Positions 1 through 64,000 of a stretch of 64,000 nucleotides of DNA are shown piece after piece. Source of the DNA: a candidate division TA06 bacterium (GTDB lineage Bacteria > Edwardsbacteria > AC1 > EtOH8); NCBI GenBank assembly GCA_016235665.1, contig JACRJI010000003.1, positions 224,061 to 288,060 on the forward strand. The letters run 5' to 3'. The notes under the pieces were generated by a model. The model did not search any database. It worked only from the letters and a program-made list of their open reading frames with translations, and was not told the origin of the DNA. The number at the start of each line of letters is the position of its first letter. The stretch's first letter is position 1. Both the position numbers and the translations under genes were made by a program.

Positions 1-1017
1 TACGGTCTGAGCCGTGTGCATACCGTTTCCAATTGGAAGATAAGCCAAAAAACGCACATTCAAGCAATACTAAAATCTGAAAACCCGGATATCGTTCATA
101 TACAATATCAGCAGGCCTTGTTTCATCCAGGCTGGCTGGGACTTTCCCTGCCGGGGCAAATCAAACGCTGGCTGCCCAAAGCCCTGGTAGTAGTTACCCA
201 GCACGACTTGAACTATCCTTATCTTTTCAAGGGCGCAGGCCGTTTGGGCTTCCGGAAAAAGGCCGTCCTGAGAAAGATGTGGGAATATGCCGATGCCATA
301 ATTATCGGTTATCCATCGGGGGCTGACGAAATCGCCGGTATTCATCCGGCCGTAGCCAAGAGAATATTCAATATACCTATCGGCCCGGGAATGGAAGTGG
401 ATTTGCCGGGCAAGGGCCATAAGGAAGAAGTTTGCCGTAAATATTTCCTGGACTCGAAGGCACCGCTGCTGGTTTCTTTCGGATTTATTTACCGCGACAA
501 GGATTTCCCCCTTATCCTTAGATCACTTAAAGCACTGAAGGAAAAAAATCTAAGGACGAGTTACATTCATGTTGGTTCCGAGGGGGACGAAAAGACCTAC
601 CTGACCGAACTGATGAAGATGGCAAAAGAGTTGGGACTTGACTCCGATATCGTTTTTACGGGAGAACTTGGCGTCAGGGAAACCAGTTTTACACTATGCG
701 CCGCCGATATCGGGCTGGCCATTTTCACCAAGAGCCAGGATTTGGGGCGCCATTCCACCTTGCCGTTGATGCTGCAGCTGGGCAAGCCATTGGTGGTGAC
801 GGATGAGCAAAACCGGCCTGAGGGCGAAACTCCCTGGGTGGCAGTTCCTGCCGGGGATTCTGAATCCTTGGTAAAAGCCATTACTGGTTTGCATATGGAT
901 CAATCACTAAAAGACAGACTCGGCGCCGGAGCCTTAGAAACATATAAAAAACATTACTCGCCGCAGGCCATAGGAGAAAAGACAGTTGCTGTTTACCGAA
1001 TACTTTTGGCGCAGTGA
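1..1017 (+). CDS. Glycosyltransferase family 4/1, 5'-truncated by window edge
   Basis: The reading frame is open to the first base of the window, so the N-terminus is missing; a GTG at 16 lies in frame but is probably internal. The visible 330+ residues show the second half of a GT-B glycosyltransferase: a Rossmann stretch around 'PDIVHIQYQ', a strand-rich 'PLLVSFGFIYRDKD' start of the C-terminal domain, and a late 'LPLMLQLGKPLVVTD' donor-binding region. The usual E-x7-E retaining motif is weak here. It is the first visible gene of a long polysaccharide operon; the next gene starts 28 bp downstream. It probably transfers a sugar to a lipid-linked or polysaccharide acceptor at the cytoplasmic face; donor and acceptor cannot be read from sequence. 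Confidence 0.75.
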   Translation, partial: YGLSRVHTVSNWKISQKTHIQAILKSENPDIVHIQYQQALFHPGWLGLSLPGQIKRWLPKALVVVTQHDLNYPYLFKGAGRLGFRKKAVLRKMWEYADAIIIGYPSGADEIAGIHPAVAKRIFNIPIGPGMEVDLPGKGHKEEVCRKYFLDSKAPLLVSFGFIYRDKDFPLILRSLKALKEKNLRTSYIHVGSEGDEKTYLTELMKMAKELGLDSDIVFTGELGVRETSFTLCAADIGLAIFTKSQDLGRHSTLPLMLQLGKPLVVTDEQNRPEGETPWVAVPAGDSESLVKAITGLHMDQSLKDRLGAGALETYKKHYSPQAIGEKTVAVYRILLAQ

Positions 1018-1045
1018 AAATCAAAGGCGCGGATCGAATCCCCGG

Positions 1046-2449
1046 ATGCTGCTTTTGCAGATATTCGGGTTATTGGCGCTGGTGATATCCGGATGGTTTA
1101 TGGGATGGGGCATAAACAACGGTTTTTTAAGTTTGATACTGCTGTTCATCTTTGGCAGCGGCATTGCCTTTGCCGGAATAAACTATCCGTTAAATGGGCT
1201 CCTGGGACTGCTGTTGGTTACTCCTTTGATGGGCTTTATCATGAGGCTGGGAATAATTCCCAATGTGGGAGCGGCCACAGACCTCATTATGCTGGCTTGC
1301 ATGGGGGGCTTCGTTTTCAATAAAAAGATGTCGATAGGTTTTGGACAATACAAGCAGCACTTGGTGGTGTTGACCATAACATATTTGTTGTGGGGTATAG
1401 TGGAGGTGATAAACCCACAGAATCCTTCTATAAGTGTTGCTTTATTTGGCTACCGGGGCGACGTTTTTCCGGCCATAACTTTTTTTCTGGCGCTTTTTTT
1501 AATTGAAGATCGGCATTTGGCGGTTCTAAAGACATTCTTTCTGGTGCTTATCTGGCTGTGCGGCCTTTATGCAATAAAACAGATGATCTTTGGCTGGACT
1601 GCAGCTGAAGCTTGGTGGATAAGAGAAACTCCGGTCTCCTCCACCGGAGGGATCCGATATTTTTCCACCATGATCAGTGCTGGAGTTTTCGGCACCTATA
1701 TGCTGTTCATGTTCTTTATTTCCCTCTCATGGTTCAAGCGGGGTCAGGGATTTTTGCTAAATCTATTTTACCTGCTTACGGCATTGCTTTGCGTATTCTG
1801 CATTTTTGCCTGCCAGGTCCGCGGTATCTGGGTTGGGTTTGCGGCGGGACTGATGTTTTATCTGCTGTTTAAAAAAGGCAGCAAAATCTACCGGTTCCTG
1901 GCTTTTTCGGTGGCCGTTGCTTTCATAATCATCCTTTTTGACATTGCGGCCAAGGACACTACAGATGATCCGTTTTTAGCTATGGTAAATAGTTTAAGAA
2001 ATCCCAAGGAAAGCGTCTCGGTGCAAGGCCGCCTGGGGGCACTGGCTACCACTTGGATTCCCACCGTCATGGGCCACCCATTGGGACTGGGAGCAGGTTC
2101 GGTGGGCGGAAGCCGGGGTCAGGCCCAGAGCGCATTAGGACAAAACGACAGCCGTTCGGTTTATATAACCGATAATTACTATGCTACGATCGCCACCAAC
2201 TACGGCTGGCCCGGATTGTTTTTATTGCTCGCGGTTTTTGTTGTGTCGGCAGCCACGGCATATAAAATATCCCGCCGGGACGATTTTCCCCATCACTCCA
2301 TGTCGGCATCGCTTTTTGCCTTGATGATGGCGGTAATCGTGCTTACTTTTTCCGGCGGTATAGAAACGATCCCGGTAAGCATCTATTTCTGGTTTTTTGT
2401 GGGGCTACTGGCCCAATGGAACAGCCGTTTGACAACGGGAGGTACTTGA
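1046..2449 (+). CDS. O-antigen ligase/polymerase family membrane protein
   Basis: Polytopic membrane protein of about 467 residues with roughly ten to twelve hydrophobic segments. A large extracytoplasmic loop rich in G, S and R follows 'HPLGLGAGSVGGSRG' and precedes 'DNYYATIATNYGWPG', the usual layout of the Wzy_C/O-antigen ligase family (PF04932). Members polymerise or ligate undecaprenyl-linked glycans on the periplasmic side. ATG 1046 is preferred to the in-frame TTG at 986, which would overlap the upstream gene and add a non-hydrophobic leader. It lies between glycosyltransferases in the same operon, fitting polymerisation or ligation of the polysaccharide they build. Polymerase versus ligase cannot be decided. 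Confidence 0.75.
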   Translation: MLLLQIFGLLALVISGWFMGWGINNGFLSLILLFIFGSGIAFAGINYPLNGLLGLLLVTPLMGFIMRLGIIPNVGAATDLIMLACMGGFVFNKKMSIGFGQYKQHLVVLTITYLLWGIVEVINPQNPSISVALFGYRGDVFPAITFFLALFLIEDRHLAVLKTFFLVLIWLCGLYAIKQMIFGWTAAEAWWIRETPVSSTGGIRYFSTMISAGVFGTYMLFMFFISLSWFKRGQGFLLNLFYLLTALLCVFCIFACQVRGIWVGFAAGLMFYLLFKKGSKIYRFLAFSVAVAFIIILFDIAAKDTTDDPFLAMVNSLRNPKESVSVQGRLGALATTWIPTVMGHPLGLGAGSVGGSRGQAQSALGQNDSRSVYITDNYYATIATNYGWPGLFLLLAVFVVSAATAYKISRRDDFPHHSMSASLFALMMAVIVLTFSGGIETIPVSIYFWFFVGLLAQWNSRLTTGGT

Positions 2450-2451
2450 GC

Positions 2452-3219
2452 TTGCTGGTATCAGCGGTAATAATAGCCAAGAATGAAGAAAAGTACATTG
2501 GACGTTGTCTTAGAAGCGTGGTCTGGGCGGATGAGGTCCTGGTGGTGGATTCGGGGAGCACCGACCGCACTTTGGAGATAGCCAAGGAATATGGGGCAAA
2601 AGTAATGCATCATCCGTGGCAAGGTTTTGGTCGCCAAAAGAACTGGGCCTTTGAGCACTGCCAGGGGGAATGGATAATATCACTGGATGCCGACGAAGAG
2701 ATGACCACTGGTTTGGTTGATGAAATAAAGAGAACATTGCAACAAAGGCCAAAGCATTCGGCTTATCGGATTTTGCGCCGGAATTATTACAACGACAGGT
2801 TTATGCATTGCTGGTGGCCAGACTGGCAACAGCGTCTCTTTAAGAATGGTCAGGCCCGTTTCGAGACAACACCCGTGCACGAGAGATTGCTGGTCCAGGG
2901 ATCCACCGGAAGTATGAAGGGTTACATGGATCACCGGGCGGTGGCCAATCTTGATGAATATTTGGCGAAATTCAACCGTTATACCACCGCCGAGGCCGTT
3001 ATTCTTAAAGATCTCCAAAGGCAAAAACCCTGGGGAAATAGTTTTTTCTTGCAGGGGATTGCCAGGCCGGTAAAGACCTTTTTTGATTATTATATCTTAC
3101 GCGGTGGATTTAAAGACGGTATGCCTGGCTTTTACATTTCCTTGTTTTCGGCCATTTACCGGTTTACGGCCGCCGTCAAATCCCTGGAAACCGACAAACC
3201 GCCAGCGGGGAGGCAGTAG
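2452..3219 (+). CDS. Glycosyltransferase family 2 (LPS-core WaaE-like)
   Basis: GT-A fold enzyme. The N-terminus runs straight into the GT2 signature 'SAVIIAKNEE', followed by 'VVDSGSTDRT' and the metal-binding 'SLDADEE' motif at roughly residue 85. The pattern 'NEE...WADEVLVVDSGSTD...QGFGRQKNWA' is typical of WaaE/KdtX-like beta-glycosyltransferases of LPS core synthesis. TTG 2452 is preferred because GGGAGG lies 9 nt upstream and it gives a standard N-terminus; an ATG at 2416 would overlap the previous gene by 34 bp. The C-terminal hydrophobic stretch probably associates with the membrane. The next gene is a close paralogue only 2 bp away. Confidence 0.8.
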   Translation: MLVSAVIIAKNEEKYIGRCLRSVVWADEVLVVDSGSTDRTLEIAKEYGAKVMHHPWQGFGRQKNWAFEHCQGEWIISLDADEEMTTGLVDEIKRTLQQRPKHSAYRILRRNYYNDRFMHCWWPDWQQRLFKNGQARFETTPVHERLLVQGSTGSMKGYMDHRAVANLDEYLAKFNRYTTAEAVILKDLQRQKPWGNSFFLQGIARPVKTFFDYYILRGGFKDGMPGFYISLFSAIYRFTAAVKSLETDKPPAGRQ

Positions 3220-3221
3220 AT

Positions 3222-3986
3222 ATGGGCATCTCTGCCTTACTGGTCACCTACAACGAGGAGAAGCGGCATTTGAAAGAATGCCTGCAGAGCCTGGCCTGGG
3301 CTGACGAGATAGTGGTGGTGGATTCAGGCAGTTCCGACCGTACTGTGGAAATCGCCCGGCAGCAAAGCGCCAAAGTGTACCACCATGCCTGGCAAGGGTT
3401 CGGGCCCCAGAAAAACTGGGGTATCGGGAAATGCCGGAATGATTGGATTCTTTCCATTGATGCTGATGAGATAGTAGGGGAAGGTCTGGCCAGGGAGATC
3501 GTCAAAGAGATCAACCGTCCGGGTGCCCCGGCCGGTTTTTACCTGAGGATCAGCACATATTTGGGTAGCCGACGTATCCGGTGTTTTGAGGGTTTGTGTC
3601 TGATAAGACTCTTCCGCAAAGGCCGCGGGGAATATGACGATCTGCTCACGGACGAGACCATAAAACTTCAGGGACCCGCCGCAAAGCTGAAAGGCAAGAT
3701 CATGCACCTGGGTTATGACGGCTATACCGAGTTTATATCCAAATTTAATTATTACACCGATTTGGAGGCAAAAAAGATTTATCCTCAGAAAATACGAACC
3801 AGTAAATATTTTTCAGGGCTTGTTGCAGTTCTGGAAGGGTTGAAAGTATTTTTAGTGTTCTATTTTATCAGGTTGGGTTTTCTGGATGGTACCATGGGGC
3901 TGTTTGTAGCTACCTATTCCCTGCTGTATCCCATGGTATCGTATTTCAAAGCCTGGGAAATGCAAAAGGGTTGGTTCAAGTCATGA
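3222..3986 (+). CDS. Glycosyltransferase family 2 (tandem paralogue)
   Basis: 254-residue GT-A glycosyltransferase with the same motif order as its upstream neighbour: 'ALLVTYNEE', 'WADEIVVVDSGSSDRT', 'WQGFGPQKNWG' and the acidic 'SIDADEI' metal site, then C-terminal hydrophobic helices. The similarity in motif spacing points to tandem duplication followed by divergence. Members of this group add sugars such as glucose or heptose to LPS inner core; here the substrate is unknown. The start ATG 3222 follows the previous stop by 2 bp, and its stop overlaps the next ATG (ATGA at 3983), so it is translationally coupled in the operon. Confidence 0.82.
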   Translation: MGISALLVTYNEEKRHLKECLQSLAWADEIVVVDSGSSDRTVEIARQQSAKVYHHAWQGFGPQKNWGIGKCRNDWILSIDADEIVGEGLAREIVKEINRPGAPAGFYLRISTYLGSRRIRCFEGLCLIRLFRKGRGEYDDLLTDETIKLQGPAAKLKGKIMHLGYDGYTEFISKFNYYTDLEAKKIYPQKIRTSKYFSGLVAVLEGLKVFLVFYFIRLGFLDGTMGLFVATYSLLYPMVSYFKAWEMQKGWFKS

Positions 3987-5221
3987 AGAGTTTGCGGTTA
4001 TTGTGGATCACAAGTGTTTTTTACCCCGAACCCGGCGGCGGCAGCGGAGTGCATGTTTATAATTGCGTTAAATCACTGCAAAAAAGAGGACACCGGGTCA
4101 CGGTGGTGGCCGCCCGGACCGACCGGGGAACTCCGGCAGAAGAGATTTGGCCGGATGGGGTAAGGGTTGTAAGATATGCCGGCCGGTTCGAAAATCCCGG
4201 CAGGGGAATAGCGGCGGGCCGAAGCTGCTTAAATCTCCTGAAAAATATTGATTCCGATGATTATGACGCCGTTCTGTGTGGCTCGCTGTATTCCGACAGA
4301 GCTGCCTTCAAGTGGATCCGGAGAAATAAATTACCGAGCATCTACTTTTTTTACGGGCCTATGGATCTGGAATATAAGACAGAGCTGCTGGGTCTGGCCC
4401 GATCAAAAGGGGTATTCGCCAGATCGGTTGCTACTTTGGGATTGCCGCTACTGGGATGGTGGATGAAACGCCAACCGTCAAAACATATCGCCGCCGCCGG
4501 AGCAGTTGCCACCTTAAGTATGCACAGCCAAGAGATAATTAACCGCCATTTCGGACTTTTTCCAAAGATAATGACAGTCATACCAGGCGGGGCCAATAAC
4601 GAAATATATCGCCCTGCAGAAGACAAGGCGGCTCTTAAAAAGCAACTTGGTTACGATCAAGCGCAACCGCTGCTCTTGACGGTACGGCGCCTGATCCCCC
4701 GCACAGGGGTAGATTTGCTGATCGACGCCATGCAGTCTGTGGTAAAAAAACTTCCGGGAGCGATGTTGCTGATAGCCGGGCAGGGTGCGCTAAAAGACGA
4801 ACTGGAAAAAAGATCAGTTGGACTGGGGTTGAGGGACCGGATAAAATTTCTCGGATATGTCACCGAAGAGGAAAAGGTCAGGCTTTACCAGGCGGCCGAT
4901 TTTTCGGTGATGCCAACCACCTCGCTGGAAGGCTTTGGGCTGTCTATCGCCGAATCCCTGGCCTGCGATACTCCGGTGCTGGGTACCCCGGTCGGTTCCA
5001 TCCCGGAGATCCTTAACCGGCTGGACCAAAGCCTGGTTTTTAAAAGTCTCAAACCGCAGGATTTGGCGGAGGGGATAGTGTCTTTTGCCGGGGATCAAGG
5101 ATTGAAAACACGGTTAAAGGGGCGGACCGTGGAAATAGCCCGAAAATATTACAGCTGGGATTCGGCCGCGGAGGAGATCGAGAAACTGGCAGGAACCTTG
5201 AGTCCTGGTGGTATTTCATGA
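3983..5221 (+). CDS. Glycosyltransferase family 4
   Basis: GT-B glycosyltransferase of about 412 residues. The N-terminal acceptor domain begins 'WITSVFYPEPGGGSGVHVYN', with the glycine-rich loop usual in GT4 enzymes; the C-terminal donor domain has 'LLTVRRLIPRTGVDLLIDA', 'LLIAGQG' and the retaining E-x7-E motif in 'TSLEGFGLSIAESLA'. The start at ATG 3983 makes a 4-bp ATGA overlap with the upstream stop; an in-frame TTG at 3971 is less likely. It overlaps the next gene by 4 bp. It probably adds a sugar from a nucleotide donor to the growing lipid-linked glycan; specificity unknown. Confidence 0.85.
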   Translation: MKSLRLLWITSVFYPEPGGGSGVHVYNCVKSLQKRGHRVTVVAARTDRGTPAEEIWPDGVRVVRYAGRFENPGRGIAAGRSCLNLLKNIDSDDYDAVLCGSLYSDRAAFKWIRRNKLPSIYFFYGPMDLEYKTELLGLARSKGVFARSVATLGLPLLGWWMKRQPSKHIAAAGAVATLSMHSQEIINRHFGLFPKIMTVIPGGANNEIYRPAEDKAALKKQLGYDQAQPLLLTVRRLIPRTGVDLLIDAMQSVVKKLPGAMLLIAGQGALKDELEKRSVGLGLRDRIKFLGYVTEEEKVRLYQAADFSVMPTTSLEGFGLSIAESLACDTPVLGTPVGSIPEILNRLDQSLVFKSLKPQDLAEGIVSFAGDQGLKTRLKGRTVEIARKYYSWDSAAEEIEKLAGTLSPGGIS

Positions 5222-6354
5222 AAGTGGGATTTAACTGCCGTTATCTTGAACGGCCGGTTTGGACCGGAACCGAACAATATCTGTTCAACCTGCTGCGGGG
5301 CTTGGATGGCTTGGATGAAGGACCGTTCAAGTATTTGTTCGGTTTGAATAAAAACATTTTGGAACAAAAATTGATACTGTCCTCAGGCCGGTCACAATTG
5401 GAGACCATAACCCCGGTTGGATGGCCTGGCGGAGAAGTGGGCCGCTTTGGATGGGACCTGCGAGGGGTTGGCTCAATGGCAAATCGTTATGAAACAGATG
5501 TCTTTCATGGAACTTCTTTTACCTTGCCGTTTGGTTTAAAAATGCCGTCCGCCGTTACTTTTTTCGACCTGGCCTTTTTGCGCCACCCCGGCTTTTACAG
5601 TCTAAAAGAAAATATTTATCTGCGCTGGGTTACACAACAGGCCGCCAAAACCGCCCGGGCTGTAATAACCATTTCAGAATTTTCCAAGGAGGAGATAGTG
5701 TCTCTGTTGGGGATAGATCCCCAAAAAATATTTGCGATACCTTTGGGCGTTTCGAGCTGCAGCCAGGTTCCGGCCGCCAAAGCGGATGATGTTCTGGCCA
5801 GATACGGACTGAAGAAGCCATACCTGATAACGGTTTCCACGGTTACCGCCAGAAAAAACCTGAAAGTCCTCTTCCAGGCCATGAAAATCATGAGACAAAA
5901 GGGCAGGTCCGGTCTGAAACTTTGCATTATAGGGCGTGACGGTTTCGGGGCCGCTGCCATCAAAGAACAGTGCCTTAAACTTGGGCTGGGGTCCAGCGTT
6001 ATTTTTGCCGGCCCGGTGCCGCAGGAGGATCTGGCGGCCCTGATGGTAAGCGCCCTGGGAGCGCTGGTTCCTTCCCGGTACGAAGGGTTTGGTCTGCCAG
6101 TTCTGGAAGCCATGGCCGCAGGGGTTCCGGTGGTGGCCGCCAATGCCTCGGCCCTGCCGGAAGTAGTGGGAACCGCCGGTTTGCTGGCCGACCCGGAAGA
6201 TCCTTCCGATTGGGTCGTTAAGATTACCTCGCTGTTGGATGAACCCTCTCTGGCGCAAAAGCTGAGGCAGAGAGGCCGAGAACGGGCAAAGGATTTTACC
6301 TGGCGCAATACTGCTTTTAAAACATATCAGGTCTATGAAAAAATCATATCCTAA
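5218..6354 (+). CDS. Glycosyltransferase family 4 (mannosyltransferase-like)
   Basis: 378-residue GT-B enzyme starting in an ATGA overlap. The N-terminus 'MKVGFNCRYLERPVWTGTEQ' and the internal 'DVFHGTSFTLP', 'VTFFDLAFLRHPGFYS' and 'AVITISEFSKEEI' segments are characteristic of WbdA/mannosyltransferase-like GT4 members; the donor domain has 'YLITVSTVTARKNLKVL' and the E-x7-E motif in 'SRYEGFGLPVLEAMA'. It is likely a cytoplasmic or membrane-associated enzyme adding one sugar of the repeat unit. The donor sugar is an inference from family resemblance only. The following gene overlaps it by 20 bp. Confidence 0.85.
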   Translation: MKVGFNCRYLERPVWTGTEQYLFNLLRGLDGLDEGPFKYLFGLNKNILEQKLILSSGRSQLETITPVGWPGGEVGRFGWDLRGVGSMANRYETDVFHGTSFTLPFGLKMPSAVTFFDLAFLRHPGFYSLKENIYLRWVTQQAAKTARAVITISEFSKEEIVSLLGIDPQKIFAIPLGVSSCSQVPAAKADDVLARYGLKKPYLITVSTVTARKNLKVLFQAMKIMRQKGRSGLKLCIIGRDGFGAAAIKEQCLKLGLGSSVIFAGPVPQEDLAALMVSALGALVPSRYEGFGLPVLEAMAAGVPVVAANASALPEVVGTAGLLADPEDPSDWVVKITSLLDEPSLAQKLRQRGRERAKDFTWRNTAFKTYQVYEKIIS

Positions 6355-7528
6355 ACCGGTGATCCTGGCCACCAATGGCTCAGAGTTGGGCGGCGGTGAT
6401 ATTGCCCTGCGTAATCTGGCCGTAAAGATGGACTCCGATAAATGGCGGATGATCATGGTCTACCCGCATCCCGGGCCCATTTCCCTGGACCTGGAGCAAA
6501 AGGGCTTTAAGGTTCATTATTTTGACGATCTGGATATAATGGCCCGGGGCTTGGGAAAAATTTACATTTTCAAGTTCCTGGTCCGGCTGGTTAAATCAAC
6601 GTCCTTTTTCATAAAGCTCATCAATAAAGAAAGGGTAGCGCTGGTCCATACCAACTCCAGTGCCCTTCTTTCGCCCGGGTTGGCTGCATTTATTTGCCGG
6701 ATCCCCCACGCGTGGCAGGTGCGGGAGATAATCGAGAGGCCTTGGTGGATCAGAAGATTCTTAAGGCTTTTCATGCCCCTATTGGCAAACAGGATCATCT
6801 GCGTCTCCAGCCAGGCAGCCAAACTTTTCTCACGGGCGGCCATCGAAAAAAAGGTCACGGTGGTCAACGACGGGGTGGACCTGAACCTGTTCTACCCCCG
6901 GACAGATATTCCGGAAACCAAAACTCAACTGGGGATCCCGAACGGCAGGCTGGTGATAGGATACTGCGGAAGACTCATCCGGCGCAAAGGAGTGGTGGTG
7001 CTCATAGATTCCATACTGGATTTGCTGGATAAAGGCTATGATCTGCACCTGTTGATCTTAGGAGTGGTCGTTCCAAAATATCAGGATCAGGCTTTGGAGA
7101 TCCAGCAGCTACTGACGGCCAAGGGCTTGAAAAGCAGGCACACCCTTTTGCTGGAAGTAAAGGATGTGGCCAAGTACCTTTCCGCCTCCGATATGGTTGT
7201 CCAGCCATCCATCGAACCAGAGGGCTTTGGCCTGACGGCACTGGAGGCGATGGCTCTGGGGAAACCGGTGATAGCTACCCCCTTGGGCGGTCCGCTGGAT
7301 TTGATCACGCCCCGGCAAAACGGGCTTTTTGCCATTCCTGGGAACAGTCGTGACCTGGCCCTGAAAATTGAGGACCTGATAAAAGATAAAAGACTTCGGG
7401 AGGCTTTGGGAAGCCAGGCCTTGAATACCGTCCGCCAAAGGTTTGACGCTGCTTTGGTTTCGAAACGGGTGGGCCAGGTTTACCAAAAGCTAATGGAACC
7501 AATGCAAAATAGTGAGGCAGACCAATGA
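6335..7528 (+). CDS. Glycosyltransferase family 4
   Basis: 397-residue GT-B enzyme. N-terminal domain starts 'VILATNGSELGGGDIALRNL', with a glycine-rich loop; middle region has 'IICVSSQAAKLF' and 'VTVVNDGVDLNLFYP', where acceptor and donor domains meet; the donor domain carries 'IGYCGRLIRRKGVVVLIDS' and the E-x7-E motif in 'PSIEPEGFGLTALEAMA'. ATG 6335 overlaps the previous gene by 20 bp, and its own stop overlaps the next ATG by 4 bp, so it sits within the coupled operon. Substrate not predictable from sequence. Confidence 0.85.
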   Translation: MKKSYPKPVILATNGSELGGGDIALRNLAVKMDSDKWRMIMVYPHPGPISLDLEQKGFKVHYFDDLDIMARGLGKIYIFKFLVRLVKSTSFFIKLINKERVALVHTNSSALLSPGLAAFICRIPHAWQVREIIERPWWIRRFLRLFMPLLANRIICVSSQAAKLFSRAAIEKKVTVVNDGVDLNLFYPRTDIPETKTQLGIPNGRLVIGYCGRLIRRKGVVVLIDSILDLLDKGYDLHLLILGVVVPKYQDQALEIQQLLTAKGLKSRHTLLLEVKDVAKYLSASDMVVQPSIEPEGFGLTALEAMALGKPVIATPLGGPLDLITPRQNGLFAIPGNSRDLALKIEDLIKDKRLREALGSQALNTVRQRFDAALVSKRVGQVYQKLMEPMQNSEADQ

Positions 7529-8994
7529 AAGTCCAATTGATATTTGTCCCGCCGGAAAATCCGCCAAAACTGGGAGAGCTGGGGGAACAGATCTCTCCGC
7601 CCCTGGGCATTCTGTATCTGGCCGGTTACCTTCGGCAACAGATGCCGCAGGTGGCTATCAATGTATTTGATGGTGTACGGCATGGGTACCTGAAGACCAT
7701 TGAGCGGATAAAAGCAGTTGACGCTGATATCATAGGTCTTTCCTATTATACTCCGGTAGCGGCCAGCGCCCTGCGGCTGGCTGATCGCATAAAAAGGGAG
7801 CATCCCGGCAAGGTAGTGATCCTGGGCGGGCCTCACGCCACGGCCCTGCCCCAGGAAGGGATACTGCGCTCAGCTGCAGACCTGGTGGTATATGGGGAGG
7901 GCGAAACCACTTTGGTTGAAATCGTCAAGATGATGGAGCAGAATGGCTCTTTTGAGAAAGTGGACTGGGAAAAAGTAGACGGGCTTTGCCTGCGCAAGGA
8001 AGGTAAGCCGGTGCTGACCCCGCCCCGCAAATTCATTCCTAATTTGGACGACATTCCGTTTCCGGCCAGGGATCTTTTGGACTTAAAGGATTACACCGGT
8101 TTTTATCTTTATAAATATACGCCTGAAACCAATATCATCATGTCCAGGGGTTGTCCCTACCGCTGCACCTTTTGTTCCAATTGCGTCTGGAACACTTCCA
8201 CTCCCCGGGTCCGGACCCGCACGGCAAAAAACATTGCCGATGAGATAGAGTACCTTTATAAGACCTTCGGAGTGCGTGAGGCCTTTGACAATGCCGACGA
8301 ATTCAACAATAATCTGGACAATGCCATGGCCATCTGCGCCGAGATCAAATCGCGCGGTCTGCCGGTGGCCTGGAAAACGCAATTAAGAGCCCATCCCCTC
8401 CCCGAAGAGCTGGTAAAAGCCATGGCAGAAGCGGGTTGTTGGTATGTTCATTTGGGCATAGAGAGCGGAAATCCCGAAGCCCTGAAAGGAATCAAAAAGA
8501 ACATTACCCTGGAGCAGGTGGAATCAGCCTGCCGTCTGTTAAAAAAATACAATTTAAAGATCCACGGTCTTTTCATGCTGTTCAACGTTTGGGAGGAGGA
8601 TGGCCAGCTGCGGTTTGAGGATCTGGCCATGACCCAAAAGACCCTGGATTTTGCCAAAAAACTGGTGGACCAGAGGCTAGTGGACTATATCGGCTGGTCA
8701 ATAACCACCCCCTATCCGGGCAGCCCGCTATATGACATTGCCATCAGGCACAAGCTGGTCGCCAGTGAGCTTTTAACTGATTGGGACTCCTGGCTGAAGG
8801 ACACTTCGTTTCTCATGAACCTGCCTGGGGTCAGCCACAAAGAAATGGCTGACATGAAGGCCAAGGGTTCACTGCTTAGGGCCAGACTGATGTTGCGTTC
8901 CGGCGGCATCGGTTTAAAGGATGCAGGATATTTCATAAAAAAGCTGGGAAAACTGGCTCATAATCAGATAACAGCCTGGCGGGAGAAAAAGTGA
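7525..8994 (+). CDS. B12-binding domain radical SAM protein
   Basis: 489-residue cytoplasmic iron-sulfur enzyme of the BchE/P-methylase-like class. The N-terminal third is a cobalamin-binding Rossmann domain ('LGILYLAGYL', 'VVILGGPHATALP', 'VVYGEGE'). The central radical SAM domain has the cluster motif C-x3-C-x2-C in 'RGCPYRCTFCSN', followed by 'YVHLGIESGNPEALK'. These enzymes often methylate unactivated carbons or rearrange substrates. Its place inside a glycan operon suggests modification of a sugar, lipid carrier or other envelope precursor, but that is inference. ATGA overlap with the upstream gene and GTGA overlap with the downstream deacetylase suggest those two act in the same step. 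Confidence 0.85.
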   Translation: MKVQLIFVPPENPPKLGELGEQISPPLGILYLAGYLRQQMPQVAINVFDGVRHGYLKTIERIKAVDADIIGLSYYTPVAASALRLADRIKREHPGKVVILGGPHATALPQEGILRSAADLVVYGEGETTLVEIVKMMEQNGSFEKVDWEKVDGLCLRKEGKPVLTPPRKFIPNLDDIPFPARDLLDLKDYTGFYLYKYTPETNIIMSRGCPYRCTFCSNCVWNTSTPRVRTRTAKNIADEIEYLYKTFGVREAFDNADEFNNNLDNAMAICAEIKSRGLPVAWKTQLRAHPLPEELVKAMAEAGCWYVHLGIESGNPEALKGIKKNITLEQVESACRLLKKYNLKIHGLFMLFNVWEEDGQLRFEDLAMTQKTLDFAKKLVDQRLVDYIGWSITTPYPGSPLYDIAIRHKLVASELLTDWDSWLKDTSFLMNLPGVSHKEMADMKAKGSLLRARLMLRSGGIGLKDAGYFIKKLGKLAHNQITAWREKK

Positions 8995-9794
8995 CCGGAA
9001 AAAATGCCATCATATTCATTGACACCGAATCCGGTCTGGAAGGCCCCTGGCGGGAATATCTGGATTTTGCCGAGGGGATCAGCCAGATCACCAAGGTGCT
9101 GCACCGCTATAAGGTTCCGGCGGTATTCAATGCTTGCGGCAAGCTGTTGGAGATGCATCCCCAGCTTTTTGTGGAATTGGAAAAGCAGGGGCATGAGATC
9201 GCTTTGCATGGCTGGAAGCACGAAAACTTAAGAATGTTGGATGATAAATGGCTGGAGAAAGTACTGGCCCGCAGCCAGCAGGCCTACACTCAGACTCTGG
9301 GGCACAGCCCTTACGGCTTCCGGGCGCCCTGGCTGGATCACGATCAGCGATTGCTGGAATGGCTGAACAGGAAGGGATACCTTTGGGTCAGTCACCAACA
9401 CCTGTTCTTGCGGGAACGATTCTTCTCTCCGGCGGCCAGGCCCGAGATCCGGGCGGGTCAAAGAATGGCCGGATTGTGGGCCAGGTGGCAAGAAAGGAAT
9501 TTCCGCAAGCTTCCGCATCAGAACAAATACGGGTTAAAGGAACTTCCGCTAACCTCATCCATGGACGGGGAATTGCTGGGGCTGTTATCTCCCCTGCAGC
9601 CCTCTCCGGCCAAAGACATAGATTTTGCCGTCAATGCCTGGCACCAGCAGCTTTTGAGGGCGCCGGGCTTTTTTACCCTGAACCTTCACGACTGGCTGAT
9701 CTCCAGCGGCAACCGTCCGGATGTTCTGAATAAAATGACCTCCCTGCTGTTGTCTGAAAATTATAAAATAACCACCGCCCGGCAGATAGTTTAA
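8991..9794 (+). CDS. Polysaccharide deacetylase (NodB-fold)
   Basis: 267-residue carbohydrate esterase family 4-like protein. It shows the catalytic-base region 'IIFIDTESG' (Asp11), the metal-binding H-x3-H in 'ALHGWKHEN' (about residues 74-78) and 'GFRAPWLDHDQRLLEWL', the motif that lines the active site. It lacks a signal peptide, so it probably acts in the cytoplasm on a lipid- or nucleotide-linked sugar, removing an acyl group. The start is GTG 8991 in a GTGA overlap with the radical SAM gene. The odd 'DTE' in place of the usual 'DDG' is shared by cytoplasmic members of this superfamily. Exact substrate unknown. Confidence 0.8.
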   Translation: MTGKNAIIFIDTESGLEGPWREYLDFAEGISQITKVLHRYKVPAVFNACGKLLEMHPQLFVELEKQGHEIALHGWKHENLRMLDDKWLEKVLARSQQAYTQTLGHSPYGFRAPWLDHDQRLLEWLNRKGYLWVSHQHLFLRERFFSPAARPEIRAGQRMAGLWARWQERNFRKLPHQNKYGLKELPLTSSMDGELLGLLSPLQPSPAKDIDFAVNAWHQQLLRAPGFFTLNLHDWLISSGNRPDVLNKMTSLLLSENYKITTARQIV

Positions 9795-9803
9795 AAAAAA
9801 AGT

Positions 9804-10478
9804 ATGCTTTATCCCGAAGATAAAAATATTGACCTGAGCATCTCCATCGTCAGCTATAATGTCAAGCGGCTGCTAGGACTGTGCCTGGGGTCTATCAAGG
9901 CCCATACCAAGGGTATCAGCTACCAGGTGATAGTGGTGGACAACGGTTCGCGCGATGGTACGGTCGCGATGCTGGCCGAAAAGTTTCCCTGGGTCAAGGT
10001 GATAGCCAACCGCAAGAACCGGGGATTTGCCTCGGCCCAGAACATCGGCTTGGGGATGGGACGCGGACGTTATCTGTTTTCCCTGGACAGCGACACATAT
10101 ATAACCGAAGACACCTTCAGCGCTATGGTCCGGTTTATGGATCAGTTTCCCGATGCCGGGGCGGCCGGTGCAAAACTGCTGTCTCCCCAGGGTCTGCGCC
10201 AGTATTCGCGCCGCCGCTTTCCTCCGTCAATCTGGCCGGTGATATACCGGGGATCTATTTTAAAAAAAATAATTCCGCCCACCGCCCAGGTCCGCTATTA
10301 CGAGATGTCGGATGTGGTCCTGGCTTCGGAGACGGAGGTGGACTGGGTATATGGCGGGAACATCATCTTCCGGCGTCAGGCTCTGGAGCAGACAGGGCTT
10401 TTTGACGAGAGGTTTTTCATCTATTGCGAAGACATAGACATCAGCTACAGGATGCAGGAATATGGCTGGAGGCGTTAA
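9804..10478 (+). CDS. Glycosyltransferase family 2, N-terminal part of an interrupted gene
   Basis: 224 residues covering a complete GT-A domain of the rhamnosyltransferase-like GT2 group: 'LSISIVSYNVKRLL', 'IVVDNGSRDGT', 'ANRKNRGFASAQNIG', 'SLDSDTYI', 'VYGGNIIFRR' and 'FFIYCEDIDISYRMQEYGW'. The frame stops at TAA 10476-10478 and then continues in the same frame, at the point where family members normally read W-R-x-[YF]-x-P. The stop therefore looks like a Tyr-to-stop substitution or a sequence error, and 9804-11198 was probably one protein of about 465 residues with two GT2 domains. The truncated product could still be active, since the catalytic motifs are intact. Confidence 0.7.
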   Translation: MLYPEDKNIDLSISIVSYNVKRLLGLCLGSIKAHTKGISYQVIVVDNGSRDGTVAMLAEKFPWVKVIANRKNRGFASAQNIGLGMGRGRYLFSLDSDTYITEDTFSAMVRFMDQFPDAGAAGAKLLSPQGLRQYSRRRFPPSIWPVIYRGSILKKIIPPTAQVRYYEMSDVVLASETEVDWVYGGNIIFRRQALEQTGLFDERFFIYCEDIDISYRMQEYGWRR

Positions 10479-10481
10479 TTT

Positions 10482-11198
10482 GTGCCAGATGCCAGCATCT
10501 ACCATTACGGGCAGCAGGGCACCCAGCAAATCAAAGTCCGTTCCTATCTGAGGCATGTGATAAGTTACCTGAAATTATTTCACAAGTATCACTGGCGGTT
10601 GGACGAACGTTACCAGGCCAGTTTCAAGCGCCCTTACAGCGTCAGCCGTTTGACTTTGGTGCTAGCCGCGCATAACCAAAAATGCCTGCTGGATGAGTGT
10701 CTTAAGTCCATATATGACGATCCGCCGAAGATGCCTTACAATGTATTGGTGGTGGATGATGCCAGCAATGACGGCAGCCTGGAGATGCTTAAGGAAAAAT
10801 ACCCCCAGGTCTTGTGGATTGCCAATCAAAGCCCCAAAGGGTACTGGTTTGCGGTAAATCAAGCGTTGCAGATGACAGAATCCGAGTATCTGGCTTTGGT
10901 GCCGCTGCGTCCGGAAGCTATCTTTGGTCAATTCCAGAAGCTACACGATTTTTTGGAACAACGGCCTAAAGCCGCGCTGGCCGGCCTGGTTACCGGGAAA
11001 AGCTGGCAGAAAAAAGACGGCATCAGTAAATGTTCTGAAAGAAAGATGTTTCTGGAAAATAGCATGATGTTCCGCCGGCGGGTGATAGATAAATCAGGAA
11101 TCCCCAATGAAAGAACAGCAATGACTGACAGGGAATTTAAATGGTGTGCCGACCTGCGCCGGGCCGGCTGGGGAGTTTACTACCTGCTAACAGCATAA
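10482..11198 (+). CDS. Glycosyltransferase family 2-like, C-terminal part of the interrupted gene
   Basis: 238 residues from GTG 10482, in the same frame as the upstream GT2 domain and separated from it only by TAA and one TTT codon. The first residues ('PDASIYHYGQQGTQ') complete the end of the upstream domain. From about residue 55 a second GT2-like domain begins ('RLTLVLAAHNQKCLLDECL', 'VLVVDDASNDGS', 'ANQSPKGYWFAVNQ'). This second domain has lost the clear D-x-D site ('ALVPLRPEA' where one expects it), so it may be non-catalytic and serve binding or dimerisation. If the stop is real, the downstream part may be poorly expressed. It is followed 23 bp later by the GT2-GT4 fusion gene. Confidence 0.6.
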   Translation: MPDASIYHYGQQGTQQIKVRSYLRHVISYLKLFHKYHWRLDERYQASFKRPYSVSRLTLVLAAHNQKCLLDECLKSIYDDPPKMPYNVLVVDDASNDGSLEMLKEKYPQVLWIANQSPKGYWFAVNQALQMTESEYLALVPLRPEAIFGQFQKLHDFLEQRPKAALAGLVTGKSWQKKDGISKCSERKMFLENSMMFRRRVIDKSGIPNERTAMTDREFKWCADLRRAGWGVYYLLTA

Positions 11199-11221
11199 AA
11201 ATCAACTTTATTGCTTGTAAA

Positions 11222-13171
11222 ATGACAGACCAACCGTTAATATCAATATCGCTTATCTCTCATAGCGAGGTGAATCATCTTAAAATACTCCTTCCTTCGC
11301 TGCTGGAATCCCTGCAGGGGGTAGACCACGAGATTTTACTGGTGGACAATTGTTCCCGGGACGATACGGTAAATTATGTCAGCCAGAATTACCCACTGAT
11401 AAAAATCACCGTAAACTGCCAGTCCAGGGGATATGGAGCCAATCACAACCTTAATATCAAGCGGGCCCGGGGCGCTTATATTATGGTGCTGAATGCCGAT
11501 CTTAAGTTTGAGAAGAACACAGTTAAGGACATGGTCTCTTTCATGGAAAGCAACCCGGATTGCGGGGTCAGCACCTGCCGGTTGATGAACTGGGGCGACA
11601 ACAATATTCAGCATAACTGCCGGACATTTCCCACCCTGGTAGATATCTGGGCCCGGAGGTTTCCCTTTAAGAACAAAAGGCTGCATGCTATAGCCGACCG
11701 CCATGAGATGCTTCAGCATGACTACCACCAAAACTTTGAGACCGACTGGTTTCAGGGTTCTTTCATGTTCTTCCGGCGCGAGGCCCTGGAACAGGTCAGC
11801 GGCTTTGACGAGAAGTTCTTTTTGTATTTTGACGATGTGGACATTTGCCGCAGGATCCATATGGCTGGCTGGAAAGTATTGTATAACAGCAGGGTTTTTG
11901 CCCACCATCGTTTCCACCGCCAGAGCGCCAATCCGTTGAATCGTTTGTTCCGGGTGCACCTGAACAGCATGGTAAGCTATTTTCAAAAATACGGCTGGAA
12001 ATTCTGGCCTCAGCCGGAAGCGGACCATTCAGCCATCCAGCCGGAGAAAAAAGAACCGAAGGTCGCCATCGTTCACGACTATCTTACCCAGTATGGGGGG
12101 GCGGAAAGGGTGCTGGAGATGCTGCTGAAGATCTATCCCCGGGCCGACCTGTATACCCTGGTCCGGCAGAAAGGGGATGGGCTGCTGGAGGACCATCTGA
12201 ACATTGACCGGGCCAAAACTTCCTTCGTTCAAAGCCTGCCCGGCTCTCCCTGGGGGCAGTTCCGCGAATACCTGGGATTTATGCCGGTGGCGGTGGAGAG
12301 TTTTGATTTTACCGGATATGACATCCTGATCTCCAGTTCCAGCGCCTGGGCCAAAGGGGCCATCACCGATCCCCGGACCTGGCATCTTTGCTACTTGCAC
12401 AGCCCCATGCGTTTCGTCTGGGATTGGTACCATCAGACCCTAAAAGAATATGCCTGGCCCCTAAGGCTGCTGCTTAAATATATGCTCAGCAATATCCGGC
12501 GCTGGGACGTGATGAGTTCCCAGCGTCCCGACCTGATCGTAGCCAATTCCCGGGAGGTTCAAAAGCGGATATCAAAGTACTACCGGAGGGATTCCATAGT
12601 GCTTCACCCAGCGGTGGATACCGAATTCTTTCTCCCTCAAAACGACGGGGGCGGCAGCGACTACTATCTGGTGGTCTCCAGGCTAAAGCCATATAAGAGG
12701 GTGGACCTGGCGGTGCAGGCCTTCAATCTGACCGGCCGTTCTTTGGTGGTGGTGGGAGACGGTTCCGAGATGAAACGATTAAAAAAAATGGCCCTGCCCA
12801 ACGTCCGGTTTACCGGCAAGGTTTCCGACCGCCAGCTGCTGGATTATTACCAGAACTGCCGGGCCCTGATATTTCCCACCCTGGAAGATTTCGGGCTGAC
12901 CCCCCTGGAGGCACAGTGCTGCGGAAAACCGGTGATAGCATACGGACGGGGCGGCGCTCTGGAAACGGTGGTGGATGGCCGGACCGGAATATTTTTCAGC
13001 CGGCAAACAGTGGAGTCTTTGATAGCAGCCGTCAACCGTTTTGAAAAAACGGAATTTAACAGGGAACAAATTAGAAAACATGCCCTGAGTTTCAACCAGG
13101 AATATTTCATCCGGCAGCTAAAAACAATAGTGGATGTTGAATACGCAAAGTTCCGGGAGGGCAGGCCATGA
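11222..13171 (+). CDS. Two-domain glycosyltransferase, GT2 fused to GT4
   Basis: About 649 residues. Residues 1-290 form a GT-A family 2 domain ('LISISLISHSEVNHL', 'LLVDNCSRDDT', 'VLNADLKF', 'FFLYFDDVDICRRIHMAGW'). Residues 300-640 form a GT-B family 4 domain beginning 'KVAIVHDYLTQYGGAERVLE', with 'LIVANSREVQKRI', 'VVSRLKPYKRVDLAVQAF' and 'FPTLEDFGLTPLEAQCCG'. The second half resembles WbaZ/mannosyltransferase-type enzymes. One polypeptide probably adds two consecutive sugars. ATG 11222 is preferred over the upstream in-frame ATG 11141, which lies inside the previous gene. A 4-bp overlap joins it to the phosphotransferase gene. Confidence 0.85.
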   Translation: MTDQPLISISLISHSEVNHLKILLPSLLESLQGVDHEILLVDNCSRDDTVNYVSQNYPLIKITVNCQSRGYGANHNLNIKRARGAYIMVLNADLKFEKNTVKDMVSFMESNPDCGVSTCRLMNWGDNNIQHNCRTFPTLVDIWARRFPFKNKRLHAIADRHEMLQHDYHQNFETDWFQGSFMFFRREALEQVSGFDEKFFLYFDDVDICRRIHMAGWKVLYNSRVFAHHRFHRQSANPLNRLFRVHLNSMVSYFQKYGWKFWPQPEADHSAIQPEKKEPKVAIVHDYLTQYGGAERVLEMLLKIYPRADLYTLVRQKGDGLLEDHLNIDRAKTSFVQSLPGSPWGQFREYLGFMPVAVESFDFTGYDILISSSSAWAKGAITDPRTWHLCYLHSPMRFVWDWYHQTLKEYAWPLRLLLKYMLSNIRRWDVMSSQRPDLIVANSREVQKRISKYYRRDSIVLHPAVDTEFFLPQNDGGGSDYYLVVSRLKPYKRVDLAVQAFNLTGRSLVVVGDGSEMKRLKKMALPNVRFTGKVSDRQLLDYYQNCRALIFPTLEDFGLTPLEAQCCGKPVIAYGRGGALETVVDGRTGIFFSRQTVESLIAAVNRFEKTEFNREQIRKHALSFNQEYFIRQLKTIVDVEYAKFREGRP

Positions 13172-14583
13172 ACTTAAGAAAAAACTGGGGGGAAGTATTT
13201 CCGGCCCTGGCTTTGTTGACCGACTGCCTGGCGGCCTGGCTTTCGGCTGGCCTGACCCAGTGGATCTGGTTTGAGCTGCTGCCATTTGCCAAGTCGGGCC
13301 GGGCCTCAGTGCCAGAGTTGAAATTGTGGGTCCTGCTGGCCTATGTGTTTTGGCTGGCTCTGATCGGCAGCTACCGCCGGGTGGGAAAGCAACCGCGATC
13401 GGAACAAGTGCTGGACCTTTTAAAGGCAGCCCTCTATAGTCTGATTGCGCTGATCACCATTGTCTTCGTATTCAAGGGGTACCACTATTCCAGGGGTTAC
13501 ATCGTTCTGTATTTTATAATTACGCCGGTATTTCTGTCCCTAAGCCGGTTGCTGCTGTTCAATTTGAATGTTGACCGGATGCAGAAAGGCTGGGGGGTAA
13601 AGAATGCGGTGATCGTGGGCAGCGGCCGTTCCGCCAAGGCGATCCTGGATCATTTGATAATCAATCATGCCTTGGGGTATAGGATAGTAGGTTTTTTAGT
13701 GGAAGCACCCAAGGACCTGAGTTTCAGCTATTGCGGGATAAAGGCCCTGGGCCTTTACTCGGAATGTCATCAAGCCCTGGCCAGGCAGGAAGTGGAGGAA
13801 GTATTCATTCCCGATCTCTCCCGCCATTTGGCCGATTACAGCCAGGTTCTTGACTACTGCCGCAGCCATAAGATAGAAGTGCGGATCGTATCCCACCGCA
13901 CCGACCTGTTGGCCCGGGTGGCCGGAATCTATGATATGGCCGGAATATCCTTGTTCCGGGCGCATCACCAGACGGTCCAGAAGTCCTACCGGGTCTTCAA
14001 GCGATTAGTGGATGTCCTGGGTTCCGGTTTAGGTCTGTTGCTGCTTTCGCCGGTATTCGGGCTGTCGGCTGTGCTAATAAAGCAGGATTCTCCCGGTCCG
14101 GTATTCTTCCGGCAGACCAGGCTGGGTGAGGGCGGCCGGGAGTTCAAACTTTACAAGTTCCGCACCATGTTCCTGGGGGCAGAAAAAAACAAGCACCGGC
14201 TGATGGAGCAGAACGAAGCCGACGGTCCGATCTTTAAGATCCGCAACGATCCCCGGATCACTCCGGTGGGGCGCTGGCTGCGGCGCTTAAGCTTGGATGA
14301 ATTGCCCCAGCTGATCAACGTATTCCTGGGAGAGATGAGCCTGGTGGGTCCCCGTCCTCCCCTGCCGGCCGAAGTATCCCAGTATAAGGAGTGGCACAAA
14401 AGGCGCCTGGAAGGCCCCCAGGGCATGACCGGCTTATGGCAGGTTTCGGGGCGCAGTGAACTATCCTTTGAAGAGATGGTGCTTCTGGATATATATTATC
14501 TGGAGCACGGGTCCCCTGTTCTGGATATTGAAATACTTTTCAAAACACTGCCGGCAGTGATCCTGGGCGGGGGGGCATACTAG
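13168..14583 (+). CDS. Polyprenyl-phosphate sugar-1-phosphate transferase (WbaP/WcaJ type)
   Basis: 471-residue polyprenyl glycosylphosphotransferase that starts repeat-unit synthesis by moving a sugar-1-phosphate from a nucleotide donor to undecaprenyl phosphate. The N-terminus has four to five hydrophobic segments, then a Rossmann-like domain ('NAVIVGSGRSAKAILDHL'), a re-entrant hydrophobic helix ('GSGLGLLLLSPVFGLSAVL') and the catalytic domain with 'KLYKFRTM', 'LRRLSLDELPQLINV' and 'MSLVGPRPPLP'. All core motifs of the Bac_transf family are present. It is the last gene of the operon, starting in an ATGA overlap. It supports the view that the whole cluster makes one lipid-linked surface polysaccharide. 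Confidence 0.92.
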   Translation: MNLRKNWGEVFPALALLTDCLAAWLSAGLTQWIWFELLPFAKSGRASVPELKLWVLLAYVFWLALIGSYRRVGKQPRSEQVLDLLKAALYSLIALITIVFVFKGYHYSRGYIVLYFIITPVFLSLSRLLLFNLNVDRMQKGWGVKNAVIVGSGRSAKAILDHLIINHALGYRIVGFLVEAPKDLSFSYCGIKALGLYSECHQALARQEVEEVFIPDLSRHLADYSQVLDYCRSHKIEVRIVSHRTDLLARVAGIYDMAGISLFRAHHQTVQKSYRVFKRLVDVLGSGLGLLLLSPVFGLSAVLIKQDSPGPVFFRQTRLGEGGREFKLYKFRTMFLGAEKNKHRLMEQNEADGPIFKIRNDPRITPVGRWLRRLSLDELPQLINVFLGEMSLVGPRPPLPAEVSQYKEWHKRRLEGPQGMTGLWQVSGRSELSFEEMVLLDIYYLEHGSPVLDIEILFKTLPAVILGGGAY

Positions 14584-14625
14584 TTTGATAACGGTCAATT
14601 TGTAACAGATCGTAAGGGCCTATAA

Positions 14626-15834
14626 ATGGCAAATGCCGATAAACCAAAGCTGTCTCCAAATGTGATCCGGCTGGGCTGGGTCAGCCTGCTGACGGACATT
14701 TCCTCGGAAATGCTGTATCCCTTGGTGCCGATATTCCTGACCACAGTGCTGGGGGCGCCGATGGCGGCCCTGGGCCTGATGGAGGGCCTGGCCGAGAGCG
14801 TTTCCAATGTCCTCAAGATCTTCTCCGGCTGGTGGTCGGATCAGGCCGGCAAACGAAGGCCCTTCGTGATCGGGGGGTACTCCCTGTCGGCCTTCTCTAA
14901 ACCGCTGCTGGTCTTTGCCCAGTTCCTGGGCTGGCCCTTCGTGCTGGCCATGCGCATCCTGGACCGCACCGGAAAGGGATTAAGGACCTCGGCCCGTGAC
15001 GCCCTGATCGCCGATTACACCCCGGAATCGCAGAGGGGCAAGGCTTTTGGACTGCACCGGGCCATGGATTCCCTAGGGGCGGTGCTGGGACCGCTGGCCG
15101 CCCTGTTCTTCATGAGCAAAATGACCTCCACCGATCCGGCCGCCCAGGCCCTGTCGTATCGACAGGTCTTTCTCTGGGCCTTCGTCCCGGCTGTGCTGGG
15201 GGTAGCGCTGTTGCTCCTGGTAAAGGAGAAGCCGTTTACCGCCCGGTATAAAAAGCCCCGTTTCGGATGGAAGTCGTTCAACCGGGATTTCAAGATATTC
15301 ATCTTCATCAACCTGATCTTTGCCATCGGCAATTCGTCGGATGTCTTTCTGATCATCCGGGCCAAGGACCTTTTTGCCGGGACAGCAAACGCCGTGGTGA
15401 CGGTCATTCTGGCATACGTGCTCTACAATCTGACCTATTCCCTGGGGTCCTACCCCGCCGGACTGCTGGCCGACCGGTTCGGCTCCAGAAAGGTCTACAC
15501 TTTCGGGCTGTTGCTGTTCAGTCTGGTATATCTGGGATTCGCCTTCAACAATCATCCTGCCATGGTCTGGGTCTTGTTCGCGGTCTATGGTTTCTACACC
15601 GCCTTCACCGACGGGGTGGGAAAGGCCTATGCCTCCAAGCTGGTGCCGGAAGATCTGCGAGCCACCGGGATGGGAGTGTACCACATGTCCTCCGGGCTGG
15701 CCACTTTCGCCGCCAGCGCCGCCGCCGGGTTGCTGTGGCAGGTTTTTGGATTCAGGGCAGCATTTCTCTATGGAGCGGGAGCCGCCCTGCTGGCGGTGGT
15801 ACTGTTTGTATTTTTAGTTAAGGGGAAAAAGTAA
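14626..15834 (+). CDS. MFS transporter
   Basis: 402-residue major facilitator with about twelve transmembrane helices. It belongs to the group with the N-terminal 'SLLTDISSEMLYPLVPIF' motif and the loop 'RILDRTGKGLRTSARDALI', and has the second-half motif-A-like 'GLLADRFGSRKV'. Substrate unknown; members are often annotated as drug or sugar efflux pumps. It follows the polysaccharide operon by 42 bp and precedes lolD by 1 bp, so it may be cotranscribed with either. The start ATG 14626 has a modest AAGGG sequence upstream. Confidence 0.8.
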   Translation: MANADKPKLSPNVIRLGWVSLLTDISSEMLYPLVPIFLTTVLGAPMAALGLMEGLAESVSNVLKIFSGWWSDQAGKRRPFVIGGYSLSAFSKPLLVFAQFLGWPFVLAMRILDRTGKGLRTSARDALIADYTPESQRGKAFGLHRAMDSLGAVLGPLAALFFMSKMTSTDPAAQALSYRQVFLWAFVPAVLGVALLLLVKEKPFTARYKKPRFGWKSFNRDFKIFIFINLIFAIGNSSDVFLIIRAKDLFAGTANAVVTVILAYVLYNLTYSLGSYPAGLLADRFGSRKVYTFGLLLFSLVYLGFAFNNHPAMVWVLFAVYGFYTAFTDGVGKAYASKLVPEDLRATGMGVYHMSSGLATFAASAAAGLLWQVFGFRAAFLYGAGAALLAVVLFVFLVKGKK

Positions 15835-15835
15835 A

Positions 15836-16513
15836 ATGACCGCAGTCATAGAGGCTGTAAATGTCGGCCGAACATTCAAGGCTCCCAAAGGGGCCATTAA
15901 GGTCTTGTCAGAAGTTACCCTGTCCATAGGAAAAGGCCAGACCATAGCCATCACCGGGGCATCCGGTTCCGGCAAATCAACCCTATTGCAGATACTAGGC
16001 TGCCTGGACCGGCCCACCGCCGGCCAGGTGATGATCGAAGGCCAGGACACGTCCGATCTTTCGGACCATGAATTGGCGTCTCTGCGGAACAAAAGCATGG
16101 GTTTCGTTTTCCAGTTCCATCATCTGCTGCCGGAATTCTGCGCCTGGGAGAATGTGGCCATGCCGCTGCTGGTGAGGGGCCAGTCCCTGACCCAGGCCGA
16201 GGAAGCAAGCCGGAAGATACTTGGCAGTCTTGGATTGGAGGATCGGGCCGAACACAAGCCCAGTGAACTTTCGGGCGGAGAACAGCAGCGGGTGGCTATC
16301 GCCCGGGCCGTGGTCACCAATCCCTTAGTGCTGCTGGCCGACGAGCCCACCGGCAACCTGGACCGGGCCACGGGCCAGAACGTGGCCCAGCTTTTATGGG
16401 AGCTCAACCAAAACACCGGCATAGCGCTGGTGATCGTCACCCACAATCAGGAAATAGCCCAAAGGGCGCAACTCACACTGGAATTAAAGGACGGAAAACT
16501 GTGGACCAGATAA
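15836..16513 (+). CDS. lolD: ABC transporter ATP-binding protein, LolD/MacB type
   Basis: 225-residue ATPase of the lipoprotein-release/MacB family. It shows Walker A 'GASGSGKST' (about residue 43), Q-loop 'GFVFQFHHLLPEF', signature 'LSGGEQQRVAIARA', Walker B 'VLLADEPTGNLD' and the switch His in 'VIVTHNQEIA'. LolD drives transfer of lipoproteins from inner membrane to LolA in Gram-negative cells. No LolC/E permease gene is adjacent in this window, so the partner must be elsewhere, and a MacB-like or other role remains possible. The ATG lies 1 bp after the MFS stop; the 3' end overlaps lptB by 13 bp. Confidence 0.8.
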   Translation: MTAVIEAVNVGRTFKAPKGAIKVLSEVTLSIGKGQTIAITGASGSGKSTLLQILGCLDRPTAGQVMIEGQDTSDLSDHELASLRNKSMGFVFQFHHLLPEFCAWENVAMPLLVRGQSLTQAEEASRKILGSLGLEDRAEHKPSELSGGEQQRVAIARAVVTNPLVLLADEPTGNLDRATGQNVAQLLWELNQNTGIALVIVTHNQEIAQRAQLTLELKDGKLWTR

Positions 16514-17241
16514 AAGAACGGCAGACCCTGAGAACAGAGGGAATATTTAAAAGCTACAAAAAGCACCGGGCGGTAAACGGGATCTCCCTTGAAGTAAAGC
16601 AGGGCGAGGTGGTCGGCTTGCTTGGGCCCAACGGGGCCGGCAAGACCACCACCTTCAACATCATCACCGGTCTTTTGAAACCTGATTCCGGCAAGGTGCT
16701 TTTAGACCAGACCGAGATCACCGGCCTGCCCATGTACCAAAGGGCTAGGCTGGGGCTGGGTTACCTGACCCAGGAGGCTTCGGTCTTTAGGAAACTTTCG
16801 GTGGAGGACAACATCATGGCCATCCTGGAGATGATGCCGCTGAACAAGGAGCAGCGCCAGGAACGATTGAAATCACTGCTGAGCGAACTCAACATAGATC
16901 ATCTGGCCAAGAAGAAGGCCTATGCCATCTCCGGCGGCGAGCGGAGGCGGGTGGAGGTGACCCGGGCCCTGGTCACCAATCCCTCCTTCCTGCTTTTGGA
17001 CGAGCCCTTTACCGGGATCGATCCCATCGCCCGGGCCGACATCCAGCAGGTGGTGGTCAAGCTTAAGGACCGGGGGATCGGGGTACTGATCACCGACCAC
17101 AATGTGCGGGAGACTCTGGAGATCACCGACCGGGCCTATGTGATCTATGAAGGCAAAGTTTTTGCCGCCGGCACCCCCCAGGAGATAGTGGACCACTCCG
17201 GGGCCCGGGAGAAATTTTTGGGAGAGAAGTTCACCCTGTGA
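16501..17241 (+). CDS. lptB: LPS export ABC transporter ATP-binding protein LptB
   Basis: About 246 residues from GTG 16501, the start that fits the family length; longer in-frame starts lie inside lolD. Motifs: Walker A 'GPNGAGKTT', 'GLGYLTQEASVFRKLSVEDN' (typical LptB Q-loop region), signature 'ISGGERRRVEVTRAL', Walker B 'FLLLDEPFTGIDPIARAD' and 'VLITDHNVRETLEI'. These match LptB closely. LptB with LptFG extracts LPS from the inner membrane for transport to the surface. It overlaps lolD by 13 bp. Together with the polysaccharide operon upstream it supports an LPS-bearing outer membrane. Confidence 0.9.
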   Translation: MDQIKERQTLRTEGIFKSYKKHRAVNGISLEVKQGEVVGLLGPNGAGKTTTFNIITGLLKPDSGKVLLDQTEITGLPMYQRARLGLGYLTQEASVFRKLSVEDNIMAILEMMPLNKEQRQERLKSLLSELNIDHLAKKKAYAISGGERRRVEVTRALVTNPSFLLLDEPFTGIDPIARADIQQVVVKLKDRGIGVLITDHNVRETLEITDRAYVIYEGKVFAAGTPQEIVDHSGAREKFLGEKFTL

Positions 17242-17316
17242 GTCCCGCCGGCAAATGATCGTCAGATCCCCAAACATCAAACAAATATTTCAACAGGACA
17301 TTAACAAAACGCATTT

Positions 17317-18177
17317 ATGAAAACAGTCCTATTTCTTTGCACTGAAAATTCCTGCCGCAGCCAGATGGCCGAGGCTTTTGCCAAACAACTGGGGGGCGGG
17401 GTGATCGAAGCCTACAGCGCCGGCTCCAACCCTTCGGATTCGATAAATCCCCTGGCCGTGACCGTGATCAGGGAAAAGGGCATAGACATCTCCGGCTCCC
17501 GCCCCAAGGGGTTTCAGGACCTGCCGGTCAGCCGGGTGGACTACCTGGTGACTATGGGCTGTCAGGACGTCTGCCCCGTATTCTCCACCACCAAACAGAT
17601 CGAGTGGAAGCTGCCCGATCCCAAGGGCCAGCCGGTGGAATTCTTCCGCTGTGTCCGGGACGACATTGAAAAGAAGGTGAAGGAACTGATAGAAACGATC
17701 TCGGCCAAGAACATCAAACGGGATTATGCCGGGATGGCGGAGATAATCAAAGGCAAAGTGAGCCCGGCCATGGGAAGCGATGATAGGATGAAACTGGCGT
17801 CGGACGTTCTCTGGGAAGGCCTTAAGGACAAGGGTTTGGACTGGGTGGGGTTTTACCGGCTGCTGCCGGGGCAGGAGGCCATGGAACTGATCTGCCGCCA
17901 GCCACGGGCGGCCTGTTCCCCCATCGGTTTGCAGGGCGTCTGCGGAAAAGGGATGAAGGATAAGACCGCTCAGATAGTGAAGGATGTGTACGCCCTGGGG
18001 GACAAGCACATCATCTGCGATCCGGCCAACCTGTCCGAGATCGTGGTCCCGGTGATCGAACCGGACGGCAGCTGCCGGGCGGTGCTTGACCTGGACAGCC
18101 GGGAGCTGGGGGCTTTTGACCAGCAGGACGCTGAGGGCCTGGTACTAGTTTTGAGAAGCGCTGGGCTGACAATTTAA
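17317..18177 (+). CDS. LMW phosphatase/arsenate reductase fused to an fRMsr-like GAF domain
   Basis: 286-residue fusion. Residues 1-130 are a low-molecular-weight phosphatase/thioredoxin-type arsenate reductase: P-loop C8-x5-R14 in 'FLCTENSCRSQ', the extra Cys82 and Cys86 in 'GCQDVCP' that serve as redox pair in ArsC, and the acid Asp101 in 'LPDPKG'. Residues 155-286 are a GAF domain very like free methionine-(R)-sulfoxide reductase: 'WVGFYRLLP', Cys200 in 'AACSPI', Cys209 in 'GVCG', Cys234 in 'HIICD', then 'SEIVVPV' and 'AVLDLDS'. All three fRMsr cysteines are present. It stands alone between lptB and a convergent pepF. A combined role in oxidative or arsenic stress is inference. Confidence 0.8.
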   Translation: MKTVLFLCTENSCRSQMAEAFAKQLGGGVIEAYSAGSNPSDSINPLAVTVIREKGIDISGSRPKGFQDLPVSRVDYLVTMGCQDVCPVFSTTKQIEWKLPDPKGQPVEFFRCVRDDIEKKVKELIETISAKNIKRDYAGMAEIIKGKVSPAMGSDDRMKLASDVLWEGLKDKGLDWVGFYRLLPGQEAMELICRQPRAACSPIGLQGVCGKGMKDKTAQIVKDVYALGDKHIICDPANLSEIVVPVIEPDGSCRAVLDLDSRELGAFDQQDAEGLVLVLRSAGLTI

Positions 18178-18518
18178 GAAAAATGATTGTGACGGTCTGT
18201 CTTTCTTGGGACAACTAGGCATATAGTAAATATCTGTCAAAAACGCAGACCCATCACTACTCTATTCTTTTCTTTTTGTACCGCCAAAAAGCAAAGAACC
18301 AAAAGAAAAAGCTCGTCGCTTAAAACTCTCCAGGCGTTGTGCTTCTCGTTGATGACGGGCTTGTCTGAACTCGGGCTTTGGCCAAGCCCTCAAACAGGCC
18401 AGACAAGCTATTTCGTCATCAACTGCGATGCTCACTGATCGTGATTCGATAAACTCATCACAAGTTTTTAACGCGACAGCCAGGTTTGGTATCGGTTGTT
18501 TTAAGCTAATGGAAAATC
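18178..18518. other. Non-coding spacer with inverted repeats
   Basis: About 340 bp between convergent genes with no credible gene. It contains a short C/T-then-A-rich inverted repeat around 18268-18306 (CTTTTTG...CAAAAAG) and a larger imperfect inverted repeat with arms at 18348-18367 and 18400-18423 (GTTGATGACG...CGTCATCAAC, with TTGTCTG...CAGACAA inside). A small open frame at 18428-18616 runs through the terminator into pepF and is not believed. Confidence 0.6.
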
Positions 18519-18553
18519 AAAAAGCCGTTCCGCATTATGCGGAACGGCTTTTT
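18519..18553. terminator. Bidirectional Rho-independent terminator
   Basis: Perfect 15-bp stem (left arm 18519-18533, right arm 18539-18553) with a 5-nt ATTAT loop, G+C-rich core GCCGTTCCGC and A/T tracts on both sides. It lies just beyond the pepF stop and faces the plus-strand gene ending at 18177, so it can end transcription from both sides. Confidence 0.9.
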
Positions 18554-18564
18554 CTGTTTGTAGG

Positions 18565-20349
18565 CTATTTGCTCAATCTTTTAAGCTCTTCCAGCCAGCC
18601 CCGGACCACGTCATAGCTTCCCTGCCAGAACGAGGCCGAGCACATGTCTATCCCCACCTGTTCCAGGATCAGCTCCGGGCTCTGCGATCCGCCGTAGGAC
18701 AGGATCTTCTCGATCTTGGGCACGAAGGAGCGGCCTTCCTTCTTGTACCGGGCGTAAAGGGCCATGGATAGCAGTTCCCCGAAATTATAGGCGTAACAGT
18801 AGAAGGGGGTCTTGAAGATATGGGCGATGTAGGCCCACTCGTGCCGGAACTCATCGGCCACGTCCAACGATGAACCAAACTGCTCCCTGAGCATCTTGAG
18901 GTACAGGTCCGACAGCTGGCTTTCCTTGGCGCCCTGCAGCAGCAGTTGGTGGGCGGCCATCTCGAACTTCACAAAGTAGGCCTGGCGCATCACGGTGGCG
19001 TAAGAGTCGCCGATCTTCTCCAGCAGCATGGCCCGCTTTTCCCTGTCTGATTTTGTCTGGGACAGCAAACGTTCGAACACCAGCATCTCGGCGGTGGTGG
19101 AGGCGGTCTCGGCCAGGGGCAGGGTGGTTTCGGCCGGCGTGACCGAATGGGCCGAGGCGTAGAGGTCGTGGGCCCCGTGCCCCAGCTCGTGGGCCATGGT
19201 CATCACCGAGGAATTGTCGCCGGTATAGTTCAGCAAAATGTAGGGGGTTGTACTGGGGGTGATCATGGCGCAGAAGGCGCCGGCTTCCTTGCCGGGCCGG
19301 GGATGGGTGTCGATGTGGCCGGCCTCAAAGATCTGCCGGGCATTCTGGGCCAGGCCGGGAGAAAATTCCTTGAAGATATCCAAGACCAGGGCCTTGGCCC
19401 GGTCAAAGGGCATGGAGGACCTTTGCTTTTCCAGCGGGGAGTAGATGTCGTAGCGCCGCAGTTTTTTAACCCCCAGCAGCCGGGCCTTAAGCCGGAAATA
19501 TTCCTGGTAGATCCCGGCATTGTCGGCGCTGACCTTCAGCAGGGTTTCGATGGCCTTATCCGGAACCTGGTTGTAAAAATTGCGCATGGACATCGGAGAC
19601 ACAAAATTCCGGTCTTTGGCGTCCTGATCCCAGTCCTTGGCCAGGGCCTGGTAGATGACGTAGAACTTGGAGATGTTGTCCCGGTAGGGCTGGAAAAGCG
19701 CCTGGTAGGCGGCCTGGCGTTCGGCCGGGCTGGAGCTGTAAAAGTAAGCCCGGACCTGGCTCTGGGTCTTGAATACTTTTTCTTTTTTGCCCTTGGGCTT
19801 AAAGCGGTATTCAAAGCCGTCGCTGATCAGGTTGTAAAGCTCGTTCAGGGGGTCGGCCCCGGTGACCTTCTTGCGGGTCATCACTTTTTCCACGTCCTGG
19901 TCCAAAGTATGGACCGCCCCCCGGCGCTGGTAGGCAAGAACATATTCCAGGTCCGGCACCGCCTTAAAAAGCCTTTGGGCGTTGGCGTCATCTAGCCGGC
20001 GCAGGCCCTCCACCGGCTTGCCCATCAGCCACTGGGTGATGGGGATCAGGGCCTGGGTGTGGCTGACCATCAGGTCCTGGGCCCGGGATTTGTAAAGCAT
20101 AGCATCCTGGGAGTTGATGTCCACCGACATCCAGAGCGAGCCGAAGGAACTCAACCGGTTGGCGTCCTCCTTGAGCTTTTCGGTGAAGGACATCATTCGG
20201 CGGAAGCTTTCTTCCGGCATGGCCGGGGATAGGGCTTTGTAATGGTCGCCCAGTTTCAGAATGTTCTTCTCAAAGGTCCGGGCGAAATCGTCAAACTTAT
20301 TCCGGGCGATGATGTCGTTCAGGTTCCATTGCAGTTCCTGTTTGGGCAT
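18565..20349 (-). CDS. pepF: Oligoendopeptidase F
   Basis: 594-residue M3-family zinc metallopeptidase of the PepF type. The zinc site H-E-x2-H is at residues 387-391 in 'MAHELGHGAHD', with the third ligand glutamate expected about 25 residues later ('PLAETASTTAEM'). The length is normal for PepF (about 600). It cleaves short peptides in the cytoplasm. The start codon at 20349 is preceded by AAGGAG with good spacing. The gene stands alone between a terminator on its 3' side and a 238-bp spacer separating it from glycogen phosphorylase on the same strand. Confidence 0.92.
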   Translation of the reverse strand: MPKQELQWNLNDIIARNKFDDFARTFEKNILKLGDHYKALSPAMPEESFRRMMSFTEKLKEDANRLSSFGSLWMSVDINSQDAMLYKSRAQDLMVSHTQALIPITQWLMGKPVEGLRRLDDANAQRLFKAVPDLEYVLAYQRRGAVHTLDQDVEKVMTRKKVTGADPLNELYNLISDGFEYRFKPKGKKEKVFKTQSQVRAYFYSSSPAERQAAYQALFQPYRDNISKFYVIYQALAKDWDQDAKDRNFVSPMSMRNFYNQVPDKAIETLLKVSADNAGIYQEYFRLKARLLGVKKLRRYDIYSPLEKQRSSMPFDRAKALVLDIFKEFSPGLAQNARQIFEAGHIDTHPRPGKEAGAFCAMITPSTTPYILLNYTGDNSSVMTMAHELGHGAHDLYASAHSVTPAETTLPLAETASTTAEMLVFERLLSQTKSDREKRAMLLEKIGDSYATVMRQAYFVKFEMAAHQLLLQGAKESQLSDLYLKMLREQFGSSLDVADEFRHEWAYIAHIFKTPFYCYAYNFGELLSMALYARYKKEGRSFVPKIEKILSYGGSQSPELILEQVGIDMCSASFWQGSYDVVRGWLEELKRLSK

Positions 20350-20587
20350 AAGGGCTCCTTAAATAAAAGTAGGTGGAGTAGATCGGGTAGTAAAGTAGGA
20401 TATGAAAATTGTTTTGTGGCTTTTGTGCCCATTCGACCCGGACTTCGGCTAGGCTTCGGCGTAAGATCAGTCGAACGCTCAGCCGGGGCGCTCAGTCTGG
20501 CAGACTTCGACACACTCAGTCCGTGGGCTCAGGGCATGCTTTTATTTGGCTAATATAGGTAAAAAGGGCCCGAATGGATACAATATT

Positions 20588-23071
20588 TCATTCTGTCACC
20601 TTCACCGGATCCACCTTCCAGATCTCACTGGCATACTGGGCGATGGAGCGGTCGCTGGAGAACTTGCCCATCCGGGCCACGTTGTAGATGGATTTCTTGA
20701 GCCAGAGGTCGGGCTGCAAAAAGGTCTGGTCCACCTCCTGCTGGCAGCGCAGGTAGTCGGCAAAGTCGGCCAGCAGCATGTAATGGTCGCCCTGGTTCAG
20801 CAGGTTGTCCACCAGCGGCTGGAACAACCCGGGCTCCTCCGGGGAAAAATGACCGACAGCCATCAGGTCCAGCACTTTCTTGAGCCGGGGCTCTAAATCG
20901 TAATATTTCCGGGGGTCATAACCCTGCCGGCGGAGTTCCAAGACCTGGTCAGTTTTCAGCCCGAAGATGAAGATGTTGTCCGCCCCCACTTCCTCCATGA
21001 TCTCCACGTTGGCCCCGTCCAAAGTTCCGATGGTCAGCGCCCCGTTCAGGGCGAACTTCATATTGCCGGTGCCGGAGGCCTCCATCCCGGCGGTGGATAT
21101 CTGCTGGGAGAGGTCGGCGGCCGGGATGATCAGCTCTGCCAGGCTGACCCCGTAATTTGCCAAAAAGACCACCTTCAGGTTCTGGCCCACTTCCGGGTCG
21201 TGGTTCACCTTTTCGGCCACCGCGTTTATAAGCCGGATGACCAGTTTGGCCGTGGCGTAGCTGGGGGCGGCCTTGCCGGCAAAGATCACGGTCCGCTTGA
21301 CGTGCCTGCCGTTGGGATTTTCCTTGATATCATTGTACCGGGCGATCACGCCCAGAATGTTCAGCAGCTGCCGCTTGTACTCGTGCATCCGCTTGACCTG
21401 GCAGTCGAACAGCGAATCCACCGGAACCTCGATGCCGTTGTGGCGGCGGATGTACTCGGCCAGCCGGATCTTGTTGGAGCGCTTGACCACCTGCCATTTT
21501 TCCCGGAACAGCACGTCGTCGGCAAAGGGCTCCAGCTTCTTCAGCTGGGTCAGGTCCTTCACCCAGCCATTGCCGATCTTCTTGGTGATCAGCCCGGCCA
21601 GGTCCCGGTTGCAGGTGTTAAGCCAGCGCCGGGGGGTGATGCCGTTGGTCTTGTTGTTGAATTTTCCCGGAAAGAAATCGTTGAATTCCGGAAACACCTT
21701 TTCCCTAAGGATGCTGGTATGCAGTTCGGCCACCCCGTTCACCGAATGGCTGCCTACGATGGCCAGATGGGCCATCTTCACCTGGGGGTCGGAACCTTCG
21801 CCGATGATGGACATGGTTTTGAGCTTGGACTGGTCTCCGGGATATCTTTTGGCCACCGCCTCCAGGAAGCGGCGGTTGATCTCCCCGATGATCTGCATAT
21901 GGCGGGGCAGCAGGTGGGCCATCATGGCCGCCGGCCAGTGCTCCAAAGCCTCGGGCATCACGGTGTGGTTGGTGTAGGCGAAGACCAGGTTGGTCAGGTC
22001 CCAGGCGGCGTCCCATTCCAGGCCTTCCTCGTCCATCAGCAGGCGCATCATCTCGGGGATGGCGATGGCCGGGTGGGTGTCGTTCAGCTGGAAGGCGGTC
22101 TTTTGGGCGAAGGCCCCGAAATCGGGGTGGGTCTTCTTGTAGCGCCGAATGGCGTCCTGCAAGGTGGCGGTGACGAAGAAGTATTCCTGCTTCAGCCTCA
22201 GCTCCTTGCCCTGGTAGACGTTGTCGCTGGGGTACAGCACCCGGGTGATGTTCTCGTTCTGGTTCTTCTGCTCCACCGCCGCCACGTAGTCGCCGCTGTT
22301 GAAGTAGTTGAGGTCGAACTCCCGGGTGGACTTGGCCGACCAGAGCCTGAGCGTATTGACGGTCTGGTTGCCAAAGCCCGGCACCGGCACGTCGTAGGCC
22401 ATGGCCAGCACGTCCTGGCCGTCCTTCCATTCAAAGCGGGGGCGGCCGTCGGCCCGCACAGTCTGCTCCACCAGGCCGTAGAACTTGACCGGGTACAGGT
22501 ATTCGGGCCGGGGCAGCTCCCAGGGGTTGCCGTAGCGCAGCCAGTTGTCGGGGGTCTCCACCTGCTGGCCGCTCAGTATCTTCTGAAAGAATATCCCGTA
22601 CTCGTAGCGGATGCCGTAGCCGTAGGCCGGAAGCTCCAGCGTGGCCATGGAGTCCAGAAAGCAGGCGGCCAGCCGGCCCAGGCCCCCGTTGCCCAGCCCG
22701 GCGTCCCACTCGTAATCCTCCAGCTTTTCCAGGTCCAGGCCCAGGTCGGTCATGGCATCGTGGGCCGCCTCGTCCATCTGGAGATTGAGCAGGTTGTTGC
22801 CCAGCAGGCGGCCGATCAGAAATTCCAGCGACAGGTAATAGACCCGCTTGGCGTCGCTGTGGTAGTAGGCCTGCTGGGTCTTGATCCAGCGCTCCACCAG
22901 CCGCTCCCGCACGGTCAGGGCCAGGCTGTTGAAGTAGTCCCGTTCGGTGGCCGAGTACTGGTCCTTGGCCAGGGAAAAGGTCAGGTTGTCGCCGAAGGAG
23001 CGCTTGATGGAATTCTTGTCCAGGCCCTGGCGGGTGACGGGGTAGTTGTTGTTCTTTCCGTTCTCAGGCAT
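20588..23071 (-). CDS. glgP: Glycogen/maltodextrin phosphorylase
   Basis: 827-residue GT35 phosphorylase, normal full length for the classical GlgP/MalP type. Visible landmarks are the N-terminal 'YYLSLEFLIGRLLGNNL' and 'DAGLGNGGLGRLAACFLDS', the mid 'QLNDTHPAIAIPEMMR', and the pyridoxal-phosphate site 'EASGTGNMKFALNGALTIGT' with its lysine, followed by 'LDGANVEI'. It releases glucose-1-phosphate from alpha-1,4-glucan in the cytoplasm. The start ATG has AAGGA at suitable spacing. No other glycogen genes are next to it in this window. Confidence 0.95.
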   Translation of the reverse strand: MPENGKNNNYPVTRQGLDKNSIKRSFGDNLTFSLAKDQYSATERDYFNSLALTVRERLVERWIKTQQAYYHSDAKRVYYLSLEFLIGRLLGNNLLNLQMDEAAHDAMTDLGLDLEKLEDYEWDAGLGNGGLGRLAACFLDSMATLELPAYGYGIRYEYGIFFQKILSGQQVETPDNWLRYGNPWELPRPEYLYPVKFYGLVEQTVRADGRPRFEWKDGQDVLAMAYDVPVPGFGNQTVNTLRLWSAKSTREFDLNYFNSGDYVAAVEQKNQNENITRVLYPSDNVYQGKELRLKQEYFFVTATLQDAIRRYKKTHPDFGAFAQKTAFQLNDTHPAIAIPEMMRLLMDEEGLEWDAAWDLTNLVFAYTNHTVMPEALEHWPAAMMAHLLPRHMQIIGEINRRFLEAVAKRYPGDQSKLKTMSIIGEGSDPQVKMAHLAIVGSHSVNGVAELHTSILREKVFPEFNDFFPGKFNNKTNGITPRRWLNTCNRDLAGLITKKIGNGWVKDLTQLKKLEPFADDVLFREKWQVVKRSNKIRLAEYIRRHNGIEVPVDSLFDCQVKRMHEYKRQLLNILGVIARYNDIKENPNGRHVKRTVIFAGKAAPSYATAKLVIRLINAVAEKVNHDPEVGQNLKVVFLANYGVSLAELIIPAADLSQQISTAGMEASGTGNMKFALNGALTIGTLDGANVEIMEEVGADNIFIFGLKTDQVLELRRQGYDPRKYYDLEPRLKKVLDLMAVGHFSPEEPGLFQPLVDNLLNQGDHYMLLADFADYLRCQQEVDQTFLQPDLWLKKSIYNVARMGKFSSDRSIAQYASEIWKVDPVKVTE

Positions 23072-23306
23072 CGGTATCCTTGTTGCTGTTAGCTATAGGC
23101 TATATGCTATAAGCTTTAGTTGCAAGCATAAAGCCGTTAGAGTGGATTAATCACATTGTTTTTCAAATTTTTAGATCTAACGTTTTGTGGTGTGAAAGTT
23201 GCCTGTTTCGGGCTTTTCCTGTCGAGTTACACAAAGGTTGAAGCGGGCTGCAATCCTTGAATAACCTACTATCACAGTAATATTTTATACTGCGTGTTGT
23301 GTGGCG

Positions 23307-24170
23307 TTATTTCACTCTGTATTTTCTATACACCTCAAATAGTTTAGGAACATATTCATCAGTATCCTTATATGCTTGATATACTTTAAGTCGCTCCATA
23401 AATTCATCTGTAAACTCAATATTATTGCTTTTCCAATAATCTGGTTTTATAACATTAAAAGTTTTTAGTTTCTCTAAATTAATCCCCAAACCTAATTTCA
23501 TTGGTTTTAGATAATCCCATATTTCATCCTGTAATGAATCAATTTTATTGTAAGGATAAGTGCCTTTGTTTTTTATCAAAGTCCAAACAATATATCTATC
23601 AATTCCGTCAACTTGTCCTGAGATATCAATTGGAATAAAAAAGAACATATCTCCAGAGATATTTAATACTTTATCAGAAAATGGCCATTCTTCAGAAAAG
23701 TAATACCTATGAGAAATTTCTTTTTCAATTATATAATCTTTTTCCATTTTTATATATGACTGTCTAATTGCACTAATTTTACTCTGCAAAGCAGAATCAC
23801 TATTGGATAATACAGTATTTAAAATTGTTTTTGATTTACTTTGAAAATCATCCGTTATTTTATCAAATTTATTTTGATAGTCTTGCATTAATATATCAAG
23901 TGCATTTTTTGTTTCTTCAATTCCTTGTTGAGATAGAACTTTAATTTCATCACTTTTGATATCATGCTTATATTCTTTTGCTTCTTTTTTCATCAATCCA
24001 TAAATACCTAAACACAGACCAATAATCATGAATATTAATACAACGTAATTTCTAGGTATGTATTTAAATATACCATTCTTTCTCTTCTTCCAGTCAATTT
24101 TAGTTAATGAAAATAGTGCAATACAAGTCAAGATACTAAAGCTTACTATTTCAAATATCATGGAGTTCAT
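23307..24170 (-). CDS. AT-rich two-TM hypothetical protein
   Basis: 287 residues, not recognised. Two hydrophobic helices lie near the N-terminus (about residues 5-22 and 42-60, 'VVLIFMIIGLCLGIYGLM'), then a likely coiled-coil (about 70-150, rich in K, E, Q, D) and a soluble C-terminal domain containing 'FFFIPIDISGQVDGIDRYIVWTLIKNKG'. The base composition is far more AT-rich than neighbours on either side, and codon choice differs (many ATA, TTA, AAT), pointing to acquisition by transfer. It sits alone between spacers with GTTA/TAAC boxes and a 12-bp perfect palindrome. Function unknown; a membrane-anchored sensor or defence-type protein is possible but unsupported. Confidence 0.7.
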   Translation of the reverse strand: MNSMIFEIVSFSILTCIALFSLTKIDWKKRKNGIFKYIPRNYVVLIFMIIGLCLGIYGLMKKEAKEYKHDIKSDEIKVLSQQGIEETKNALDILMQDYQNKFDKITDDFQSKSKTILNTVLSNSDSALQSKISAIRQSYIKMEKDYIIEKEISHRYYFSEEWPFSDKVLNISGDMFFFIPIDISGQVDGIDRYIVWTLIKNKGTYPYNKIDSLQDEIWDYLKPMKLGLGINLEKLKTFNVIKPDYWKSNNIEFTDEFMERLKVYQAYKDTDEYVPKLFEVYRKYRVK

Positions 24171-24303
24171 TTTTAATAAATCCTAACAATACTTTATCAC
24201 TGTCTGCTTTTGTTGTAGTGTCACATAAATAGTGGTTTTGAGTGTTTATTGCGTAAACCCGCCCCAAAAGGCAAGAGTTGCGCAACTGCTGGGTATAACT
24301 TTA

Positions 24304-25602
24304 CTATGCCCCAAACAACGCATCCTCTATCTTGTAAGTGCCAAGCGACGGCGCGTTCATAAACCCGTGCCAGGCGGCCTCGGCGTAGCGCCCGCTCTCT
24401 AGCACGTAGAACAGCCACTGGTCCACGTAGCGGGGGTCCTCCTGCAAAAAGCCCGAGCCGATGTGCTCCAGCCATTCCTGGTTGAACTTCTCGTGGGCCC
24501 CCACCGGCGGGGCGATGATGATGGGCAGTCCCAGCGCGGTGTAAAAGGACATCTCCGAGGGCTTGGTCCAGATGATGTCGGTATTGTGCAGTTCCTGGTT
24601 GAAGGCGGCAAAGTAGGCCCGCTTGTCCAGGCCGTAGATCACCTTGATGCCGGAGCGGCCCTCGCAGTCGCAGTTCATGGCGCCAAGCTCCTGCTTGAAA
24701 TAACTGGCCACGTCCAGCCGGGTGCCGGCCACCAGCATCACCCGGACCTTGCCCTGCTCGATCTTCTTCTTGAGCGACCGGACGATGGTGATGCCGATCT
24801 CGGTCTGGGCCCCGGCCCCGCCCACCATGTAGCACAGGGTCACCGGGCGCTTGCTCTTTTCCTTGACATCGCCCAGATACTTGTGGATCACCTCGCGGTA
24901 GGCCGAGATGAACCGGTTGTTGGGATCCAGGGTGGGCAGGCGCTCCAGCAGGTCTTTCTTTAAAACGGCCTGGTCCCGGCCACCGATGTTCTCCCGGGGC
25001 AGGGGGAAGCCGGTCATGGTAATGCGGTCCTCGGGCACCCCGTACTGGCGCAGGCGCATGGAGGCGTGGCGGGAGGGGGTCAGGTAGTTTATCCGGGACT
25101 CGGCCGGGTTGCGGCTGACCCAGACCCGGTTCATGTCGGTGTCGGTGATGACGCAGTAGACCCGCTGCATTCCCAGGTAGTCGGCGGCCAGGGCCGGGAT
25201 GAAGTGGGTGGCGATGAAGGGCAGGCTTTCCTTTTTCACGTAATCGATCAGGCTGGAGCACAGGCCCCACTTCTCGATCATCTTCTTGGTCCTCCGCACC
25301 GTGGCGGTGGGCCGGTAATCCACCTTGAAGGGGTAGAAGGGGGCGATGGCCTGCAGTTTGTCGTACAGCCCAAAGATGAACGGCCCGATGCCGGGAATTG
25401 ACTTCAGCCGGGAGACCGTCTCGTAGCCGATCCGGCTCCACTCCCAGATGTTCTTTTCCCGGGGCGAGATGATCTGGTCGTTGTTGGCGGTGATGATCCG
25501 CTCGTTGGCTATTTCGTTAAGGGGATAGGCGGCCCGCTGGTGGCCGTAGCCCATATCCACCGAGACCACCCAGGCCCGCCTGGAACCTTCTTGTGCCGGC
25601 AT
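24304..25602 (-). CDS. GT28/MGDG synthase-like glycosyltransferase-fold protein
   Basis: 432-residue GT-B fold protein. The N-terminus has 'VVSVDMGYGHQRAAYPL', the G-x-G-H segment of processive diacylglycerol glycosyltransferase/MGDG synthase-like enzymes, followed by 'FIATHFIPALAADYLG' and 'YCVITDTDMNRVWV'. The second half has 'VTLCYMVGGAGAQTEIG' and 'DIIWTKPSEMSFYTALGLPIIIAPPVGAHEKFN', which is the donor-binding side of the GT28 C-terminal domain. It may glycosylate a lipid at the inner membrane. The ATG at 25602 has a weak ribosome-binding site. Exact function is uncertain; some homologues are annotated only as hypothetical. Confidence 0.65.
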   Translation of the reverse strand: MPAQEGSRRAWVVSVDMGYGHQRAAYPLNEIANERIITANNDQIISPREKNIWEWSRIGYETVSRLKSIPGIGPFIFGLYDKLQAIAPFYPFKVDYRPTATVRRTKKMIEKWGLCSSLIDYVKKESLPFIATHFIPALAADYLGMQRVYCVITDTDMNRVWVSRNPAESRINYLTPSRHASMRLRQYGVPEDRITMTGFPLPRENIGGRDQAVLKKDLLERLPTLDPNNRFISAYREVIHKYLGDVKEKSKRPVTLCYMVGGAGAQTEIGITIVRSLKKKIEQGKVRVMLVAGTRLDVASYFKQELGAMNCDCEGRSGIKVIYGLDKRAYFAAFNQELHNTDIIWTKPSEMSFYTALGLPIIIAPPVGAHEKFNQEWLEHIGSGFLQEDPRYVDQWLFYVLESGRYAEAAWHGFMNAPSLGTYKIEDALFGA

Positions 25603-25730
25603 AGTCTTTAGCTATTGGATTAATGGTTAGGGATTACGGGGAACCTACCACAGAAACACGGAAAGAATGAAAAGAGGAAAATAAATATTTCCAATTTCAG
25701 TGTTTCCGTGGTAAAGGTCCAGTTCCGGAA

Positions 25731-26204
25731 TTAATTTTTAGTGACCTGTTCCACAAATCTGTCCAGCTCCGCGGCATACTGGTTGCCTGCCACCTGTTTG
25801 GTCTTAAGCGCCAGGACGGCCGCCGGCTTTTGGCCCAGCAGTTCCTCCATGCCCTGGAATGTTCCCGCGTCGCCCGAGCCGCCCATGGTGCAGAAGAAGG
25901 CGGCCTTCTTGATCTTGCCTTTATTCTGTTCCAGGTAAGTTCTTATGGCCGGGGTCAGGTTCCAGGCCCAGACCGGAGTGCCCAGCACCACCAGGTCGTA
26001 TTGGGCCGGGTCCTTTTGGGTCTGGGCGATCAGGGTGGACAGCTTGCGCGAAGCGTCGCGCCCGGCGTACAGCCAGCCGATGGGCCCCTTGCGGCTCTTG
26101 GTGTCTATGATCTCCTCCACCTCGGCCTGCAGTTTGGCCGCCAGCTCCAGGCAGACCTTCTTGGTGAACCCGGTGCGGCTGTAGAAGACAACTAATGTTT
26201 TCAT
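25731..26204 (-). CDS. Flavodoxin family protein
   Basis: 157-residue flavodoxin-fold protein. The FMN phosphate loop is at the N-terminus, 'VVFYSRTGFTKKV', followed by 'DLVVLGTPVWAWNLTPAIRTYL' (aromatic FMN contact) and 'AAFFCTMGGSGDAGTF'. It probably carries electrons or acts as a quinone/flavin reductase in the cytoplasm. ATG 26204 is chosen because GGAG lies 6 nt upstream; a GTG four codons earlier is possible. It is monocistronic as far as can be seen, flanked on both sides by spacers containing ACAGA-rich repeats. Confidence 0.85.
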   Translation of the reverse strand: MKTLVVFYSRTGFTKKVCLELAAKLQAEVEEIIDTKSRKGPIGWLYAGRDASRKLSTLIAQTQKDPAQYDLVVLGTPVWAWNLTPAIRTYLEQNKGKIKKAAFFCTMGGSGDAGTFQGMEELLGQKPAAVLALKTKQVAGNQYAAELDRFVEQVTKN

Positions 26205-26298
26205 AACTTTCTCCACTTATATTATTTTTGCCACAGAGACACTAAGACACAGAGGTAATTATATAGTAGATACGTTTCGTGTCATTTAGCGGGCAAGG

Positions 26299-27279
<981 letters not shown>

Positions 27280-27481
27280 AATAGTTGCCGCTCCATTGTT
27301 GTTTCTTAACCTATTAGTCTATCAGATTTAAATGCTATAAGTCAATCATAAAATCAGTATTTTATCGGCAGCAGGCCGGTCCGTAATAGGGTTGTAAAAA
27401 ATCTTCATTTTTCGGGAACCGGAAGGCATTCTTTGTTACTCTAATCCTATATCACTAATTGTCCAACAAGGAGTTATCGCC

Positions 27482-29494
27482 ATGCACATCAAAAAGTTGC
27501 TTTGGATTATGTTGCTGTTCCCAGCCCTGGCCTGGTCCCAAGGGATAAGCTGGGGGCCGCGGGTGCGGGTGGACGATGCCGCCGGGAGCGGAGCGCATCC
27601 GGCCATCCATCCCTACACCATCATCGACGACAGCCTGGCCGCCAGCCCCAGGGTCTACACCGTCTGGGAGGACGACCGTGACGGCAACGACACCAACGCC
27701 ATTTATTTTGCCCGATCCACCGACCTGGCGGCCACTTATTCCCGGCCCAATGTGGTGGTCTGCAACGACAGCCTGAACAACGTCTATCCCTGGATGGTCA
27801 AGGGAGCCTCGGGGGCCATCTACATCGTCTGGCAGGTAAAGTACCCCGATACCAAATGGCGGATATATTTGTCCAAGTCAACAGATGGCGGGAACACCTT
27901 CAGCACGCCGGACACAATAAGAGGGGTGTACATCAACAACAACAAGGACGACCAGAACAACTACGGACCCCTGCCCCGGATCGCGGTCGATCCCAAGGAC
28001 AGCGTTCTATACTTAGTGTGGACCGAGGCCTTCGGAACCACCGCCACCAAGGTCAGGATGGCCTATTCGCTGACCAGGGACGTCAACTTCACCGGCATGG
28101 TCCGGGTGAACACCGACTCCACCAAGGCCGCCAAGCACCCGGCCATTGTCACCGATGACAGCGGCAAGGTCTTCGTGACCTACGAGCAGTCCAATTCCGG
28201 CAACGTCAATGACCCGCAGTGCGACATCTTCTGCAACAGTTCCGGCGATTACGGCCTGACCTTTGGCACCGACGCCAAGATCAACGACAACGGGGACGTG
28301 GCCCGGATGCAGAACCCCACCATCGACCGGATCAACAACAAGACCATGGTGATCTGGGAAGACACCCGGACCGGAGTGGCGGCCTCCAACGCCCAGCCGG
28401 TGCTGTTCTTCAGCCAGAAGCCCGACACCGCGTCCGCTTTCTCGGCCAACGTCCGGGTCAGCGACACCCTGTCCGGCACTTGGAACTACCGGCCCCGGAT
28501 GGCCATAGACCAGACCACCGGCAACATGATAGTGGTCTGGCATTCCAACCTGGGGGCCACCGATTCCCTGTTCGAGCTCAGGCTGTGCGCCTTCAATGAT
28601 ACGGTCAACGAGTTCACCCCGTCCTACAAAATGTTCGACACCTACACCGGCAACAGCGGGGCCAACTTCGGCAACATCTTCTATCCCCCGGCGGTGGCCA
28701 TCACCAACATCGACTCGGTGGCCAACTTCTTCCTGGTCTGGCGCGACCTGATCGAGGATACCACCGGTAACATCTATTCCCGGCACGGGCACGTGGTGGT
28801 CAGCCAGGTGGACCTGGACATCTTCCCCGACCTGCTGGACGCCGCAGGCGACAGCCTGAACTTTGGGGCGCTGCCGGCCGGGCCGGCCTATGTCTCCCGC
28901 TCGTTCCGCCTGGTCAACACCCGGGACTCGCTCAACCCCGATTCCCTGGACGGCCCCAGCACCGCGGTGATAGACAGCCTGACGGCCAACGGCATCACTT
29001 TGCATAATGTTGACAATTCCTCGCTGACCCTAAGCGCCGGATTCATAGAATCCCCGGCCTCGTTCCCCGCCCTGAGCATCGGGCAGACCCTGGATGTCAC
29101 CGTCACCCTGTACGTTCCCGAGGGAACCCCGGCCGGGCGCTACGTGGGCTACGCCAAATTTCGGGCGGTGGGCAATGACCTGACGGTGGACACCGATTCC
29201 ATCAGGATAGTGGTCCAGGGCCCGGCCGCGGCCGCCGACCTGGAGAATCTCAGGGTCTTCCCCAATCCTTTCAAACCCTACATTGGGCATACCGTGGTCA
29301 ACTTCGAGGGGCTGACGGCAGCGGCCACGGTCAAGATATTCGACATCAAAGGACGCTTGGTGGAAGAGATAGCCGAGAGCAACGGTGACGGTTTGGCCAC
29401 CTGGGCCGCCAAAGCCGCCAGCGGGGTGTACATCTATTCCGTGACCAATCCCCAGGGGGGCAAAAAGACCGGCAAGATTGCCATAATCCGATAA
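27482..29494 (+). CDS. Secreted sialidase/propeller-like protein with FlgD/T9SS-type C-terminal module
   Basis: 670-residue exported protein. Signal peptide at residues 1-19 ('LLWIMLLFPALAWSQG'). The body has repeated 'VWEDDRDGNDTNAIYFARSTD'-like, 'IYIVWQVK', 'LYLVWTEAFG' and 'MVIWEDTRTG' strands, each with a V-W-x-D/E motif, typical of BNR/sialidase-like beta-propellers. A domain from about 440 to 580 is Ig-like. The last 80 residues ('LRVFPNPFKPYIGHT', 'VKIFDIKGRLVEEI', 'SGVYIYSV', 'KKTGKIAIIR') form the FlgD-like/type A sorting module used by type IX secretion substrates. It probably sits on or leaves the cell surface. AAGGAG precedes the ATG. The next gene is a PorV-like protein. Confidence 0.8.
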   Translation: MHIKKLLWIMLLFPALAWSQGISWGPRVRVDDAAGSGAHPAIHPYTIIDDSLAASPRVYTVWEDDRDGNDTNAIYFARSTDLAATYSRPNVVVCNDSLNNVYPWMVKGASGAIYIVWQVKYPDTKWRIYLSKSTDGGNTFSTPDTIRGVYINNNKDDQNNYGPLPRIAVDPKDSVLYLVWTEAFGTTATKVRMAYSLTRDVNFTGMVRVNTDSTKAAKHPAIVTDDSGKVFVTYEQSNSGNVNDPQCDIFCNSSGDYGLTFGTDAKINDNGDVARMQNPTIDRINNKTMVIWEDTRTGVAASNAQPVLFFSQKPDTASAFSANVRVSDTLSGTWNYRPRMAIDQTTGNMIVVWHSNLGATDSLFELRLCAFNDTVNEFTPSYKMFDTYTGNSGANFGNIFYPPAVAITNIDSVANFFLVWRDLIEDTTGNIYSRHGHVVVSQVDLDIFPDLLDAAGDSLNFGALPAGPAYVSRSFRLVNTRDSLNPDSLDGPSTAVIDSLTANGITLHNVDNSSLTLSAGFIESPASFPALSIGQTLDVTVTLYVPEGTPAGRYVGYAKFRAVGNDLTVDTDSIRIVVQGPAAAADLENLRVFPNPFKPYIGHTVVNFEGLTAAATVKIFDIKGRLVEEIAESNGDGLATWAAKAASGVYIYSVTNPQGGKKTGKIAIIR

Positions 29495-29510
29495 CAGAGG
29501 GAGATAAAAA

Positions 29511-30401
29511 ATGAAGAAGATCATCTATATATCGTTGGTGCTGTTCCTGGCATCCCAGGCAATGGCCCTGGAGCCGGGCGACAAGTCAGCCGTCTTTTTG
29601 ACCCTGCCCCAGGGAGCCCGGCCCACCGCCATGGGCGAGGCCTACACCGCCGTCTCCGGGGACATCTACGGCGGATTCTGGAACCCGGCCGGGGTGGCCG
29701 ACCTGGGCCCGATGGCCTTCACCGCCAGCATGGCGCCCACCTATCTGGACATGTACTACGGCTACCTGGCCGGGGGAATGAGCTTCGGCAATAATGGGAT
29801 CGCCCTCTCCGTCACCCACTTCAACTACGGCGACATGGTGGGGCTGGACCAGTACGCCCGCAACGAGACCACCTTCAACGGCACCGACCTGGGGATCGCC
29901 GCCACTTATGCCCGGCGCTTCGTCAAACAGAAGATGCAGCTGGGGGCCTCGCTCAAGCTGGCCAGCCAGTCGCTGGAGGAGGAATCGGCCACCTCGGTGA
30001 TGATGGACCTGGGCGCCATCAAGAAGTTCAACCGCTTCACCCTGGGGGCGGCCGTCAAGAACCTGGGGTCCGGCCCCAAGTTCGTGGACGAGTCGGCCGG
30101 CCTGCCCATCACCTTCTCGCTGGGCTGCAGCTACTACTTCTACAATCTGCCCCTGCTGCCGGTGTTCTCGCTGGATGTTCCCCTGGACGATGTGCCGTCA
30201 GTAGGGCTGGGAGCGGAATATAACCTGCCCAAGTATCTCAGCCTCCGCGCCGGGCTGAAGACCGACCGCGACCAGGGCTTCGTCTCCATGCTGAGGTTCG
30301 GGCTGGGGGTCAATGTCAGCGGGATCTCGGTGGATTACGCCATGATCCCGGGGGACGAGATCGGGTCGACCCACATGATCACTCTGGGATATAGAAAATA
30401 A
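29511..30401 (+). CDS. PorV/PorQ-family outer membrane protein
   Basis: 296-residue predicted outer membrane beta-barrel with signal peptide ('IIYISLVLFLASQAMA'). The mature start 'GDKSAVFLTLPQGARPTAMGEAYTAVSGD' followed by 'YGGFWNPAGVA' is the hallmark of the PorV/PorQ (UPF0164) family, which are FadL-like barrels; PorV shuttles type IX substrates to the surface. Glycine-rich amphipathic strands continue to the end ('HMITLGYRK'). It lies 17 bp after a gene whose product carries a sorting-type C-terminus, which fits a carrier-and-cargo or two-gene envelope unit. A terminator follows at 30487. Confidence 0.8.
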   Translation: MKKIIYISLVLFLASQAMALEPGDKSAVFLTLPQGARPTAMGEAYTAVSGDIYGGFWNPAGVADLGPMAFTASMAPTYLDMYYGYLAGGMSFGNNGIALSVTHFNYGDMVGLDQYARNETTFNGTDLGIAATYARRFVKQKMQLGASLKLASQSLEEESATSVMMDLGAIKKFNRFTLGAAVKNLGSGPKFVDESAGLPITFSLGCSYYFYNLPLLPVFSLDVPLDDVPSVGLGAEYNLPKYLSLRAGLKTDRDQGFVSMLRFGLGVNVSGISVDYAMIPGDEIGSTHMITLGYRK

Positions 30402-30780
30402 AAAATCAAAAGGCAAAAATAAAATTAATTGTGTAATTACGATGTGAATACGTTTAGTAGTTTGTAGGACCCTCCTTTTCGTTAACAGCCGCCTCCGGAA
30501 ACACCGGGGCGGCTTTGTTTTTTTATACTCATTACGGGGTTATTTTGCTTGATTTTGCCCTGTCTCTGGTAGTAGAATATTCAAATAACGCAAGTTGATT
30601 GTCTAACTAACCCAGGAACCACCTGTGACTACGGGGGATAGTCTGAACTCAACCCCTTCGCTTCCCCTTCTCTTGCACCAAGACGGCCCTAATTTATTCA
30701 AGAGAAGGGGACAGAGGGGATGAGTTAGAGAGAAGATGATTTTAAGTTATCTATCCTTTAACGCAAATAAGGAAAACGCC
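30402..30780. other. Non-coding spacer with terminator and long inverted repeat
   Basis: About 380 bp with no gene. It holds the terminator at 30487-30524 and, closer to the aminopeptidase, an imperfect inverted repeat with arms at 30646-30675 and 30699-30726 (AACTCA...CCCCTTCTCTTG paired with CAAGAGAAGGGG...TGAGTT). No promoter was convincing. Confidence 0.6.
30487..30524 (+). terminator. Rho-independent terminator
   Basis: G+C-rich stem (AGCCGCC...GGCGGCT with an inner CCGG/CCGG) followed by a T-rich run to 30524. It lies about 85 bp after the PorV-like gene. Confidence 0.85.
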
Positions 30781-31800
30781 ATGGAACGCATCGTCCAATT
30801 GCTGAAGGACCTGGAGGCCATTCACTCGCCCTCGGGCTATACCGGCGCGGTGATGGACCACATCACGGAACTATGCCAAAAGAACGGCATAACCACCAGG
30901 CGGACCAACAAGGGCGGGCTGCTGTGCGGGAACCACCAGGCGCCGAAGCTGGTGGTCTCGGGGCACGTGGACACCCTGGGCCTGATGGTCAGCGGCATCA
31001 ACAGCGACGGCTCCCTGGCCTTCACCAAGATCGGCTCGCCGGTGCTGGCCTCGTTCGAGGGCGAGTACGTCACCATCATCACCTCCGAGGACAAAAAGTT
31101 CCGGGGCACCCTGCTGCTGAACAACCCGGCGGCCCACGTCAACAAGGAGGCGGACAAGGCCGAGCGCAAGCCAGACAGCATGCACATCCGGCTGGACGCC
31201 GAGGTCGCCAAGAAAGAGGAGACCGAGAAGCTGGGGATCCGCACCGGGGATTTCATCTGCTTTGACCCCCGCTTTGAATACACCGATTCCGGGTTCATCA
31301 AGTGCCGGTTCCTGGACGACAAGGCCGGTTCGGCCGCCATGATGGACGCCCTGCTGGCGCTGGGTTCCAAGGAACTGGAAAAGCTGCCGGTGGCCTTCTT
31401 CTTCTCCAATTACGAGGAGGTGGGACACGGGGCCTCGGCCGGGGTGCCGGCCACGGCCGCCGAGATGCTGGTGGTGGACATGGGGGTGGTGGGCGAGAAG
31501 GTGGACGGGGTGGAGACGGCGGTCTCCATCTGCGTAAAAGATTCCAACGGGCCGTATGACTATGCCATGAGGCAAAAGATATCCCGCCTGGCCACGGCCC
31601 ACGGCATTGCCCACCGGCTTGATGTCTTTCCGCTGTACGGCTCGGACGGAGGGGCGGCCCTGGCGGCCGGGTGCGATATCAGGGTGGGGCTGATAGGCCC
31701 GGGAGTGAGCGCCAGCCACGGGATGGAAAGGACGCATTTGAAGGGGCTGAACGCGGCCAGGGATCTGCTGATGGCGTATATCAAGGAAACATTAAGTTAG
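30781..31800 (+). CDS. M42-family aminopeptidase/glutamyl-aminopeptidase-like
   Basis: About 339 residues, the normal size for M42 (PepA/FrvX/YsdC) peptidases, which are dodecameric cytoplasmic metallopeptidases. Motifs: 'SGHVDTLGLMV' (His and Asp metal ligands), 'CRFLDDKAGSAAMMDAL' (bridging Asp), 'FFFSNYEEVGHGAS' (catalytic Glu and metal Glu), 'LVVDMGV' and 'GPGVSASHGMERTHL' (last His ligand). ATG 30781 has AAGGA seven bases upstream and is preferred to ATG 30736, which adds 15 residues outside the family. It trims N-terminal residues from peptides. Convergent with the ammonium transporter, with a shared terminator. Confidence 0.9.
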   Translation: MERIVQLLKDLEAIHSPSGYTGAVMDHITELCQKNGITTRRTNKGGLLCGNHQAPKLVVSGHVDTLGLMVSGINSDGSLAFTKIGSPVLASFEGEYVTIITSEDKKFRGTLLLNNPAAHVNKEADKAERKPDSMHIRLDAEVAKKEETEKLGIRTGDFICFDPRFEYTDSGFIKCRFLDDKAGSAAMMDALLALGSKELEKLPVAFFFSNYEEVGHGASAGVPATAAEMLVVDMGVVGEKVDGVETAVSICVKDSNGPYDYAMRQKISRLATAHGIAHRLDVFPLYGSDGGAALAAGCDIRVGLIGPGVSASHGMERTHLKGLNAARDLLMAYIKETLS

Positions 31801-31830
31801 GCGGCACCGGCCGGGAAACTGCTCATAGTC

Positions 31831-31868
31831 CAAGAAGCCCCGTCCCTGGAAAGGGACGGGGCTTCTTG
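31831..31868. terminator. Bidirectional Rho-independent terminator
   Basis: Perfect 17-bp stem (31831-31847 and 31852-31868) with a 4-nt GGAA loop and core GCCCCGTCCCT, between the convergent aminopeptidase and amt genes. Confidence 0.9.
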
Positions 31869-31883
31869 CGTTAAGGTACCTGG

Positions 31884-33113
31884 TTACAGGTAGGCCTCTT
31901 CTCCATGCAGGGTGGCATCCAGACCGTCTATCTCTTCCTGCTCGGTGGTGCGGACAGGAGTGATCTTATCGATGGCCCACAGCGCGGCATACGAGAACAG
32001 GAAGGCGTAAATAGAGGCGGCCGTCACCGCCACCGTCTGTTTAAGGAAGAACCCCGCTCCCCCGTAGAAAAGCCCGTCGGCGCCATTGGCGTTCACCGCT
32101 TTGGTGGCGAACAGGCCCAGCAGGATCACCCCGATCGTTCCGCCCACTCCGTGCACTCCCCAGACATCCAGGGCGTCGTCCCAACCCAGCCGGTTCTTAA
32201 GGGTGATGGCTCCGTAGCAGACCACCCCGGCGATCACCCCTATCAGGGCCGAGGTGGGCACGGTGACGTACCCGGCGCAGGGGGTGATGGTGGCCAGCCC
32301 GGCAATGGAGCCGGTCAGCAGTCCCAGCAGTTTGGGCTTCTTCTCAAAGACCCAGGCCATTATCAGCCAGGTGATGGCGGCAAAGGAGGCGGCGGTGTCG
32401 GTGTTCAGGAAGGCCAGGGAGGTGACATGGTCCACTCTCAGCTCGCTGCCGGCGTTGAAGCCGTACCAGCCGAACCACAGCAGCCCGGTACCCAGCGCCA
32501 CCAGCGGGATGCTGTGGGGGCCCTTTTCGGCCGCCTTGCGCCTGCCCAGGTAAAATACCGAGGCCAGCGCCGCCATGCCCGCGATGGCATGCACCACTAT
32601 GCCCCCGGCAAAATCCAGCACGCCCCACTGCTGCAGCAGGCCGCCGCCCCATACCATATGCACCATCGGGAAATAGACCAGCACCAGCCAGACGGTGAGG
32701 AATATCAGATAAGGCACGAACCGCACCCGGTTGGTGAAGGCCCCGGTGATCAAAGCCGGGGTGATGATGGCGAACATCATCTGGTAGGCGATGAACACCA
32801 GCAGGGGGATGTTGTTGCCCTCCAGCACGGTGGAGGGCCCGATGCCGCGCAGGAAGGCCAGGTCAAAATTGCCGATGATCCCGGCGATGTCGGTGCCGGC
32901 CGCATGGGTGCCGGAGAAGCACATGGAGTATCCGAAGGCGAACCACAGCACCGAGGTCCAGCCCATGGAGACGAAGCTCTGGATCATGATGGCCAGCACG
33001 TTCTTGCGGCCCACCAGGCCGCCGTAGAAAAAGGCCAGCCCCGGGGTCATCAGCATCACCAGGCTGGTGGCCACCAGCATGAACCCGGTATTGCCGGTAT
33101 CGAATGCCTGCAT
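31884..33113 (-). CDS. amt: Ammonium transporter (Amt family)
   Basis: About 409 residues with eleven predicted transmembrane helices and an N-terminal segment typical of Amt ('LMTPGLAFFYGGLVGRKNV'). Other family landmarks are 'GALDFAGGIVVH'-like 'GVLDFAGGIVVHAIAGMAAL' with the pore His, 'LLWFGWYGFNAGSEL' and 'DVWGVHGVGGTIGVILLGLFA' with the second pore His. It conducts ammonium across the inner membrane. ATG 33113 has GGAAGGG upstream and is preferred over a TTG five codons earlier. No GlnK gene lies next to it, which is unusual. Confidence 0.95.
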   Translation of the reverse strand: MQAFDTGNTGFMLVATSLVMLMTPGLAFFYGGLVGRKNVLAIMIQSFVSMGWTSVLWFAFGYSMCFSGTHAAGTDIAGIIGNFDLAFLRGIGPSTVLEGNNIPLLVFIAYQMMFAIITPALITGAFTNRVRFVPYLIFLTVWLVLVYFPMVHMVWGGGLLQQWGVLDFAGGIVVHAIAGMAALASVFYLGRRKAAEKGPHSIPLVALGTGLLWFGWYGFNAGSELRVDHVTSLAFLNTDTAASFAAITWLIMAWVFEKKPKLLGLLTGSIAGLATITPCAGYVTVPTSALIGVIAGVVCYGAITLKNRLGWDDALDVWGVHGVGGTIGVILLGLFATKAVNANGADGLFYGGAGFFLKQTVAVTAASIYAFLFSYAALWAIDKITPVRTTEQEEIDGLDATLHGEEAYL

Positions 33114-33226
33114 AGATATCCCTTCCAAAATAAGTTGACGGTTCTTATTGCCCGCATGATATCACATTTGGGCTTGGCCGGGTAATAGGGTGTTCTACTG
33201 ATATTGGCCGGGCAACCACCTGATGC

Positions 33227-33259
33227 AAAAAAGCGCCCTGCGGAGGCAGGGCGCCTTTT
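33227..33259 (-). terminator. Rho-independent terminator for the two-component operon
   Basis: Stem GCGCCCTGC/GCAGGGCGC with a 4-nt loop and flanking A and T runs, 20 bp beyond the stop of the response regulator on the minus strand and upstream of the amt start. Confidence 0.8.
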
Positions 33260-33279
33260 GTGTCTTTCGGTCTTCATTT

Positions 33280-33921
33280 TCAGGGGCTGGTCATGCCCTC
33301 CCTGACGGCGAACTTCGTCAGCTGGGCTATGCTGTGCAGGCCCAGCTTGTCCATCATCTGCTGGCGGTGGGTCTCCACCGTCTTGCTGCTGAGCTTAAGC
33401 CCGGCGGCTATCTCCTTGGTGGTCCGGCCCTCGGCGATCAGCTGCAGCACCTCCCGTTCCCTGGGGGTCAGCACCGAGAAGGCCCCGTCCGTGTTTTTGG
33501 GCCGCTGGGCCAGGTAGTCCCTTATCACGGTGTCCGCGATGGAAGAGCTCAGGTATGTCCCGTTCTGCCTGATGGTCCTGACGGCCATGGCCAGCTCGTC
33601 GAAGGCCGATTCCTTGAGCAGGTAGCCGGAGGCCCCGGCCCTCAGCGATCCGATGATGAACTGGAGGTCGGTGTGCATCGAAAGCATTATCACCATGGTG
33701 CCGGGGTTTTCCGCCTTGATCCGGCGCAAGGCCTCTATGCCGTTCAAGCCCGGCATGGTGATGTCCATGATCACCAGGTCGGGCCGGTGTTTTTGGCACA
33801 GTTCCCCCGCCGCCAGCCCGTCGCCGGCCTCGGCCACCACCTGGTCTCCGGCCTGCTGGAACATGGTCCGCAGTCCGTCCCGGAATATCCGGTGGTCGTC
33901 GGCTATCAGTATCCTCTTCAT
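33280..33921 (-). CDS. NarL/LuxR-family response regulator
   Basis: 213 residues. Residues 1-125 are a receiver domain with acidic pocket Asp8/Asp9, phosphoacceptor Asp53 ('DLVIMDITMPG') and the conserved Lys in 'GYLLKES'. Residues 145-205 are a LuxR-type helix-turn-helix ('LTPREREVLQLIAEGRTTKEIA', 'LSSKTVETHRQQMMDKLG'). It is a transcription factor switched by the adjacent kinase; the genes overlap by 4 bp (ATGA). Target genes cannot be told, but the neighbouring amt gene is a candidate by position only. Confidence 0.93.
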   Translation of the reverse strand: MKRILIADDHRIFRDGLRTMFQQAGDQVVAEAGDGLAAGELCQKHRPDLVIMDITMPGLNGIEALRRIKAENPGTMVIMLSMHTDLQFIIGSLRAGASGYLLKESAFDELAMAVRTIRQNGTYLSSSIADTVIRDYLAQRPKNTDGAFSVLTPREREVLQLIAEGRTTKEIAAGLKLSSKTVETHRQQMMDKLGLHSIAQLTKFAVREGMTSP

Positions 33922-35126
33922 TGTTTTTCCTTGTTTGGCTTGAGCGGCATGGTGATGGTGGCGGAGGTCCCCTTTCCCGGGAGGCTTTCCAGCGACAGGG
34001 TCCCGCCGTAGCGCTTAAGGCGCTCCCGGATGCTGAACAGTCCGAAGCCCGAGCCGTCGCAGGCCGTTTTCAAAGGCGGGCAGCCGGAGCCGTCGTCCCT
34101 GACCGTGATGCTGATGGTCCCCGGGCCGGCCCCGGCGGTCAGCCAGGCGTTTTTGGCGCCGGAGTGCTTGACCACGTTGGCCAGCAGTTCGCGGGCGGCG
34201 GTGTACAGGGTGATGCCGGCGTCATCCCCCAGGTCCGGGGGCAGCCCCTCGCAGCCGGCGGTCACCGCCAGGCCGTGCTTTTTGCGGAACTGCCCGGCCA
34301 GCGAGGCCAGGGCCGGGCCCAGTCCCAGCTCGTAGAGCACCGGCGGGCTCAGCTCCACGGTCAGGGTCCGGGTGTACTGGATGATCTGGTCGATCAGGTC
34401 CCGGATGGACTCCACCTCCCGCTCCGAGCCGGAGAAGGCGCTGTAGCCCTGTAGCACCTGCAGCTTCCGGCGGACCAGGGCCAGGGCCTGGCCGATGTGG
34501 TCGTGCAGGTCGCCGGCGATGGCCCGCCTTTCGCGGGCCTCGGCCAGCACCAGCTCGGAGGCCAGATTCCTCAGCTGGATGTCCTGCCGCTGCCGGGCCG
34601 CGGCCTCCCGACGCAGCGAGAGGTTGGCCCCGGCCAGCTGGGCGGTCCGCTTTTGCACCAGATGCTCCAGCCGCCGGTTCATCCGCTCCAGGGCCTCGCG
34701 GTAAAGCCGGCCGTGGAAATACAGCCGCAGCAGCTCGGCCAGGGTTTCCACCAGCGCCAGTTCTTCGGCCAGGAAGGGGCCCTGGTCCATGTCCGGCCGC
34801 CGTTTTAAATAGCAGACCTCAATGGACCCGCTTTTCCGGCGGTCCACCTTGAACTCCCGGCGCAGCGTCCAGCGGGTGGCCCGGAAATTGGCGGTGGCGT
34901 ATTCCCTGCCGCCGTAGCGGATGCGGGCCCCGGTGATCTCCGGGTACTGCCAGGCCGGGGGGATGATGTCCAGGATCTTTTTGACGGTTTGTCCGGCCGG
35001 GACCTGGTGCTCCCGCAGGATGCCGGCCGTCTGGTGCAGGGCGGTCAGCTCCTTGATCCGCTCGATCAGCTGCCACCGGGTCCGGTCCCGGGTCCGGGCC
35101 GGGGGTGTTATTTTTGCTTTGGCCAT
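33918..35126 (-). CDS. Soluble NarX/DegS-type sensor histidine kinase
   Basis: 402 residues without transmembrane helices, so a cytoplasmic sensor. Residues about 30-135 resemble a small GAF-like domain ('LDIIPPAWQYPEITGARIRYGG' region), 140-190 a coiled-coil, 195-260 the HisKA_3 dimerisation domain with phospho-His208 in 'AGDLHDHIGQAL', and 285-395 the HATPase domain with N-box 'AARELLANVVKHS' and G-boxes 'DDGSG' and 'GFGLFSIRERL'. It pairs with the overlapping NarL-type regulator. The ligand is unknown; the GAF-like domain might bind a small molecule or cofactor. Confidence 0.9.
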   Translation of the reverse strand: MAKAKITPPARTRDRTRWQLIERIKELTALHQTAGILREHQVPAGQTVKKILDIIPPAWQYPEITGARIRYGGREYATANFRATRWTLRREFKVDRRKSGSIEVCYLKRRPDMDQGPFLAEELALVETLAELLRLYFHGRLYREALERMNRRLEHLVQKRTAQLAGANLSLRREAAARQRQDIQLRNLASELVLAEARERRAIAGDLHDHIGQALALVRRKLQVLQGYSAFSGSEREVESIRDLIDQIIQYTRTLTVELSPPVLYELGLGPALASLAGQFRKKHGLAVTAGCEGLPPDLGDDAGITLYTAARELLANVVKHSGAKNAWLTAGAGPGTISITVRDDGSGCPPLKTACDGSGFGLFSIRERLKRYGGTLSLESLPGKGTSATITMPLKPNKEKQ

Positions 35127-35252
35127 AATATCTGCTGATCTGGTTTTTTGACGCGGTTCAAGAATGGAATATTAACATCCAGTATGGGTTTTGTCAATTA
35201 AAAACAGATGCGGAAAGTGATGAAATGAAATAGAACGGAGCAAACTGAAATG

Positions 35253-35279
35253 AAAAAGCCGGGCAGTGCCCGGCTTTTT
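35253..35279. terminator. Bidirectional Rho-independent terminator
   Basis: Palindromic stem AAAAAGCCGGGC/GCCCGGCTTTTT with a short loop, immediately beyond the vsr stop codon. It marks the sharp border between the AT-rich restriction-modification block and the GC-rich kinase gene. Confidence 0.9.
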
Positions 35280-35689
35280 CATTTATAGTTGTTGATTGCT
35301 CTATATATTTTCAATAAAGTTCTATTTAGACTATTATTAATATCATATTCCCATATGCGGATAACTTTCCACCCGTTCCCCTTTAATAGTTTATTAACAA
35401 TTTTGTCACGTTTTATATTATTACTTATTTTAGTTTTCCAATATATTTTATTTGTTTTTGGCATTATAAAATGTTTTGGATTACAATGCCAAAAATCGGA
35501 ATCAACAAAAACAACTACCCCATATTTTCTCAAGACAAAATCAGGTTTGCCAGGCAATGATTTTAAGTGTTGTGAAAAATATATCCCTTTTTTCCGTAGT
35601 TGTTGTGCTATTATTTTTTCTGGTTTTGTCCCTACGGAACGAATGCGTTGCATGTTAATTCTGCGTTGTTTTTTGGTCAAATTGTCCAT
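35279..35689 (-). CDS. vsr: Very short patch repair endonuclease (Vsr)
   Basis: 136-residue nuclease of the Vsr family. It starts 'DNLTKKQRRINMQRIRSVGTK' like other Vsr proteins and has 'GKPDFVLRKYGVVVFVDSDFWHC' with the catalytic Asp and the F-W-H motif, then 'WKTKISNNIKRD' and 'GWKVIRIWEYDI'. Vsr nicks T:G mismatches that arise when 5-methylcytosine deaminates, protecting the sites of the linked C5 methyltransferase. It is the third gene of the operon, starting 2 bp after the stop of the nuclease gene. AT-rich like its partners, so probably acquired with them. Confidence 0.92.
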   Translation of the reverse strand: MDNLTKKQRRINMQRIRSVGTKPEKIIAQQLRKKGIYFSQHLKSLPGKPDFVLRKYGVVVFVDSDFWHCNPKHFIMPKTNKIYWKTKISNNIKRDKIVNKLLKGNGWKVIRIWEYDINNSLNRTLLKIYRAINNYK

Positions 35690-35691
35690 GC

Positions 35692-36519
35692 TTAGAGTTC
35701 TTCAATTAACTTATCCCAATCATCCTTTTTTTGCATAAGCATGCCTGTTCTATACACATAACTCGACCCAATAGCCTGATCCTGATCCGGCAAGATTTTA
35801 ACGGGGGCATTACTGCGAAGCAGGTCTACGGGTATGTAGCCACAGACCTGTGCCTCAATTACATCAAATTGGGGGATGATGTCAGTTAGATGGTTCAGTG
35901 AATTATGGTCTCTTACTATTCTGATAAAATGGTTAAGAAACAACTCAACGCGTGAACAAATATATATTTCGGAAACTCTTGTCGTGTCTTCTATTTCCTT
36001 TTGTGGGACAATCAGCCATACATTTTTCATCTTGGTCGTTTTTATTGCAATTCTTTTACGGGCAGGATTATATACACGACCTCCACGGCGTGGTTTTGCT
36101 ATTTCAACGATATCTTGGCCTACAACAGCATCACGAAGGCTAAAATCTAAAGTTATATCAATATCGTAATGCCGTTTAATAAATTTGGTTACAGCAATTT
36201 CACCAAGTTTGCCGATGACGAAGTTTGAAACAAATTTGCCTGCCTCTCTTTGTTCGGTTGTGCCAAAATTGGATGTGGATTTATATTGATAAAAGCTTCT
36301 TATGGCAAATTCTAAACATTTTAAGTAATCTTCGCGTATGAGTTGTACCATACTATACTCACGCTGTGCTTTCCATTCGTTTAGCTCCGCGTCGGTGATA
36401 ACATAACTACGACCTTCTTTGTGCAACGGTAATTCTTTACCCACTTTTGCATAGTTCTCTAAATATTTTTTAGAAATATTTAAATAGTCACTTGCTTTTG
36501 TTAGTGTTAAGTTAGGCAC
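35692..36519 (-). CDS. Putative type II restriction endonuclease with N-terminal helix-turn-helix
   Basis: 275 residues. The first 55 residues look like an excisionase/MerR-type DNA-binding domain ('LTLTKASDYLNISKKYLENYA', then 'YVITDAELNEWKAQRE'). The remainder is not a family I recognise firmly; 'VTKFIKRHYDIDITLDFSLRD' followed by 'RIAIKTTKMKNVWLIVP' has the D-x(n)-[IV]-x-K spacing seen in PD-(D/E)xK nucleases. Position between a C5 methylase (15 bp away) and vsr (2 bp away) makes a restriction nuclease the natural reading. The HTH could also let it regulate its own operon. Recognition sequence unknown. Confidence 0.65.
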   Translation of the reverse strand: MPNLTLTKASDYLNISKKYLENYAKVGKELPLHKEGRSYVITDAELNEWKAQREYSMVQLIREDYLKCLEFAIRSFYQYKSTSNFGTTEQREAGKFVSNFVIGKLGEIAVTKFIKRHYDIDITLDFSLRDAVVGQDIVEIAKPRRGGRVYNPARKRIAIKTTKMKNVWLIVPQKEIEDTTRVSEIYICSRVELFLNHFIRIVRDHNSLNHLTDIIPQFDVIEAQVCGYIPVDLLRSNAPVKILPDQDQAIGSSYVYRTGMLMQKKDDWDKLIEEL

Positions 36520-36533
36520 GCTAAGCTCTCCAG

Positions 36534-37679
36534 TTATTTATTTTTGGTATTGTATTTTATTTCTTTTTCCAATATTCTTAATTGAACCGCTTCATATTCC
36601 TTGTAATTTTTCAAAGAATATTCAATATGGACAAGTGGCTCAAAAGATGGTTCAATGTAATCGTATGATATACCGGCAAGAGTGTTTAATATGGCTTTAA
36701 ATATTATTTTTGCTCCTTCTGGTGGTACTGCCATACCGATTTGTTTTCTTACGCTTTCTTTTGAACCTTTAAAAATAAAATTATCTGGGAATGTTTGTAA
36801 ACGTGCTCTCTCTCTATTCGTTAAGGCTCGATTTTCGGCCCAATGATATACATGTGTGCCACCGCCGCCGCTACCAGTGATAGTATATGCTGGTTTGTTA
36901 GGATCCAACCGTTTATATATCTGGCTTATTGTAGCCCCGTGTATATTTAAGGTTAATTCTTTTGGTAATTTAGCTGTAAAAGCATTTTCTCCAGGCCTTA
37001 TATGTTTTAATCGTTCAATAACAACTTCATTTTGTTTAGTTAATTCATTATTCGGTGCATTTTGTGGTATATGTGGTTGTGTAATTGCTTGTTTACAGGT
37101 TATAGGCTTGGGGGTAATAATTTGCGGTACTTTAAAAAATAATTTACAACTTTTATGTATACCTACTATAATAACACGATGCCTTGCTTGTGGTACGCCA
37201 TAGTATTCAAATTTATACAAATGCGGTGTAATGTTGTAGTTACAATCAAATAGTTCTTTAAGTATAGTTTTAAATGCGGTGCCATCATTTGCATTTGCTA
37301 AACCACCCACATTTTCTGCTAGAAACCATTTGGGTTGGTGATGTTTTAAAATCTTCACACCATAAGTATATAATGGGCCAAAATGGCCATTCATGCCCTT
37401 TTGTTTGCCAACAACGCTAAAATCATTGCAAGGGAAACCAAAAGCAAGACCATCAATGGGTGAAAGTTTTGCTAAATTTATTTTTGATACATCCTCACAA
37501 ATTACTTCACAATCGTTGCCCATATTCAATTTGTAAGTGTCGCAGGTATCTTTGTCGTAATCATTAGCCCATGCAGGCTTAATGTAAAATGACACACCAT
37601 CCTTTTTAACAATCACACTTTTGGCGCCAAGGGCCAACCCTCCGGGGCCGCAAAACAACTCACCCATTCTGTAAATCAT
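36534..37679 (-). CDS. DNA (cytosine-5-)-methyltransferase
   Basis: 381-residue C5 methylase with motifs in order: I 'GELFCGPGGLALGA' (SAM binding), IV 'GFPCNDFS' with catalytic Cys84, VI 'AENVGG', VIII 'GVPQARHRVIIVGI', target-recognition region about 190-265, IX 'RERARLQTFPDNF' and X 'IGMAVPPEGA'. Motif IV reads P-C-N where most members have P-C-Q, a minor oddity. It protects host DNA from the linked nuclease. First gene of an M-R-Vsr operon on the minus strand. AT-rich relative to flanking genes, consistent with transfer. Confidence 0.94.
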   Translation of the reverse strand: MIYRMGELFCGPGGLALGAKSVIVKKDGVSFYIKPAWANDYDKDTCDTYKLNMGNDCEVICEDVSKINLAKLSPIDGLAFGFPCNDFSVVGKQKGMNGHFGPLYTYGVKILKHHQPKWFLAENVGGLANANDGTAFKTILKELFDCNYNITPHLYKFEYYGVPQARHRVIIVGIHKSCKLFFKVPQIITPKPITCKQAITQPHIPQNAPNNELTKQNEVVIERLKHIRPGENAFTAKLPKELTLNIHGATISQIYKRLDPNKPAYTITGSGGGGTHVYHWAENRALTNRERARLQTFPDNFIFKGSKESVRKQIGMAVPPEGAKIIFKAILNTLAGISYDYIEPSFEPLVHIEYSLKNYKEYEAVQLRILEKEIKYNTKNK

Positions 37680-37910
37680 TTATCAATATCTCTTAATTAA
37701 AAATTTCTGAGAATAAATTACTAAGACTTAATTATCTATATTATATTCTATACTATACCACCGACAAAAACAAGCAAAATCTTTCCGTTAAAAGACCAGC
37801 CATTTTCCCCTTGAAAAGCCCCGTATTTTAAGATATAATAATTATTCTATCCCTGTTGGCAGGTTTGGGTTGTAAACAATAAACTTTTAATATAGTTAGG
37901 TTTACGCAAG

Positions 37911-39467
37911 ATGTCTGAAAAGACCATTGAGCAGATCATCAAAGCGCTGGAGGACCAGAAGGCGGTCATCTGCGATGCCGACGGCAAGCGGGCGGCCAAA
38001 CAGCACGAAAAGAAAAAACTCTCGGCCCGGGAGCGGATAGACCAGCTGCTGGATCCCCAGAGCTTCGTGGAGTTCGACGCCTTCGTCCAGCACCGCTGCG
38101 ACAACTTTGGCATGGACAAGGTGTCCATCCCGGCCGACGGCGTGGTCACCGGCTACGGCACGGTGGAGGGGCGCCCGGTCTTCCTGTTCTCCCAGGACTT
38201 CACCGTCACCGGGGGAAGCCTGGGCGAGGCCCACGCCCTAAAGATCGTCAAGATGCAGGACATGGCGCTTAAGATGGGCGTCCCGGTCATCGGCATCAAC
38301 GATTCCGGCGGAGCCCGCATCCAGGAGGGCGTGGACTCCCTGCACGGCTACGGCATGATATTCTTCCGCAACACCCGGTCCTCGGGCGTCATCCCCCAGA
38401 TCTCCGTGATCTTAGGCCCCTGCGCCGGAGGTGCGGTCTATTCGCCCGCCATCACCGATTTCGTCTTCATGGTGGACAAGGTCTCCAACATGTACATCAC
38501 CGGGCCCCAGGTGATCAAGGCCGTGATGGGCGAGGAGGTGGGCCTGGAAGAACTGGGCGGGGCCATGGCCCACAACCAGGTCTCGGGTAACGGGCATTTT
38601 GCCTATCCCACCGAAGAGCACTGCTTTGCCGGGGTGCGCAAACTGCTGTCCTTCCTGCCGGCCAACAATCTGGAAGACCCGCCGGTATTGGACACTACCG
38701 ACGAGCCCGGCCGGATAGACATGGAACTGCGGACCATCGTCCCGGTGAACCCCAAGATGCCTTATGACGCCAAGGACATAATTCTAAGAGTGGTTGACAA
38801 CGGCGACTTCCTGGAGGTCCACGAGCACTTTGCTCCCAACATCGTAGTGGGTTTTGGCCGGGTGGGCGGGCACAGCGTGGGCATAGTGGCCAACCAGCCC
38901 CAGGTGCTGGCCGGCTGTCTGGACATCAACTCCTCGGACAAGGCCGCCCGTTTCATCCGCTTTTGCGACGCCTTCAACATCCCGCTGGTGACCTTTGTGG
39001 ACTGCCCGGGCTACCTGCCGGGAAAACAGCAGGAGCACGGCGGGATCATCCGCCACGGGGCCAAGATCCTGTTCGCCTACTCCGAGGCCACCGTGCCCAA
39101 GATCACCGTCACTTTGCGCAAATCATACGGCGGGGCCCACATCGCCATGTGCAACAAGGACCTGGGATCGGACCTGATGCTGGCCTGGCCCCAGGCCGAG
39201 ATCGCGGTGATGGGCGCCTCCGGCGCGGTCAACGTCATCTTCCGCAAGCAGATCGACGGTGCGGCCGACCAGAACAAGAAGCGCCAGGAGCTGATAGCCA
39301 CCTACGAAGAGATGTTCTCCAACCCCTACGAAGCCGCCAAGCGCGGTTACGTGGACGCGGTGATAGCGCCGGAAGAAACAAGGGGAAGGGTGGCCTCGGC
39401 CCTGGCCATCCTCAAGACCAAGCGCGAGCAGTCGCCCAACAAGAAGCACGGGAACATACCGCTCTAA
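37911..39467 (+). CDS. mmdA: Acyl-CoA carboxyltransferase (methylmalonyl-CoA decarboxylase alpha / transcarboxylase 12S)
   Basis: 518 residues, matching the 12S subunit of transcarboxylase and MmdA/PccB carboxyltransferases. It shows two crotonase-like halves: the first with 'GVPVIGINDSGGARIQEGVDSL' and 'VILGPCAGGAVYSPAITDF', the second with 'NIPLVTFVDCPGYLPG', 'GGIIRHGAKILFAYSEATVPK' and 'SYGGAHIAMC'. It moves the carboxyl group between biotin and propionyl/methylmalonyl-CoA in the cytoplasm. Downstream come a small subunit, a biotin carrier and a 5S-like subunit, so together they fit methylmalonyl-CoA:pyruvate transcarboxylase. A decarboxylase whose membrane beta subunit is elsewhere is the alternative. 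Confidence 0.92.
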   Translation: MSEKTIEQIIKALEDQKAVICDADGKRAAKQHEKKKLSARERIDQLLDPQSFVEFDAFVQHRCDNFGMDKVSIPADGVVTGYGTVEGRPVFLFSQDFTVTGGSLGEAHALKIVKMQDMALKMGVPVIGINDSGGARIQEGVDSLHGYGMIFFRNTRSSGVIPQISVILGPCAGGAVYSPAITDFVFMVDKVSNMYITGPQVIKAVMGEEVGLEELGGAMAHNQVSGNGHFAYPTEEHCFAGVRKLLSFLPANNLEDPPVLDTTDEPGRIDMELRTIVPVNPKMPYDAKDIILRVVDNGDFLEVHEHFAPNIVVGFGRVGGHSVGIVANQPQVLAGCLDINSSDKAARFIRFCDAFNIPLVTFVDCPGYLPGKQQEHGGIIRHGAKILFAYSEATVPKITVTLRKSYGGAHIAMCNKDLGSDLMLAWPQAEIAVMGASGAVNVIFRKQIDGAADQNKKRQELIATYEEMFSNPYEAAKRGYVDAVIAPEETRGRVASALAILKTKREQSPNKKHGNIPL

Positions 39468-39468
39468 C

Positions 39469-39601
39469 AGTTGAGTGTTTCCCGTTTACTGTTTGAAGTT
39501 GGCACCAACAGTGAACGTAGAACGGTAATAACGATTGAGCGTTTCCGGTTTACTGTTTGAAGTTTGATTCAACAGTAAACGGTCAACACCAAACAGTAAA
39601 C
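39469..39601. repeat. Intergenic repeat cluster built on GTTTACTGTT
   Basis: Two 30-bp direct copies (39471-39500 and 39535-39564, 28 of 30 identical), each containing GTTTACTGTT, followed by two inverted copies AACAGTAAAC at 39571-39580 and 39592-39601. It fills the gap between mmdA and the small subunit gene and could form alternative hairpins in the transcript. Confidence 0.75.
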
Positions 39602-39615
39602 ATTTGGTTAAAAGT

Positions 39616-39801
39616 ATGAGTCAGAAGAAAGAGAACATCCCCGCCGAGATCCAGGTGGCCATAGCCGCCGCCCTGGGGCGCTATCTAAAGGACGACAAGC
39701 TGGCCTTCCACGTAGCCTCCATCAAGCCGGTGCACCATTCCGAGATCAACCTTTGGGCGCTGGCCGGAAGGCAGGAGAACATGGGCGGCCCCAGGAAATA
39801 A
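39616..39801 (+). CDS. Small subunit of the carboxyltransferase cluster (OadG/MmdD C-terminal-like)
   Basis: 61 residues from ATG 39616 (a TTG four codons earlier is in frame). The body 'EIQVAIAAALGRYL' and the end 'INLWALAGRQENMGG' resemble the C-terminal tail of MmdD/OadG-type subunits of biotin decarboxylases, which end in W-x3-G-R. It lacks the N-terminal transmembrane helix of OadG, so it is soluble, which suits a carboxyltransferase complex rather than a sodium pump. It lies between the alpha subunit and the biotin carrier. Role as an assembly or linker subunit is inference. Confidence 0.7.
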   Translation: MSQKKENIPAEIQVAIAAALGRYLKDDKLAFHVASIKPVHHSEINLWALAGRQENMGGPRK

Positions 39802-39803
39802 TC

Positions 39804-39838
39804 TTTGCCACAGAGACACAGAGGCACGGAGAAAAATA
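39804..39838. repeat. CACAGAG-type dispersed repeat copy
   Basis: Contains the 16-mer at 39804-39819 (TTTGCCACAGAGACAC) that also occurs exactly at 26227-26242, upstream of flavodoxin. Both copies lie in spacers and continue with GACACAGAGG/CACAGAGGC-like words. Confidence 0.6.
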
Positions 39839-39879
39839 AGCATCATTTGATTTCTTAGAAATAATACGAAAGGTCAAAC

Positions 39880-40278
39880 ATGTCCCGCAAGTACATCGTA
39901 AAGGTAAACAACAAGGCCTACGAGGTGGAGGTCGAGGAGGTCGGCAAGAAGCCGGCTTTGGCCCCCATTCCCGCCCCCACCGGTCCCAAGACCATCTCGG
40001 TGACCGTTCCCCAGGCGGCCCCGGCCGCGGCCCCGGGAAAGCCCCAGGCCCAGATAGCCGAGGGCCAGAAGGTCATCCCCGCTCCCATGACCGGGACCAT
40101 CATCAAGGTGCTGTGCCAGGTGGGCCAGGAGGTGAAGGACGGCGACGTGCTGCTCAAACTTGAAGCCATGAAGATGGAGACCTCGCTCTCCACCCCGGTG
40201 GCCGGCAAGGTGGTCGAGATCCGGGTCAAGCCGGGACAGACCGTCACCGCCGGCGAAGCTTTGGTCATACTGTCCTAA
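39880..40278 (+). CDS. Biotin carboxyl carrier protein (transcarboxylase 1.3S-like)
   Basis: 132 residues: a basic N-terminal anchor (1-35, 'KYIVKVNNKAYEVEVEEV'), an Ala/Pro-rich linker (40-60) and a biotinyl domain with the modification site Lys98 in 'KLEAMKMET' preceded by 'IPAPMTGTIIKV'. Length and order match the 1.3S subunit of transcarboxylase and the gamma/C-terminal part of methylmalonyl-CoA decarboxylase. It shuttles CO2 as carboxybiotin between the 12S-like and 5S-like subunits encoded on either side. No ribosome-binding site is striking beyond GAAAGG upstream. Confidence 0.93.
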   Translation: MSRKYIVKVNNKAYEVEVEEVGKKPALAPIPAPTGPKTISVTVPQAAPAAAPGKPQAQIAEGQKVIPAPMTGTIIKVLCQVGQEVKDGDVLLKLEAMKMETSLSTPVAGKVVEIRVKPGQTVTAGEALVILS

Positions 40279-40295
40279 CAGCATAAAGAAAATAT

Positions 40296-40395
40296 CTATC
40301 CGCAGATTACACAGATTGACACAGATCGGGATTTATTATTTCAGGAAAAACCAGAATATAAAAAATCTGCGATAATCTGCGAAATCTGTGGATAG
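40296..40395. repeat. Imperfect inverted repeat in the BCCP-5S spacer
   Basis: Arms at 40296-40317 and 40374-40395 (CTATCC...CAGATT type, 19 of 22 matching), separated by 56 bp. It belongs to a style of ATCTGCG/ATCTGTGG repeat seen once in this window. Confidence 0.65.
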
Positions 40396-40420
40396 TAACC
40401 CCCATGAAGCAGGAATAAAG

Positions 40421-41926
40421 ATGTTAAAAAAATCAGATAAGATCGAAAGTGCCAACAAGGGCCAACTGGTCAACATCACCGAGACCGCCTTCCGGGACGC
40501 CCACCAGAGCCTGATAGCCACCCGGATGCGGACCGAGGACATGATCCCCATGATCGAGAAGATGGACCAGGTGGGTTACTGGTCGTTCGAGATGTGGGGC
40601 GGGGCCACCTTTGACACCATGCTCCGCTTTCTGGACGAGAACCCCTGGGAGCGGATCCGGATATTCAAAAAACACACCAAGAAGACCAAACTCCAGATGC
40701 TGCTGCGGGGCCAGAACCTGGTGGGCTACAAGCATTACTCCGACGACATCCTGGAGCGGTTCATCAAAAAGGCGGCCGAGCTGGGCATCGACGTCTTCCG
40801 GGTGTTCGACGCCCTGAACGACATCCGCAACATGGAGAAGGCCATCGTCACCGCCAAAAAGACCGGGGCCACCGTCCAGGGCGCGCTGAGCTACACCATC
40901 TCGCCGGTGCACTCCATAGACGGCTTCGTGTCCTTCGCCAAGGAGCTCAAGAACCTGGGCTGCGACATCATCACCATCAAGGACATGGCCGGGCTGATCT
41001 CCCCGGCCTCGGCCCAGGAGCTGATATCAAAACTTAAATCAGAAGTGGGCCTGCCGGTCTGCCTGCACTCCCACTGCACCACCGGCATGGCACCGACCTC
41101 ATACTTCGCCGCAGCCCAGGCCGGGGCCGACATCCTGGACTGCGCCATCTCGCCCTTCGGCTCGGGCACCAGCCAGCCGCCCACCGAGTCCATGGTGGAG
41201 ATGCTGGACAACGCCGGTTTCGGGCTGAAGGTGGACAAGTCGCACTTTTTGGAGATCGCCGAGTATTTCCAGGACATCAAGGACCGGGCCTACCAGCACC
41301 TGATCACCCCGGTGGCCGAGAGGGTGGACGTCCGGGCCCTGGTCTACCAGGTGCCGGGCGGGATGCTGACCAACATGGTCAGCCAGCTGGAAAAGCAGAA
41401 TGCCCTGGACAAGTTCGAGGCCGTGCTCAAGGAGATCCCCAAGGTGCGGGCCGAGCTGGGCTACGTGCCGCTGGTGACCCCCACCTCGCAGATAGTGGGC
41501 ACCCAGGCCACCTTCAACGTGCTGGCCGGGGAAAGATACAAGATCATCATCCAGGAGGTCAAGGACCTCTGCAAGGGCCTGTACGGCAAGACCCCGGCCC
41601 CCATCGACCCGGTTGTGATGAAGAAGGCCATCGGCGACGAGAAGCCCATCACCGACCGCCCGGCCAGCCACATCGCTCCGGAATGGGAGAAGTGCAAGAA
41701 GGAGATGGAGGGGATATCGGACAAGGAAGAGGACATCCTGTCCTACGCCCTGTACCCGGCGGTGGCCAAGGAGTATTTTGAGGTCCAGAAGGACCCCCTT
41801 AAGAAGAAGGCCCGCCAGGATTCCCTCAAAGTGGGCCTGCCCTCGCCCGATGGCCATCCCCAGCGCCATTTCGTGATGCGGGTCAACGGCCAGGATTATG
41901 AAGTGGGCGTCACCGAGACCGAATAA
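40421..41926 (+). CDS. Pyruvate/oxaloacetate carboxyltransferase (transcarboxylase 5S / PycB-like)
   Basis: About 501 residues, close to the 505 of the 5S subunit. TIM-barrel motifs: 'ITETAFRDAHQSL' (metal Asp), 'FRVFDALND', 'ITIKDMAGLISP' (carbamylated, metal-bridging Lys) and 'VCLHSHCTTGMA' (two metal His), followed by the C-terminal conserved domain 'VPGGMLTNMVSQL'. It transfers the carboxyl from biotin to pyruvate, giving oxaloacetate, or the reverse. ATG 40421 has AGGA at good spacing; an upstream GTG at 40388 is inferior. No fused biotinyl domain, since BCCP is a separate gene just upstream. Confidence 0.92.
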   Translation: MLKKSDKIESANKGQLVNITETAFRDAHQSLIATRMRTEDMIPMIEKMDQVGYWSFEMWGGATFDTMLRFLDENPWERIRIFKKHTKKTKLQMLLRGQNLVGYKHYSDDILERFIKKAAELGIDVFRVFDALNDIRNMEKAIVTAKKTGATVQGALSYTISPVHSIDGFVSFAKELKNLGCDIITIKDMAGLISPASAQELISKLKSEVGLPVCLHSHCTTGMAPTSYFAAAQAGADILDCAISPFGSGTSQPPTESMVEMLDNAGFGLKVDKSHFLEIAEYFQDIKDRAYQHLITPVAERVDVRALVYQVPGGMLTNMVSQLEKQNALDKFEAVLKEIPKVRAELGYVPLVTPTSQIVGTQATFNVLAGERYKIIIQEVKDLCKGLYGKTPAPIDPVVMKKAIGDEKPITDRPASHIAPEWEKCKKEMEGISDKEEDILSYALYPAVAKEYFEVQKDPLKKKARQDSLKVGLPSPDGHPQRHFVMRVNGQDYEVGVTETE

Positions 41927-41936
41927 CAAAGATAAT

Positions 41937-41995
41937 CGTAAGGGCAGGTTTTAAACCTGCCCCAACTCGTAAGGGTTTGATTAATCAAACCCCAA
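41937..41995. repeat. Twin palindromes with shared CGTAAGGG leader
   Basis: Two short palindromes: 41942-41962 (10-bp arms GGGCAGGTTT/AAACCTGCCC with one central base) and 41973-41992 (a perfect 20-bp palindrome GGGTTTGATT/AATCAAACCC). Each is preceded by CGTAA and followed by CCAAC/CAAC. They fill the spacer before the bactofilin gene and look like two members of one small palindromic family. Confidence 0.75.
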
Positions 41996-42015
41996 CAGTA
42001 AAGGAAGAGCAAACG

Positions 42016-42378
42016 ATGGACAAAAAGACGGAGATCGGCGGCGGACCGATGAACACCCTGCTGGGCAAGGGCTCCAGTTTTAACGGCACTCTTAAAGTTG
42101 AAGGCGGGATCAGGATAGACGGCCAGGTTGAGGGGCAGGTAGAGACCAGCGGCACCCTGGTGATAGGTAAAGAGGGGTCATTGAAGGCTGAGATCCGGGC
42201 CAAGGACGCCATCATCGGCGGCAAGGTAATCGGGAACATAGTCGCTTCGAACAAGATTGAACTGCAAAGCGGCGCCCATTACAGCGGGGACATCAAGTGC
42301 CGGGGTCTGATCATAGACAGCGATGTTTATTTTGACGGAACCTCCAAGATGTTGGGCCAACACGAAAGCAAGGCCTGA
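42016..42378 (+). CDS. Bactofilin (polymer-forming cytoskeletal protein)
   Basis: About 120 residues with the bactofilin right-handed beta-helix core (PF04519): 'FNGTLKVEGGIRIDGQVEG', 'TLVIGKEGSLKAEIRAKDAII', 'KVIGNI', 'IELQSGAHYSGDIKC'. Bactofilins polymerise without nucleotides and help set cell shape or localise cell-wall enzymes at the membrane. ATG 42016 follows AAGGAAG; an earlier in-frame ATG at 41977 lies inside a palindromic repeat and is unlikely. Single gene, followed by a strong bidirectional terminator. Confidence 0.92.
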   Translation: MDKKTEIGGGPMNTLLGKGSSFNGTLKVEGGIRIDGQVEGQVETSGTLVIGKEGSLKAEIRAKDAIIGGKVIGNIVASNKIELQSGAHYSGDIKCRGLIIDSDVYFDGTSKMLGQHESKA

Positions 42379-42396
42379 GATCTGAGAAGGCAAACC

Positions 42397-42440
42397 AAAG
42401 GAGAAGAGGCTGGAATTATTATTCCAGCCTCTTCTCCTTT
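42397..42440. terminator. Bidirectional Rho-independent terminator
   Basis: Perfect 20-bp stem (42397-42416 and 42421-42440) with a TATT loop, between the convergent bactofilin gene and the 80-residue minus-strand gene. Confidence 0.9.
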
Positions 42441-42464
42441 TTCCGGCGTTGGGATTCCTAAATA

Positions 42465-42707
42465 TCAAACGCCCAAGCCCACGAACTTGACGTCCGGTTC
42501 CAGGGACAGCCCTTTGTGAAAACTGCCGATGCCGTCTTTGTCGCCGCTGACGGTGAACCGCAGCTTTTTCCGGTTCATCTGGCCGTCCTCCTCCAGTATC
42601 CTTACCGCCAGCCGGTTCTGCTGAGCCAGATTCATCAGGCTGGTCTTAAGGTCGGCCCCGGCCGGGCCCACCACCCAAAATTCTTCCATCAATATTTTTT
42701 CCATCAT
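42465..42707 (-). CDS. Small hypothetical protein
   Basis: 80 residues, not recognised. It reads 'EFWVVGPAGADLKTSLMNLA' and 'KLRFTVSGDKDGIGSFHKGL', with an alternating pattern of a small alpha/beta domain. The start is one of two adjacent ATGs (42707 or 42704) preceded by GGGAG at about 8 nt; the frame remains open well upstream but that part has no coding look. It is cytoplasmic, with no signal or membrane segment. It shares a strand with the lipoprotein gene upstream and ends at a bidirectional terminator. Confidence 0.6.
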   Translation of the reverse strand: MMEKILMEEFWVVGPAGADLKTSLMNLAQQNRLAVRILEEDGQMNRKKLRFTVSGDKDGIGSFHKGLSLEPDVKFVGLGV

Positions 42708-42801
42708 TGTCAGATCTCCCAACTTTAGGTTTATTGACTGCATACCGGTGCAGCAGACAAGGTAAAATTTATTGTTCCAAAACCTTGCTCTCTGATGTGT
42801 A

Positions 42802-43719
42802 TCAGGGCAAGTTGACTGTGTCCGCGGCCACGATGTAGGGCAGGCACCAGGCTTTGGCCGAGTATGTGGCAGTGTTGTCACCAAACAGACAATTCTGGCT
42901 GATGACATCGACCGAAGCGTGGCGGACCCCCAGCAAGGCATCAACCGGTACCTGCCAGCTGTAGGTGAACATCTGGCCGTCAACTTTTTCCAGAGGGCGC
43001 CGGTCGTGCACCCGGTAAAGCCAGCGATGCAGAAATGACCAGAACTGGCCGGAGGGCGAGGCCCAGACGCTGACGGTCACAGAGTCTCCGGGATTGAACA
43101 CCGGCAGCAGGTTACGAAGCCGGGTCTGAACCATATCCAGGGGTTTGATGACCACAATGCCGTTGCTGTTGGCGCAGCCGCTGATCACCACGCTGTCGAT
43201 GCCCAGGCCGGGGTCGCCGTTAAGGGTGTACAGTTCCAGCGGGGTCACCCCCCAGACATGCCAAACATCATTGATCTTGCGCAGTCTGGCATAGCGGGTG
43301 GCCCGGTCATGCAGGCCGGCGCTGTTGAAGTTGCGCTGGAAGGGATCCCGGATGCTGTCACCGTCATTGTCCACATACATTATGCCGTAAATATCCAATG
43401 TTATAGTGGCGGTGGCGTTGATGCTGTCCGGGTCCAGGGTAACGCTGACCGTCCTGACCACCTGATCGACCTTCCGGGCAAACTTGATGGAGTCGGGAAA
43501 GATCTCGTTTTTGTCGGCAGATTTTAAGGAGGTAACAGATAACGGTATGGAAGTTCCATCATTGACAAAGGTGGTGGTATCGGTATATTGAGAGGAAAGC
43601 AACAGGTCTTTTATCTGATCTTCATCGGAGATCGTGGCCTCGGTCGGTGTTTTACTGCAGCTTAAGGATATAAATGCTGCCATCAATAAAGCCAGGCAAA
43701 CACATAGTGGTTGTTTCAT
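42802..43719 (-). CDS. Putative lipoprotein of unknown function
   Basis: 305 residues with an N-terminal signal ('LCVCLALLMAAFISLSCSK') ending in a possible lipobox S-L-S-C, so probably lipid-anchored in the envelope. The N-terminal region of the mature protein ('SDEDQIKDLLLSS') and the following 'WHVWGVTPLELYTL' suggest a secreted beta-rich protein; the C-terminal 'PGDSVTVSVWA' region looks Ig-like. No catalytic motif is visible. The gene is preceded by an AT-rich region shared divergently with hsp20. Function unknown. Confidence 0.7.
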   Translation of the reverse strand: MKQPLCVCLALLMAAFISLSCSKTPTEATISDEDQIKDLLLSSQYTDTTTFVNDGTSIPLSVTSLKSADKNEIFPDSIKFARKVDQVVRTVSVTLDPDSINATATITLDIYGIMYVDNDGDSIRDPFQRNFNSAGLHDRATRYARLRKINDVWHVWGVTPLELYTLNGDPGLGIDSVVISGCANSNGIVVIKPLDMVQTRLRNLLPVFNPGDSVTVSVWASPSGQFWSFLHRWLYRVHDRRPLEKVDGQMFTYSWQVPVDALLGVRHASVDVISQNCLFGDNTATYSAKAWCLPYIVAADTVNLP

Positions 43720-43867
43720 GGTAGTTCTCCAAATCGTAAATTAGAAAATATTGGGATTACAATTTAGAGTGCATTTTTTACCGTAAGGTTCCCTAAAAAA
43801 TACTATATGCATAACAATTTACAATACAATATGTTAATAAATCATTAAATAAAATATTATCAAAAGA

Positions 43868-43897
43868 CTTGACAACAAGGCACTCAATAGTTATAAT
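43868..43897 (+). promoter_or_regulatory. hsp20 promoter with overlapping HAIR-like HspR operator
   Basis: Consensus sigma-70 promoter: TTGACA at 43869-43874, a 17-bp spacer and TATAAT at 43892-43897. Overlapping it is CTTGACA-N7-ACTCAAT at 43868-43888, which fits the HspR-binding HAIR element CTTGAGT-N7-ACTCAAG at 11 of 14 positions. Since an HspR-like repressor is encoded two genes downstream, autorepression of the operon is likely. Confidence 0.75.
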
Positions 43898-43927
43898 TAT
43901 GAAACTATAAGCATAGGAGGAATAAAA

Positions 43928-44380
43928 ATGAGCAGAGATCTTATCAAGTACTATCCTTTTACTGAGCTGTCTTCCTTTCAGGATGACATGAACCGGCTTT
44001 TCTCGGATTTCCTGGGCCGGGCGCCGGACCGCAGAAACCTTTCCGACGGCCTATGGGCGCCGATGATGGACATTGAGGAGACCAAGACCGACATCATAGT
44101 TAAAGCCGAGATCCCCGGGATGAAGAAGGATGATATCAAGATCCAGATCTCAGGAGACATGCTGACAATTTCCGGCGAACGGCGGCATGAGGAGGAGACC
44201 AAGGACAAGACTTATCACCGGATAGAGAGGATGTACGGCCAGTTCCAGCGGGTCTTAAGGCTTCCCACCGAGGTGCAGTCCGGCAAGACCAGGGCGGCTT
44301 ACGAGAACGGGCTGCTGACCATCACCGTCCCCAAGGCCGAAGAGGTGAAGCCCAAGGAGATCGCCATCGAGGTTAAGTAG
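43928..44380 (+). CDS. Small heat-shock protein, Hsp20 family
   Basis: 150 residues with the alpha-crystallin domain (about 45-140): 'PMMDIEETKTDIIVKAEIPGM', 'DIKIQISGDMLTISGERR' and the conserved 'AAYENGLLTITVPKAEE'. An N-terminal 'FQDDMNRLFSDFLG' arm is typical. It is an ATP-independent chaperone that holds unfolding proteins. AGGAGG precedes the ATG, and a strong promoter with a HAIR-like site lies upstream. It leads a stress block with hspR, htrA and a sigma factor. Confidence 0.95.
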   Translation: MSRDLIKYYPFTELSSFQDDMNRLFSDFLGRAPDRRNLSDGLWAPMMDIEETKTDIIVKAEIPGMKKDDIKIQISGDMLTISGERRHEEETKDKTYHRIERMYGQFQRVLRLPTEVQSGKTRAAYENGLLTITVPKAEEVKPKEIAIEVK

Positions 44381-44400
44381 CCCGGGACCATTAACAAGAA

Positions 44401-44474
44401 GTTGAGAAGATGAGAAGGTGAGAAACTAAGAAATCGCTTAGAGTTCAAATATCTCACCTTCGGGACTTCTCAAC
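44401..44474. repeat. Long imperfect hairpin between hsp20 and hspR
   Basis: Arms of 23 nt (44401-44423 and 44452-44474) pair at 9 and 10 positions around a 4x4 internal mismatch (GTTGAGAAG...GAAGGTGAGA). It could attenuate read-through from hsp20 into hspR or be another small dispersed repeat; no T-run follows the stem. Confidence 0.65.
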
Positions 44475-44496
44475 GTCTCATTTTCTGGAGTTAAAA

Positions 44497-44817
44497 ATGC
44501 GCCCTGAATCCAATGCCCCGGTCTATACCATCAGCGTGGTGGCCAAGCTGTGCGGGCTGCACGAGCAGACCCTAAGGCTTTACGAGAGAAGGGGTTTGCT
44601 TTCCCCGGCCCGTGTAAGCGGCCGAACTAGGATGTATTCCCAGGACGATCTGGAGACTTTGGAACAGATAGTCTACCTGATCAGGGAGAAAGGCATTAAC
44701 CTGGAAGGGGTCAGGGTGATAATGGAAATTGAGCAGAATCCGGAACAAACCATTGCCCGGTTGCGTATTCATAAATACAGCAACCAACCTCAAAATCTAA
44801 TCGAAGAGGAAGAATAG
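44497..44817 (+). CDS. hspR: MerR-family HspR-like transcriptional regulator
   Basis: 106 residues. The MerR-type winged helix is at about 8-75: 'YTISVVAKLCGLHEQTLRLYERRGLLSPAR' with 'GRTRMYSQDDLETL', as in HspR, which represses dnaK/clpB/hsp20-type genes through HAIR elements. The C-terminus ('GVRVIMEIEQNPEQ') is the short dimerisation helix. A HAIR-like site overlaps the promoter upstream of hsp20. It ends 1 bp before htrA, so both are cotranscribed. Confidence 0.88.
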   Translation: MRPESNAPVYTISVVAKLCGLHEQTLRLYERRGLLSPARVSGRTRMYSQDDLETLEQIVYLIREKGINLEGVRVIMEIEQNPEQTIARLRIHKYSNQPQNLIEEEE

Positions 44818-44818
44818 A

Positions 44819-46336
44819 ATGATCCGCAACAATAAGGGATCGGGGAACTTCAAATCATTGCTGGTGGGCAGCGCCTGCCTTATAGCCGGGATAATCATTG
44901 CCTCAAGCTTAAACCTGACGCCGTTCTCCCGGGCCGACAAGGGGGATCCGAAAAGCGCGGCCACGGGCAATTCAACCCTGCCTTTGACCTCGGGACTGCA
45001 GAGCCCCTTCGTGGCGGTGGCCAAAAAGGCCGGCCCGGCGGTGGTCAACATCAGCTCCAGGCGTTACACCGAGGTCATCTCCCGGGGCTTCCAGTCTCCC
45101 TACGATGATTTCTTCAAGGACTTTTTCCCCGAGTTCCGCCAGATGGAGCCGGAGAAGAAGCAGAAGAAGATCGAGGGCCAGGGCTCGGGATTCATCATAG
45201 ATAAAAAGGGCTACATCCTGACCAACAATCACGTGGTGGCCGGCAACCCGGAACTTACCGTCAAGATGTCCGACAGCCGGGAATTCTCCGCCGAAGTGGT
45301 GGGAGCCGACCCCAAGAGCGACGTGGCGGTGATAAAGCTCAAGGGCCTTAAAGAGGACCTGCCGCAGTCGGAGGTGGCCGACCTGGGCAATTCCGACGAG
45401 ATCGAAGTGGGAGACTACGCGGTGGCCATCGGCAACCCCTTTGGGCTGGAGCGCACCGTCACCCAGGGGATCATCAGCTACAAGGGCCGGACCGGGCTGG
45501 ACATCCAGGGCGGCGGGCCCATGTACCAGGACTTCATCCAGACCGACGCCTCCATCAACTTCGGCAACTCGGGCGGGCCGCTGGTAAATCTTAGAGGCGA
45601 GGTGATAGGCATCAACACAGCCGTCAATTCGGCCGGCCAGGGCATAGGCTTTGCCATCCCCATCAACATGGCCAAAAAGATCGCCGACCAGCTGATAGAC
45701 CACGGCAAGGTGGTGCGGGGCTATCTGGGAGTGCTGCCCCAGGAGGTGACCCCGGAGCTGGCCGAAGGCTTCGGACTCAAGGACCTCAAAGGCGTGCTGA
45801 TAGCCAAGGTGGAGGAGGGCACACCGGCCGGCAAGGCCGGCCTGCTGGAAGGGGACATCATCATCAGGTTCAACAACCAGGAAGTTCCCACCGTGGCCAA
45901 GTTCCGCCAGATAGTGGCCGAGACCAAGGTGGGCGACCAGGTAAAGCTGTCGATCCTCCGCGATAAAAAACAGAAGACATTAAGCGCCGTCATCGGCGAG
46001 ATGCCGGGCGAGACAGCGGCCAAAGCCAAGGATGAGGCCGAGCCCAAGATCTGGCTGGGGATCAAAAAACTCATTGCTGTCGACTCCGAGCAGGCCAAAA
46101 TCGCCGGGATCACGGAAAAAGAGGGAGTGGTGATCGCCGAGATCGAGCCTGATTCCCCGGCCGACGATGCCGGGATCCAGCGGGGCGACGTCATAAAAAA
46201 GATAAACAACAAAATTATCAGGAACCTTTCCGACTATTCCAGCATCTTAAATAGTGAGCTCAAAAGCGACAAACCGGTGGTATTTCTGCTGAAACGGGGG
46301 CAGAATACCCTGTTCATAGCGGTCAAGGCGAAATAG
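44819..46336 (+). CDS. Do/HtrA-family periplasmic serine protease
   Basis: 505 residues. An N-terminal hydrophobic segment ('LLVGSACLIAGIIIASSL', about 14-32) serves as signal or anchor. The protease domain has the full triad: His138 in 'TNNHVV', Asp168 in 'DPKSDVAVIK' and Ser251 in 'NFGNSGGPL'. Two PDZ domains follow (about 290-385 and 400-500, 'GVLIAKVEEGTPAGKAGLLEG' and 'GVVIAEIEPDSPADDAGIQRG'). It degrades or refolds damaged envelope proteins. AGGAAG precedes the ATG, which follows hspR by 1 bp, placing it under heat-shock control. Confidence 0.95.
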   Translation: MIRNNKGSGNFKSLLVGSACLIAGIIIASSLNLTPFSRADKGDPKSAATGNSTLPLTSGLQSPFVAVAKKAGPAVVNISSRRYTEVISRGFQSPYDDFFKDFFPEFRQMEPEKKQKKIEGQGSGFIIDKKGYILTNNHVVAGNPELTVKMSDSREFSAEVVGADPKSDVAVIKLKGLKEDLPQSEVADLGNSDEIEVGDYAVAIGNPFGLERTVTQGIISYKGRTGLDIQGGGPMYQDFIQTDASINFGNSGGPLVNLRGEVIGINTAVNSAGQGIGFAIPINMAKKIADQLIDHGKVVRGYLGVLPQEVTPELAEGFGLKDLKGVLIAKVEEGTPAGKAGLLEGDIIIRFNNQEVPTVAKFRQIVAETKVGDQVKLSILRDKKQKTLSAVIGEMPGETAAKAKDEAEPKIWLGIKKLIAVDSEQAKIAGITEKEGVVIAEIEPDSPADDAGIQRGDVIKKINNKIIRNLSDYSSILNSELKSDKPVVFLLKRGQNTLFIAVKAK

Positions 46337-46413
46337 ATGGGATGAATACACTATACAGTAGTCAGTATTCACTAACTTTAAACGCCAAACGTTAAACGGT
46401 CCAACTGTTAAAA

Positions 46414-47277
46414 ATGGATTACAGAAGAATAAGCTCCATAGCCGACGATCCCTCCCTGGACATATATTTCAGGGAGATCGGAAGTCTGCCGGTTCTAACC
46501 GAGGACGAGGAGTCCATTCTGGCCCTTAAGGCCAAGGCCGGGAACCGCAAGGCGCTGGACAAGCTGGTGGAGAGCAATCTGCGCTTCGTGGTCAGCGTGG
46601 CCAAGGATTTCCAGGGAAGGGGGATGTCCATGGCCGACCTGATCAACGAGGGCAATTTTGGGCTGATGCGGGCCATCAAGCGCTACGACCCCTACAAGGG
46701 TTACCGTTTTAACACATATGCCGTGTGGTGGATACGGCAGGCCATTCTTAAAGCCATAGCCGAGCAGACCCGCTCGGTGCGGCTGCCCATGAACCGGATA
46801 GACAAGCTGAACAAGATCAACAAGGCCATCCACGAACTGCAGACCCTTAATCCCAACACCGGAGGCAAACCTTCGGCCCGGCAGATATCCAAGCATTCGA
46901 AGATCTCCGAGGCCGAGGTGGCCGAACTGCTGGGGTTTTCCTCCAACGAGGTTTCGCTGGACGCCCCGTCCATTGAAGGCGACGGACGGACCCTGGGGGA
47001 CACCATGGAAAACCAGGACCACAGTTCCCCGGAGCAGGTGCTGAAGAGCAAGACCATGGGCCACGACATCAAGCGGGTGCTATCTCTATTAACGCCCAGG
47101 GAAGAAAAGATCGTCAAGATGTATTACGGACTGGAGAACAACGACGAAGGGACCCTGGATTCCATCGGGCGGAAGTTCAACATCTCCCGGGAACGGGTGC
47201 GGCAGCTTAAAGACCGGGCCCTGAGGAAGATGAAAACCGCGGACCAAAGCGAAAGGCTGCGGGCCTATCTGGACTGA
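46414..47277 (+). CDS. RNA polymerase sigma-70 factor (RpoD/SigA-like)
   Basis: 287 residues covering regions 1.2 to 4.2 without the long N-terminal 1.1 domain. Region 1.2 'DIYFREIGSLPVLTEDEE', region 2 'NLRFVVSVAKDFQGRGMSMADLINEGN' with 'FNTYAVWWIRQAILKAIAEQ' (the -10 reader), region 3 from about 150, and region 4 'LTPREEKIVKMYYGLE' with 'ISRERVRQLKDRALRKMK' (the -35 reader). Small group 1-like sigma factors of this length serve as the main sigma in several candidate phyla; a group 2 stress sigma is the alternative, favoured by its neighbours hsp20, hspR and htrA. ATG 46414. Confidence 0.9.
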   Translation: MDYRRISSIADDPSLDIYFREIGSLPVLTEDEESILALKAKAGNRKALDKLVESNLRFVVSVAKDFQGRGMSMADLINEGNFGLMRAIKRYDPYKGYRFNTYAVWWIRQAILKAIAEQTRSVRLPMNRIDKLNKINKAIHELQTLNPNTGGKPSARQISKHSKISEAEVAELLGFSSNEVSLDAPSIEGDGRTLGDTMENQDHSSPEQVLKSKTMGHDIKRVLSLLTPREEKIVKMYYGLENNDEGTLDSIGRKFNISRERVRQLKDRALRKMKTADQSERLRAYLD

Positions 47278-47361
47278 TACCAAGCACTAGTCACTATTCA
47301 GTAGACAGTATTCACTAAAACAAAACAAGTTACTGACTACTGAATATTGAATAGAAAGACG

Positions 47362-47391
47362 GCCCCCCCCTCCGTGCTGGAGGGGGCTTTT
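47362..47391 (+). terminator. Rho-independent terminator after the sigma factor
   Basis: G+C-rich stem (CCCCCTCC...GGAGGGGG, loop GTGCT) followed by a T-rich run. It separates the stress operon from the tRNA promoter. Confidence 0.85.
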
Positions 47392-47399
47392 GTTTGCTC

Positions 47400-47428
47400 T
47401 TTACATTTATTCCAATATTTAGTATAAT
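47400..47428 (+). promoter_or_regulatory. Promoter of tRNA-Lys
   Basis: TTTACA at 47400-47405, a 17-bp spacer and a perfect TATAAT at 47423-47428, 17 bp upstream of the tRNA 5' end. Confidence 0.8.
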
Positions 47429-47445
47429 AATCGTTCTTGCAAATT

Positions 47446-47521
<76 letters not shown>

Positions 47522-47640
47522 GTAATCTTCATAGGCAAATGAAATAACATCTTGTTTGATACTATCTTACTTGACTGTTAGGTTCCTTTGCCTATTTTTT
47601 TTGTTCAGTTCTAATACTACCACTTTTGACTCCGATATGG

Positions 47641-47656
47641 CACAAATATGGCACAA
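47641..47656. repeat. Left copy of 16-bp direct repeat flanking the AT-rich island
   Basis: CACAAATATGGCACAA occurs here and exactly at 53084-53099, in the same orientation. A partial extra ATGGCACAA precedes it. Such ATGGCACA-type words resemble arm-type binding sites of tyrosine recombinases near tRNA-integrated elements. Confidence 0.75.
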
Positions 47657-47800
47657 ATTGGAGCCAGAACTTTTCACATTGATGCCGGGGGCATTCAAGC
47701 CCTTTGTTAGTATGAGACAAAACAGAGGTGTGTGGGAATAATTAGCTGAAAGATATTTAAACTTAACTTAACGCTCTACAGGAGTCATCATAACTTTATT

Positions 47801-48637
47801 ATGAGTATCATTACGGATTTAGAAAACCGTCTGCTGAATAATGACGAATGCATAGAAACTGATCGTTTCATTATAAGGGGCATTTGGGATATAAAATTGT
47901 TATATCAACCAAATACCCACGAAAGATGTTTTAAATATAATGTATTGGTTGTTCAAACCATAAAACAAGGTTGTTGTTATTATTCTGGGAAAAGAATAAT
48001 GATAAATGATGATCTTATAGGCAAAGATGCAAGAACGATACTAAATAGGCATAATTGTTATTTTAAGATTGCGACATTGGATTCAATCTATGCAAATTTT
48101 GATCAAAAATGTTTTAAAGAATATGTTTTAGAAGGCAATTCAGTTATCAAAAGCATTAAACGGGCTCAGATAATAACCAATGAAATTCAGTATTTTATTG
48201 AAGAAAAAAATATTAATAATGTAAAAATATTGAATATTGGTGTTGTTGGTAATATAATAAATGAATTAGTAAAGAAAGGTTGTACTGTTTTTGCGACAGA
48301 TTTAGAACCGGATATTGTTGGTAAGAAGATTAATGGTGTAACCATCGAAAACGGACACGATAAGAATAATTCTTTGATTGATTTGTGTGATATTATTTTG
48401 GTTACGGGAATGGCATTAGCAACGAATTCGTTAGATGAAATAGTAAATAGAGCCAAAAGTAGAAATAAGATTATTATCGTATTCGCTGAAACAGGATCAT
48501 GGTTTGGGAAATATTATTGTACCAATTATCAAATTGACTCCGTAATAAGCGAGTCATTCCCTTTCTATATATTTGAGGGCAAGAGTAATATTCGAATATA
48601 CAGGAAATATATTAAGGAAGTTTTAAATGAAGAATAG
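47801..48637 (+). CDS. DUF364-like Rossmann protein
   Basis: 278 residues, AT-rich. The N-terminal half is unassigned; the C-terminal half (about 125-265) reads as a Rossmann domain: 'VKILNIGVVGNIINELVKKGCTVFATDLEPD', then 'CDIILVTGMALATNSLDEIV' and 'IIIVFAETGSWFG'. The glycine-rich strand, the 'T-G-x-x-L-x-x-N-S/T' step and the order of elements resemble DUF364 (PF04016), a family proposed to have a role in heavy-metal chelation. First gene of a four-gene operon; its 3' end overlaps the next gene by 11 bp. An AGGAG lies about 16 nt upstream of the ATG, so the exact start is uncertain. Substrate unknown. Confidence 0.6.
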   Translation: MSIITDLENRLLNNDECIETDRFIIRGIWDIKLLYQPNTHERCFKYNVLVVQTIKQGCCYYSGKRIMINDDLIGKDARTILNRHNCYFKIATLDSIYANFDQKCFKEYVLEGNSVIKSIKRAQIITNEIQYFIEEKNINNVKILNIGVVGNIINELVKKGCTVFATDLEPDIVGKKINGVTIENGHDKNNSLIDLCDIILVTGMALATNSLDEIVNRAKSRNKIIIVFAETGSWFGKYYCTNYQIDSVISESFPFYIFEGKSNIRIYRKYIKEVLNEE

Positions 48638-50129
48638 AATTATAGACAAAGTATATGCCTTTATTGTGATAGCATTATTATGCGTCCTGATTATTATAAC
48701 ACTTCTAGACCTGACGGGCTTCATCAATGATCAATCACTATTCAGTATTCCAAAGATTATATTTAACAATATTTCTAAAATACAACTATTGTTGTTATGT
48801 TTGATCGGTATTTCATTTATTCTCGAAAGGTCGGTATATTTAAATAAGCTGCCAGCCATACTAAAAAATATTAATTTTAACTTACATGAAGTAAATAAAA
48901 AAATCGACAATCAAATAGATGTGATGTTTTTCCCGACGAGGCGGCAGAGTTATGAATTTCTATTGGATGAAGTTTCCCAACTGCCATCAGATTCCAATAT
49001 ATATATAACGCATTTTGAAAAACTGAAAAATTTCGGATACGAAGACGGCGAAGAACCAAAGGAACAAGAATTTATGGCTGAGTGGATCAGACGTGTTCAA
49101 AAAGGTAATTTTACTATTCAGCAAATTGTACACATATCATCCCGTGCAGATCTAAAAGAATTAAAGGATCGATTAAAACGATTTGAGAATCAACCGGCAT
49201 ACTCATTTAGCGCTATCTGGGGTCCACCGATTTTACCTTTTATAGATTTATTTATTGTTGAAAACAAATGGGTACATATCTCATTGTCTAACGACATCTC
49301 ATCTGCACAAACGAAAACATTTGCAGTAGCCATAAAAGATAGTACGGTAGTAAGGAACTTTATTTTATGTTACCAGGCAATATTACACAACGCATTAACA
49401 ATTAAAAACAGATCAAATATTGATGCAAATAATTTAGATGTGATAAATACTATAATTCAAACGATAGATACTACCGATATTGATTTAAAACGTTTATTTA
49501 ATAATCAGATGTCCCCGACCGGTAAGGTAATAACGGATAGTATTGAAAATGTTCTAAGCAGGCTTGATTTAAAAAACCCACGATTAGTATCCTTATTTAA
49601 TGATCTTCTTTATGATAGATTCACAAAAGCGCTTAGTTGTTATCTCGATATCGATGAGTATCATAGCTATGAAACTTTAAAATCTTTGTTGTTATTGGCT
49701 AAAAAAAGAATAAGAGCTGTTAGTATCAGTTTTGCTAATGAAAAATTTTGGGACACTGGTTTTGGAACAGAACTTTTGGATATTAACAGAAAAGTTATTA
49801 AGGAGAACAAGGTAGATATAGAGCGTATCTTTATAATAAACAATAAAGAACAAAACCATATGCATAATATTATTCAGAATCAAATCAATAACGGCGTAAA
49901 TGCATATGTAATTGATAAAAATAATATTGCGGATGTTTGTGATTTTATAATAATAGATGATTGTGTGGTTTATCATCTATTGGAATCAACAAGAAAAATG
50001 TTGATTGGAAGAAGTAAAATATCTATATCACCCAAAGAAGTCAGTAAATATAAAAATATTTATGCAAAATATAGAACTCAATCTGTAAATGGACAAGCGT
50101 ATCTCTTAAAAAGGAGGAAAGTAAAATGA
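48627..50129 (+). CDS. Two-TM membrane protein with duplicated cytoplasmic domain
   Basis: 500 residues, AT-rich, function unknown. Two transmembrane helices at the N-terminus (about 10-30 and 50-68, 'LLLLCLIGISFIL'). The cytoplasmic part seems to hold two related alpha/beta domains, about 95-235 ('RRQSYEFLLDEVSQLPSDSNIYIT', 'IDLFIVENKWVHISLS') and about 330-490 ('YHSYETLKSLLLLAKKRIRAVS', 'CDFIIIDDCVVYHLLE'). The shape recalls phospholipase-D-like sensor domains but no H-x-K-x4-D motif is seen, so it would be non-catalytic. It overlaps its upstream neighbour by 11 bp and the hydrolase gene by 4 bp (ATGA), so it works with them. Possibly a membrane sensor or scaffold; inference. Confidence 0.6.
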   Translation: MKNRIIDKVYAFIVIALLCVLIIITLLDLTGFINDQSLFSIPKIIFNNISKIQLLLLCLIGISFILERSVYLNKLPAILKNINFNLHEVNKKIDNQIDVMFFPTRRQSYEFLLDEVSQLPSDSNIYITHFEKLKNFGYEDGEEPKEQEFMAEWIRRVQKGNFTIQQIVHISSRADLKELKDRLKRFENQPAYSFSAIWGPPILPFIDLFIVENKWVHISLSNDISSAQTKTFAVAIKDSTVVRNFILCYQAILHNALTIKNRSNIDANNLDVINTIIQTIDTTDIDLKRLFNNQMSPTGKVITDSIENVLSRLDLKNPRLVSLFNDLLYDRFTKALSCYLDIDEYHSYETLKSLLLLAKKRIRAVSISFANEKFWDTGFGTELLDINRKVIKENKVDIERIFIINNKEQNHMHNIIQNQINNGVNAYVIDKNNIADVCDFIIIDDCVVYHLLESTRKMLIGRSKISISPKEVSKYKNIYAKYRTQSVNGQAYLLKRRKVK

Positions 50130-51010
50130 ATATCCAGTGTCTTCGTTATCAAACAAGGGATCATATTGAATTACAGGGCATGTTGTTTTTCCCGGAGAAA
50201 AAATCACAAGTCGTAGTTTTACATGTCCATGGTTTGTCAGGTAATTATTATGAAAATAGGTTTATTGACAAAATGGCCTGTGGTTATACAAGCCAGAATG
50301 TTGCTTTTATGACCTTTAACAATAGAGGGCATGACTATATTTCAGATCTAATAAAACGTAATGACAATAAGATAAAATTTATCAATGGTGGTGGGGCTTA
50401 TGAAATATTTGAGGAGTGTATATATGATATTGATGCGAGCATATCATTATTGATTAGAAATGGTTTTAAACATATTTACTTGCAAGGTCATAGTACGGGT
50501 GCAAATAAAGCAGTATATTATCAATCTATGCGTAATGAAAAGAAAATCAAAGGGTTAATACTTCTTTCTCCTTGTGACGATATAGGTATAAAAATAAGTA
50601 AGTATAAAAATAATTATAACAGATTAATAAAAGCGGCTAAGAATATATTCACGATTGACCCCGCTAAATTTGTTGTATTTAAGGGAACAAATTTGCTTAC
50701 AAGTGCTAAAACAATTTTGAGTTTCTATAATATTGGATCAAAGAACGATGTGTTTCATTATCGAGATGCCGATAGAGAGTTAAAAGAATTGATTGCTATT
50801 AAGGTGCCCATCCTGGTTGTGTTGGGTGAAAAAGATGACTATCTTTTACAAGGGGCCGATAATGTCAAGAGGTCGCTTGCTAAATCAAATGTTAACGATG
50901 TCTCAATTGTTAAAAATGCTTCACACGGATTTGTAAATAAAGAAAATCAATTGGTAAAAGTTATAATCAAATGGTTAACACAAAATAACAATCCTACGGG
51001 AAATGTGTAA
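50126..51010 (+). CDS. Alpha/beta hydrolase (DUF1749-like)
   Basis: 294 residues. The alpha/beta hydrolase fold shows 'VVLHVHGLSGNYYENRF' (oxyanion loop), the nucleophile elbow G-H-S-T-G with Ser123 in 'IYLQGHSTGANKAVYY', the acid in 'LVVLGEKDDYL' and the catalytic His in 'NASHGFVNKEN'. Several residues match the DUF1749 group of esterase-like proteins. It probably cleaves an ester or thioester; the substrate may be a product of the operon. AGGAGG precedes the ATG, which overlaps the previous stop by 4 bp. AT-rich codon use as in the rest of the island. Confidence 0.8.
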   Translation: MNIQCLRYQTRDHIELQGMLFFPEKKSQVVVLHVHGLSGNYYENRFIDKMACGYTSQNVAFMTFNNRGHDYISDLIKRNDNKIKFINGGGAYEIFEECIYDIDASISLLIRNGFKHIYLQGHSTGANKAVYYQSMRNEKKIKGLILLSPCDDIGIKISKYKNNYNRLIKAAKNIFTIDPAKFVVFKGTNLLTSAKTILSFYNIGSKNDVFHYRDADRELKELIAIKVPILVVLGEKDDYLLQGADNVKRSLAKSNVNDVSIVKNASHGFVNKENQLVKVIIKWLTQNNNPTGNV

Positions 51011-51049
51011 TAAATAAGACGATAGTTAACCACTATAAATTAGTGAAAT

Positions 51050-52342
51050 ATGTTACACGACATTTATAAACAAAATATTAAGAAACATCCAATTATTAAT
51101 CGTTTTAATGTTAATGGAAATGAATTAGTCATAGGTGGCATAAGGGTTAGTGATATTGTATCAAAACATGGAACACCGATTTACATATATGATTATGAAA
51201 AGATAGCTGAAAGAGTTGAGGCATTAAAAAAATATTTACCTTATTTCGACTTATATTATTCTTTCAAAGCTAATCCCAATTTAACTGTATGCAATATTAT
51301 TAAAAATATCGGTATTGGCGCTGAAGTATCATCGATTGGGGAATTACAGGCCGCTAAAAGGATAGGATACAAAGGTAATCGTATTATTTTTAATAATCCA
51401 GCTAAGAGTATAGAGGAAATTGAATATTCAATTGATAATGGCATTTTCTTGTTAAATGTTGAATCCCTTGACGAGCTTGAAGTTATCAATGCCATAGCAA
51501 AGAAGAAAAATAAAAAAGTCAATGTTTCTTTACGGATTAATACAGGCACTAACAAGGTAGAAGCCTTAGAAGTAATGATGGGGAAAAATGCAAAATTTGG
51601 CATAAAATATTTTGACATAAAGGACGATATTGTTTCTTATAGCAATGTAAACATAAAAGGGATCCATGTTTATATCGCAAGTCAAATACTCAATAAAAAC
51701 ACTATCATCAATAATTTTTCTGAAGCCGTGAATGTGTTTAAAAAATTACATCGCGTGAATAATATTAATCTTGAATATATTGATTTCGGCGGGGGTTTTG
51801 GTATCCCCTATGATAATAGCGACAAAGAATTAGATTTATATTATATTGGCAAGAAGTTGGGGAAAATAATCGATGCGAATCGGAACCAATTACTTGGAGG
51901 AAAACTTATATTGGAACTAGGAAGGTATATTGTTGGTGCCGCAGGAATATTTGTTACTAGTGTTAAATATATAAAGGAGAACAATATAATTGTTGATGGC
52001 GGAATTAATAATTTCTTTCGCTCTAAGTTTTTAAATATTAATCATCCGACATATATTGTTAATAAATTAAATAAACCAGTAGTTGGAAAAGTTAATATTT
52101 GTGGCCCACTCTGTACGCCATTGGACACGCTATCACAGAATGTTAAAGTACCACGCATAAATAAAACTGATCTCGTTGGTATTTTCCTTGCTGGTGCATA
52201 TGGATATAGTATGAGTTTATTGAATTTTATCAGTTTCAATCATCCGGCAGAAGTATTGATAAAAGAGGGTAAATGTTATCTGATACGAAGGCGTGGCCAT
52301 AGCAATGATATATTAAAAGAGCAAAGAATATATAATTTATAA
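51050..52342 (+). CDS. Fold-III PLP-dependent decarboxylase (LysA-like)
   Basis: 430 residues. N-terminal alanine-racemase-type barrel with the PLP lysine Lys73 in 'LYYSFKANPN', the 'GAEVSSIGELQAA' strand, 'VSLRINTG', 'YIDFGGGFGIPY' (phosphate-binding glycine loop) and 'LELGRYIVG'. The C-terminal beta domain has 'CGPLCTPLDTL' (catalytic Cys and Asp contacts) and 'GAYGYSMSLLNF'. It belongs with diaminopimelate/ornithine decarboxylases, and most resembles the versions found in natural-product and siderophore clusters. 'HVYIASQ' replaces the usual H-I-G-S-Q, so substrate handling may differ. It decarboxylates an amino acid or carrier-bound aminoacyl group; substrate unknown. Fourth gene of the operon. 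Confidence 0.85.
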   Translation: MLHDIYKQNIKKHPIINRFNVNGNELVIGGIRVSDIVSKHGTPIYIYDYEKIAERVEALKKYLPYFDLYYSFKANPNLTVCNIIKNIGIGAEVSSIGELQAAKRIGYKGNRIIFNNPAKSIEEIEYSIDNGIFLLNVESLDELEVINAIAKKKNKKVNVSLRINTGTNKVEALEVMMGKNAKFGIKYFDIKDDIVSYSNVNIKGIHVYIASQILNKNTIINNFSEAVNVFKKLHRVNNINLEYIDFGGGFGIPYDNSDKELDLYYIGKKLGKIIDANRNQLLGGKLILELGRYIVGAAGIFVTSVKYIKENNIIVDGGINNFFRSKFLNINHPTYIVNKLNKPVVGKVNICGPLCTPLDTLSQNVKVPRINKTDLVGIFLAGAYGYSMSLLNFISFNHPAEVLIKEGKCYLIRRRGHSNDILKEQRIYNL

Positions 52343-52770
52343 AACAATATGGTTATTTGTTACTCACTAATGTTGTATAAATAATATTTTCAAAAGAATC
52401 ATCTATCGGTAGGTCTCTTTTGTACCCTGAATCAATGATATTGTAAGCCTTCGATGTCCTTATTAATTCCGAGATAACTGTTCACGAATGTCAAACAATT
52501 CTTAAACTAAACAATGGGTCTTGCGGCGGTGCTGTTTTACCCTTTAGCTACCAACCTCCTCGAAAATATCGTCGTCAGCATGAATGGGTACTGCTTCGAT
52601 GCCGAAAAGAGTAAGAAGTGGAAACTCTATTAATCCGGTTGACACAGGCCCAAATATATTTGATGATGTTGGGTTAAATATCTCACGCCGAGTAAATCTT
52701 GATTTTAATATGGTAAAGATGTATTATATTTTCCAAGAAAGAATTAAGCATTATTTAAGGAGGAACAATC
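52343..52770. other. Non-coding AT-rich spacer in the island
   Basis: About 430 bp between the decarboxylase and DUF3892 genes. Base composition becomes mixed around 52510-52620. A short open frame at 52584-52820 overlaps the start of the DUF3892 gene and has no family look. I see no clear promoter, terminator or repeat here; it may be decayed sequence. Confidence 0.5.
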
Positions 52771-53076
52771 ATGGCAAAGTGGGCCGATTATGGTATTTCC
52801 GCATGCAGATACAATTCTGAACACACTCATATTGACAGAGTTAAAGTACATTCCGACGATGGTGAAAACTTCGGATCCGCTATAGAATATTCCAGGCAAG
52901 AAGTAATATCCTCTATAAAAGCAGGTAAAACCTTTGTAACAATACCTAAAAACAATGAGGGTAATTGGAAAAAGGGTCAACCTGTCATAATTGTCAAAAT
53001 AAACGGTAAAGAATATATCAAGACGGTAGAGAACAATAAGGAAGTTGATAACCTCGAAAATTTACCAGAATTTTAA
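52771..53076 (+). CDS. DUF3892 domain protein
   Basis: 101 residues matching the DUF3892 family along the full length: it starts 'MAKWADYGISACRYNSEHTHI', then 'VHSDDGENFGSA', 'SRQEVISSIKAGKTFVTIPKN', 'GQPVIIVKINGKEYIKT' and ends 'DNLENLPEF'. The family is small, cytoplasmic and of unknown function, and is common in accessory regions. A strong AAGGAGG lies 5-6 nt upstream of the ATG. It is the last gene of the island; the right-hand 16-bp direct repeat begins 8 bp after its stop. Confidence 0.88.
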   Translation: MAKWADYGISACRYNSEHTHIDRVKVHSDDGENFGSAIEYSRQEVISSIKAGKTFVTIPKNNEGNWKKGQPVIIVKINGKEYIKTVENNKEVDNLENLPEF

Positions 53077-53083
53077 AACAAGA

Positions 53084-53099
53084 CACAAATATGGCACAA
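53084..53099. repeat. Right copy of 16-bp direct repeat flanking the AT-rich island
   Basis: Exact copy of the repeat at 47641-47656, 5.4 kb apart and in the same orientation, just after the last island gene. Confidence 0.75.
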
Positions 53100-53119
53100 T
53101 GCTTTTTAACAAAAAATAC

Positions 53120-53148
53120 TTGACTTCCAACTCATTCTATTGTAAGAT
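53120..53148 (+). promoter_or_regulatory. Promoter-like sequence before the tRNA-Ala remnant
   Basis: TTGACT at 53120-53125, 17-bp spacer, TAAGAT at 53143-53148. It stands 32 bp before the remaining half of tRNA-Ala and may be the original tRNA promoter or one brought by the island. Confidence 0.5.
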
Positions 53149-53180
53149 TATATATTATGTAATCTGTAAGGGGTTCGAGC

Positions 53181-53225
53181 CTGGCAGTCAGGAGGTCAGG
53201 GGTTCGATTCCCCTCAGGTCCACCA
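53181..53225 (+). pseudogene. 3' half of tRNA-Ala (anticodon GGC), cut at the anticodon loop
   Basis: 45 nt: anticodon loop CTGGCAG (53181-53187), 3' anticodon stem TCAGG, variable AGGTC, T-arm AGGGG-TTCGATT-CCCCT (53198-53214), acceptor strand CAGGTCC, discriminator A and CCA (53223-53225). No D-arm or 5' acceptor strand (expected GGACCTG) is found upstream. The break falls exactly at the anticodon loop, a well-known crossover point for tyrosine recombinases, so this is probably the displaced tRNA end of an integrated element. Confidence 0.8.
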
Positions 53226-53403
53226 GACTTTGTCCTCATTGGGCGGACTTCGCCGGGCAGACCAGTTTACACTCAGGGCCATAACCACGCTTGTCGGTTT
53301 TACAAAAACCGGTCAACAATTCAATTCAACAAGCGTAAGATATTTAGACATCCAGGGCACAAGTATCAACGCTTGTGCTCATATTTTTATCCGGGAGGTG
53401 CCA

Positions 53404-53835
53404 ATGCCGAGAATAGTCAAATGGATTTTATGGATCTTGGTGGGCTTTGCACTGTACATGTCCATAAAAATACTCTTGCCTTACATCCGTTTTGCCGATA
53501 TCAAGGGAAAGATGGAGGAAGCGGTGCTGGTCTCCAATGGCGAATCTGACCTCACTATTGCTATCAAACTTTCCGAGAACGCCCTGCTTGATAAACTTCC
53601 GATAGCGGGAGATTATTTTTACCAGGTGGTTGGCGAGGACGGTAAAAAGTTTTTCTATGAACCGGAAAACCTGGAACAGGAGAAAGAATACCAGGAACTG
53701 GCCAAGCAGTATTTTCTGGAACATATGACCCGTACGCCTCAGGGCCTGGTGATAGAGATCAGCTATACGGTGGAGATATACTTCCCGTTCAATATCTATA
53801 CTCATAAAATATTCTTCGCGCATAAGGAGGATTGA
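53404..53835 (+). CDS. Small membrane-anchored hypothetical protein
   Basis: 143 residues with one N-terminal transmembrane helix ('WILWILVGFALYMSIKILL', about 6-24) and a soluble extracytoplasmic domain with 'GDYFYQVVGEDGKKFFYEPENL' and 'VIEISYTVEIYFPFNIYTHKI'. The layout is like DUF4845-type small membrane proteins; no firm family. ATG 53404 has GGGAGG six nt upstream; earlier in-frame starts run back into the tRNA remnant and are rejected. Its end overlaps the HNH gene start by 4 bp. GC content returns to the level of the main chromosome here. Confidence 0.7.
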   Translation: MPRIVKWILWILVGFALYMSIKILLPYIRFADIKGKMEEAVLVSNGESDLTIAIKLSENALLDKLPIAGDYFYQVVGEDGKKFFYEPENLEQEKEYQELAKQYFLEHMTRTPQGLVIEISYTVEIYFPFNIYTHKIFFAHKED

Positions 53836-54374
53836 CCTCAGCACGAGTTGCCTTAAATAACGGCCTTAACCGGCAGGTGCTGGTCTTAAACCAGAATTAT
53901 GAACCGCTCTCGGTCTGCAACGCCCGCCGGGCCTTGCTGATGCTTTACCGCCAGAAGGCCGAAGTGGTTGAACAAAGCGAACATTTGGTGCGCAGTCTGT
54001 GCCAGAAATTTATTGTGCCCAGCGTGGTCAGGCTTAACTGTTATATCAAGCGGCCCCGCCAGAATGTCAGGCTGAGCAAGCAGAACATCGTCCGCCGCGA
54101 CAACCGCACCTGCCAATATTGCGGAACCACCCAGGGATCGATGACGGCCGATCACGTCATCCCCAAAAGTCAGGGAGGGGAAGACAGCTGGGAGAACCTG
54201 GTCTGCGCTTGTATGGCCTGCAACAATAAAAAGGGAGACCTCAGTTTAAGCCAGGTAAAGATGAACCTGCTGCGCAAACCAAAAAATCCCCATTATATCA
54301 CTTTCATCCAATATCATCTGGGGCTGCCGGACCAGCGGTGGCGGCCCTATCTGTTTTTGGGCAACAACCGATAA
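53832..54374 (+). CDS. HNH endonuclease
   Basis: 180 residues. The N-terminal region 'VLVLNQNYEPLSVCNARRALLML' and the C-terminal HNH/treble-clef domain 'CQYCGTTQGSMTADHVIPKSQGG' with 'NLVCACMACNNKKGD' (two C-x2-C pairs and the D-H catalytic pair) match a widespread chromosomal HNH protein family of unknown duty. The likely start TTG 53832 overlaps the upstream stop, but the AGGAGG is only 1 nt away, so the start is uncertain. It is not part of the AT-rich island by composition. Probably a DNA nuclease in repair or defence. Confidence 0.85.
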   Translation: MTSARVALNNGLNRQVLVLNQNYEPLSVCNARRALLMLYRQKAEVVEQSEHLVRSLCQKFIVPSVVRLNCYIKRPRQNVRLSKQNIVRRDNRTCQYCGTTQGSMTADHVIPKSQGGEDSWENLVCACMACNNKKGDLSLSQVKMNLLRKPKNPHYITFIQYHLGLPDQRWRPYLFLGNNR

Positions 54375-54390
54375 ATAAAGATTTGTAAGA

Positions 54391-55983
54391 TTGACGCTTC
54401 GCCAAAATAAAATAATACTTTCGGCCTTGGCCATTATTTTGGGCGGGGCGTTGCTTTTTTGTTCCGGGGAGGCGGCCACCGCAAAAAAAGCAAAGGCCGC
54501 CCCAAAAACCAAACGGCGGCAGTCGGTGTCCTATATGCCCAAACCTACCGGGGACATCCAGGATGATCTGGATAAGTTATTTGACCAGAAGCTGCCCCGT
54601 CTGGGCCGGTGGGGCATAGCGGTGATGGACCTGGAAAGCGGGGACATCATTTACCAGCATAATTCCCAAAGCAAGTTCATTCCGGCCTCCAACGCAAAAT
54701 TATTCACCACCGCTGCGGCCCTGGAACAGTTGGGCCCCAACTATTCCTACCAGACCGAGATATTTACACTGGGCGAAATAGATTCCCTTGGGGTATTGCA
54801 CGGTGACCTGATCATCAAGGGATCGGGGGATCCCACCATCAGCGAACTGGCTTTGCTGGAGGAGTGGGCCGACAGCTTAAAGTCGCAGGGGATAACGGCA
54901 GTGGACGGGGATATAATCGGCGACGAGGGAAATTTCGTACCGGAGAAGATAGTTTCCATGGTGCCCCGGGCTACCAACAAGATGGTGAAATCGAAAAAGC
55001 GCATGGCTTGGCAGATATCAGGGCTTTCCTATCGCGACAATCTGGTGGCGGTCACCATTTCCGGGGGGCAGCTGGGCAAGCCCCTGAGGGTTTCCACCGA
55101 TCCCCCCATGGCCATCAGGATCAAGAACCTCAGCCGGACCATCAAGGGCAGCAGCAGCACCGTCACCCGCCAGGTCAAGGATAAAAAAACCGGAAAAATG
55201 GTGGCTAAAAGCCGAAGGGTCTATTATACCGGAAAGGCCTATGCCAGCTTTGACGGCGAGGCGCTCAAGATAACCGGGAAATTGGCCCAGGGCTCCAGCA
55301 AAAGGTTCCTATTCGTGGCCAAGGATCCCCAGGGCCACTTTGCCCGTGTGTTTGCTGCTGTTCTGCAAGACAAGGGGATCACAGTCTCGGGACAAGGTTT
55401 GGCTCTAACCGACAAACCTTTGGCGCTGAAACAGCAAGCGGAACTGATCTATGCCAATTATTCGCCCCCGCTTTCCGAGATCATCAAGATCATCAATAAA
55501 AACAGCCACAACCTGTATGCCGAGGCCTTGCTTAACACCATCGGCTCCGAAATGGGCGGCGAAGGCAGCCGCCAGCAGGGCTCGCTTTCCGAGCGGGTGA
55601 TCACCGAACAAATGGGGCTGGGGACCATCGATCTTTACGACGGCTGCGGACTTTCCCGGCTGAACACGGTCTCCCCCCAACAGGTGGTAAATTTGTTAAA
55701 GTTCATGTCCAACCAGCCCTATTGGGAGGATTTTTATAATTCTCTGGCCATTGGTGGAATTGACGGAACCCTGACCAGCCGGCTGGCCGGTCCCAAGGTC
55801 TCGGGCCGGGTCTACGCCAAGACCGGATCCATCGGCGGGGTTTCGGCCCTGTCCGGATACCTGACCGCCAAGAACGGAAAGATGTTCGCGTTTTCCATCA
55901 TGGTCAACAATATCTACCGGGCTAAGCTGGCCCGCCGGATCGAGGACTATATTTGCCAGATGCTGGTGGAATACCTGGGATAA
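54391..55983 (+). CDS. dacB: D-alanyl-D-alanine carboxypeptidase/endopeptidase (PBP4, S13 family)
   Basis: 530 residues with an N-terminal signal ('IILSALAIILGGALLFCSG'). The S13 motifs are S-x2-K at Ser100/Lys103 in 'FIPASNAKLF', S-x-N in 'NKNSHNLYAE' and K-T-G in 'VYAKTGSIGG'. The insertion of domains between the first two motifs is typical of DacB. It trims or cleaves cross-links of peptidoglycan in the periplasm. The start is TTG 54391, without a clear ribosome-binding site. A Lys/Ala-rich stretch follows the signal. It lies 16 bp after the HNH gene. Confidence 0.9.
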   Translation: MTLRQNKIILSALAIILGGALLFCSGEAATAKKAKAAPKTKRRQSVSYMPKPTGDIQDDLDKLFDQKLPRLGRWGIAVMDLESGDIIYQHNSQSKFIPASNAKLFTTAAALEQLGPNYSYQTEIFTLGEIDSLGVLHGDLIIKGSGDPTISELALLEEWADSLKSQGITAVDGDIIGDEGNFVPEKIVSMVPRATNKMVKSKKRMAWQISGLSYRDNLVAVTISGGQLGKPLRVSTDPPMAIRIKNLSRTIKGSSSTVTRQVKDKKTGKMVAKSRRVYYTGKAYASFDGEALKITGKLAQGSSKRFLFVAKDPQGHFARVFAAVLQDKGITVSGQGLALTDKPLALKQQAELIYANYSPPLSEIIKIINKNSHNLYAEALLNTIGSEMGGEGSRQQGSLSERVITEQMGLGTIDLYDGCGLSRLNTVSPQQVVNLLKFMSNQPYWEDFYNSLAIGGIDGTLTSRLAGPKVSGRVYAKTGSIGGVSALSGYLTAKNGKMFAFSIMVNNIYRAKLARRIEDYICQMLVEYLG

Positions 55984-56034
55984 AAAACCATCACGGCGAA
56001 TCATACAAACTAAAAAACAGGAGGAATAAAGCCC

Positions 56035-57210
56035 ATGCTTAAAATGTATTTTAATTTTAAGGACGTATTTCGGGCGGCCCGGCTGGGCTTTTCGCCCAAA
56101 AAGATCTGGGCTTTCTTCTGTGGCCTGTTATTGGGCCTGGCAATTTATAACTTATTCAGCTATCTGGCTCATGCCGCAGCCGGCCGTTCTTTTTCCGACA
56201 CCTGGGTCATGTTCGGGTTATTGCCCCTGCCCTGGTCTGATTTTGGCCTGGCGGCCTGGATCTTCTGGTTCCTGGGCGCCGCCGGACTGGGAGTGATCTA
56301 TATGCTGACTTCGGCGGTTGTGGCCAGGATAGCTACCGAACAACTTTCGGGCAACGAGTTTTATGAGACCAAGGAAGCGATCGCTTTTATAAAACAGGGC
56401 TGGAAGGCAGTGCTGGGCGCGCCGCTGGTGATAGCCTCTTTCATCGCTTTTTTGGTCTTGGGCGGACTGGTGCTGGGGCTGTGGGGCCGGATACCATATC
56501 TGGGTGAGCTAACGGTCTCGGCCATGGCCATCCCCATTTACCTGGTCTGCTTGTTCATAGTATTCCTGCTGGCGGCTCTGATGGTGGCTCTGTTTTATTC
56601 TCCTATCGTGGCCGGCGCTGCCAAGAGCGACACTTTTGACAATCTTTTCGAGATATTTTCCACCATAACCTCCCAGCCCTGGCGTTTGGTGGTATACAAT
56701 GGACTGCTGAAATTAGTAGTTCTTTTAGGTTTCGGGGTCTTTGCCTTGTTCACGCACCATGCGGTGATGATCTCCTACAAACTGCTGGGGGTCTTCATGG
56801 GGCAAAGATTTTTAGATCTTGGTGCCGCCGCCTTCAACCTTTATACTCCGCCCATGGTGCTGAATGTAATGCTGGGAGCGATGCAGGGCTGGGGATTTGA
56901 CCAGGGGCTGTATCTGCTGAACACTCCGGTCCTCAACTGGTCCGGGCATGTTTCGGCCTTTTTGATGGGAATGTCGCTGAATCTGGTCCGCCTGCTGGTG
57001 ATATCGTATGCCGCAGCAGCCACGGTGGTGGGACAGACCATCATCTATGGAATCATAGTGATGAAGCGCGATGACCGGAACATATTTGAGCGGCAGGTGG
57101 AAAAAGGAACCGGAGAATGTCCTCCGGTGACAGAAGAAAATGAGGATAAGGTTGTTAATATGGTAAAAATAGCTAAGGCTGTCAAAAAGCCGGTCAAGAC
57201 CAAGAAGTAA
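56035..57210 (+). CDS. Polytopic membrane protein of unknown function
   Basis: 391 residues with about six or seven transmembrane helices and a charged C-terminal tail ending 'KKPVKTKK'. The protein begins 'MYFNFKDVFRAARLGFSPKKIWAFF'. Hydrophobic blocks include 'FCGLLLGLAIYNLFSYLA', 'LVIASFIAFLVLGGLVLGLWG' and 'VCLFIVFLLAALMVALF'. No transporter or enzyme motif was found. AGGAGG lies 10 nt upstream of ATG 56035. It follows the PBP4 gene and is closed by a strong terminator. Confidence 0.75.
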   Translation: MLKMYFNFKDVFRAARLGFSPKKIWAFFCGLLLGLAIYNLFSYLAHAAAGRSFSDTWVMFGLLPLPWSDFGLAAWIFWFLGAAGLGVIYMLTSAVVARIATEQLSGNEFYETKEAIAFIKQGWKAVLGAPLVIASFIAFLVLGGLVLGLWGRIPYLGELTVSAMAIPIYLVCLFIVFLLAALMVALFYSPIVAGAAKSDTFDNLFEIFSTITSQPWRLVVYNGLLKLVVLLGFGVFALFTHHAVMISYKLLGVFMGQRFLDLGAAAFNLYTPPMVLNVMLGAMQGWGFDQGLYLLNTPVLNWSGHVSAFLMGMSLNLVRLLVISYAAAATVVGQTIIYGIIVMKRDDRNIFERQVEKGTGECPPVTEENEDKVVNMVKIAKAVKKPVKTKK

Positions 57211-57232
57211 ATATCGGAAGATAAAATAGAGG

Positions 57233-57267
57233 AAAAAAGCCCCCCGCCGATGGCGGGGGGCTTTTTT
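57233..57267. terminator. Bidirectional Rho-independent terminator
   Basis: Perfect 16-bp stem (57233-57248 and 57252-57267) with a 3-nt loop, core GCCCCCCGCC, A and T runs on the two sides. It serves the convergent membrane-protein and Ig-repeat genes. Confidence 0.9.
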
Positions 57268-57288
57268 GTGACAGGTCAGGTCTTATTC

Positions 57289-58968
57289 CTAATTGTTCTT
57301 TACTACCACTACGATTTTATCAGCGATCACCAAACCATTGATGGTGGCCCTCACTATCACCCAGCCGTTGATCTGTCCTGGGGGGTGTCCGGCGGTAAAC
57401 TGGCCGGTTTGGCTGATGGTGCCGAACTGCGGGGAGGCGGGATCGGTCAGCCATTGCAATTGGCTTACGGTTATCACGTTTCCCATCGCATCGGTGATGG
57501 TGGCGCTGAAAGCATAATTGCCGCCGGAATTCACGATAATGGGACCTGGTTTTTGGTCGATCTTGATCCTATATTCCGAGATGCTTACCGGGGCCGCTCC
57601 CTGGCCGCCGCCCTGCTGGGGCGTGACCACAGCCAATACCGCTCCCTTCTTGCCGGGCTGATCGCTGGCCATGAAAAAGCCGTTTTGAGTGATAGTCCCC
57701 AATCCTTCAGGGTATGTTTTCCACAAAATCTTGATCTGTGGCATCGGCTGGCCCTGGGCATTTATTACTGTAGCAGTAAATTGCTGGGGCTGTCCCGGCA
57801 ACAGAAGGGCGTTCGGAGGATCGATCTTGACCCGCAACGGCTGGCCTGGCTTTATTCTGACTGAGACGGCCTCCTGACCCTGGCCGAACTGGGGCGGAAG
57901 CGAAGCCACTACTTTACCCTGACCGGATTTCTGTCCGGCGGTAAATACACCCTGGGGAGAAACCTCACCCAGCTTTTCCGGGATCACCTTCCAGACCCAG
58001 TAGGGAGGAGTGACCGGGTTGCCGCTTTTGTCAAAGGCCTCGGCGGTGAATTCCAGCGACTGCCCCGGTTCCAGCGCCGCTTGCCTCGGTTTTACCTTAA
58101 TGGTATAACGTTGGGTCTTTTCTGCCACTACTACCAGGGATTTTGCGGTTCCTGATCCCGTTTCATTTTTAGCCAGTACTTTTACAGTTCCCACTCCCGG
58201 TTTATCGCCGGCGGTGAAATTACCGGAGCCGTCTATAGTTCCCAGCCCGGATGGTTCCACGCGGAATTCAAGTTCTGCCGTTGCTGGGTTGCCGTCCCGG
58301 TCATGGACCGAAACCGAATATACTGCATTTTCGCCGGGCTTCAGATCTGCCTTAGCCGGGGTCATCTCCACCATCAGTTTTTGGGGCTTTAGTTTTGGTC
58401 CCACGGTTATTTTAGCCTGCCCGAGACCCTTGAATTTCTCAGACTTGGCTAGGGCCGCTATCCGGCCGGTTCCCGGGGTTAAGGCGGTGAAATTACCGTT
58501 CTGGTCAATGGTTCCCAGGCCGGCTGGCACCACCTGCCAGGAGACGGCCGCCTCTGCCGCCGGCTCGCCGTTCAAATAACGGACTTCGGCCGAAAGTTTT
58601 ATGGCCGAACCCGGTTCCATCCGGGCCGAGCCGGGGCTTACTTTAACGGTCAATCCCGTGGTCTTGCCGCCTGCGACCCTGATCAGGGCATGGCCCAAAA
58701 TCATTTTATCGCTCTGCTGCACCGAGGCCCGTACTATCCCCTGTCCAGCGGACCTTCCGGCGGTAAAGCGCCCGTCAGCAGAGATGGATCCCAAAGACGG
58801 GGGGAGCACCTTCCAGACCACAGCCGTCTGCTCCTGGCCCGGTACCGAGAACTGGACCGTTCCGTTGGGAATCACCTCGGCCGGATTGGGAGATACTTCC
58901 AGCTGCTGGGCCAGGGCCATTCCTGCGGCCGAGGCCAAAAGCAAAATGATGGTGATCAGCTTTTTCAT
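57289..58968 (-). CDS. Secreted protein with six Ig-like (Big-type) repeats
   Basis: 559 residues with a signal peptide ('LITIILLLASAAGMALAQQ'). The mature protein is made of six repeats of about 90 residues, each starting with a 'V-x-P-x-x-A-x-L-x-P-G' strand and closing with a variant of 'GLGTIDQNGNFTAGxxxGxG': at about residues 60, 150, 240, 335, 435 and 530. Such bacterial Ig-like repeats build rod-shaped surface or periplasmic proteins. It is the third gene after ECF sigma and anti-sigma, overlapping the latter by 4 bp (ATGA), so sigma control of this envelope protein is likely. Ligand unknown. Confidence 0.8.
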   Translation of the reverse strand: MKKLITIILLLASAAGMALAQQLEVSPNPAEVIPNGTVQFSVPGQEQTAVVWKVLPPSLGSISADGRFTAGRSAGQGIVRASVQQSDKMILGHALIRVAGGKTTGLTVKVSPGSARMEPGSAIKLSAEVRYLNGEPAAEAAVSWQVVPAGLGTIDQNGNFTALTPGTGRIAALAKSEKFKGLGQAKITVGPKLKPQKLMVEMTPAKADLKPGENAVYSVSVHDRDGNPATAELEFRVEPSGLGTIDGSGNFTAGDKPGVGTVKVLAKNETGSGTAKSLVVVAEKTQRYTIKVKPRQAALEPGQSLEFTAEAFDKSGNPVTPPYWVWKVIPEKLGEVSPQGVFTAGQKSGQGKVVASLPPQFGQGQEAVSVRIKPGQPLRVKIDPPNALLLPGQPQQFTATVINAQGQPMPQIKILWKTYPEGLGTITQNGFFMASDQPGKKGAVLAVVTPQQGGGQGAAPVSISEYRIKIDQKPGPIIVNSGGNYAFSATITDAMGNVITVSQLQWLTDPASPQFGTISQTGQFTAGHPPGQINGWVIVRATINGLVIADKIVVVVKNN

Positions 58969-59687
58969 GAGCGTTCCTCCAGCAGGTAAAAGCTCCAGCT
59001 TTTGTTGGTCTCCCGGCCGTCCCGGCCGGTCAGGGATACCAGCACCACGTGCTGGCCGGGCGCCAGTTCATTTGGGGAGATGGTCAGATAGTCTTCCTTC
59101 ATCTGGTATTGGGCGGAAGCCAGGGGCCGGTCGTCAATGCTTACCTTTATTCGGTCGCGGGTTTGAACTGCCGGATAAAAGGATGCCACGATGTTCAGGT
59201 CCCGGATTTCGGCCACATCCTGTTCTCCGGGCCAGACCGGATAGATCCGGCTGGGCTCGATGATTTCCGGCTCAACGGCGGCGATGTTAATTCCGGGTCT
59301 GACGGGAACATTGTCTGGGTCAGCGGCCTGCAAAGGTTTTTGGTTAACAGCCTGGGGGGCAAAAATATTTTCCGGCACCGGAGCCCGCAGGAACAGCAGC
59401 ATTACGGCGGCGATCATCAGGGCCGAGGCGGCCAGGGAAAGCCGGGCCGGCCGCAAGTCGAAAAGCTTTGGTCTGGCTTCGGCCCGGTTTATCCTGGCCC
59501 AGAGCCTGGCCTGGAAATAGGGGGGAAGTTCAACGCTGGGCTGGCTCCGTAGCAGCGATTCCAGTTCGCTTTGTCCCGATGCCAGAGCCCGGCAGTCCGG
59601 GCATTCCCGGACATGGCTTTGGGCCTGGGGCGGCAAAGCGGCGCCGGGATTGTCCCGGAAAAATATTTCAATTTGCTGACAGTTCAT
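58965..59687 (-). CDS. Anti-sigma factor with zinc-finger and Ig-like periplasmic domain
   Basis: 240 residues. The N-terminal zf-HC2 anti-sigma domain has H-x3-C-x2-C in 'QSHVRECPDCRAL'. One transmembrane helix lies at about 88-107 ('ASALMIAAVMLLFLRA'). The C-terminal periplasmic part ('IVASFYPAVQTRDRIKVSIDD', 'ELAPGQHVVLVSLTGRDG') looks like a beta-sandwich of Ig or FlgD type and may sense envelope state. It should hold the ECF sigma factor at the membrane. It overlaps the sigma gene by 20 bp and the Ig-repeat gene by 4 bp. Confidence 0.88.
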   Translation of the reverse strand: MNCQQIEIFFRDNPGAALPPQAQSHVRECPDCRALASGQSELESLLRSQPSVELPPYFQARLWARINRAEARPKLFDLRPARLSLAASALMIAAVMLLFLRAPVPENIFAPQAVNQKPLQAADPDNVPVRPGINIAAVEPEIIEPSRIYPVWPGEQDVAEIRDLNIVASFYPAVQTRDRIKVSIDDRPLASAQYQMKEDYLTISPNELAPGQHVVLVSLTGRDGRETNKSWSFYLLEERS

Positions 59688-60231
59688 TTCTTCCTCCCTG
59701 ATTATTGGCGGCCTTCAGGCCGTTAAGCTTTTGACCCAGGATCTGGCGGCCCCGCCACAAGCGTGATTTTACGGTGCCCGGAGAGCAGTCCAGTATTTTG
59801 GCGATATCGTCGCAGGCCTGGTCCTCAAAGTAATAAAGCACCACGGTCTCCTTGAACTCCGCCGGCAGTTCGGACACCGCCTGCCGGACCATCTTATCCT
59901 GGGACAACTTTTCGATCTTTTCCATCTGCTCCAGGGCCCCGGGGTCGGACACCTCTTCCTCCGGGGTTCTTTCGCCCAGGCCGAAGAAGGACATAACCTT
60001 TTGTTTCCTTAAATGCCGGCGGTGGTGGTTGACCGCTATCCGGTAAAGCCAGGTAAAGAAATCCGATTCGCCCCGGAACTTGGAGTACTCCTTGTAAGCG
60101 ATCAGGAAAACTTCCTGGGCCAGGTCCTGGGCCAGGTCATAATCGCCCGTCAAACGAAAGAGCAAATTAAAAAGCCGCTTATCGTATTTCTGGACTATCT
60201 GGTCAAATTCTATCTTGCTGTTTTCCGTCAT
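59668..60231 (-). CDS. ECF-type RNA polymerase sigma factor
   Basis: 187 residues, the usual ECF size. Region 2 has 'FNLLFRLTGDYDLAQDLAQEVFLIAYKEY' and 'FFTWLYRIAVNHHRRHLRK'; region 4 has 'LPAEFKETVVLYYFEDQACDDIAKILDCSPGTVKSRL'-type helix-turn-helix residues ('DIAKILDCSPGTVKSRLWRG'). It overlaps the anti-sigma gene by 20 bp. It probably directs transcription of its own operon and other envelope genes when released. Confidence 0.94.
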   Translation of the reverse strand: MTENSKIEFDQIVQKYDKRLFNLLFRLTGDYDLAQDLAQEVFLIAYKEYSKFRGESDFFTWLYRIAVNHHRRHLRKQKVMSFFGLGERTPEEEVSDPGALEQMEKIEKLSQDKMVRQAVSELPAEFKETVVLYYFEDQACDDIAKILDCSPGTVKSRLWRGRQILGQKLNGLKAANNQGGRNELSAN

Positions 60232-60281
60232 ATAGGCATTAAGTTAGAGCCGTTTTAACCGGGTATAGTTCCCGAATAAGA

Positions 60282-61772
60282 TCACAATTTAAACATCAGG
60301 GCCAGTTCAAGCATAAGTCGTTCAAACAACCGGGCTTGTCTCTCAATTTTCATGATCTTTTGCCGGGCGGCCCCGGCCTGCCGGGAATACAAGCTTATGT
60401 CGTTGGCTATCTCTTTGATCTCCTGATACTTAAGATCCTCAACCGGTACGGACCCGGCTAAAAGCCTGGCCTCGGATGCCGTCATTCTGGCTTCAGGTAA
60501 TATCTGATACATCGCCGGAAAATCGAAACCATCGTAGCTCGTTTTTAAGCCGAGATAACTCTGTCTGGCAAGAAAGAACTGCTGCTTGGCCAGCAAGGGT
60601 TGAGCCGAGGCCAGCTCTTTGATCTGGATCAGGTTCTGCAGCAACTCGGCCAGTTTGGGCTCAATAAGGTCGCAGGAAGAATTTATCCCCCTCAAGGCAG
60701 ACAGTCCGGCGGCGGTTTTGGCCGTTAAAGCATTAAGCCGGGCCAAGATCTTTTCAACATCATGTCCGAGTACGGCCGGAGATTTATCCGATCCGGTTTG
60801 GAGCCTTTCCACGGTCTCCAACACTCCCGCTTCGGCGGCCTGGTATCTTTGCACCAAGGCATCAACCTGGGTTTGGATCTCCCCGGCCTGGGCGCTCAGT
60901 CCCGCCTGGCCCGAATCGCTTTCCACCCTGGCGGCCAAAACCATGGTTTGGTGCAGGCGTCGTTCCAGCCTCAGCAGGATCAGTTTGAATTTGCGCCGGT
61001 TCTGGTAGGCCTGGCGTTCAATCTCCTGGCCCTGGCTGTTAAGTTTGCAGGCCCTCGGTTTTTTATTTTCCAAAGCCCCGGCGTTCTCCCGTAATTTTTC
61101 CTGGCTTTTTACCGCCTGCTCCAGACCCGTCACCAGGCTTTTAACCGACCGACGCAGCTCCTGGAACATCTTGTGGGACCAGCGTTCCCAGCGATTTTCT
61201 TTTTGGGGGTCGAAGCCGGATTCCGACGGGTCCAAACCCTTCCGCATAAAAGACTGCCGGAGGGCCGCCAGGCGCAGCATTCTTCCCCGGCGGCCGGGAC
61301 CGGAGACCTCCACCAGGCCCTCTTCCACCGCCACCCGGGTGCCGGAGTCCGGCTGGATCTCAACCTTGAAAACAGTGCCCCTCACCCCGGCCACCGCGGT
61401 GGGGGTTTCCACCGTAAATTGCGATTTAAGGGAAAGCTTGGCCACCTTGGTCCAAAGCTTTCCCAAAAAGAGCTTGAAGCTGCGGTCGGTGCTGTCGGCG
61501 CGCTGGATGTAGAGCGAGGTCTTTTCTCCCAGCCGGATGCTGGTGCCGTCGGCGAATCCAATCTCGGCCAGGGATCCCTTGCCGGTGCGCACCGAATCAC
61601 CCGGCTGCAGGGCCTGCCCCAATTCCGCTTCCGCCAGCCGGCCCTGCTGCCAGACGAAAGCCTGCCCGGTATACAGGCTTAAAACGGCGGTTGGCTTAAG
61701 TTCCTGGGATCCCGCCCCCGGCGCCAAAAGATAGGGCAATGACAAGATAATGGCTGCGATAATCCGTTTCAT
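60282..61772 (-). CDS. FecR-domain exported protein
   Basis: About 496 residues. The signal peptide ('IIAAIILSLPYLLAPGAGS') is followed by a FecR-type beta-domain at about 35-150: 'LQPGDSVRTGKGSLAEIGFADGT', 'IRLGEKTSLYI', 'FTVETPTAVAGVRGTVFKV'. The remaining two thirds is alpha-helical and Q/L-rich, possibly coiled-coil. FecR domains of this exported class are linked to envelope signalling or surface structure rather than the classical anti-sigma role. ATG 61772 follows GGGGAGG. It lies upstream of the ECF sigma gene on the same strand with a 50-bp gap. Confidence 0.82.
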   Translation of the reverse strand: MKRIIAAIILSLPYLLAPGAGSQELKPTAVLSLYTGQAFVWQQGRLAEAELGQALQPGDSVRTGKGSLAEIGFADGTSIRLGEKTSLYIQRADSTDRSFKLFLGKLWTKVAKLSLKSQFTVETPTAVAGVRGTVFKVEIQPDSGTRVAVEEGLVEVSGPGRRGRMLRLAALRQSFMRKGLDPSESGFDPQKENRWERWSHKMFQELRRSVKSLVTGLEQAVKSQEKLRENAGALENKKPRACKLNSQGQEIERQAYQNRRKFKLILLRLERRLHQTMVLAARVESDSGQAGLSAQAGEIQTQVDALVQRYQAAEAGVLETVERLQTGSDKSPAVLGHDVEKILARLNALTAKTAAGLSALRGINSSCDLIEPKLAELLQNLIQIKELASAQPLLAKQQFFLARQSYLGLKTSYDGFDFPAMYQILPEARMTASEARLLAGSVPVEDLKYQEIKEIANDISLYSRQAGAARQKIMKIERQARLFERLMLELALMFKL

Positions 61773-61892
61773 AAAAAACCTCCCCGGCAAATACTCCGCC
61801 GGTCAATTGAGTTTGTGCCGCCGAACGTTGCAATCAGAACGGGCAATGGTCATTAGAGACCCGGAAGAAGCTCATGGTTCCCCGGCAATATT

Positions 61893-63674
61893 TTAGAAGC
61901 GGTATCCCAGATTGGCCCAGGCCAGGCGCTGGCGGTATGTTTTTGACCGGTCCAGCCGGTCGGTTTTGTTTATCTGCTTGGCTCCCAGCTCCAGGGAAAA
62001 CCTGGTTCCCAGGCTGGCGGTGCCCTTGAGATACCCCGTGTGTTTGAGTTGATCGACGGTGTTCAGATCATCCCGGAGCTGATAATACTGATATCCGGAG
62101 TTGATCTGCCAGGTTCTTCCGGAAGAAAAGTTAATGTCCAGATTGGCCGAATGGGACCGGGTCAGCCGGTCGCTTTGGCTGGCGGAATAAGAATAGAGGG
62201 GAGTGGCCCGGAACCGTTTCCATTTTACACTAAAACTGGTTCCCAGGCTGCTGCTTTGATAGTTGTAGCCTGTGTAAGGCCTTCGGCTGTGGTCAAGATT
62301 AATGTTAAAACCGGAGAACCAATGTTTCGGATCGATGCCGGATAATCTCAGCGAGGCCCCGGCCTTGTAGCTGTTTCCGGCGGTAGAATCGGTGAATATT
62401 TTATAGGCCGAGGCGTAGGCCTGGGTGTTTAACCCCTTGTTCCAATTAGATTCATGGGCCAGGGCCAGTTCGTTCTTGGCCGCCTCGGCATAGGGGTTGC
62501 CGAAACTGTAAAAATACTGTCCCAGCGAAGTATACCGCGCTTTCCAAAGATGTCTGCTCCGGCGGACCTGGAGCCCGGCCGAGCAGCCCTGGCCATAGAC
62601 CATTCTTCCGGTGTCGGGGATCAGCCTGGTGCGGATGTATTCCCCGGACAGTAGCAGGGTTTTGAACGGAAGGTCCAACGCCAGCAGCAACAGCTGGTTT
62701 TGGCCGGGATGAAGAGTGTCGGCCGACAGGATGGTGTCGGAGATCCCCAGCAGTTCGTCAGTATAGACATAGGAGCTGGTCTTATATCTGACCGAATCCG
62801 GCAGAGAGGAAGGGTCGTCGTATCCGGAGTAATACCCTGCCGAAAAGACCAGGCTGTCACGAAATTCCAACAATCCCTGGCCTCCGTAAATGTACTGGGC
62901 AAAGGTCTGATACCCGGTGTCGGCAGGCTGGGAGCGGCAGGCCAGCAGGTCTATCTTCAGGCGTCCGGTCTTATATGTACCGGCTCCGCCCAGCGGAGAA
63001 AGGCCGGAGAAAGCCAGTTCCGAAAGCACGGGGTAGAACTCTCCCAGACTCAATTCCCATCGGGGGTGGTAAAACTGCAACTGGCCGTGGGGGTCCTGGT
63101 CGTAAGACGGATCGTAGGACAGATTCCCGTTAAAGTTTCCCCGGCCCAGCAGCCCCGAAAACGACAACTCGGTCCTGGGCAGAAAACCGGCCGGGGAGGA
63201 AAGGCCCAGACCGGCGGTGTCGGCGCTGCAGTCAGAGTACTGTCCTCCAAGGCCTGCCCAGGTATCCCAGAGCCAGGCATTTTCCGGAACCGACAAAGTT
63301 TTTGGGGCGTAAAATATCCATCCGTGTGAAAAAACGGTGTCCGGTCCGATCAGGGCCGTCAGCCGCATTTGGTGCGGTCCGGGCTGGGGGGCGAAATCCG
63401 AAATATAGTAAAGGTAGTCGCCGGTAATCTGAGTCCCGGCGGTGATATCCACGTCATCCAATTGAAGACTGAGGGAATAATCCTGCAGGTCCAACAGCAG
63501 CAGTGAGACCTCCAGAGGCTCGTCCTGGGGCAGCAGGGAATCCGGCAGGGGGGAAAGTATGGTGATGAAATCAAAACCTTCTCCGGATGGAATATCTGCT
63601 GCCAACAGGTTCTGGCCCCGGGCCGGGAAACAGGCAACCAGCAATAATAATATTGTTGCAAAATACTTGGACAT
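61893..63674 (-). CDS. Predicted outer-membrane beta-barrel protein of unknown function
   Basis: 593 residues with a signal peptide ('FATILLLLVACFPARGQN'). The N-terminal 140 residues look like a small beta domain ('LEVSLLLLDLQDYSLSLQLDD'). From about 165 on the sequence alternates aromatic and polar residues ('FNGNLSYDPSYDQDPHGQLQFY', 'QINSGYQYYQLRD', 'GTASLGTRFSLELGAKQ') and ends in 'LGYRF', a C-terminal aromatic residue as in outer membrane barrels. No porin family could be named. It is first of the minus-strand envelope block (barrel, FecR, sigma, anti-sigma, Ig repeats). Confidence 0.7.
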   Translation of the reverse strand: MSKYFATILLLLVACFPARGQNLLAADIPSGEGFDFITILSPLPDSLLPQDEPLEVSLLLLDLQDYSLSLQLDDVDITAGTQITGDYLYYISDFAPQPGPHQMRLTALIGPDTVFSHGWIFYAPKTLSVPENAWLWDTWAGLGGQYSDCSADTAGLGLSSPAGFLPRTELSFSGLLGRGNFNGNLSYDPSYDQDPHGQLQFYHPRWELSLGEFYPVLSELAFSGLSPLGGAGTYKTGRLKIDLLACRSQPADTGYQTFAQYIYGGQGLLEFRDSLVFSAGYYSGYDDPSSLPDSVRYKTSSYVYTDELLGISDTILSADTLHPGQNQLLLLALDLPFKTLLLSGEYIRTRLIPDTGRMVYGQGCSAGLQVRRSRHLWKARYTSLGQYFYSFGNPYAEAAKNELALAHESNWNKGLNTQAYASAYKIFTDSTAGNSYKAGASLRLSGIDPKHWFSGFNINLDHSRRPYTGYNYQSSSLGTSFSVKWKRFRATPLYSYSASQSDRLTRSHSANLDINFSSGRTWQINSGYQYYQLRDDLNTVDQLKHTGYLKGTASLGTRFSLELGAKQINKTDRLDRSKTYRQRLAWANLGYRF

Positions 63675-63826
63675 ATTTTAATGATGTCAAATTTCAGGCC
63701 AAAAGTCAAGGGGATACCATAAGGAAGGAAAAAGATATTTTAAAGGTCATCAAATCGTTTGACTTTTGGGGCAAAATGTTATAAGGTAATGCTGCCGATC
63801 ATTCAATTACAAACCGAAAGAATCAG

Positions 63827-64000
63827 ATGAACTCAGTTTACATCCATATTCCATTCTGTCTGGCCAAGTGCCACTACTGCGGATTCAATTCCCAGCCGTT
63901 GGAACAGCCTGCCGAACTGAAAAAATATTTTCAGGCGCTGTCCTTTGAGGTCGATGGCAGTAGGAACGAGATCGAAGAATTAAGAACGATATATTTCGGC
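63827..64000 (+). CDS. hemW: HemW-like radical SAM protein, cut by the window end
   Basis: The first 58 codons only. It starts 'SVYIHIPFCLAKCHYCGFNS', which contains the radical SAM C-x3-C-x2-C motif (Cys11, Cys15, Cys18) in the form typical of HemW/coproporphyrinogen III oxidase-like proteins. HemW inserts or carries heme; true HemN activity needs further residues not visible here. The frame stays open to the last base. The upstream spacer is AT-rich and divergent from the beta-barrel gene. Confidence 0.85.
   Translation, partial: MNSVYIHIPFCLAKCHYCGFNSQPLEQPAELKKYFQALSFEVDGSRNEIEELRTIYFG

Follow-up and report, generated by a model that had tools for sequence, protein, structure and literature searches.

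A four-gene operon in a genome of Candidatus Edwardsbacteria probably encodes a small, hitherto undescribed pathway that removes the carboxyl group from a molecule resembling an amino acid, because its two central enzymes travel together in at least seven phyla. In the fuller reading, to which we give a probability of roughly 0.45, the operon was acquired laterally and encodes a small biosynthetic module in which gene 1 conjugates, gene 4 decarboxylates, and gene 3 releases. An initial annotation had regarded the operon as unassigned and suggested a small pathway making, sensing or detoxifying an amine-bearing molecule. The general idea of such a pathway is supported by the co-occurrence and co-divergence of the genes and by the BtrK type of the decarboxylase; sensing and detoxification received no positive support.

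Operon Layout and Genomic Island

The operon lies within a window of 64,000 nucleotides, which is the whole stretch of DNA that was analysed. The features of the operon and its surroundings are as follows.

47446..47521, + strand: tRNA-Lys (CTT), left edge of the island (ARAGORN; Rfam RF00005, 74.4 bits)
47635..47658, + strand: iteron ATATGGCACAAAT in two copies, close to the left end; an exact 16-nt copy occurs again at 53084, 5.44 kb away
47801..48637, + strand: gene 1, divergent DUF364-subfamily enzyme (N-terminal domain plus Rossmann domain), module core
48627..50129, + strand: gene 2, 500 aa, two N-terminal hydrophobic segments and a remainder without a family, accessory
50126..51010, + strand: gene 3, alpha/beta serine hydrolase (Ser123 in GHSxG, Asp/Glu238, His267), optional partner
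51050..52342, + strand: gene 4, fold-III PLP decarboxylase placed in the BtrK-type clade (Lys73, Tyr208, C355-T-P-x-D359), module core
52771..53076, + strand: small DUF3892 protein inside the island, of a phage-related family (PF13031; phrog_32719, E 4.9e-40)
53084..53099, + strand: right-end copy of the 16-nt direct repeat CACAAATATGGCACAA, matching the left end
53181..53226, + strand: 46-nt 3' fragment of tRNA-Ala(GGC), right boundary of the island

The four reading frames of the initial annotation were confirmed in coordinates, strand, and spacing. The overlap is 11 nt between genes 1 and 2 and 4 nt between genes 2 and 3, and gene 4 follows 39 nt behind gene 3. The families named for gene 1 (DUF364, PF04016), gene 3 (alpha/beta hydrolase), and gene 4 (fold-III PLP decarboxylase) also proved correct.

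The island is AT-rich, with a GC3 of 0.25–0.32 as opposed to 0.63–0.80 in the flanking genes. In four relatives, sequence similarity starts at 53181, and this point falls within an intact tRNA-Ala(ggc) gene in all four. No intact tRNA-Ala is present at the left end of the island on this contig, where tRNA-Lys is found instead. The two flanks are approximately 600–650 kb apart in two of the compared genomes (G001 and G004), indicating that a rearrangement occurred. The AT-rich GC3, the edges formed by tRNA-Lys and the tRNA-Ala fragment, and the matching repeats near both ends indicate that the island carrying the operon is, as judged from its composition and boundaries, a horizontally acquired element. 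The element contains no integrase, and the ATATGGCACAAAT iterons are possibly arm-type sites left from a lost one. A restriction-modification islet, likewise AT-rich and including a Vsr-like endonuclease, is located 10 kb upstream of the operon.

Distribution and Linkage of the Genes

A set of 30 further loci from eight phylum-level groups was retrieved with gene 1 alone. Gene 4 adjoins gene 1 in 28 of them, often with a 4-nt overlap, and since the search used only gene 1, this grouping is beyond chance. The pair, sometimes together with gene 3, spans no fewer than seven phyla of bacteria and archaea. Genes 1 and 4 track each other in pairwise identity (r = 0.93 for 27 loci; r = 0.76 when thinned to 11; 0 of 2000 permutations). 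The DUF364-like and PLP genes therefore co-occur and co-diverge across many phyla. Gene 3 is directly upstream of gene 1 in 14 of the 30 loci, and one locus (L038) has genes 1–3 without gene 4. The core consists of genes 1 and 4, and roughly half of the loci also have gene 3. The earlier view that the four genes act together holds for genes 1 and 4, which are inherited as a pair, but not for a fixed four-gene unit, as gene 2 was seen in just one other genome.

In other phyla, the module is surrounded by ordinary chromosomal genes, and in one small phylum gene 1 is present in 17 of 20 species. The other Edwardsbacteria examined live without gene 4. The genes upstream of the pair vary and include an alpha/beta hydrolase, an S9 peptidase (in one locus, L034), and, at six loci, members of an M28-peptidase gene family. 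Among the neighbours examined, no exporter or regulator is consistently linked to the module. No copy of gene 1 was found in viral contigs (IMG/VR), and no copy of genes 1 and 2 was found in plasmids (PLSDB).

The Decarboxylase

Gene 4 scores 307.3 bits against the NCBIfam model for diaminopimelate (DAP) decarboxylase (TIGR01048), just above the cut-off of 297.9, and 295.6 bits against the exosortase A decarboxylase model (TIGR03099), below the cut-off of 478.45. Tyr208 and CTPxD, both as in BtrK, are shared by all 28 gene-4 proteins in the alignment, whereas DAP decarboxylases carry His and CESxD, the Glu of which serves the distal amine. The same replacements, Tyr for the PLP-stacking His and CTPxD for CESxD, are found in BtrK and seven plasmid relatives. 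In a phylogenetic tree, the gene-4 proteins join the BtrK/ACP type (support 100/99), apart from DAP decarboxylases; the decarboxylases that partner DUF364 form a clade of their own with support of only 69/33. BtrK is also the closest to gene 4 among solved structures. Signature and phylogeny together place gene 4 with the BtrK type rather than with DAP decarboxylases, at the level of sequence. This clade is used by natural-product pathways, and the initial description of gene 4 as a natural-product-type decarboxylase is borne out. BtrK decarboxylates a carrier-bound amino acid (PMC7857480), and VinO also acts on a carrier-bound amino acid (PMC11284099).

AMP-ligase motifs were detected in all six plasmid BtrK-type loci and in none of the 421 kb comprising the DUF364 loci and the window. 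A motif scan for a carrier protein near the DUF364 loci was also negative, in a scan that caught just three of six positive controls.

The DUF364 Subfamily

Gene 1 matches Pfam PF04016 with 36.1 bits (gathering cut-off 23), and the same model matches all 30 gene-1 members (E up to 0.001). Its AF2 model (pLDDT 90.8) has an N-terminal enolase-like domain and a Rossmann domain, with Foldseek matches to 3npg and 3l5o. An alignment of 30 sequences has 30 invariant positions, including Asp167, which is located behind the second Rossmann strand. In 399 Clostridia-phylum genomes, members of the gene-1 subfamily score above 300 bits, and the bulk of DUF364 scores below 62 bits. The gene-1 proteins therefore form a separate, high-scoring subfamily within DUF364. 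In solved DUF364 structures, a deep pocket lies between the two domains, and condensation or hydrolysis has been proposed for it; the genome context of other DUF364 proteins ties them to metal transport (PMC2954201).

Genes 2 and 3

Gene 2 has hydrophobic segments at about residues 5–35 and 44–72, and it has no family match in Pfam, NCBIfam, PADLOC or PHROGs. A weak match to DUF6879 (E 0.23) was set aside. The sole homologue found is at 8082–9086 of L038; none was detected in the phylum's nine other genomes, or in 399 Clostridia-phylum genomes by a search that had no positive control. An AlphaFold model from the two-sequence alignment was unusable (pLDDT 39.6). The doubled cytoplasmic domains first attributed to this protein were not recovered, as a half-versus-half profile comparison gave a probability of 0.4%, no better than shuffled sequence. 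Gene 2 is accessory. In gene 3, Ser123 and His267 are invariant and position 238 is Asp or Glu in nearly all members, so the protein has the Ser-Asp/Glu-His triad of alpha/beta serine hydrolases with conserved active-site residues.

Proposed Pathway and Alternative Explanations

In the proposed module, gene 1 would build or hold an alpha-amino acid conjugate, in place of the ligase and carrier protein of BtrK and VinO. Gene 4 would take the alpha-carboxyl off the conjugated amino acid, and because this step would leave an amine, the product would be an amine-bearing small molecule. Gene 3 would release or trim the product. In the few hosts having it, gene 2 might link the step to the membrane or regulate it. 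We put forward only tentatively that the DUF364 enzyme acts as a conjugating enzyme that needs no carrier and serves a BtrK-type decarboxylase, in an undescribed cross-phylum biosynthetic module. Against the module, a ligase or carrier protein may sit elsewhere in the genome, L038 lacks gene 4, and the support for the DUF364-partner clade is low, as given above. No description of the module was found in the literature searched. A known four-gene system was considered and dropped, as PADLOC, NCBIfam, and the literature contained no match to a described pathway.

A specific version of the conjugate-plus-decarboxylase explanation is that gene 1 moves the 3-amino-3-carboxypropyl group of SAM to an acceptor, after which decarboxylation by gene 4 would leave an aminopropyl group, as proposed for MccD/MccE of microcin C. 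There is a precedent in that pair (PMC10491745; PMC7857480), Asp167 stands where adenosyl binders have an acid and where the DUF364 paper puts Glu148 (PMC2954201), and the next Foldseek matches after the DUF364 structures include the SAM-dependent C-methyltransferases TcaB9 and KijD1. However, the TM-scores of these two matches are just ~0.3–0.4, DUF364 does not have the SAM-binding glycine loop of precorrin methyltransferases (PMC2954201), and gene 4 is nearest to BtrK, in the tree without MccE. We consider SAM transfer unlikely.

Synthesis of a metallophore, suggested by the Pfam label "putative heavy-metal chelation", is doubtful to a greater degree. The metal-transport context of other DUF364 proteins (PMC2954201) and the involvement of related decarboxylases (FslC/FigC, SbnH, AcsE) in siderophore synthesis (PMC7857480) are consistent with it, but the gene-1 subfamily is distant from most of DUF364, and gene 4 is closest to BtrK-like decarboxylases. 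The neighbours examined, which are annotated in part, included no recognisable metal transporter or siderophore synthetase, leaving the siderophore and opine comparison of the initial annotation without support.

It is also rather improbable that the enzymes degrade or detoxify an amino-acid conjugate, with the hydrolase opening it and the decarboxylase removing the acid group. The variable upstream hydrolytic genes (alpha/beta hydrolase, S9, and M28 types) would suit cleavage of a peptide or conjugate, but the hydrolase does not belong to the core pair, uptake systems are not linked to the module, and all BtrK-type enzymes described to date serve biosynthesis.

A defence or conflict system borne on the island is very improbable. 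The tRNA-bounded AT-rich island beside a phage-related DUF3892 gene and the restriction-modification islet upstream would suit such a role. Nevertheless, PADLOC gave no relevant match for the four genes (only a weak one to GajA, 15.5 bits, for gene 1 and none for genes 2–4), and the searches for gene 1 in viral contigs and for genes 1 and 2 in plasmids were negative. Metabolism fits better than defence because of the ordinary chromosomal surroundings and near-universality in one phylum.

Finally, gene 4 can hardly be an ordinary DAP decarboxylase (LysA) for lysine synthesis with the remaining genes incidental: the TIGR01048 score agrees with it, as does the failure of the gene-4 profile to find a second fold-III decarboxylase in several host genomes, but the motifs of all members and the tree speak against it, at least one Clostridia host (G018) additionally has a CESxD-type decarboxylase, and other Edwardsbacteria manage without gene 4.

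The automatic label "diaminopimelate decarboxylase" is thus probably wrong for the gene-4 family, a point that bears on how lysine synthesis is predicted for Effluviviacota, WOR-3, Eisenbacteria, and other uncultured phyla. A crystal structure for DUF364 has been available since 2010, but it has no proven reaction, and its tight, widespread pairing with a decarboxylase of narrowly bounded chemistry offers a direct route to one. If the biosynthetic module is real, DUF364 would gain a first defined reaction, and the outcome would be a new class of amine-bearing metabolite, near core metabolism in one uncultured phylum.

Comparison with Known Systems

Gene 1 has the same two-domain fold as the DUF364 proteins Dhaf4260 (3l5o) and PH1506 (3npg), at ~10% sequence identity and a TM-score of 0.53–0.63. 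Its conserved set (R42, G57, Y60, FxETG, E-x-FP-x-YIF) differs from these solved members. The MccD/MccE pair is alike in logic, a Rossmann SAM enzyme with a fold-III decarboxylase (PMC10491745). The exosortase-A-associated decarboxylase model (TIGR03099) matches all 28 gene-4 proteins, but gene 4 differs in its sub-cut-off score and in surroundings that have no AMP-ligase motif. VinO of vicenistatin synthesis is comparable for mechanism only. Gene 4 shares GIHVY and GPLCTPxD with BtrK, the L-glutamyl-[BtrI acyl-carrier protein] decarboxylase of butirosin synthesis. It has invariant Glu174 and Lys182 (SKFG-type), whereas most of the BtrK type carry other residues there, such as RQFG. BtrK-type loci contain an AMP ligase, in most cases together with a carrier protein; in the DUF364 loci, with neither found nearby, the DUF364 gene is present instead.

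A conserved gene pair within the operon

The operon occupies positions 47801-52342 of the window on the + strand. The layout reported in the initial annotation was confirmed, with four ORFs that overlap by 11 and 4 nt and a gap of 39 nt before the last. In profile searches gene 1 matches DUF364 (36.1 bits against a cut-off of 23), gene 3 matches several alpha/beta hydrolase families, and gene 4 matches both fold-III decarboxylase domains. Family-profile searches gave no match for gene 2, which has two clear hydrophobic segments, and AlphaFold returned no usable model of it. The doubled domain once proposed for this protein is not borne out, since a half-versus-half comparison gave a probability of 0.4%, comparable to that of shuffled sequence.

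The host belongs to Candidatus Edwardsbacteria. Ten genomes of this phylum were searched and yielded one more gene 1, again followed by gene 4, in the same-family genome G006 (isolate Prado126), on a contig whose GC content varies along its length and which may be mis-binned. When 84,980 species genomes were scanned with two gene-1 sequences, 30 loci were found, one of which (L034, on contig G006:C176) is the G006 copy again. Gene 4 adjoins gene 1 in 28 of the 30, mostly on its 3' side. It precedes gene 1 in two Clostridia (L022 and L035), and the two genes are divergent in an archaeon (L039). One contig (L037) starts at gene 1, with gene 4 on a separate contig of the same genome; only the Saccharibacteria locus L038 has no gene 4. 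Across 27 loci the pairwise identities of gene 1 track those of gene 4 (r 0.93, or 0.76 once the set is thinned; 0 of 2000 permutations), indicating that the pair is inherited together.

The DUF364 and PLP decarboxylase genes are a recurring pair across genomes, but the four genes are not a fixed unit. Gene 3 immediately precedes gene 1 in 14 loci, which makes 15 sets with the window included. Gene 2 has a single homologue, found in L038, where the gene order is 2, 3, 1. Elsewhere the upstream position is taken by an M28 peptidase, an S9 peptidase or unrelated genes.

The gene-1 subfamily is well separated, scoring above 300 bits, whereas within Clostridia-phylum genomes the next DUF364 proteins stay below 62. 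Several of the host genomes are draft MAGs. In even draws from each group, the phyla of Saccharibacteria, Clostridia and WOR-3 had gene 1 in 1 of 380 (three other weak matches were below 20 bits), 3 of 399 and 2 of 120 genomes, respectively. The phylum to which L024 belongs had it in 17 of 20; its members include an Effluviviaceae genome and a number of MAGs that carry the label Eisenbacteria. The subfamily is therefore rare and patchy in most groups and close to core in one small phylum. Because the genome scan used two peptide patterns only, the real distribution is broader.

Identity of the two enzymes

Gene 4 scores just above the cut-off of the NCBI diaminopimelate (DAP) decarboxylase model (307.3 against 297.9), and automatic annotation would label it LysA. 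Its nearest solved structures are those of BtrK (7ru7, 2j66). At the family-separating positions all gene-4 members carry Tyr208 and CTPxD, as BtrK does, whereas the DAP enzymes carry His together with CESxD or a motif close to it, such as CETGD. A 54-protein tree joins the DUF364 partners to the BtrK type in a single clade (100/99) separate from DAP decarboxylases; within it the partners are one side of a weakly supported branch (69/33).

Other fold-III decarboxylases were also seen. The phylum's other member (G000:C15:105647-106822, with equivalents in several other Edwardsbacteria, L044-L051) carries GPTCMPWD, has neither a DAP nor an ODC motif, and falls under every NCBIfam cut-off. A group in two Clostridia (L082 in G023, L083 in G017) has SLCENND in place of the DAP motif, and its stacking position (HTM[VI]ASN) holds neither His nor Tyr.

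The AlphaFold model of gene 1 is confident (pLDDT 90.8, pTM 0.90). Its top Foldseek matches are two solved DUF364 proteins (TM 0.53-0.63), followed by weaker matches to mandelate-racemase-like proteins, SAM-dependent C-methyltransferases and PLP-transferase-like Rossmann domains. One of the family's 30 invariant positions is Asp167, which follows the second Rossmann strand. An acid at this place is the usual holder of the adenosyl ribose, and an interdomain pocket in DUF364 has been proposed for condensation or hydrolysis (PMC2954201).

Proposed pathway

The core is a conserved enzyme pair with an optional hydrolase; active-site residues are retained, and no ligase or carrier gene was found nearby. 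We infer each functional step of the module. Gene 1 would make or hold a conjugated alpha-amino acid, gene 4 would decarboxylate it to an amine, and gene 3 may release or trim the product. Gene 2 occurs too seldom for the chemistry to require it. By analogy with MccD and MccE, for which the same two steps have been proposed (PMC10491745), the pathway might take the concrete form of SAM aminocarboxypropyl transfer followed by decarboxylation, a version that we consider unlikely.

The genomic island

GC content drops from about 55% to 30% across the operon, and GC3 is 0.25-0.32 in the operon against 0.63-0.80 in flanking genes. The AT-rich island is delimited as follows.

47446-47521, tRNA-Lys, left edge
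47641, left copy of the exact 16-nt repeat CACAAATATGGCACAA, lying within a tandem array of 11-nt units
53084, right copy of the same repeat
53181-53226, 3' remnant (last 46 nt) of tRNA-Ala(ggc), right edge; the 5' part is absent on this contig

The repeats near both ends and the 11-nt units at the left copy look like putative integrase arm sites. No integrase gene is left in the island; a DUF3892 gene, whose family is phage-related, is still present. Similarity of the right flank to four same-family genomes (two of the same genus) starts at 53181, within their intact tRNA-Ala(ggc). The genes left of this tRNA in the relatives are absent from this contig, and the two flanks of the island lie about 600-650 kb apart in G001 and G004, so a rearrangement took place during or after insertion.

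Two other AT-rich segments occur in the window. An islet at 35279-37679 (36-39% GC) encodes, by eye from translations, a cytosine DNA methyltransferase-like protein, a probable restriction enzyme of 275 aa and a Vsr-like endonuclease on the - strand; it is probably a type II restriction-modification system gained by horizontal transfer. An isolated 287-aa ORF with hydrophobic segments at its start (23307-24170, - strand) lies within a 31% GC stretch adjoining a glycogen phosphorylase-like gene.

Comparison with known systems

A Geobacillus plasmid, pGeo12a (L184, 5965-12777), encodes a BtrK-type decarboxylase with CTPxD and no annotated ligase or carrier-protein gene nearby. The genes downstream are annotated as a QueA-like SAM ribosyltransferase, PqqD, two thymidylate synthase-like proteins, a phosphotransferase and a NUDIX hydrolase; the region resembles a natural-product cluster of the nucleoside type, carried by a conjugative plasmid.

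BtrK acts on glutamate (PMC7857480) and VinO on 3-methylaspartate (PMC11284099), each substrate being bound to a carrier protein. Six BtrK-type plasmid relatives all carry an AMP-ligase motif close by, and the annotation of their surroundings includes carrier proteins. In contrast, 421 kb of DUF364 loci and the window contain no AMP-ligase motif; nor did they show a credible gene for a carrier protein, by a carrier-protein pattern that recovered only three of the six positive controls. No description of DUF364 (PF04016) together with a PLP-dependent decarboxylase was found in the open-access literature. The component families are known and their combination appears undescribed; the module is therefore classed as a variant of BtrK-type decarboxylase modules and not as a separate kind.
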